Source: Treponema sp.
Lineage (GTDB): Bacteria; Spirochaetota; Spirochaetia; Treponematales; Breznakiellaceae
Reading direction: 5' to 3'
Assembly (NCBI GenBank): GCA_031284385.1
Contig: JAISZZ010000189.1
Coordinates: forward strand, 1-25,844
DNA length: 25,844 nucleotides
Within the stretch, counting starts at the first letter, position 1; every line of letters begins with the position of its first letter. The notes beneath the pieces are model-generated. The model ran no database searches, was not told where the DNA came from, and worked only from the letters and a program-made list of their open reading frames with translations. The translations under genes and the position numbers were made by a program. Shown here in pieces: positions 1 to 25,844 of this stretch.

Positions 1-1
1 C

Positions 2-223
2 GAGGTTCCCTGCGTCAAGCGCAACGCCGGCGGCGTGATGTGCGCGATAGCCTCCGCGGATATGGCGCTGGCCGGCATAAAAAGCATGATACCGGTTGAC
101 GAAGTTATATCCGCGATGAAGGATGTCGGAGACGCGCTGCCCCCCAGCCTCCGCGAAACGGCGCAGGGCGGCCTTGCCGTAACACCCACAGGACTGGCCC
201 TCAAACAGCGGATTTTCGACTGA
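2..223 (+). CDS. sdaA: L-serine dehydratase, iron-sulfur type, alpha subunit, C-terminal fragment
   Basis: This is the last 73 codons of a gene that begins before the window. The enzyme deaminates L-serine to pyruvate and ammonia using an oxygen-sensitive [4Fe-4S] cluster. The visible segment opens with EVPCVKRNAGG, the conserved C-terminal cysteine motif of the family, whose Cys is expected to be a cluster ligand. It continues with the family-typical IPVDEVISAMKDVGDALP and SLRETAQGGLAVTPTG blocks and ends at a TGA. Because the 5' part is missing I cannot tell whether this is a separate alpha subunit (as in Firmicutes and spirochaetes) or the end of a one-chain enzyme. It converges on epmA with about 50 bp between stop codons and no clear terminator hairpin there. 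Confidence 0.9.
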   Translation, partial: EVPCVKRNAGGVMCAIASADMALAGIKSMIPVDEVISAMKDVGDALPPSLRETAQGGLAVTPTGLALKQRIFD

Positions 224-271
224 AGGCATTATCGCATATCGTCGGTTACGCTGCCTGGCCAATATGGAGTT

Positions 272-1303
272 TTACAAAAAAAGCGGTTCCATCGGAAACG
301 GGAGTACGCCGTCAATCGTTTTCCGGCCTGTAAACGCCATGATGAGGCGGTCAAGACCAAGCGCTGCACCCGAACAGCGTGGAAATAGCCTATCCTCGCC
401 GGAAGCCGTTTTTCGTGGCAAAAATATTTCCCAATAATTGTTGTCAACCGCGTGAAGCGCGGCGTCGCGGCGTTTTTTTTCTTGCTGTTCCGACAAAAAA
501 AATTTACGCACTTCTTCCGCGTCCGTCTCTTCCGAATAGCAGTTTGCCAATTCAATGCCGTGAACGTACAATTCCCAGCGCTGCATCGTCCGTGAAGCGG
601 GGTTTACGCCGCCTGAGTTCAACTTTGCAAGACAGGAAACTGCCGCCGGATAATCAAGCAGGGCAACAGGTTTTTCTTTGGGCAGGCACGGCTCAACAGC
701 GTGGATAAATATCAGATTGTAAATATCACCGGCGCTTGAGTCTTCATCAGGATCGAGTCCAAGCCGCCGCGCCTCGCTCAACAATGTTCCGTTTTCGAGA
801 GCCGTTTCAAGACTAAAACCGGCGAACCGTGTGAAAGCCTCGTCCATCGTCCAGCGCGTAAAAGGCGGCCCGAGCGTTTCCATACCAGCGGCATCATTGC
901 CGGCGGCAAGCGCGGCGAACAACTCCTCTGTTATGCCTAGCGAGCCTATATAATCAGTGTCCATTGTGTAGTATTCGAGCATCGTAAATTCAGGATTATG
1001 CGCCATACCGAATGATTCGCGGTTTCTAAAACATTTACAAATCTGATACACGTTTACTCCATGTGCGGCAATCAGCTTTTTCATCCAGATTTCAGGAGAC
1101 GGCACAAGCCAGTAATCCCGCGCCGCCTGCCTCCCACTGTTCGCCGCCGGAAGCAGCGTCGTTTTGAAAACATCAAGGCATGATTCCGGAATCAAATCAG
1201 GGGCAAGCATCGGCGTATCTACTTCAAGATAGCCGCGGCCATCAAAAAAGCGCCTTACATTTTGTATTATTGCCGCACGTGTACGCAGCATTTCTAAATC
1301 CAT
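272..1303 (-). CDS. epmA: EF-P lysine lysyltransferase EpmA (PoxA/GenX/YjeA)
   Basis: This 343-aa protein is a truncated class II lysyl-tRNA synthetase paralogue: a catalytic domain without the N-terminal anticodon-binding OB fold, the hallmark of EpmA. It activates (beta-)lysine and attaches it to a conserved lysine of elongation factor P, which helps ribosomes pass polyproline stretches. Motif 2 is seen around residues 88-112 (CFRNRESF followed by HNPEFTMLEYY) and motif 3 around 311-337 (SGAALGLDRL, then DGVLPFP). The length is close to the E. coli enzyme (325 aa). It starts at ATG 1303 with an AGG-type ribosome site. It is the last gene of a likely omp-murD-epmA unit, separated from murD by a 186-bp hairpin-rich gap. 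The partner aminomutase EpmB and efp are not in the window, so the substrate form of lysine is unknown. Confidence 0.92.
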   Translation of the reverse strand: MDLEMLRTRAAIIQNVRRFFDGRGYLEVDTPMLAPDLIPESCLDVFKTTLLPAANSGRQAARDYWLVPSPEIWMKKLIAAHGVNVYQICKCFRNRESFGMAHNPEFTMLEYYTMDTDYIGSLGITEELFAALAAGNDAAGMETLGPPFTRWTMDEAFTRFAGFSLETALENGTLLSEARRLGLDPDEDSSAGDIYNLIFIHAVEPCLPKEKPVALLDYPAAVSCLAKLNSGGVNPASRTMQRWELYVHGIELANCYSEETDAEEVRKFFLSEQQEKKRRDAALHAVDNNYWEIFLPRKTASGEDRLFPRCSGAALGLDRLIMAFTGRKTIDGVLPFPMEPLFL

Positions 1304-1379
1304 AATACACCTACCCTACTCCCGATCATATTTTCCTTAAGGCGTAAGTTAGATAATATGAAGCGCGATAATATTTTGA

Positions 1380-1454
1380 GGGGGGAGTCTCCCCCCTAAC
1401 TACAGCCCTTCGGGCTTCCGTTACCCCCCTCAACGGGGGTTTCACCCCCGTAAC
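1380..1454. repeat. Cluster of G/C-rich hairpins between murD and epmA
   Basis: Several perfect stem-loops are packed into 75 bp. The arms ggggggag and ctcccccc (1380-1387/1389-1396) have a 1-nt loop. The arms agccc and gggct lie at 1404-1416. The overlapping arms accccc/gggggt (1423-1440) and cgggggt/acccccg (1434-1450) are enclosed by gttac and gtaac. The overlapping pairs are mutually exclusive folds. It could be a REP-like element or the attenuator/terminator between murD and epmA; there is no T-run on the minus strand after the final hairpin, so a classical terminator is not clear. Confidence 0.6.
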
Positions 1455-1489
1455 GCCCCCGCCGGAAAGCGTTTTTCAAACTGCCTGAC

Positions 1490-2935
1490 TCACGTTAAAT
1501 AAGATTTTACAGCCGCCTTCCATTTGCGCCCGCGGTCGAATTCGTTAAGGAACATCCCAAATGAGGCGCAGCCCGGGGATAGCACAACAGAGTCCCCCGA
1601 AGATGCCGCTTTTATGGCGGCTTCCACCGCTTCGTCAATACTATTTAAGGGGCCGCAGAATGGAATGTTTCGAGTTTTGAGCATGGCTGCGAGTTTGTCA
1701 CTGCCCGTCCCCGCGAGCAATACAACCGCTTTCGCGCAAGAAAGCGCGGCGGCGAGCGGCGAAAAGTCCAGATTCTTGTCAGTGCCTCCCGTAACCACGA
1801 CGGGCGATACCAGTGCGCTGACGGCGGCGGCAGCCGCTTCGGGAATAGTCGCGGCGGTATCGTTATAAAAACGAATCCTGTCATTTTCGTAAAAAAATTC
1901 CAGCCTGTGTTCAATACCGCCAAAACGCCCGGCGCAATCGTTGATAAACTCAGGCGGAATGTTCAAATCAAGCAGGGCAAGCCCCGCCGCCATTAGATTC
2001 ATTTTTTGATGAATACCGGGCGCGGCGGTTATGGCCGGCACAATTTGGGCTGTCTCGCCCTTTTTCAGAGATGCGATAGACCCCCACGCAAAACAAGCGC
2101 CGCTTTCTTCGTCAAAAAACGCGCCGCCTGAGTATTCGTCCAGCGCAGGCGGTTTTTTACGACAGTAGCGGTATGGCCGTCCGTGAGTTTCGCTTAAAAA
2201 GCTCCGCCCCCAATCATCGTCACCTGCAATAGTCGCCCCGCCGCGGTCCTGCCCCTGATAAATTACACGTTTGTCGGCGACATACGCATCCATCGCGCCA
2301 TAACGGTCAAGATGATCCGGCATTATCGCGGTTATAACGGCGGAACGCGGCTTCAAAAGGCCCTGCGGCAGATCGCCAAGCTGCCAGCTTGACAGTTCAA
2401 GAACCACATCATCATCCTCAGTCAATTCTTCCAAAAAAGATAGCGGCGAAACCGTAATATTTCCGCCCAAAAATGCCCTGCCGCCGCCGAATCCCGCCCG
2501 CGCTGCCTGCCGCAGTGTGTATTGTATGGCGGAAGCGGTGAAAGACTTACCCTTCGAGCCGGTTACTGCCGTAAGTCGCGCCGGATTATGCGCCAAAAAC
2601 AGTGAAATATCCGTCTCGATATGACGCGCCGCCCGCAAAAAAGGCGAATCAGGCCGCACACCCGGATTCTTTATTACAAGATCCGCATTCGCAAAGTCTT
2701 GCGTATCGTGCCTCTCAAGGACATACTTTACGGGGATTCCTCCAGCGCTTGCCACAAAATCATCCAGTTCTTTTATTGAGTTTTCCAGCACATCCCTGCC
2801 GCGCAGGTCGGTAACTGTAAGCGCGGCTCCATGGGCGGCCAAAAAACGCGCCGCCCCCAACCCACCGCCGTGCAATCCCAGTCCCATGATAAGCGCTTTA
2901 ATGCCGCTATACCGGCTTCCGTCAATTTTTGCCAT
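1490..2935 (-). CDS. murD: UDP-N-acetylmuramoyl-L-alanine:D-glutamate ligase MurD
   Basis: This 481-aa cytoplasmic ligase adds D-glutamate to UDP-MurNAc-L-Ala using ATP in peptidoglycan precursor synthesis. The N-terminal Rossmann-like UDP-binding domain begins KALIMGLGLHGGG. It is followed by the IKNPGVRPDSPF block (88-99), the Mur-ligase P-loop GSKGKS (126-131), the LELSSWQL block, DHLDRYG, HRLEFF and the C-terminal GGTDKN. The motif NDSKATN of many MurD proteins reads NDTAAT here (about residue 357), so the lysine of that motif is replaced; this may be a lineage variant rather than a defect, since all else is intact. The ATG is preceded by GGTGA and lies 16 bp after the stop of the outer-membrane-protein gene, which suggests co-transcription. 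Confidence 0.94.
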   Translation of the reverse strand: MAKIDGSRYSGIKALIMGLGLHGGGLGAARFLAAHGAALTVTDLRGRDVLENSIKELDDFVASAGGIPVKYVLERHDTQDFANADLVIKNPGVRPDSPFLRAARHIETDISLFLAHNPARLTAVTGSKGKSFTASAIQYTLRQAARAGFGGGRAFLGGNITVSPLSFLEELTEDDDVVLELSSWQLGDLPQGLLKPRSAVITAIMPDHLDRYGAMDAYVADKRVIYQGQDRGGATIAGDDDWGRSFLSETHGRPYRYCRKKPPALDEYSGGAFFDEESGACFAWGSIASLKKGETAQIVPAITAAPGIHQKMNLMAAGLALLDLNIPPEFINDCAGRFGGIEHRLEFFYENDRIRFYNDTAATIPEAAAAAVSALVSPVVVTGGTDKNLDFSPLAAALSCAKAVVLLAGTGSDKLAAMLKTRNIPFCGPLNSIDEAVEAAIKAASSGDSVVLSPGCASFGMFLNEFDRGRKWKAAVKSYLT

Positions 2936-2951
2936 TACATCACCGACGGCG

Positions 2952-4004
2952 TTACTGTTGGTATCTAAACCCTATAACAGCGCCAATCTCAAAGTGAAGC
3001 AAGTCTACCAATAACGCAATATTAATATTGAATTTATTTTCTTCAAACTCAATGGAAATTCCTTCGTAGGTATTGAAATTAACGCCGTAAGAATCAATCC
3101 AACCGGTAATATCATCATCGGTTACTTCAAATTTCATGCCGTTTCCGGACGCGGAGGCCAAAGAGTCCGCCAGAGTCGTCTGGGAACTTCCGGCAAGATC
3201 TTCAAGTTTGACGACACTGCCGGAAGTATTAATGGTAATATCACCGCCACCCGCCAACTGATAACCGGTTCTTGTAAGCGCCGCGCCCAAACGCAGTCCG
3301 GCATAGACGGTAATGCGCGGTTCCCAAAATTTTTTTGCGGCGTGCAATTTTAGATCAAATACCCACGCCTCCCAAACCGCGCCCGCCGTGCCATCTCCTG
3401 AAACAGTTATGGGGCCTAGGCTTCCTTCCTGTAGCGACACCGAGCTTTTGCGCCGCAGGCCGCCGGTTGCGCGGTCAACTTCAAGACCTACAGACATAGA
3501 AGGCATCCTACCCCAATCCCGCATTATTTCCCAGCGAAAATCAAGGCCATATACACAGGACTCATAGTTTATGTCATCTTTGAATAAAGGCAGATATGGC
3601 AGCCAGCCCCATTTAACGCCCAGGTCAAACGGCACCGACCTGAAACCTCCGACACGAGCCTCAACGGTATATGCCGGCATAAGCTGTTTATCCATGAACC
3701 CGTCATCACTTTCAAATCCAAATTTTTCTAATAACGTGTTTAATTTGTCAAGTTTTAATGTCGTTGTGCCCAATGTTATCCCGAAACCCCAGTGCGGAGG
3801 TATATCTATCAGTTGCCCGATGTAATTGTCCGGCCAAATAAGCCCGATAGAGGCGACAAACGGTAAGGCGCCGGTTATATCTTTGGAAAGTTCGTCAAGA
3901 TCACCCGCGAGTTCACTCAGATTTTGTTGTGCAAAACCAAACAACGGCCTTAAAAAAAGCATGATGAAAACGGTGAGCAACATTAGCAGGCGTCTATTTT
4001 TCAT
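2952..4004 (-). CDS. Outer-membrane beta-barrel candidate, spirochaete type
   Basis: This is a 350-aa exported protein. I take ATG 4004 (MKNRRLLMLL) rather than the upstream GTG at 4025, because AAAAGG lies 9 nt before the ATG and would be inside the longer reading. A signal peptide (hydrophobic stretch to about residue 25, FGFAQQ) is followed by a short helical segment. The remainder alternates glycines and aromatics in strand-like stretches (for example GFGITLGTTTL, FDLGVKWGWL, ITVYAGLRLGAAL), ending IGAVIGFRYQQ, which suits a barrel's last strand. No Cys lipobox is present. I cannot assign it to a named family; FadL-like or other treponemal barrels are possible. It is the first gene of the omp-murD-epmA run and has its own promoter candidate. 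Confidence 0.7.
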   Translation of the reverse strand: MKNRRLLMLLTVFIMLFLRPLFGFAQQNLSELAGDLDELSKDITGALPFVASIGLIWPDNYIGQLIDIPPHWGFGITLGTTTLKLDKLNTLLEKFGFESDDGFMDKQLMPAYTVEARVGGFRSVPFDLGVKWGWLPYLPLFKDDINYESCVYGLDFRWEIMRDWGRMPSMSVGLEVDRATGGLRRKSSVSLQEGSLGPITVSGDGTAGAVWEAWVFDLKLHAAKKFWEPRITVYAGLRLGAALTRTGYQLAGGGDITINTSGSVVKLEDLAGSSQTTLADSLASASGNGMKFEVTDDDITGWIDSYGVNFNTYEGISIEFEENKFNINIALLVDLLHFEIGAVIGFRYQQ

Positions 4005-4036
4005 ATAACAATACCTTTTAAACACAATTTAGTCCT

Positions 4037-4065
4037 ATTATCGGAAAATATAACACATAATTCAA
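4037..4065 (-). promoter_or_regulatory. Sigma-70-type promoter for the omp-murD-epmA run
   Basis: Reading the minus strand, TTGAAT (4065-4060) and GATAAT (4042-4037) are separated by exactly 17 bp. The start point would fall about 25 bp upstream of the omp ATG, leaving room for its AAAAGG ribosome site. Confidence 0.55.
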
Positions 4066-4191
4066 ATTATTGTTAGAATATTTTAGGAATTGCAGATTTG
4101 CGAATTTTTACGCGGCTTCAGCTTCAAAATTCGCGCATGGTAAGTCCCCGTAGCGCAGTGATTTTGGTATGGTTGGAAGCGTAATAGTAAC

Positions 4192-4236
4192 AATTTGACA
4201 CATATATCACTTTGAAACAGCCCTATGTGTCAAATT
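4192..4236. promoter_or_regulatory. 13-bp perfect inverted repeat, candidate enhancer for the sigma-54 promoter
   Basis: The arms aatttgacacata (4192-4204) and tatgtgtcaaatt (4224-4236) are perfect inverse complements separated by 19 bp. The centre lies about 180 bp upstream of the predicted sigma-54 start (near 4393), which is the usual place for a bacterial enhancer-binding protein site. It is followed by no T-run and precedes no nearby gene end, so a terminator is less likely. The activator is unknown. Confidence 0.5.
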
Positions 4237-4365
4237 TACACGATTAGTAAAATTTATTGAAAAATAGCACTTTTTGTGGCAAAAAAAAATCAATTGCCGA
4301 TAATATAAATTCATACCGGATAACAATTTAGGAAAAAATGGAGAAATATTACAACAACCCCGAAC

Positions 4366-4382
4366 TTGGCATACTTATTGCT
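4366..4382 (+). promoter_or_regulatory. Sigma-54 (RpoN) promoter of the sigma-factor gene
   Basis: The sequence TTGGCATACTTATTGCT matches the -24/-12 consensus TGGCAC-N5-TTGCW. GG (4368-4369) and GC (4380-4381) are exactly 12 bp apart start to start. The expected transcription start is near 4393, giving a 5' leader of about 23 nt that contains the AGGAGG ribosome site. A TATAAT at 4387 overlaps it but has only a 15-bp spacer from TTGGCA, which is poor for sigma-70. Confidence 0.7.
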
Positions 4383-4415
4383 TTATTATAATAACTTGTT
4401 GTATAGGAGGTTACT

Positions 4416-5288
4416 ATGAACAAGAAGCGAAATATGGCGAATAAACGTTCCGCCCTAGCGGACGAGAATGTTTTGACACTTTATTTGAAAGACATCAGCC
4501 GAATTCCCTTGTTGACAAGGGAAGAAGAAGATACCATAGCCCGTAAAGCCGCGGCGGGCGATCAGGATGCGTTAAACAGACTGGTCAGGGCTAATTTGCG
4601 TTTCGTTGTAAATGTCGCGAAGAGGTATCAGGGGCAAGGTTTGCCTCTTACAGATCTTATAAGTGAAGGAAATATAGGCTTGATGAGCGCTGTAAGCCGT
4701 TTCGATGTTGATAAGGGTTATCATTTTATATCGTATGCGGTTTGGTGGATAAGGCAGGCTATTCTAAAGGCTATCTCTGAAAAATCACGGATGATACGCC
4801 TGCCAATGAATCGTGCCGATGAATTGCTGCGCATACAACGCACTAAAACTGAATTGCAAGGCAATGAATCTACAGATTCAGAAATAAATGAAATCGCACG
4901 CGCGCTTGATATGAGCGCGTCCCATGTCAACCGATTGTTGAATGTGAGTCGTGAGATGGTTTCTCTGGATACTCCTGTTTATTCAGAGAAAGATTCTTGT
5001 ATTATCGCTGACCATATTGAGGATGAAACATATCAGACACCTTATGAATTTGCCGAACAGAGCCTCATGCGCGAGGATATAGAGGCTGTCCTGGATACAC
5101 TTGATAAGAAAGAGGCCGCCGTTATACGTTACCGTTTTGGTATCGGCGATTCGATTCAAATGTCGCTTCGTGAAATAGGCGACCGCTTTAATCTAACTAA
5201 AGAGCGGATACGGCAGATCGAAAAGAAAGCCATAAAACGGCTGCAACACCCGATGCGTCAACAAAAATTGCAGGTTTATGTCGCGTAG
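4416..5288 (+). CDS. Alternative sigma-70-family RNA polymerase sigma factor (RpoS/RpoD-like, group 2)
   Basis: This 290-aa protein directs RNA polymerase to a subset of promoters. Region 1.2 begins ENVLTLYLKDISRIPLL (17-33). Region 2 (about 56-126) contains NLRFVVNVAKRY, DLISEGNIGLM and the -10-reading FISYAVWWIRQAI. Region 3 lies at about 130-210. Region 4 (about 223-277) contains YRFGIG and the helix-turn-helix SLREIGDRFNLTKERIRQIE that reads the -35 element. It lacks the long region 1.1 and the non-conserved insert of a housekeeping RpoD, so it is a compact secondary factor. Its start is fixed by AGGAGG five bases upstream. Transcription is predicted from a sigma-54 promoter with an upstream dyad, and a terminator follows the stop. 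RpoS of Borrelia is the closest functional parallel, but orthology is inference. Confidence 0.88.
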   Translation: MNKKRNMANKRSALADENVLTLYLKDISRIPLLTREEEDTIARKAAAGDQDALNRLVRANLRFVVNVAKRYQGQGLPLTDLISEGNIGLMSAVSRFDVDKGYHFISYAVWWIRQAILKAISEKSRMIRLPMNRADELLRIQRTKTELQGNESTDSEINEIARALDMSASHVNRLLNVSREMVSLDTPVYSEKDSCIIADHIEDETYQTPYEFAEQSLMREDIEAVLDTLDKKEAAVIRYRFGIGDSIQMSLREIGDRFNLTKERIRQIEKKAIKRLQHPMRQQKLQVYVA

Positions 5289-5300
5289 TAAGTAAATTAG

Positions 5301-5340
5301 CCGTGGTCAGGAATGATGCCTGGCCACGGTTCACATATAA
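5301..5340 (+). terminator. Intrinsic terminator of the sigma-factor gene
   Basis: The arms ccgtggtcagg (5301-5311) and cctggccacgg (5319-5329) form an 11-bp stem with one G-T pair and a 7-nt loop, 12 bp after the stop codon. It is followed by only a moderately T-rich stretch (ttcacatataattctttt). Confidence 0.7.
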
Positions 5341-5430
5341 TTCTTTTATAACACACCAACAATTTGTATTTAAAAGACTTCCAGTTAAAGCGAATTTTAG
5401 CGATTAAGATGCAGATTTTAACCGCTAAGA

Positions 5431-5601
5431 AAGCACTGATTTATGCGAGTGTGCATTCGTCAACGTAGTTGACGCAATCAGTGCTGCTTTAATGCGAATG
5501 TCAACGAAGTTGACACATTTGCGTAATGAAATGAGCTTGGCTCCTTAAGGCGACGCTGATGCGCCAGCTATGCTGGCGAGGCTTCAAGTTAATCAGTGCT
5601 T
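5431..5601. repeat. 171-bp element bounded by 11-bp inverted repeats, with internal palindromes
   Basis: The ends are exact inverse complements: aagcactgatt (5431-5441) and aatcagtgctt (5591-5601). A third, 10-bp copy of the right end lies inside at 5476-5485. Internal palindromes are gtcaac-gta-gttgac (5459-5473), gtcaac-gaa-gttgac (5500-5514) and cgccagc-tat-gctggcg (5562-5578). No reading frame is convincing. The architecture resembles a miniature non-autonomous element or a mosaic of small palindromic repeats. It fills most of the 363-bp gap between the sigma gene and pbpC; the rest of the gap holds the sigma terminator and 50 bp with no strong promoter. Confidence 0.6.
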
Positions 5602-5651
5602 CCCTAAACAACTCTACTATGTTTTATGCCTAATTTTGTAAAGTATAAAGT

Positions 5652-8057
5652 ATGGGAATTAAATTTAGAACATTGATAAAGACGGCTGGAATCATAATCG
5701 TATCGCTGCCGGCGCTCTATTTGACGCTGCGTCTGACACCGTACCCTGAATTGAAAGCGTTTTTGGAACGGACTATCAGCACGAGAGTATACGACCGTAA
5801 CGGGATTCTGCTGCAAATAATTCCGGTAAAAGACGGAGTTAGGCGGGAATATGTTTCACTTGGCGAATTGCGGGACGGCACCGCCAGTGTTTTTATCGCG
5901 GCTGAGGATGAGCGTTTTTACTATCACTTTGGCGTGGATTTATTTTCGATAGCACGCGCCGCGTTTCAAAATCTGTCGGCGGGACGGCGGGTAAGCGGCG
6001 CCTCCACAATAACGATGCAGCTTGCGCGGATAATAGCGGCGGATAAGGGCGGCGGCGCTCTGGGTAGAAAGATCGCCGAGGCGGTAAACGCGCTGCGTCT
6101 TGAAACGCGCCTTACAAAAAATGAAATTTTGGAATTGTATTTGAATTCTAGCCCCTTCGGTTCACAAACCGAAGGGCTTGCCTCCGCGGCGCGTAATTTC
6201 TTTTCGGCAGAGGCCGGTATGCTTACGCCGGCGCAAATTTTCTGCCTTGCCGTGATACCGCGCAGGCCGTCCACCTACAATCCGCTTCAGAATCCGGTGG
6301 AATGTAAAAACGCGGCGAAAACCCTGCAAAAAAGATTCACAAAATCTCCCGCCCATCAAAAAAGATTTCCAGCCTTTGCCGCAATAACGGACGAAGATTG
6401 GGATTTTACGGTGAAATACGCCAAGCGTTTTGACTATCCGTTTGAGACTCCCCATCTGATACGCCACATCTTGAGCTTGGCGGCGCTTGGACCTACGGAT
6501 TTTGGAATAAAATTCAAAAAACAAGGCGCGTTGAGCCGCCCTCTGATAAAAAAAATCGCTCCGGCGGCAGCGCCGGAGCTGAATTTGAGCGTTGACATTC
6601 ATTTACAGCGTTATATCGAGAGAGTTATCGCGGCAAATGTGGAGCGTTATGGCATGGAACGGCTGAATCAAGGCGCGGCCATCGTTTTGGAGAACAGGAC
6701 GGGCGAGGTTTTGGCTTGGGTGGGCAGCGCCGCTTTCATGGATTCGGATGGTGGGCAAATAGACGGCGTTCTTGCGCTCAACCAGCCGGGCAGCAGCATG
6801 AAGCCATTATTGTACGCGCTCGCGCTTGAGCGTGGCTTTGAACCGAATACCGTGCTTGCCGATGTTCCGGTAAGTTTCGGCAGCGGGGAAATTTATATCC
6901 CGCAGAATTTTAACAACCGATTTAACGGCCCGGCTCTGTTCCGGCAGGCGCTGGCCTCAAGTTTGAACATTCCCGCCGTTGAACTTTTGTACAGGCTAGG
7001 CGTTAAAAATTACAGTGATTTTTTGCTGAAACTCGGCTTTGACAGCCTCGGCGGTGAGGCGGGAGGAGATGCCGCCGGACTTGGACTTGCGCTTGGCGGC
7101 GCGCCGGTAAGCCTGCTCGAATTGGCGCGGGCATTTAGCGTGTTTCCAAATGATGGAACTCTGCTGAGCGTTCAATTTCTTTTGCGGCATGAGGATGATG
7201 AACGCGGTGAAAACAGTGAAAACAAGACTGTTCCGGCGGAAAGGGTGATTTCGGAGGATACAGCGCGGGTAATATGCGCTTTTTTGTCGGACAATGAGGC
7301 GCGCTACCTCGCGTTTGGGCGGGCGCGTAACTTTACCGCCGGTTTTCCGCTGATTGTAAAAACGGGAACCGCGAACCAGTATCAAAGTATTGTCGCGCTT
7401 GCCGCCTCGCGCCGCTTTACAGCCGCTGTCTGGATGGGAAATTTTTCGGGTGAAACCGTCATCGGCAAAACAGGCAGTTCCGTTCCCGCCGCGATAGCCC
7501 GCGACAGCCTTGCTTTTCTGCATGAAAATTCCATGCCGCCTGAATCATCCGCGTCTGGGCTTGAGTTTGAGGAACCGGAAGGTTTTGTAAAAAGACCTGT
7601 CTGCGCCGTCTCCGGCCTCTCACCAACGGAAGCCTGCACAGCGGTTCTTTACGAGTATACCACCCCCCTGTCCCCCCCTCCACCCTGCGGCTGGCACCGG
7701 ATTGAAAACGGGCGCGTAACAACGAAATACCCCGCCGAGTATCAAGGCTGGCTTCTTGCGTCAAGACGCGGCGGGATGGTGGAGTACGGCAGCGGCGAGC
7801 TTGTCATCGTTACGCCCCGCGACGGCTTTGTGTTTTTTGCCGCTTCATCTGCGGATGCTTTGTCTGGTGATGCTCAGAATGTCATTCCTGTCGAGGTAAA
7901 CGGCGGCAGGGATAACGAATTACAAGTTTTTTATGACGGAGTAAAGCGTGTTGTAAACCGTCCCTTCAAATTTTTTCTACCCCTTGAACGCGGAAATCAT
8001 ACGCTTACCGTACTCTGCGGCGGCGAAACCCGCAATGTTCAATTTTCCGTGGAATAG
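5652..8057 (+). CDS. pbpC: Penicillin-binding protein 1C, bifunctional peptidoglycan glycosyltransferase/transpeptidase
   Basis: This 801-aa class A PBP polymerises lipid II and has a penicillin-binding domain, acting on the outer face of the inner membrane. An N-terminal membrane anchor (about 10-30) is followed by the GT51 domain. That domain contains AAEDERFYYHFGVD with catalytic Glu85, GASTITMQLAR, and the ETRLTKNEILELYLN block. The transpeptidase domain has SSMK with nucleophile Ser381, SLN at 437-439 and KTG at 570-572. The roughly 90 C-terminal residues match the BiPBP_C domain that marks PBP1C. All catalytic motifs are intact. The ribosome site is weak; ATG 5652 is chosen because it gives the expected anchor directly. 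The usual alpha-2-macroglobulin-like partner is not in the window. There is no obvious terminator after the stop. Confidence 0.93.
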   Translation: MGIKFRTLIKTAGIIIVSLPALYLTLRLTPYPELKAFLERTISTRVYDRNGILLQIIPVKDGVRREYVSLGELRDGTASVFIAAEDERFYYHFGVDLFSIARAAFQNLSAGRRVSGASTITMQLARIIAADKGGGALGRKIAEAVNALRLETRLTKNEILELYLNSSPFGSQTEGLASAARNFFSAEAGMLTPAQIFCLAVIPRRPSTYNPLQNPVECKNAAKTLQKRFTKSPAHQKRFPAFAAITDEDWDFTVKYAKRFDYPFETPHLIRHILSLAALGPTDFGIKFKKQGALSRPLIKKIAPAAAPELNLSVDIHLQRYIERVIAANVERYGMERLNQGAAIVLENRTGEVLAWVGSAAFMDSDGGQIDGVLALNQPGSSMKPLLYALALERGFEPNTVLADVPVSFGSGEIYIPQNFNNRFNGPALFRQALASSLNIPAVELLYRLGVKNYSDFLLKLGFDSLGGEAGGDAAGLGLALGGAPVSLLELARAFSVFPNDGTLLSVQFLLRHEDDERGENSENKTVPAERVISEDTARVICAFLSDNEARYLAFGRARNFTAGFPLIVKTGTANQYQSIVALAASRRFTAAVWMGNFSGETVIGKTGSSVPAAIARDSLAFLHENSMPPESSASGLEFEEPEGFVKRPVCAVSGLSPTEACTAVLYEYTTPLSPPPPCGWHRIENGRVTTKYPAEYQGWLLASRRGGMVEYGSGELVIVTPRDGFVFFAASSADALSGDAQNVIPVEVNGGRDNELQVFYDGVKRVVNRPFKFFLPLERGNHTLTVLCGGETRNVQFSVE

Positions 8058-8210
8058 TAGACTTGTTCATTAATTATCAGCCGTATATCACGACCGCACT
8101 TGCCACGTTTCGCTGTTTTCCATATATTGCTTGTATGAAGATATTATAATATTAACCGTGATTGAGGAAAAATCATGCATTTTATTAACCGGAATTCAAT
8201 CTCCAGAAAT

Positions 8211-8359
8211 TAGAACTATTCACAAAAACTTCAGTTTTTGAACAATTTCCGCTTAAAAAACGCAGCAAATGCCGCGTTTTGCACAGCAGTTGCACAGCAA
8301 TTGCTGCGGCTTGTGAGGGAACCAATTATCTACAATTCATAAGGTTCTTGAACAAGTCC
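8211..8359 (+). repeat. Dispersed palindromic repeat, copy 1
   Basis: It starts with taga and a stem (caaaaact-tc-agtttttg), passes through ttccgcttaaaaa and gctgcggcttgtgaggga, and ends cataaggttcttgaacaagtcc-like with only a few extra bases relative to copy 3. The same order of blocks recurs at 12907-13039 (opposite strand) and 25590-25710. This copy carries an insertion before the terminal block, making it the longest. Confidence 0.8.
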
Positions 8360-8521
8360 ATTGTATTTTATTCGGTTTGTTCAACATCAAACACCGGTTA
8401 CCTGTTTTGACATAATTATTTTTTTTAATGCGTGGAGGCGATACGACGCCCAAAGCGAAATTTAAAATTTGTCATAAACTGCGGAGCATAAATCCATGCG
8501 GTATATAATTTCTTACCCCCA

Positions 8522-8568
8522 CAGATTTTTCTTCAGAAAAATCTGAGCTTTCGTTTAACGCGAAGGCT
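8522..8568 (+). promoter_or_regulatory. Two adjacent stem-loops in the leader of the 952-aa lipoprotein gene
   Basis: Stem 1 is an 11-bp perfect hairpin (cagatttttct 8522-8532, agaaaaatctg 8535-8545) with a 2-nt loop. Stem 2 directly abuts it (agctttcg 8546-8553, cgaaggct 8561-8568, one G-T pair). They end 26 bp before the ribosome site. A role in message stability or attenuation is possible; no known riboswitch was recognised. Confidence 0.45.
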
Positions 8569-8606
8569 TTATCATACGCTATCCGGCGGTTTTTGGAGGA
8601 TTCTTT

Positions 8607-11465
8607 ATGATAAAGAATAAATTTAGAGGATTGACTATGGTGGTCATATCCATGTTGGTTATTATCTTGGCAGGCTGCGGCGACGCTTCGGATGCATCGT
8701 CCGGCGGTGACAGCCTGACCAAAGATAATGGTAAAAAGGGCGGTGGATCGAGCGCCGAAGGCGCGCCCGGCTTCAACGTTACTTTTGATCCGCAAGGCGG
8801 TGAATGGACTATCAACGATTCAGACGCTTACTGGAAAAATGTAATCAATGCTGACGGAACGGTAAATTTGCCGGACATATATATAGAGCGCAGTGGAATG
8901 TTGCTGTTAGGTTGGTATGACAGACCGCAGCCTGCGAAAAATATATCGCGTTCCGAAGCAGAGAGCGCGGACGACTCAGACGAGGAAACGCAGGTTGACT
9001 TGCTGCCTGACGGACAGGAAAATTCCGAAAACCCGCCATATCTGGCTGCCAGCGCGAAAATTCCCGATGAAGGCATCTTTACGCGAAATATAAAACTTTC
9101 AAAAAACACAACGCTTTACGCATGGTGGCAGGAATTAGCGGAAGATTCTGTAATTATAACTTTTGTGCCATATTGGACAAATGGCGCACGCGGCTTCAAG
9201 CGTCAGGCTCTCGCAAAAAATGGCTATAAAATAGAAAAACTTCCACGTTTAAAGGGCGGGCCAGAACATTACCACGCGGTAGACGACAAGAATCAGCCTT
9301 CCAATACGGTATGGTTTACGCAAATATCGGATGGCGATGTGTTTTCAGGATACAGTACGGAAAATACTACCGTTTACGGGCATTGGGTGGGAAATGAATA
9401 CACGGTAACATTCGATTTTAATGGCGGGGAAAACAGCGCCGGCGAACCTTCATCCGATGAAACTTACACATACTCAATAGACCATCCGAACACTGTTACA
9501 TTAAATAGCGGCAAAACGCCTTCGCCGCCGGACGGATACGACGGATTTTTGGGATGGTTTACAGAGCAAAAGGCAAATATCAACATTGATACGGACACTT
9601 ATGCCGCGTTGCCATCTTCCGATGACAAAACGCGGTTTATCGCCGGCGTTACCCCTGTAGAGGGAAACATCACCGTGTACGCGCTATGGCAGAATAGGCC
9701 GAATGATTCGCGTAAAATAACGTTTAGGCCATACGAAAACGGGGACATTACGTCAATGTACGCGAAACTAGACGGCGAAGAATATAAACTTGACGGCGCT
9801 ATTCCGTCTGTTGGGCAGAGACCTCACTATACACCGGTTGACGGTAAATGGTATTACCATGACGACGGCGGCGCGGAGCATGAATTAACCGCGTCAACAG
9901 ATATACCCGGTGATATTACCGCTTACGCGAAGTGGAAGGGAAACACATACACCGTAACATTCGATAAGCAGAACGGCTCGGCGGACTTAAAACAAACGGT
10001 AACATACCCCGTGAACAAACTCACCACGCTGGAAACTATTCAAAAAGAAGGAACGGGCTCAAAAGAACATTACCACAGCGACACAAAATGGTACTCAGGC
10101 GGCGGCGAATTTACCGTCAACACGGAAATTACCGGCGATATTACCGTAACCCCAAACTGGGAAGGCAATGTTTATTCGCTGGAATATCACAGTAATGACG
10201 GAACCGGAACGCCGCATACAACGGTAACGCGGACATATCCTGCGGCAATAGCTTCGTTTCCCGCCGCCCCCGCACGAGCGGACTGGGCGTTTAACGGATG
10301 GTACGACACGCCGGCGGCGAGCGGAGGAATTCAACTGCAAACCGGCGATATTCTTACGGCTGATAAAAAGGTTTACGCAAGGTGGGATGCCGGAACGGTC
10401 GCCATAACGGGAATCACGGCAAAATACGGTTCCGTCAACGCAAAAGTAAATGAAACTATCTCAGGCGACACGCTGAATTACACAGTGTCAATTCCTAAAT
10501 TTGTGGATGAGCCTGTCATTGTAAGCATTACCGCTATATCCAGTTACGGCGCTCCGGTCATTTCAACGCCGTCCGTAACGATGCCGCTCAACAGTTACAG
10601 TACCAGCGGCGGCAGCATCGCATCATTCACGGTAATAACGCCAAACGGCGCTTTTTCCAAAACTTACACGATAAAATTTACAAAAGATTCGACTAACAAA
10701 CAGATGGCCGCAGGCGGGAATAAAATTGATTTTATAAAGACCGGTTCCGGCGTGAACGCGACATGGAGTGAAGTACATACTTTTACATCAACAGGGAGTC
10801 ATACATTGAAATTCGATTTAGGCCGTTATCCCGCTAACTTAACAGGCAAAGCACTGATAGCCGGCGGGGGCGGCGGCGGCGGCGGTTCAGGCACAAATGA
10901 TGACGGAGGCGGGGGCGGCTCAGGCGGCGTTGCTTTAAGCAAATCGGTGAAAATACTCGATACGACAAACATTACGGTAGGCGGCGGCGGAGCAGGCGGC
11001 GCGGGAAATAGAAACGGCGGCGGCAAGAGGGGCGTATCAGGCGGCGATTCCTCGTATGGTTCCGTCAAAGCGCATGGCGGCGGCGGAGGCGGCGCGGGAA
11101 ATTCCTCAGAAGGACGGGGACTCGACGGCGGTTCAGGCGGCGGCGGCGGCGCAGGATCCGGCACGGCAACTTTTGCCGGCGGAAAGGTTAAACAAAATTC
11201 CGACGCTCAAGGATTCACCTTTTATGGAGCGGTTGGCGCGGCAAGCAACAGCGGAGTAACCGGCGGCGGTGGTGGCAGCGCCAATTTTACCAGCGATATA
11301 AGCGGCGCAAACGCCACTTACGGGAAAGGCGGCGGTTCCAATAAAGGCAAAAATGGCAACGATGGTTTTGGAGACGGCGGCGGAGGCGGTGCAGGCGGCA
11401 GCGGCGGCCCAGGCGGGAAAGGCGGCTCGGGCATTGTAATAGTAAACTTCAAGTTCAGCGAATAA
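8607..11465 (+). CDS. Large surface lipoprotein with InlB B-type repeats, beta-sandwich and glycine-rich tail
   Basis: This is a 952-aa protein of unknown substrate. A signal peptide ends in a lipobox LAGC with Cys24, so it should be lipid-anchored. Residues about 52-595 carry roughly six InlB B-repeat (Listeria-Bacteroides type) units, recognised by openings such as YTVTFDFNGG and endings such as ITVYALW, TAYAKW and KVYARW. Residues about 596-695 look like a cadherin-like beta-sandwich ending KTYTIKF. From about residue 750 the chain is strongly glycine-rich (runs such as AGGGGGGGG) and ends GGKGGSGIVIVNFKF, the usual close of the glycine-rich domains found in tail fibres and environmental surface proteins. 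ATG 8607 has GGAGGA six bases upstream. Such domain sets suggest adhesion or binding, which is inference. Confidence 0.8.
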   Translation: MIKNKFRGLTMVVISMLVIILAGCGDASDASSGGDSLTKDNGKKGGGSSAEGAPGFNVTFDPQGGEWTINDSDAYWKNVINADGTVNLPDIYIERSGMLLLGWYDRPQPAKNISRSEAESADDSDEETQVDLLPDGQENSENPPYLAASAKIPDEGIFTRNIKLSKNTTLYAWWQELAEDSVIITFVPYWTNGARGFKRQALAKNGYKIEKLPRLKGGPEHYHAVDDKNQPSNTVWFTQISDGDVFSGYSTENTTVYGHWVGNEYTVTFDFNGGENSAGEPSSDETYTYSIDHPNTVTLNSGKTPSPPDGYDGFLGWFTEQKANINIDTDTYAALPSSDDKTRFIAGVTPVEGNITVYALWQNRPNDSRKITFRPYENGDITSMYAKLDGEEYKLDGAIPSVGQRPHYTPVDGKWYYHDDGGAEHELTASTDIPGDITAYAKWKGNTYTVTFDKQNGSADLKQTVTYPVNKLTTLETIQKEGTGSKEHYHSDTKWYSGGGEFTVNTEITGDITVTPNWEGNVYSLEYHSNDGTGTPHTTVTRTYPAAIASFPAAPARADWAFNGWYDTPAASGGIQLQTGDILTADKKVYARWDAGTVAITGITAKYGSVNAKVNETISGDTLNYTVSIPKFVDEPVIVSITAISSYGAPVISTPSVTMPLNSYSTSGGSIASFTVITPNGAFSKTYTIKFTKDSTNKQMAAGGNKIDFIKTGSGVNATWSEVHTFTSTGSHTLKFDLGRYPANLTGKALIAGGGGGGGGSGTNDDGGGGGSGGVALSKSVKILDTTNITVGGGGAGGAGNRNGGGKRGVSGGDSSYGSVKAHGGGGGGAGNSSEGRGLDGGSGGGGGAGSGTATFAGGKVKQNSDAQGFTFYGAVGAASNSGVTGGGGGSANFTSDISGANATYGKGGGSNKGKNGNDGFGDGGGGGAGGSGGPGGKGGSGIVIVNFKFSE

Positions 11466-11472
11466 TTTTATA

Positions 11473-11520
11473 GAAAAGAGGGGCTGGCCGTGTGCATATC
11501 GCGTTTCACCAGCCCCCCTC
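11473..11520 (-). terminator. Intrinsic terminator of the hprK-ptsH operon
   Basis: The arms gaggggctgg (11478-11487) and ccagcccccctc (11509-11520) pair with a small bulge. Read on the minus strand the hairpin is followed by TTTTCTATAAAA, which fits termination after ptsH. On the plus strand it is followed by C-rich DNA, so it would end the lipoprotein message less well, although it may serve both. Confidence 0.7.
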
Positions 11521-11583
11521 CCCCCCTCCTTGTCGCAGAGATTGTGCCGGTAAAGTGAGCGGCACCTCCCCGCCCTTGCTAGT

Positions 11584-11850
11584 TTATTCCTCTTCGAATT
11601 TTGAGGAGAATAAGCGTAAAAGCCGGTCAACAGCCTCTCTCTCATCCTCTCCGTCAGCTATTATTTTTATTTCGCTGTTGTATACGGCGCCCAGTGTGAT
11701 GATACCCAGAATCGATTTTGCGTTGATACGGTTAGATCCCTGCTCAAAGTATATCGAAGCCTTAAAATCTTTCGTCATTCCTACTAACAACGATGCCGGA
11801 CGCGCATGAATACCAGCTCTGTTTACGACTTTTACAATTTCCTCAACCAT
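11584..11850 (-). CDS. ptsH: Phosphocarrier protein HPr
   Basis: This is an 88-aa protein, the normal HPr length. The active-site motif NRAGIHARPASLL places His15 at the canonical position for phosphorylation by enzyme I. Ser46 sits in the regulatory site motif INAKSILGIITLGA, the target of HPr kinase. It has a GGAGGG ribosome site eight bases before ATG and starts 16 bp after the hprK stop, so the two are one operon ending at the terminator near 11478-11520. No enzyme I or sugar permease gene is nearby. In treponemes HPr and HprK are known in genomes lacking sugar-specific permeases, so a regulatory rather than transport role is likely here, but that is inference. Confidence 0.95.
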   Translation of the reverse strand: MVEEIVKVVNRAGIHARPASLLVGMTKDFKASIYFEQGSNRINAKSILGIITLGAVYNSEIKIIADGEDEREAVDRLLRLFSSKFEEE

Positions 11851-11866
11851 TATCGCATCCCTCCAA

Positions 11867-12856
11867 TTATGTTATATCATTCTGCCCAAAATACACAGAA
11901 CTCGCCCGCTCACTTTCTATCCATTTAAGTATGTTACGCTCAAATTCCTTTCCAGAGTTATAACCCATGATTCTTAACCGCTCGTTCATCACCGCCGTTT
12001 CTATGACTATACAGCAGTCGCGGCCCGGTTTTACAGGCACCGTAAGTTTATGAACGCTTACACCAAGCAAGTTTATAAATTCATCCCTGCTGCCCAGACG
12101 GTCATAATTTTTTTTAGGGTCCCAGTCTTCAAGCTCTATCACAAGCTGTATCTGTTTACGGTCCCGAATCGCGCCCGCGCCGAACAAGTGCGTAACATTG
12201 ATAATGCCAAGCCCGCGTATTTCCATGTGGTGGCCGATAATTTTGTTTGCGCCGGTTCCCACAAGAACATTGCCGTTTATACATTGTATTTTTATAGCGT
12301 CATCCGCTATAAGCCTGTGGCCGGACTTTATCAATTCAAGCGCAATTTCGCTTTTTCCAACGCCGGATTCCCCAAGCAACAGCACCCCCATACCAAGCAC
12401 TTCAAGCATTACGCCGTGCAGCGTCTTTTGAGGGGCAAATATAGTTGACAGCACACGCAGTATACGCACTACGAATTCGGTAGTATTGAGGCTCGTTAAA
12501 AGGATGGGGCAGTCAGACTTTTCCGCTGCCTCAATAAAGAACGGCTCTGGACTGAGGCCAAACGTAAATATACAACACGGAATCTTGTAATCAAAGAATC
12601 TGTTCACGGAAGCCGTATTTTTCTCGACAACCATTTTTTTTAAGTAAGCCACCTCGCCGCGCCCGAAAATTTGAATTCTGTCATTGGCAAAAACTTCAAA
12701 AAAACCGGACAGGGCGAGGCCGGGCCTGTTTACTTCTGGAATACTGATACTCCGGGACAAACCTTTGCGCCCGCAAAGGCAGCGCAAATCCAGCGAGTCG
12801 TGTTCCTTGAGGTTAAGCCCGATAATATCAAGCACCGTAAATTTTTTTTCAGGCAT
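11867..12856 (-). CDS. hprK: HPr kinase/phosphorylase HprK
   Basis: This 329-aa bifunctional enzyme phosphorylates HPr on Ser46 with ATP or pyrophosphate and removes that phosphate, linking metabolic state to regulation. The N-terminal domain (about 1-130) has the usual fold pattern. The catalytic domain opens HGVMLEVLGMGVLLL and contains the Walker A GESGVGKS (162-169), the ADD pair at 184-186 and the HprK signature MEIRGLGIINV (211-221). All key residues are intact and the length is typical. ATG 12856 has an AAGG-like site upstream. It is followed by ptsH. Upstream lie a 12-bp palindrome and a dispersed repeat that separates it from the CsgG/LRR lipoprotein gene; read-through from that gene is possible. 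Confidence 0.95.
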   Translation of the reverse strand: MPEKKFTVLDIIGLNLKEHDSLDLRCLCGRKGLSRSISIPEVNRPGLALSGFFEVFANDRIQIFGRGEVAYLKKMVVEKNTASVNRFFDYKIPCCIFTFGLSPEPFFIEAAEKSDCPILLTSLNTTEFVVRILRVLSTIFAPQKTLHGVMLEVLGMGVLLLGESGVGKSEIALELIKSGHRLIADDAIKIQCINGNVLVGTGANKIIGHHMEIRGLGIINVTHLFGAGAIRDRKQIQLVIELEDWDPKKNYDRLGSRDEFINLLGVSVHKLTVPVKPGRDCCIVIETAVMNERLRIMGYNSGKEFERNILKWIESERASSVYFGQNDIT

Positions 12857-12881
12857 ACCCTAGTTTACCTTCATATTTTTT

Positions 12882-12893
12882 CACTTGCAAGTG
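12882..12893. promoter_or_regulatory. 12-bp perfect palindrome upstream of hprK
   Basis: CACTTGCAAGTG is fully self-complementary and lies 26 bp upstream of the hprK start codon. It shares GCAAGTG with the region at 14933-14939 upstream of the next lipoprotein gene. A repressor site or a chance palindrome are both possible. Confidence 0.35.
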
Positions 12894-12906
12894 TACGCGG
12901 CGGCAT

Positions 12907-13039
12907 GGACCTTATGGGTTCTCTCACAAGCTGCAGCAACTGCTGCACAAATGTTGTGCAAAATGCTGCGAAAAATGCGCGGCTGTTTGCCGTTTTTAAG
13001 CGGAAGTTGTTCAAAAACTGAAGTTTTTGAACAACTCTA
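12907..13039 (-). repeat. Dispersed palindromic repeat, copy 2, overlapping a gene end
   Basis: On the minus strand it begins tagagttgttcaaaaact, a 14-bp stem with a 2-nt loop, passes through ttccgcttaaaaa and gctgcagcttgtgagaga, and ends cataaggtcc, lacking the ttcttgaacaag block of copies 1 and 3. Its first 29 bases contain the last codons and the TGA of the lipoprotein gene (13011-14900). Confidence 0.8.
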
Positions 13040-14900
13040 ATGATTGCCGCCGCCATTTTCCATCTTTTTCATAGTAGGTAACATAGCGGTTTGTGTGCAT
13101 ATCGTTGTAATAAAGACTGCTGATTTTACGAGTTATATGATCAATTTGAAATATGGAAATATTTGCGAATACCGTTATTTTATTAAAATTGTTTCCGCGA
13201 AAAGCGTCATCGCCAATTGTTGATATGCTGGACGGTAATTTTAATATAGTTAATCTGTTGTTTTCAAAAGCTGACCGGCCTATAACTCGTATTCCATACG
13301 GAATTATTACGCAGGTCAACGCCTTGTCAAAAAATGCTTTTCCAGATATTTGATGCACCTGCGCTCCGTCTATATGACTAGGAAGCCTGATATTTTTTTC
13401 AAATCCGATATAATCCCTTATAACAATGCCGCCGTTTTCATCTTTGTAAAAAACATAATCTTCTTTAATTTTGTTGTTATATGTTTCGCACGTGCGTTCC
13501 CAATCCTGTTTATCGGTTTCAAACGCCGTTCTTACCTGTATTACAGGAATATTACCGGATATATTTTTTCTGCCCCTATCAACGCCGTTTATTTTTGTGA
13601 ATTTAACAAGTAAACCGCCCAGCATTTCTTTTATTTTTATATTTTCAAAATATATAAATCCAATTTCTTGTTCTGGAATAATAATAGTATTATCACTTTC
13701 AAAATTGATAAGCACTTTTAATTCAACGCCGCTTTTACAAATAATTCTGCCTGAGTTGTTTAAAACCGCCGCGTCTATCTTAAAATCAAAAGTTTTATCT
13801 TCACTCAATAAAACAGTGGAAGTATCAAACGGCTCCATATTTTCAACCGGCCATTCACCAAGCCCCCACGAAGCGCGTTTTTTTGTATTGTTTAGTCCGG
13901 TCAGAATCTCGTTTAATATTTTGAATCTAATATCGATAGGTTTTACCGCTAATTTCAGCGACAGATTCACTCGCTCGCCGCCGTAATCCGTATATCCTAT
14001 CTGCGTTAATTCAGGGTCGTAAATAATTTCAAACGGCGGATTCAGCTTAAAATAGGCGGCGCAGTCCCGTATAATTTGAATCCAACGTTTTCTCTGTTCA
14101 ATATCGCTGATTATGTCAATTCCAAGAGCGCCGTTTGATATTTCAGCGGAAAGGCGGTTCAACCTTTCGATACTTTCAGGCGAATCCGTGCCTGTATGGG
14201 CGGAATCCGTGCCTGTATAGGCGGCGCTTAAAGACGCGGCCTCAAAGTAGTATGAAAACGCCTCAGCGAAAAGCCCGCCGTTTTGCGCCGTTATTCCCTT
14301 TGCGAGAGCAGCCTCACCGCTCAGATTGGATGCCGCGAGCAAGGATTTTTTCCCGTAAGGCGTAAGTTCTACACCCATCTGTTCGAGCAATTCGGCGCTG
14401 GCTTCTTTAATAACGATTCCATACCGCAGTTGTTCCATTGATGCGCTTTTTCTAAACGATGCGTACCTTTCACCGGTTTCAAGTTTTGTAACGGCTAGTT
14501 CCAAATCGTAAAGATTTTCTGTTATCTGTATAATCGAACCGGCAAGAATAAATTCGGCGTTTGTCAAATTGCCTATGCTTATATAATTGTTACCGGAATA
14601 ATTGCCGGACAAAGATTCCTGTTGTTCGGCGAGAAGCCTGTCCAGATTTTGGCGGTCAATTACCGTTATAGCCGAGTATTTTGTAAAATCATCGGTCAAT
14701 ACGCCTTGAACAAAGATTGACAGCCAGCCTTCCGCGTCAAAAAAATTTTTTGTATCGAGCGCCGGTATAACAATTTTTAAGCCGATTCCGCCGCCGCCGT
14801 TATAGTAGGGGCCGCCGGTTTCAGAATTTTTTTGCGGCGCGGCGCAGTTATACAGAAAAATTATACCAAGCACCAGGATGGCATAGTTGATACGATTCAC
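13011..14900 (-). CDS. Lipoprotein with CsgG/LpoB-like domain and C-terminal BspA-type leucine-rich repeats
   Basis: This protein has 629 aa from GTG 14900; a TTG two codons upstream is the alternative. The signal peptide NRINYAILVLGIIFLYNC gives a loose spirochaete lipobox with Cys19. The region at about 40-170 resembles CsgG/LpoB-type domains (VQGVLTDDFTKYSAITVIDR, then NAEFILAGSIIQI). The middle (about 180-500) is unrecognised. Residues about 515-575 are BspA/LRR_5-like (IPYGIRVIGRSAFENN, LKLPSSISTIGDDAFRGN). The tail YYEKDGKW is typical of treponemal LRR proteins; the final eight residues ELFKNFSF come from the dispersed repeat. A 21-bp duplication at 14182-14223 encodes a repeated TGTDS-type heptapeptide. 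No ribosome site is visible, and a promoter candidate abuts the start. Confidence 0.75.
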   Translation of the reverse strand: MNRINYAILVLGIIFLYNCAAPQKNSETGGPYYNGGGGIGLKIVIPALDTKNFFDAEGWLSIFVQGVLTDDFTKYSAITVIDRQNLDRLLAEQQESLSGNYSGNNYISIGNLTNAEFILAGSIIQITENLYDLELAVTKLETGERYASFRKSASMEQLRYGIVIKEASAELLEQMGVELTPYGKKSLLAASNLSGEAALAKGITAQNGGLFAEAFSYYFEAASLSAAYTGTDSAHTGTDSPESIERLNRLSAEISNGALGIDIISDIEQRKRWIQIIRDCAAYFKLNPPFEIIYDPELTQIGYTDYGGERVNLSLKLAVKPIDIRFKILNEILTGLNNTKKRASWGLGEWPVENMEPFDTSTVLLSEDKTFDFKIDAAVLNNSGRIICKSGVELKVLINFESDNTIIIPEQEIGFIYFENIKIKEMLGGLLVKFTKINGVDRGRKNISGNIPVIQVRTAFETDKQDWERTCETYNNKIKEDYVFYKDENGGIVIRDYIGFEKNIRLPSHIDGAQVHQISGKAFFDKALTCVIIPYGIRVIGRSAFENNRLTILKLPSSISTIGDDAFRGNNFNKITVFANISIFQIDHITRKISSLYYNDMHTNRYVTYYEKDGKWRRQSLELFKNFSF

Positions 14901-14908
14901 TGTCAATA

Positions 14909-14936
14909 ATTATACTAATTTTAGTGAAAAATGCAA
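14909..14936 (-). promoter_or_regulatory. Promoter candidate abutting the lipoprotein start (possibly leaderless)
   Basis: Reading the minus strand, TTGCAT (14936-14931) and TATAAT (14914-14909) are 16 bp apart. The start point would fall at 14901-14903, immediately before GTG 14900, leaving almost no 5' leader. Confidence 0.45.
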
Positions 14937-14965
14937 GTGCAATACTGTCGTTGACAGTGCAATAC
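14936..14965. promoter_or_regulatory. Direct repeat and dyad in the divergent spacer
   Basis: agtgcaatac occurs at 14936-14945 and 14956-14965 (20-bp period), flanking and overlapping the dyad actgtc-gtt-gacagt (14944-14958). It lies just upstream of the -35 of the minus-strand lipoprotein gene and about 110 bp upstream of the cNMP-binding regulator gene. It may be an operator shared by both. Confidence 0.4.
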
Positions 14966-15077
14966 GCGGCAAAAGGCTGCCGCCGCCTGTCGTCCCCGCA
15001 TTTTAGCCGGACACTAGCATATTTATACCATCTGCGTTAAAGTAATATAGCTCGTTTTGGGAGTTTTAGAGGTATTT

Positions 15078-16328
15078 ATGGTTAGCGCACCCCAGCTCTC
15101 GCTGGTTAATTTTAGGAAAGATATGTATATACTCATAGAAGGTAAACGTGACGAGGCGCGTTTTTTTGTGATACGGGAGGGTTTTGTAAAAATTACCAGA
15201 TCAGTGCAGATTCCAGCGGAAGATTCCCAGTACGTAGTAGGGCCGGGTGATTTTATCGGGGTTGTGTCCTCCATGTCGCAGCGCAGCCAAATTGAAACCG
15301 CTCAAGCTGTAACCGATGTTACATTGCTTGCCGTTCAACGTTCCCAGTTCGAGGGGCTGATACAGTTCAATACTCCGGTTGCCATAAAGATAATCCAACA
15401 GTTTGCGCGGCGTATGCGTTTTCTTAACAATGCGCTGTCGGCGTTTTCGTCCCCCACAAAAACCAAAACGGGCAGCAAAAATAAAGATGACACTTATGAA
15501 GATATGTCGGGATCGCTGTTTTTAACAGGTGAATATTACCATAAGTTGAATATGTTGCAGCAGGCGCGGTATATATATTCGCGTTATACGGAATGTTACC
15601 CACTTGGAGAATACGCAAAGCAGGCTGAGGAAAGAGCAAAGACTCTCATAGCCTCCAAAGCCGACAGTTATGAGGTTGGAGCCGATAAATTCATACGTTT
15701 TTACCGCAAGAACGCTTTAGTGTTTGCCGAGGGCGAGTTTGGTCAGGAACTATATGTCCTTCAAAAAGGCGCTATAAAAATTATAAAGGTATTCAAAGGG
15801 AAGGAAGTGATATTGGCGATACTTAAGCCCGGAGAAATTTTTGGAGAAATGGCGATATTGGACGATAAACCGCGCTCGGCTTCGGCTGTCGTCATGGAAG
15901 GAACGGTTTTGATGGTGCTGCTAAAACAGAATTTTGAGTCGATGGCAAAGCAGAATCCGCAGATTATTGCGAGGGTAACACGTATGCTGTCGGAACGTAT
16001 CTGGTTCAGCGATAAGCAGCTCACAAACGCCATGATAAAAAATCCGTTGGGGCGCGTGTACAATTATTTAGAGATTACTCTTGAAAAAGAAAATGTGGAA
16101 CAGTCTAAAGGGAACTCCCATGTATTTAATTTTGGAACGAATGAATTGATGAAGATGGCATTTATTCCGCCCAATGATCACAAATATATCACTAATCAGC
16201 TTTTGGATAACAGCAGGGTTGTCGGCTTGTACGAAGGCAAAATTTTTGCAAAAAATGTTGACGAAGTATTTAAGCTGGGCGGTTATTATAGAAAGATGCA
16301 GGAACGGGAAGATGCCAAAAAACATTAA
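15078..16328 (+). CDS. Dual cyclic-nucleotide-binding-domain (CRP-like) regulator
   Basis: This protein has 416 aa from ATG 15078, chosen over the TTG at 15057 because AGAGG lies five bases upstream. The N-terminal cNMP-binding domain (about 5-125) lacks a clear phosphate-binding cassette. A helical linker at about 145-195 looks like a TPR pair (FLTGEYYHKLNMLQQARYIY, then YAKQAEERAK). The second cNMP domain (about 205-320) has an intact cassette, PGEIFGEMAILDDKPRSASA, with the Glu and Arg that bind the ribose and phosphate. The last 90 residues (NPLGRVYNYLEI onward) may form a winged-helix-like output, but no clear DNA-recognition helix is seen. It is followed after 15 bp by the cyclase homologue. 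Ligand (cAMP or another nucleotide) and target are unknown. Confidence 0.82.
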   Translation: MVSAPQLSLVNFRKDMYILIEGKRDEARFFVIREGFVKITRSVQIPAEDSQYVVGPGDFIGVVSSMSQRSQIETAQAVTDVTLLAVQRSQFEGLIQFNTPVAIKIIQQFARRMRFLNNALSAFSSPTKTKTGSKNKDDTYEDMSGSLFLTGEYYHKLNMLQQARYIYSRYTECYPLGEYAKQAEERAKTLIASKADSYEVGADKFIRFYRKNALVFAEGEFGQELYVLQKGAIKIIKVFKGKEVILAILKPGEIFGEMAILDDKPRSASAVVMEGTVLMVLLKQNFESMAKQNPQIIARVTRMLSERIWFSDKQLTNAMIKNPLGRVYNYLEITLEKENVEQSKGNSHVFNFGTNELMKMAFIPPNDHKYITNQLLDNSRVVGLYEGKIFAKNVDEVFKLGGYYRKMQEREDAKKH

Positions 16329-16343
16329 ATTGGCGCGCTGACG

Positions 16344-18143
16344 ATGGTAACGTATGTTAATAAAAAAAAGGCTGCCGGAGAAAAATATCCGCGTTTAATA
16401 CTGATTGCGTGTATTTTTTCGCTTTGCGTGGTACTCGCGGCTGCCGGTAAACTTTTGTACGACAAGACCCTTGAGGGCGCAGAGGCTGAAAACGCCTCAT
16501 CAAACAGGCAGGCTGCCGCCGCGCTTGATATTTTTTTTTCCTCCATGCGTTCAGCCTCAATTACATTGCTGGAAACCGTAGACGCGGCGGCGATAAATTC
16601 GGGCGGAGGCTATACGGCGCAGGCCGCCGGTAATCTGCCGTTTTTATTTTTTGCGAACAATCCCAACATTGCGGCTCTTGTGTTTTATGACGCGCCGTTA
16701 AAAAACAATTCTTCGCTGACATTCATCAACGAAAATTTTTTCCGGAGCGGCGGCTTAAATCCACGTTTAGTCGATATTTTTACGGAATTACACATGGACG
16801 CGCTTGATGCGGCGGCGCGTAACAAAGAGTCTGTATTAAACTGCGAAAGCATATTCGGTACTCAGACATTGGCGATGTTTTTTCCTTATCGAAGCGGCGC
16901 GGCAGTTATATTTTTTCAGCCCGCGAAGCTGGACGAAATTTTCAAAACCGGCGCCCGCGTAACGTGCTGTATCAACACAGCGGGCGATATTCTTATCGAT
17001 TCAGGACGCACTTTATTGCGGGGCGGCGTAAATATTTCCACATTACATTTTGTTAGAAACCTGCTGGCAGACCGCTCAAATACCGGAAACGAGCGTTATG
17101 TTTTGGAAGACGGCCGGCGGACGCTGGGTGCGTACAGTAAGTTGACTGCTGCCCCCGCCGTGCTGATTTCAGAGATTTCATACGATTCGGCGCTGGCTGA
17201 TTTTGTTTTCGCGGCAAAACGTTCCGCGGCTATAGCCGTCTGCGCGTTGTTTTTTTTAGCAGTTATAATTTTATCTTCAACAAAAAGTATCGGCGAGTCG
17301 TTGAAAAGGCTGAAACTATTTGACGAAACAAATCACAAACTGGAAATCGTAAGCCGTTTTGCCGATATGCCGCTTGCCCAGCAAAGTCTGAGCGGCGATT
17401 TGCCTGTTGAAGCGGAATATAAAAAAGTCAGTATACTTTTGCCTGAAATAGAATCGTTTAACTATTTTACGGAACGCTTAAATCCCAAAGATGCCGTAGA
17501 ACTTTTGAATAGTTTTAACGTGTGCGTGGATGCCGGCGTAAAAAAAACGAGCGGCTGTTTGGAATTGTTTTCGAGCGGTCTTGTCATGGCGCATTGGGGG
17601 GCGCTTGCGACTAGCGGCAGCGCGGAGCATGACGCGCTAAACTGTGCGCGCTGCGCGTTGATGATGCGCGTATCCATGTACGAGCTCAACAAAAAGCGCA
17701 CTGCGGCGGGCATGGACAGCGTAAGATTTTTGTGCGGCATTAGCAGCGGCGAATTTATCGCCGGAATCGCGGATTGCGGCGAGCGTTCATTCCACACATT
17801 GATGGGTGAAGAGACTATCAACGCGGACATAGCTAAGGCGCAAAATGCGGCGTTTGATACGGACATACTGCTGACCGAAGGCGCATGGCGTTTGATACAT
17901 AAATACGTTATCGTCCAAGAAATGCAGCCGCTTCTTATTGAGGGGCGGGTAAAACCGCTGCGGCTGTTTGCGTTGATAAATCTGCGGACAAAACAGGGCG
18001 AGATACAGGTATTTCCGGCCACGATTGAAGATGTCCGCGCCCTTTACGGGCTCAAACCGCCTTCACTACAGCCGGAAGAGGACAACGCGCCGCCGGCGGA
18101 CGATAAGGCCGCCGGCGTTGACGATGAGTTGGAGGAACTATAG
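16344..18143 (+). CDS. Membrane class III adenylate/guanylate cyclase homologue with degraded active site
   Basis: This 599-aa protein has membrane segments at about 17-38 and 295-311 enclosing an extracytoplasmic Cache-like sensor region of about 255 residues. A class III cyclase domain spans about 360-545. Its motifs are recognisable but eroded. The first metal-ligand Asp of the FADI motif is Glu368 (VSILLPEIESF). The GDGVMA motif reads SGLVMA, so the second metal Asp is Gly412, and the substrate lysine before it is not found. The TVIGDxVN block reads TLMGEETIN (485-493) without the usual arginine after it. The tail is acidic and disordered. No ribosome site is obvious, so translation may be coupled to the upstream cNMP-binding gene, 15 bp away. 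It may be a regulatory pseudo-cyclase. Confidence 0.75.
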   Translation: MVTYVNKKKAAGEKYPRLILIACIFSLCVVLAAAGKLLYDKTLEGAEAENASSNRQAAAALDIFFSSMRSASITLLETVDAAAINSGGGYTAQAAGNLPFLFFANNPNIAALVFYDAPLKNNSSLTFINENFFRSGGLNPRLVDIFTELHMDALDAAARNKESVLNCESIFGTQTLAMFFPYRSGAAVIFFQPAKLDEIFKTGARVTCCINTAGDILIDSGRTLLRGGVNISTLHFVRNLLADRSNTGNERYVLEDGRRTLGAYSKLTAAPAVLISEISYDSALADFVFAAKRSAAIAVCALFFLAVIILSSTKSIGESLKRLKLFDETNHKLEIVSRFADMPLAQQSLSGDLPVEAEYKKVSILLPEIESFNYFTERLNPKDAVELLNSFNVCVDAGVKKTSGCLELFSSGLVMAHWGALATSGSAEHDALNCARCALMMRVSMYELNKKRTAAGMDSVRFLCGISSGEFIAGIADCGERSFHTLMGEETINADIAKAQNAAFDTDILLTEGAWRLIHKYVIVQEMQPLLIEGRVKPLRLFALINLRTKQGEIQVFPATIEDVRALYGLKPPSLQPEEDNAPPADDKAAGVDDELEEL

Positions 18144-18147
18144 CACG

Positions 18148-21100
18148 CTAATAACGTTGAAAATTTATGTTCGACACTGTAGAATTGTATGTTTTTGAAC
18201 TACCACCAGAATAATTGCCTTCTAGATAACAAGCTTTTCCGTCACTACCAACAGTGTTCTCATATTCAGTGTCATTATTTCCATATATCTTGCTGGTAGC
18301 ATCAATTGTAATAGGGCCATAGACATGGTATTCATTAACACAGAGACCGCCACCATTGGTTAGCGCTGTATTTTTTGATATCTCTGAATAATTCTTTATT
18401 GTCAGCTTTGCATTGTCATAAACATACGCGCCGCCGCCGCCGCCACCCAAAGCATGATTATAATTTATTTTTGCTTTATCTAATATAATTTCTCCACCCG
18501 CTTGTGGATAAACACCACCGCCAAATGTAGCCGTATTGTAACTTATCTCGCAACCCTCATTTATGGTTACGACAGCGCCGGTTTTAGCAAATACACCGCC
18601 CGCGTCCTGTGCGGCATAATTATAGTTTATCTTTGAACCGGCGTTGAGCGTAACATTGGCATATGTGACATATAGCCCGCCGCCACCTTGATTATTACTT
18701 CCATATTCAGACTTATTGAATTGAATGAGTGCCCCCGAATCCAAGGAAACCGAAGCCGAACTGATATAAACTCCGCCAGCATTGGCGGCGCGATTGCCGT
18801 CTTTTCTCCCGTCCATATAACCGTCAGTGTTGACATTATCGGCAAGGTCCCAGTCTACACTGCCTCCATTTGTATTACTTATTTTTCCGCCTATCACTCC
18901 GCCCGTCATATTCAAATTGCCGCCCTGCATATAGATGCCGCCGCCTGTGCCTTTTTCACTATTATTAGAGGTAGAATCATAGGCTCTGTTCGCTCTAATC
19001 GCTCCGGCAACGATATTCAATGTAGCGGCGTTTATATAAACGCCGCCGCCCTTACCGCTGTTGCGGGTATGATTTTCAGCTACCTCAGAACCCGGCCCAA
19101 GCGTTACAGTAGACCCAGCTCCTGCCATGTATATCCCGCCACCATCACTCTGCCCGTTACCGCCACTTATCTTTATGTTCGTAAAATAGACGTTTGATTG
19201 TCCATTCGTAGTCGATGTGATATAAATAACGCGCCGTGCGCCGGCAGGCTTCAGATAGGCATCATCGACGCCCTGTATCGTTATGTTCCCGGCATCTTGA
19301 ATAAAAAAGCCAGAATCGGAGTTCGCCTCTCCCTCTAACGTGCCGTGAACCACTATGGTTTTAATGCGGCTATCGTTAGCTTTGACTTTTTCTACCGCTT
19401 TTTCCAGCGTTTTTAACGCTGTGGCATCTTTTAAACCGTTGTTGGTATCGACACCTCCGCTTTTTACATGGTAATAGGCTGTGTAACATTTTCCATCGTT
19501 GTGAACATAGTACGGAATTCCGCCCAGCGCACTTACCGCAAATGATTTATATTTTCCTAACGAGCCGCTTAAAAGTGTTATCGCACCGTTCTCCGAAGGA
19601 CTATTCGGCGTTATACAGGCAGCCGCGTTTGGCGGAGCATATTGCGCGAGAGCATCACCTGCATCTATGGTTTTGGTATCTGGCAGATAGACATCGTTTC
19701 CCTGTTCAACCTGCGCCGCTCCATCCATTTTAAATATCCCGTTATTATAAACGCCGCGGCCTTCCACGCCGCTGTTGGCTGCTATCACACCTCCGGTCAT
19801 CGAAAGAGTTCCGGCTATGTACACGCCCCCCCCCTCCCCATTCACCACCCCAGTACCGGATGCATTACCGGTTGCATTGTTTCTGTTTATCCCGCCGCTT
19901 TCCATGTTTACCGTGCGGGCGTTATTTATATACAAACCACCGCCGTTATTTGTCGCCGTATTGTCCTCTATCAACGCGCCTGCGCTAATGATGAGCGGTT
20001 TCGTAGAATCCATGTACACGCCGCCGCCGCTGCCAGCCTTGTTTCCGGTTATCACCGCGCCGGTTTCTAACTTAACGCCGGCGCTGCCTGAAATAAGTAT
20101 GCCGCCGCCATTGTTACTGGTGTCTCCGCCCGTAACAATCATATTTTCAAGAACAACATTGGACGATCCGTTTATGGTGAGCGTCCGTTTACCGGTGCCG
20201 GCCTTCAGTTTTGCCTGATTTACCCCGCCGCTTATTGTCAGCGTTTCAGTGTTGGAGGCGTTAATCGTAAACGTGGAGTTCGCATCGCCGGTTCCGTAAG
20301 CGTCCCCGCCCGCGCTCGTCAACTCGCCTTCTATTACAACTTTATCGATTTTGTTAGCAATCGCGGCTGTAATTGCCTTGCTCAATGTCGCAAAGGCCTG
20401 TTCAGATGTTTCGCCGTTTTGGGCATCGGATCCGGTTGATTTTACATAGTAAGCGTCGGGATAGCGCATATTTACCAAATATTCGCTCTTATAACCGGAG
20501 CCGCTTTTAAGCGTTATGCCTACGGTTATAAGGCCGCCTCTGTTTTCAAATTTTAGCCCCGAAAGCGTTGTTTTGGGACCTTCTTTGGTCATGGTATAAT
20601 CGGTTCCGAGCGCCTTTCCGTTCACGGAAAATTCGACAGTGGTTTCGTTGGGACTCGTTACTTCCAATGAAAACGTCTTCTTTAATTCAGGCTTGCCGAT
20701 AGCTTCGTAAGACGGCGACATCGAAGATGACTCTATCAAACCGGTAATATTCTGTGGTATAGCGTTTATATTGACACCTGTAAGCGTAACTTTGGTATCA
20801 ACATTGATGTTCAGAGTGTAAGAGTGCGATGTCCAGCCGTCTCCGCCTGAGACGGTCAGCACCATTTTATAATGAGGATTGGATGCGTTCTTTTCCGGCT
20901 GGGCAATATAACTTTGTTTCAATGTATCCGATGTTGCTCCCACTGTTATTTCGAATGTCGTTATGAAAAAGTCTGAGGCCGGTATCGCGTTGACAATCAA
21001 AGCCTGCATTCCATAGGGAACTGTAACATCAAAAACGCCTTCCATTTCCGGGTTTTCTATTTCCGCTGCGGGGTTCAGCAATTCCGTCCCGTTGTTTTTT

Positions 21101-22473
21101 ACAAATTTCGCCCCGCCGATAAGTTTTATCTTACTCAGAATCGCATCGCCGTTAGGCCCAACTCCAAAGTTTACGGTATAAGTGGTCGATACTCTGTTTT
21201 CTTTTGACACAGTTATAATGAGCTGGGGCGTACCAGCTATATTTGGGTACAGAACTACAGAGCCGTCCGTTTTCCCATCGTAACTGTAATACTGGATTGT
21301 GGCATCATCATCCGCGTGAGCCACGACCGTTACCGCAGGCGTGTTCGGGGGCACATGCAGTATATACTGGGTATGCGTCTGCACAAAAACGGGATCGGCG
21401 CTGGCATTAGCATTGGGGCCTATCTGCTCAAAATATGAGTTATCCTCTCCAAGGGGACAACTCATACCGGTAAGGTAGACCGACTCCTTCGAGGAAGGCA
21501 CAATGTTTACCGTATATTCGGTTTTTATATAACCGGCGCTGCCGTTTACCGACAACTTTACGCTGCTACCGTTTGCCACGGATGCTTTTTTAGCAGGATC
21601 ATATTCAACTGTGTGGGTAAATACTTCCGGTATGCCGGTCAATTCCACATTCGCAGGATCGCTGGGTTGGCTGACTATCAAGTTATAAGTTTTTTTATCA
21701 GGGTTAAAAAACGGGGCTCCGTCTATCGCCCCCGCCGTTGATTTTATCATTATCAGTTTGGCAGAGCGCGGATCGCCGTACTTAAATTTCAATTTATACA
21801 CTGTATCCGAAAACCCCGGCCCGTAAACCGTGATTTCGGCTGTGTCCTCTTCCTCTTTTCCGGTCAGCAAGACTTTTGCGCCGGGCGTGTATGCCACAAA
21901 TTGAGTCGTCTCCTCCGCCTGCCCCAGTACCATGACTTCAGAGGCATTGTATGGAACATCCACCTCGTATTCGGTACATTCTTTCTCAAAATCCGGCTTA
22001 ATCGTTGAGCCGCTGGACACGGTAAGTTCTACAAGATAGGCCGGAAGGAGTTCCTGCCCGTCAACCAAAAAGTTTATTACATAATGGGCTGTCGAAGCGC
22101 CCGAACCTACGTGTACCGTTATATAACTTGTCTGGCTTGGATTAACGGTATGCAGGCCGCCTTCAAAAGTAACAGTGTCGCGAAGCTGCGCCGCCGTAGC
22201 TTCCACCGTAACGGAGGGAGTGTTCGCGGGGAGTTTAACCGTATAACTGAAACGGGACGGGTCAAAAGCCGGCTCAAGTTCGCCTACGCTGACGGTCAGC
22301 GTGGCCAGCCGCGACAACGTAGCTAATCCGGCGTGTCCCCTATCCAATCCGGTCGGCATTGAAATGACACTTTGCATCAGATCGAATTCCGGCTCGTTAC
22401 AACCCAGAAAAATTAGCATTGTTATCACCGCGAAAATTATTCCCCGTCTGGTACGCTTTGACTTACCCGTCAT
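18148..22473 (-). CDS. Giant surface lipoprotein: cadherin-like beta-sandwich repeats plus right-handed beta-helix
   Basis: This protein has 1441 aa from ATG 22473, preceded by GAGGAG with a 6-base spacer; an upstream in-frame GTG lacks support. The lipobox IFLGC places the lipid-modified residue at Cys25. Up to about residue 671 there are about six cadherin-like beta-sandwich units with endings such as YVINF, YKLKF, YTVNF and YTLNI. From about 675 it becomes a parallel beta-helix in two blocks, each opened by a similar YYVKSTGSDAQNG or YHVKSGGVDTNNG module, then many turns of GGGVYI/GGGIYM type. It ends SNINFQRY without a recognisable secretion or anchor domain. It is probably on the cell surface and may bind polysaccharide or host matrix, which is inference. 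It converges with the cyclase gene at a 4-bp gap. Confidence 0.82.
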   Translation of the reverse strand: MTGKSKRTRRGIIFAVITMLIFLGCNEPEFDLMQSVISMPTGLDRGHAGLATLSRLATLTVSVGELEPAFDPSRFSYTVKLPANTPSVTVEATAAQLRDTVTFEGGLHTVNPSQTSYITVHVGSGASTAHYVINFLVDGQELLPAYLVELTVSSGSTIKPDFEKECTEYEVDVPYNASEVMVLGQAEETTQFVAYTPGAKVLLTGKEEEDTAEITVYGPGFSDTVYKLKFKYGDPRSAKLIMIKSTAGAIDGAPFFNPDKKTYNLIVSQPSDPANVELTGIPEVFTHTVEYDPAKKASVANGSSVKLSVNGSAGYIKTEYTVNIVPSSKESVYLTGMSCPLGEDNSYFEQIGPNANASADPVFVQTHTQYILHVPPNTPAVTVVAHADDDATIQYYSYDGKTDGSVVLYPNIAGTPQLIITVSKENRVSTTYTVNFGVGPNGDAILSKIKLIGGAKFVKNNGTELLNPAAEIENPEMEGVFDVTVPYGMQALIVNAIPASDFFITTFEITVGATSDTLKQSYIAQPEKNASNPHYKMVLTVSGGDGWTSHSYTLNINVDTKVTLTGVNINAIPQNITGLIESSSMSPSYEAIGKPELKKTFSLEVTSPNETTVEFSVNGKALGTDYTMTKEGPKTTLSGLKFENRGGLITVGITLKSGSGYKSEYLVNMRYPDAYYVKSTGSDAQNGETSEQAFATLSKAITAAIANKIDKVVIEGELTSAGGDAYGTGDANSTFTINASNTETLTISGGVNQAKLKAGTGKRTLTINGSSNVVLENMIVTGGDTSNNGGGILISGSAGVKLETGAVITGNKAGSGGGVYMDSTKPLIISAGALIEDNTATNNGGGLYINNARTVNMESGGINRNNATGNASGTGVVNGEGGGVYIAGTLSMTGGVIAANSGVEGRGVYNNGIFKMDGAAQVEQGNDVYLPDTKTIDAGDALAQYAPPNAAACITPNSPSENGAITLLSGSLGKYKSFAVSALGGIPYYVHNDGKCYTAYYHVKSGGVDTNNGLKDATALKTLEKAVEKVKANDSRIKTIVVHGTLEGEANSDSGFFIQDAGNITIQGVDDAYLKPAGARRVIYITSTTNGQSNVYFTNIKISGGNGQSDGGGIYMAGAGSTVTLGPGSEVAENHTRNSGKGGGVYINAATLNIVAGAIRANRAYDSTSNNSEKGTGGGIYMQGGNLNMTGGVIGGKISNTNGGSVDWDLADNVNTDGYMDGRKDGNRAANAGGVYISSASVSLDSGALIQFNKSEYGSNNQGGGGLYVTYANVTLNAGSKINYNYAAQDAGGVFAKTGAVVTINEGCEISYNTATFGGGVYPQAGGEIILDKAKINYNHALGGGGGGAYVYDNAKLTIKNYSEISKNTALTNGGGLCVNEYHVYGPITIDATSKIYGNNDTEYENTVGSDGKACYLEGNYSGGSSKTYNSTVSNINFQRY
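19826..19834 (-). repeat. G9 homopolymer tract inside the giant lipoprotein gene
   Basis: On the coding strand nine consecutive G encode Gly-Gly-Gly at about residue 880, in the sequence GEGGGVY. The equivalent GGGVY turns elsewhere in this gene mostly use GGC or GGT codons. A one-base slip would frameshift the gene and remove the second beta-helix block. Confidence 0.7.
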
Positions 22474-22515
22474 ATCAAACTCCTCTTCGCAATAGTATAC
22501 TAAAATCACCTTCCT

Positions 22516-22544
22516 ATTATAGGCCTGAATGTGGCTGCCGGCAA
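22516..22544 (-). promoter_or_regulatory. Sigma-70-type promoter of the giant lipoprotein gene
   Basis: Reading the minus strand, TTGCCG (22544-22539) and TATAAT (22521-22516) are separated by exactly 17 bp, about 45 bp upstream of the ATG. Confidence 0.6.
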
Positions 22545-22590
22545 CTTTATATTTACACGAAAATTATGAAGGGGGAGCTATTTTCATACC

Positions 22591-22612
22591 GGACTTGTTC
22601 AAGAACATTATG
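22591..22612 (-). repeat. Fragment of the dispersed palindromic repeat (terminal block only)
   Basis: The 22 bases match the inverse complement of the terminal block of copies 1 and 3 (cataaggttcttgaacaag and tcc) at 21 of 22 positions. No other part of the repeat is present next to it. Confidence 0.65.
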
Positions 22613-22817
22613 GACTGTACGTAAATAAAATGTATAGCGTTTTATTCGCTGTGAAGACTGCCGTGCAGACTTTCAGGGCGGGGAGGTTCATTCAATGCTT
22701 GGCTCCGGTGCGTAAAGTGGGTTCATAAATGTAAAGCTGCTGCGAATTGAACCATCCTACTTATATATGTTGAAGGATAGGGTTATAATAGAAATGCTTA
22801 TCGGAGGCAGCTTATAG

Positions 22818-23948
22818 ATGAAAGTTGGCATCGACACCTTTGGGTGTAATGCCGGTATTTCCGGCGTTGGCGTATATTTACAGCAAATTTTGAAACGTAT
22901 TCCCCTGTCCGGCGCTCTATTTGAGCTTTTTGGATGGGAATATGACCGCTATATATTCAAAGAAGCGGCGGAAAAGGGATTAAATTTTGTAGCGCGGTGC
23001 GGCATATCCGGCAATACCATAAATTTGCTATGGCATATACTCAAATATCCCAAATTCGCGCTTGAGCGTTCTTACGATGTATGTTTTTTTCCGGTGGCAC
23101 ACCGACGCCTGCCGAGTAAGTCGCCGTGCTTGACCGTCGGTACAGTCCACGATATGGCCGCGTATTGGGGGTCGCGCCGGACTCGCGAGCATTTAGGCGC
23201 GGTTTTGCGAGTAGTGCTGCCAAATTCCCTAAGGCGGCTTGACCGTGTTATTGCGGTAAGTTCATGGGTAAAGCAGGAACTGATAGATGTCGCCGGAGTA
23301 AAAGAGTCCCGCATCGATGTCGTGCCAAACGGCGTGGATCACGAGGTTTTTTACCCACGCGCTCACAACGATGAGAGCGTGATACGGATTCAGCCTTTTA
23401 CCTTCAAGCGGCCATACATTCTTTACGCGGCGCGGCTCGACTATCCTACCAAAAATCACGCCGGATTGATACGCGCATTCGAGCTTTTTAAGCAAAGAAC
23501 CAAACTGCCGCACCGGCTGGTCTTTGCGGGAAGCAATAGCAAAGGCGCAAAAAGGATAAAGGAATGTGCGCTTGCCTCTCCGCAGCGCGCCGATATTTTT
23601 TTTACAGGGCCTTTTCCGTCCGAAAGCCTGCCGGAACTTGTCGCGGGCGCCGACATGGTAGTTATCCCGTCATTTTACGAAGGGTTTGGGCAGGCTGCCA
23701 TCGAAGCGATGGCGAGCGGCGTGCCTGTCGCCTGCGCCCGCGCCGCTTCGCTGCCTGAAACGGCGAGCCGCTCGGCGCTATACTTCGACCCGCACGATCA
23801 CGATGATATGGCCGACCGCATGGTTTCTCTGGCTACGGACGAGGCGCTTTACAAACGCTGCCGTGACGCCGGCTTGGAACACTCCAAAAATTTTTCGTGG
23901 GACCGTTGCGCCGAGCGCACGTTACAAATCATTCAAGAATCCGTATAA
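22818..23948 (+). CDS. Glycosyltransferase family 4 (GT-B fold)
   Basis: This 376-aa cytoplasmic or membrane-associated enzyme transfers a sugar from a nucleotide sugar to a glycan or lipid acceptor. The N-terminal loop GISGVGVYLQQIL is typical of GT4 acceptor-side domains. The C-terminal donor domain contains YAARLDYPTKNH, the FAGSNSKG block, and the EX7E motif with Glu288 and Glu296 in YEGFGQAAIEAMASGVPV. All expected motifs are intact and the length is normal. It has no signal peptide or membrane segment. GGAGG lies 10 bases before ATG. It stands alone, between a lipoprotein gene on the other strand and a tandem palindromic repeat, so the product (envelope polysaccharide, lipid or glycoprotein) cannot be inferred from neighbours. 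Confidence 0.88.
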   Translation: MKVGIDTFGCNAGISGVGVYLQQILKRIPLSGALFELFGWEYDRYIFKEAAEKGLNFVARCGISGNTINLLWHILKYPKFALERSYDVCFFPVAHRRLPSKSPCLTVGTVHDMAAYWGSRRTREHLGAVLRVVLPNSLRRLDRVIAVSSWVKQELIDVAGVKESRIDVVPNGVDHEVFYPRAHNDESVIRIQPFTFKRPYILYAARLDYPTKNHAGLIRAFELFKQRTKLPHRLVFAGSNSKGAKRIKECALASPQRADIFFTGPFPSESLPELVAGADMVVIPSFYEGFGQAAIEAMASGVPVACARAASLPETASRSALYFDPHDHDDMADRMVSLATDEALYKRCRDAGLEHSKNFSWDRCAERTLQIIQESV

Positions 23949-23955
23949 GATAGTG

Positions 23956-24018
23956 CGTCCTAACGGACGAGCGTCCTAGCGGACGAGCATCCTAGCGGAC
24001 GAGCGTCTGTCAGACGCG
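23956..24018. repeat. Three 16-bp tandem palindromic units plus a diverged fourth
   Basis: Units cgtcctaacggacgag (23956-23971), cgtcctagcggacgag (23972-23987) and catcctagcggacgag (23988-24003) are followed by cgtctgtcagacgcg (24004-24018). Each unit is itself a small hairpin (cgtcc with ggacg). The array begins eight bases after the glycosyltransferase stop, so it may help end or protect two converging transcripts. Confidence 0.75.
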
Positions 24019-24034
24019 CTTGTGGCGGGATGCG

Positions 24035-25555
24035 CTAGATTAAAGCGGACTCAAATCCAGTGTAGTTCATCAATTTTAGAAATTTTGTAATTTTTTCCAG
24101 TGTTTCGAGCAAATCGAAATTTTGATCGTCCAACATGGCAAGTAATATTTTTTCATTTAAAGGTTTTTTATTTTTTGCGGTATATTCATTGTTATTGCCG
24201 CCGTTTGCGGGTACATTTTTATAGGCCATCAAAAATATATACAGTCCGACTATACCATTTATAAACTGGTTAATCATCGTAAAAACTTCATCGTTTATCG
24301 TTTCGATATACTGATATAATTTATTTTGTCCGCCGGTTTTAATAGAATTTGATTTCAAGTATTTAAGTTTAACGCCGCGTTCTCCCATTTCCGATAAAGT
24401 TTTGTCATAAGCATACATTTGTTCACGCAATACGGTAACATTATGCAGTGACTGCGATAAGTTGTGCATATCATCAGTGCTGCTCCAACTTCCGTAAATT
24501 ATAAAAATATTACATATCCCTTTAATTTCATCAAAATATAATGATAAAAACTTCATGCAGTATTCAAAAGGCTTAGCGTGTTTAAAATAGTCGTTAGACT
24601 CCACATAATAATCCGCCACGTCCGTGTCAGCACTGGCAATAAATATAGATGAAATAATTCTACCAATATTATTTTCTTTTTCCATTGCCATAATTTCCGA
24701 TGTCATTTTATTGGCATCTTCGATAATATCGTTTAAGAATTTATTAGATATAGTTTTGTTGGGGATAATAATTTTATTTTCCCATTCAGGATTATTTTCA
24801 GTGTGTTTGATTATCAACTGTAGTATTCTGGAAGATAGTACAGTTTGAAGCTGAGTTATAGACCGCAGCCAGTCTTTTGATTTGATATTAATCTGCGGTT
24901 TGAAATTATTTAATATTTCAAAAACTGCGGTCCAATCTTTTTCCAGCAATATATTTTCAGAAATTGCCAAAAAGTCTTTTAAATTTTCAACTATGTCCAT
25001 CGATTTTATCTTGAGAAAACGCGGTTTGGAGCTGAGAGCAAATTCATTTAACTCTAAATTAAAATGCCAAAGAAGAACATAATAATCAAAGTTGACAAAC
25101 CAAATAAATGAGCATATCTGCTTATACCAGTTATCAACCCTGTCGCGCCAGTTCTTGCCGAGTATTTTACGCAGATCCGCTATGTTTCTTTCTGTCTGCC
25201 GTGCCAATTCAGCCGCGTCAACCGAAATGGATGCATTCTTCAGGTGTGCTGGGGAAATAGATTCAATCATGCTTATTGCGCCTTTATCCAATGAAAAATA
25301 AATAACGGCATTTTTTAATTCTGTGGAGGATTCAGCGTTACGCAATAGAGTCTGCGGCACGATGCATAATTTATACAATTCATAAAAGAACGATGCTAAT
25401 TGCGGCGCTGCCTCATGGGTGAAAGGTTTATAAAATTGTTTATAAATATTATTTTTTATATTCTTTGAAATGATTTTCATCTGTCCTTCATGCGTTTTCG
25501 ACGATGGAGTCCCAAAGAAAAATCCAAGGAGCATCTTAAGAAAATTTGATTTCAT
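24035..25555 (-). CDS. Unrecognised 506-aa, mostly helical protein (spirochaete-type conserved hypothetical)
   Basis: I do not recognise this protein with certainty; a spirochaete-specific family of unknown function (DUF5312-like) is possible. It starts MKSNFLKMLLGFFFG, a short hydrophobic N-terminus that is not a clear signal peptide. The rest is rich in Leu, Ile, Asn and Lys with long predicted helices. Tryptophan-rich segments (WRDRVDNWYKQICSFIWF, then YYVLLWHF) lie around 135-165, and a C-terminal hydrophobic stretch (INGIVGLYIFLMAY) lies around 440-455. No catalytic motif is visible. The gene is more AT-rich than its neighbours. ATG 25555 has GGAGG 12 bases upstream, a long spacing. A dispersed repeat copy lies directly upstream. 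Confidence 0.75.
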   Translation of the reverse strand: MKSNFLKMLLGFFFGTPSSKTHEGQMKIISKNIKNNIYKQFYKPFTHEAAPQLASFFYELYKLCIVPQTLLRNAESSTELKNAVIYFSLDKGAISMIESISPAHLKNASISVDAAELARQTERNIADLRKILGKNWRDRVDNWYKQICSFIWFVNFDYYVLLWHFNLELNEFALSSKPRFLKIKSMDIVENLKDFLAISENILLEKDWTAVFEILNNFKPQINIKSKDWLRSITQLQTVLSSRILQLIIKHTENNPEWENKIIIPNKTISNKFLNDIIEDANKMTSEIMAMEKENNIGRIISSIFIASADTDVADYYVESNDYFKHAKPFEYCMKFLSLYFDEIKGICNIFIIYGSWSSTDDMHNLSQSLHNVTVLREQMYAYDKTLSEMGERGVKLKYLKSNSIKTGGQNKLYQYIETINDEVFTMINQFINGIVGLYIFLMAYKNVPANGGNNNEYTAKNKKPLNEKILLAMLDDQNFDLLETLEKITKFLKLMNYTGFESALI

Positions 25556-25589
25556 CAGTTATTAACGCCTCCATTTACGTTATATAAAA

Positions 25590-25710
25590 TAGAGTTGTTC
25601 AAAAACTGAAGTTTTTGAACAACTTCCGCTTAGAACAGCAAAATGCCGCGCATTTTGTACAGTATTTGCTGCGGCTTGCGGGAGAACTCATAAGGTTCTT
25701 GAACAAGTCC
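25590..25710 (+). repeat. Dispersed palindromic repeat, copy 3
   Basis: It starts tagag and a perfect 14-bp stem (gttgttcaaaaact-ga-agtttttgaacaac), contains ttccgctta, a second perfect hairpin (aaaatgc-cgc-gcatttt) and gctgcggcttgcggga, and ends with the ttcttgaacaagtcc block shared with copy 1. It lies between the 15-bp tandem array and the start of the 506-aa gene. Confidence 0.85.
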
Positions 25711-25726
25711 AATATTTTTATTTGCT

Positions 25727-25844
25727 ACAAATTTATTTGCCACAAATTTATTTGCCACAAATTTATTTGCCACAAATTTATTTGCCACAAATTTATTTGC
25801 CACAAATTTATTTGCCACAAATTTATTTGCCACAAATTTATTTG
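25727..25844. repeat. 15-bp tandem repeat array running off the window edge
   Basis: There are eight visible copies of acaaatttatttgcc (the last cut by the window end), with exact 15-bp period and one base difference in the bases preceding the first unit. Each contains the near-palindrome caaat-tt-atttg. Because the period is a multiple of three, reading frames stay open on both strands: one minus-strand frame gives a repeated ANKFV pentapeptide that continues into repeat copy 3 until 25630, but openness is not evidence of coding here. Confidence 0.9.

Follow-up and report, generated by a model that had tools for sequence, protein, structure and literature searches.

A predicted sigma-54-to-sigma relay with a phased candidate enhancer in Treponema and related spirochaetes

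The sigma A gene and its upstream region

The stretch of Treponema sp. DNA that we analysed, referred to throughout as the window, is 25,844 nucleotides long. It contains an intact open reading frame for a sigma-70-family protein, which we call sigma A, with the following features in and upstream of the gene.

4186-4202, no strand assigned: candidate enhancer dyad 1, AGTAACA-ATT-TGACACA, with a good half-site TGACACA at 4196-4202, within a conserved block that the window shares with its 7 closest relatives
4226-4242, no strand assigned: candidate enhancer dyad 2, TGTGTCA-AAT-TTACACG, with a good half-site TGTGTCA at 4226-4232; its centre is 40 bp from that of dyad 1
4366-4382, forward strand: sigma-54 (-24/-12) promoter by sequence, TTGGCATACTTATTGCT, an exact match to TGGCAYRNNNNTTGCW
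4393, forward strand: predicted transcription start, placed 12 nt 3' of the GC doublet from promoter geometry
4405-4410, forward strand: Shine-Dalgarno sequence AGGAGG, with GGAGG kept in the window and 7/7 closest relatives
4416-5288, forward strand: clade-A group-2 sigma-70 factor of 290 aa without region 1.1, assigned from the open reading frame, Pfam matches, NCBIfam scores and trees

A preliminary description of this DNA had called the sigma protein compact and intact in regions 2 and 4, and this was borne out: Pfam sigma-70 regions 1.2 (residues 20-50), 2, 3 and 4 are all matched within the 290 aa. We considered whether the gene could be assigned to a named family. The RpoD model TIGR02393 gives 257.9 bits against a cut-off of 354, and the RpoS model TIGR02394 gives 258.3 bits against 378.7. 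Because both scores lie below their cut-offs, the window gene is, by sequence, a group-2 sigma factor belonging to neither family. A group-1 RpoD was further rejected on the missing region 1.1 and on the separate long RpoD-type genes (open frames of 582-710 aa) found in all 10 relatives searched. Sigma A shares with gammaproteobacterial RpoS the group-2 architecture of regions 1.2 to 4, and differs from it in the TIGR02394 score and in lacking the region 3.1 lysine: the column of E. coli K173 is an aspartate here, so we also rejected a proteobacterial RpoS. The significance of K173 and E458 is treated in section 23 of PMC6719511. Region 4.2 of clade A conserves TKERIRQIE, close to the RpoD counterpart TRERIRQIE, and region 2.4 differs, with ILKA in the window versus ITRS in E. 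coli RpoD. This suggests that clade A may recognise an RpoD-like -35 element with an altered -10 preference.

The promoter, TTGGCATACTTATTGCT, is the single exact match to TGGCAYRNNNNTTGCW in the 25.8-kb window. Its doublets, GG at 4368-4369 and GC at 4380-4381, are separated by 10 bases, which agrees with the near-consensus match and exact GG-to-GC spacing claimed earlier; the spacer given there, TGGCA-N7-TTGC, was one base off, the actual spacer being N6. When up to two mismatches are allowed, there are 12 matches to TGGCAYRNNNNTTGCW in the window versus 13.1 expected, no excess over chance, and the case for the promoter therefore rests on its exactness and its conservation. The predicted start at about 4393 would give a leader of 23 nt that includes the AGGAGG site and ends at the ATG at 4416, as compact as had been described.

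When the window was aligned with its seven closest relatives over the upstream region, one conserved block emerged, approximately 115-180 nt 5' of the promoter, which in the window is an inverted repeat (4182-4204 and 4224-4246). The dyad TTGANACA-N4-8-TGTNTCAA is present in all eight of these upstreams, and the 688 kb of sequence in the 80 loci of our first sample contains seven copies, all of them in the loci L001-L007. The two window dyads have one good half-site each. We propose that these phased dyads at 4186-4242 are a candidate upstream activator sequence, at a fitting distance from the sigma-54 promoter.

Several other features of the window were noted. A block of short repeats with inverted units, recognised by eye, lies at 5440-5600, between the sigma gene and a pbpC-like gene. 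Two long lipoprotein-like open reading frames with repeats, of 952 and 1453 aa (8607-11465 and 18148-22509), have by eye the look of surface proteins. An HPr-hprK pair is found at 11584-12856 with no rpoN adjoining it. In the relative G318 (L288, 2125-8521), rpoN, a 128-aa open reading frame (hpf-like by eye), hprK and HPr (by eye) follow one another on the strand of sigma A, some 4 kb upstream of that gene.

Conservation of the promoter and the place of clade A among spirochaete sigma factors

To assess conservation we used two sets of loci. For the first we kept the best 80 of 164 loci, all in records whose titles read Spirochaetaceae, Treponema, Spirochaetales or similar. The second came from a search of 296 genomes of the phylum, in which 40 regions (L109-L148) were chosen from the listed matches blind to their promoters; one, L143, was dropped, leaving 39 usable regions. 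Together with the window, and after removal of L069 (4 bases of upstream sequence) and of eight loci on an early branch of clade A (L132 and L134 placed by similarity, the other six by tree), these gave a main clade of 111 loci. The loci are not all independent, as L024/L027 and L041/L042 have identical sites at identical distances.

A GG-N10-GC site scoring at least 10/12 lies within 250 nt upstream of sigma A at 104 of the 111 main-clade loci. In dinucleotide-shuffled sequence the mean was 0.57 loci and the maximum 4; there were none on the reverse strand, and the remainder of the 80 loci held 22 such sites in 1.34 million positions. The GG and GC doublets are thus conserved among orthologues, the comparison that the preliminary description had proposed. 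None of the eight early-branch loci has a site of this quality within 250 nt. Borrelia rpoD, where 1 of 14 genes reached the threshold, is a weak control because the 250 nt tested fall within coding sequence.

The seven main-clade misses were inspected individually. L054 and L138 score 9; at L128 and L141 the site is further upstream than 250 nt; and L115 and L117 read, by eye, TAGCA instead of TGGCA. At L075 there is no sigma-54 site upstream, and rpoN was also not found in that genome. The gene for RpoN (PF04552) was detected in 25/29 and 41/42 related genomes, including 4/7 of the closest relatives of the window. As a side observation, the TAGCA promoters of L115 and L117 (G048 and G202) are at an unchanged position and the RpoN of these genomes matches PF04552 more weakly (E about 1e-35), while L126, their sister, retains TGGCA; co-drift of RpoN and its site is possible. 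Taking exactness and conservation together, we regard TTGGCATACTTATTGCT as confirmed, at the level of sequence, as a genuine sigma-54 promoter.

We then asked how sigma A relates to Borrelia RpoS. In a first tree of 91 rows, clade A formed one branch (100/98), and Borrelia RpoS grouped with seven other paralogues (100/99) in what we call clade B. An AU test rejected a single clade of clade A plus Borrelia RpoS (p 0.028), as it did for clade A without its early branch plus Borrelia RpoS (p 0.0008). For a second tree we removed 12 long-branch rows, one of them E. coli RpoS, together with 20 redundant rows of the first tree and 3 redundant clade-B candidates. In it, a branch supported at 100/98 split clade A and RpoD from 37 clade-B candidates, five clade-B rows and Borrelia RpoS. 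Six of the candidates (L262-L264 and L266-L268) grouped together near the root with weak placement, and some candidates may therefore not belong to clade B. Borrelia RpoS is a long branch, and its position within clade B is weakly supported.

Gene order gave a similar picture. The order sigma gene, BB0770-like gene, tsaD is found in a Borrelia-like genome and with the clade-B genes of G014, G223 and G241, and 18 of the 40 fetched clade-B candidates have tsaD downstream on the same strand, with a few regions ending at contig ends. We take the Borrelia-like genomes to be Borrelia, partly from their gene order, and the names BB0770, tsaD and hpk2 are likewise presumed. In clade B (loci L222, L223-L225 and L229-L268), a sigma-54 site precedes 35 of the 40 candidates, as it does all 14 Borrelia-like rpoS genes. 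Taken with the counts for clade A, there are therefore two different group-2 sigma genes behind sigma-54 promoters. Both A and B are present in G014, G223 and G006; several relatives thus have, by sequence, two sigma-54-driven group-2 sigma genes each. No second sigma-54-driven sigma factor was found in the 14 Borrelia-like genomes, each of which has two sigma matches that we read as RpoD and RpoS.

The trees, the AU test and gene order together indicate that sigma A is not an orthologue of Borrelia RpoS, and that clade B is the apparent Borrelia RpoS group. Regulation of the two genes is not supported as the same step. The preliminary description had likened the locus to the Borrelia Rrp2-RpoN-RpoS pathway. 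One part of that comparison stands, in that a sigma-54 promoter precedes a sigma-70-family gene and a sigma-to-sigma relay is the best reading; the part that equated it with the RpoN-RpoS step of Borrelia does not, given the two trees, the AU test and gene order.

Phased dyads in the wider clade and their other predicted targets

We examined the candidate enhancer in 95 clade-A upstreams, including the window and leaving out its seven closest relatives. The most enriched 7-mer was TGACACA/TGTGTCA (45 upstreams vs 3.1 expected), followed by TGACCCA (35/95 vs 2.7); TGATACA was present in 38/95 (vs 4.9). At least one copy of the half-site TGAYHCA occurs in 86 of the 95 upstreams, with 19.75 for shuffles, and nine have none. 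The half-sites are spaced at exactly 10, 30 and 40 bp, which describes two 17-bp dyads, TGNRTCA-N3-TGAYNCA, placed 40 bp apart; the half-site spacing of the window (FR 30) is common to 11 other upstreams. At least one correctly phased half-site pair is present in 43/95 upstreams (shuffles: mean 0.01, maximum 1) and absent from 52/95. None of 39 clade-B-type upstreams has a phased pair; these are enriched for another word, TGTATAA/TTATACA (22/39 vs 3.3 expected). NtrC-type enhancers consist of paired 17-bp dyads upstream of a -24/-12 promoter. The dyads described here differ from these in their half-site, TGAYNCA, and in the 40 bp between the two dyads.

A scan of 22 genomes for the perfect dyad, TGDRTCANNNTGAYHCA, gave 22 places in nine of them, compared with one place for a reversed-pattern control. 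The perfect dyad is absent from the other 13, including G003, G007 and G014, where sigma A has imperfect dyads only. We examined the context of 19 of the 22 places (all save G006:C31, G006:C232 and G241:3705575). Seven of the 19 lie before sigma A (in G232, G308, G241, G305 and G006, and two 40 bp apart in G008). Five more, in four genomes (G159, G006, G308 and two 40 bp apart in G008), lie with a sigma-54 site before hsp20, identified by Pfam HSP20 matches (including L269, L272 and L279). In G223, two hsp20 genes are preceded by imperfect dyads, which match at 15 or 16 of 17 positions. The remaining seven places (L273, L275, L278 and L281-L284) have no sigma-54 site scoring at least 9 within 400 nt downstream; we take these dyads as chance or repeat occurrences and rejected them as enhancers.

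A strict sigma-54 pattern was also counted genome-wide. Counts exceeded a reversed-pattern control in G003 (3 vs 1), G006 (8 vs 4), G007 (3 vs 1) and G223 (18 vs 0). Because those of G001 (2 vs 3) and G014 (10 vs 12) did not, we dropped such counts as evidence and used position and conservation alone. The six genomes hold 44 strict sites, and the loci of 30 were examined. Strict sites precede sigma A at five loci and, in the sixth genome, G223, at 1019694, with sigma A at 1019773; they precede clade-B genes in G014, G223 and G006. By Pfam, with one representative examined for amtB, other genes 3' of strict sites encode or are amtB, GS-III, nifH, hsp20, a ferritin-like protein, a peroxiredoxin, an ABC ATPase and a symporter. 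Four sites (L179, L181, L186 and L192) have no open reading frame downstream, two (L190 and L193) stand, by eye, before or within a helicase-like frame, and at L196, L205 and L208 the downstream gene is unclassified. No dyad of at least 15/17 accompanies the nitrogen genes or the clade-B genes at these loci.

A candidate activator and a model of the relay

Which protein might act at the dyads? The best candidate is Rrp2, an enhancer-binding protein with receiver, AAA+ and HTH_8 domains. Orthologues (51-60% identity, at least 450 bits) were found in 50 of 59 main-clade genomes, and one further genome has a fragment. No orthologue reaching these values was detected in the eight early-branch genomes, which are without the promoter, or in eight main-clade genomes (G001, G006, G007, G008, G012, G017, G059 and G070). 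Among the seven closest relatives of the window, G003, G004 and G005 have Rrp2, G002 has the fragment, and G001, G006 and G007 have none. Of the 31 genomes for which the positions of both genes are known, nine have rrp2 upstream of sigma A, in the same orientation and at a distance of 3.0-7.4 kb; the two genes share a contig in 20 and are on different contigs in 11. In G305, whose sigma A has both dyad and sigma-54 promoter, Rrp2 is the only clear enhancer-binding protein among the matches listed, three further matches being weaker than about 5e-6. G027 has Rrp2, with neither promoter nor rpoN detected. An enhancer-binding protein beside the amtB promoter of G014, NifA-like by eye, was considered as the activator and rejected, as the upstream of that promoter is without such a dyad.

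In the model that we favour, Rrp2, the response regulator of the Hpk2-Rrp2 pair, would most likely bind the two phased 17-bp dyads at 4186-4242 and, once bound, would activate sigma-54 RNA polymerase at 4366-4382. This polymerase would turn on the compact group-2 sigma factor of clade A, and that factor would in turn steer RNA polymerase to a second layer of genes. In relatives, genes for small heat-shock proteins also have this dyad and a sigma-54 promoter in front of them, so that stress or starvation is the probable input. We consider this relay, taken as a whole, to be a probable reading of the locus.

A first alternative concerns the identity of the activator. The relay from enhancer through sigma-54 to clade A could be genuine and yet be driven by another enhancer-binding protein, with Rrp2-like proteins serving clade B as in Borrelia. 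Borrelia Rrp2 activates rpoS, that is, clade B, whose upstreams here are without these dyads, and so another protein may serve clade A. The separate word of the clade-B-type upstreams points the same way, as do the kinase and enhancer-binding regulator pair that adjoins clade B in G241 and the eight main-clade genomes in which Rrp2 was not found, three of them among the closest relatives of the window. Against it, the G241 regulator next to clade B shares just 39-44% identity with Borrelia Rrp2, and a 56% orthologue is encoded elsewhere in that genome; rrp2 is linked to sigma A in nine of 31 genomes; and in G305 Rrp2 stands alone among the listed matches as a clear enhancer-binding protein. 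We judge this alternative somewhat doubtful, although it shares the core of the favoured model and the two are not mutually exclusive.

Two other readings would change the core itself. That the window gene is simply a diverged rpoS, and its regulation the RpoN-RpoS step of Borrelia, would fit the sigma-54 promoters before both group-2 genes and the presence of Rrp2 in most genomes. It is very unlikely in view of both AU tests, the 100/98 branch that parts A and RpoD from the clade-B-type rows and Borrelia RpoS, the gene order common to the Borrelia-like genome and clade B, and the presence of A and B side by side in G014, G223 and G006. Least probable of all, and hardly credible to us, is that the -24/-12 match is a chance occurrence or a relic and that a sigma-70 promoter drives the gene. 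The strict-pattern counts of G001 and G014 are what would be expected in that case, and those of the other four genomes are not; nor are conservation of the site at 104 of 111 loci and a phased enhancer at a fitting distance. Furthermore, of the loci without a good site, L075 comes from a genome in which rpoN was not detected and L138 from one whose rpoN match is weak.

The relay that we favour resembles the Borrelia burgdorferi Rrp2-RpoN-RpoS pathway in having a sigma-54 promoter directly before a group-2 sigma gene and Rrp2 orthologues in most main-clade genomes tested. It differs in that the sigma factor is of clade A here and of clade B there, in its phased enhancer, and in that hsp20 and other genes are also predicted sigma-54 targets. 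B. burgdorferi rpoS is called the sole identified gene with a sigma-54 promoter in the accessible text of PMC11109971, and section 23 of PMC6719511 questions whether RpoS is the correct name for the Borrelia protein. The EbpA-RpoN system of Leptospira is likewise an instance of spirochaete sigma-54 regulation that includes amtB, and differs in that the accessible parts of its description contain no sigma-to-sigma step; the same source states that L. interrogans is without RpoS (PMC12655853). In the literature found, in which subscription papers were mostly out of reach and several sources were accessible in part, no sigma-54-driven sigma factor is described in a spirochaete other than Borrelia (PMC12070737, PMC3914990, PMC12316311, PMC12655853, PMC6719511, PMC3162934, PMC11109971), and a search on TP1012/TP0493 gave nothing on point. 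A relay from sigma-54 to a second sigma factor, conserved and with a phased enhancer, akin to the Borrelia pathway and distinct from it, would thus be new as far as this search reaches.

These comparisons lead us to a prediction on the origin of the Lyme pathway, which we offer tentatively as a real possibility. Ancestral spirochaetes may have had a double relay, in which sigma-54 drove two group-2 sigma factors through different enhancers, with Hpk2-Rrp2 first paired with clade A and hsp20 via TGTGTCA-N3-TGACACA dyads. The Borrelia pathway would then be a remnant, clade A having been lost and Rrp2 having switched, without this enhancer, to the clade-B sigma factor now called RpoS. Most of the related spirochaetes that we examined retain the arrangement described here, and the relay of the Lyme spirochaete may accordingly represent a single branch of a circuit that is older and more widespread. 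Borrelia RpoS gains relatives with a common gene order in other spirochaetes, a second, apparently sigma-54-driven sigma factor is added, and an enhancer word is defined; the activator and the regulon become testable in harmless relatives.
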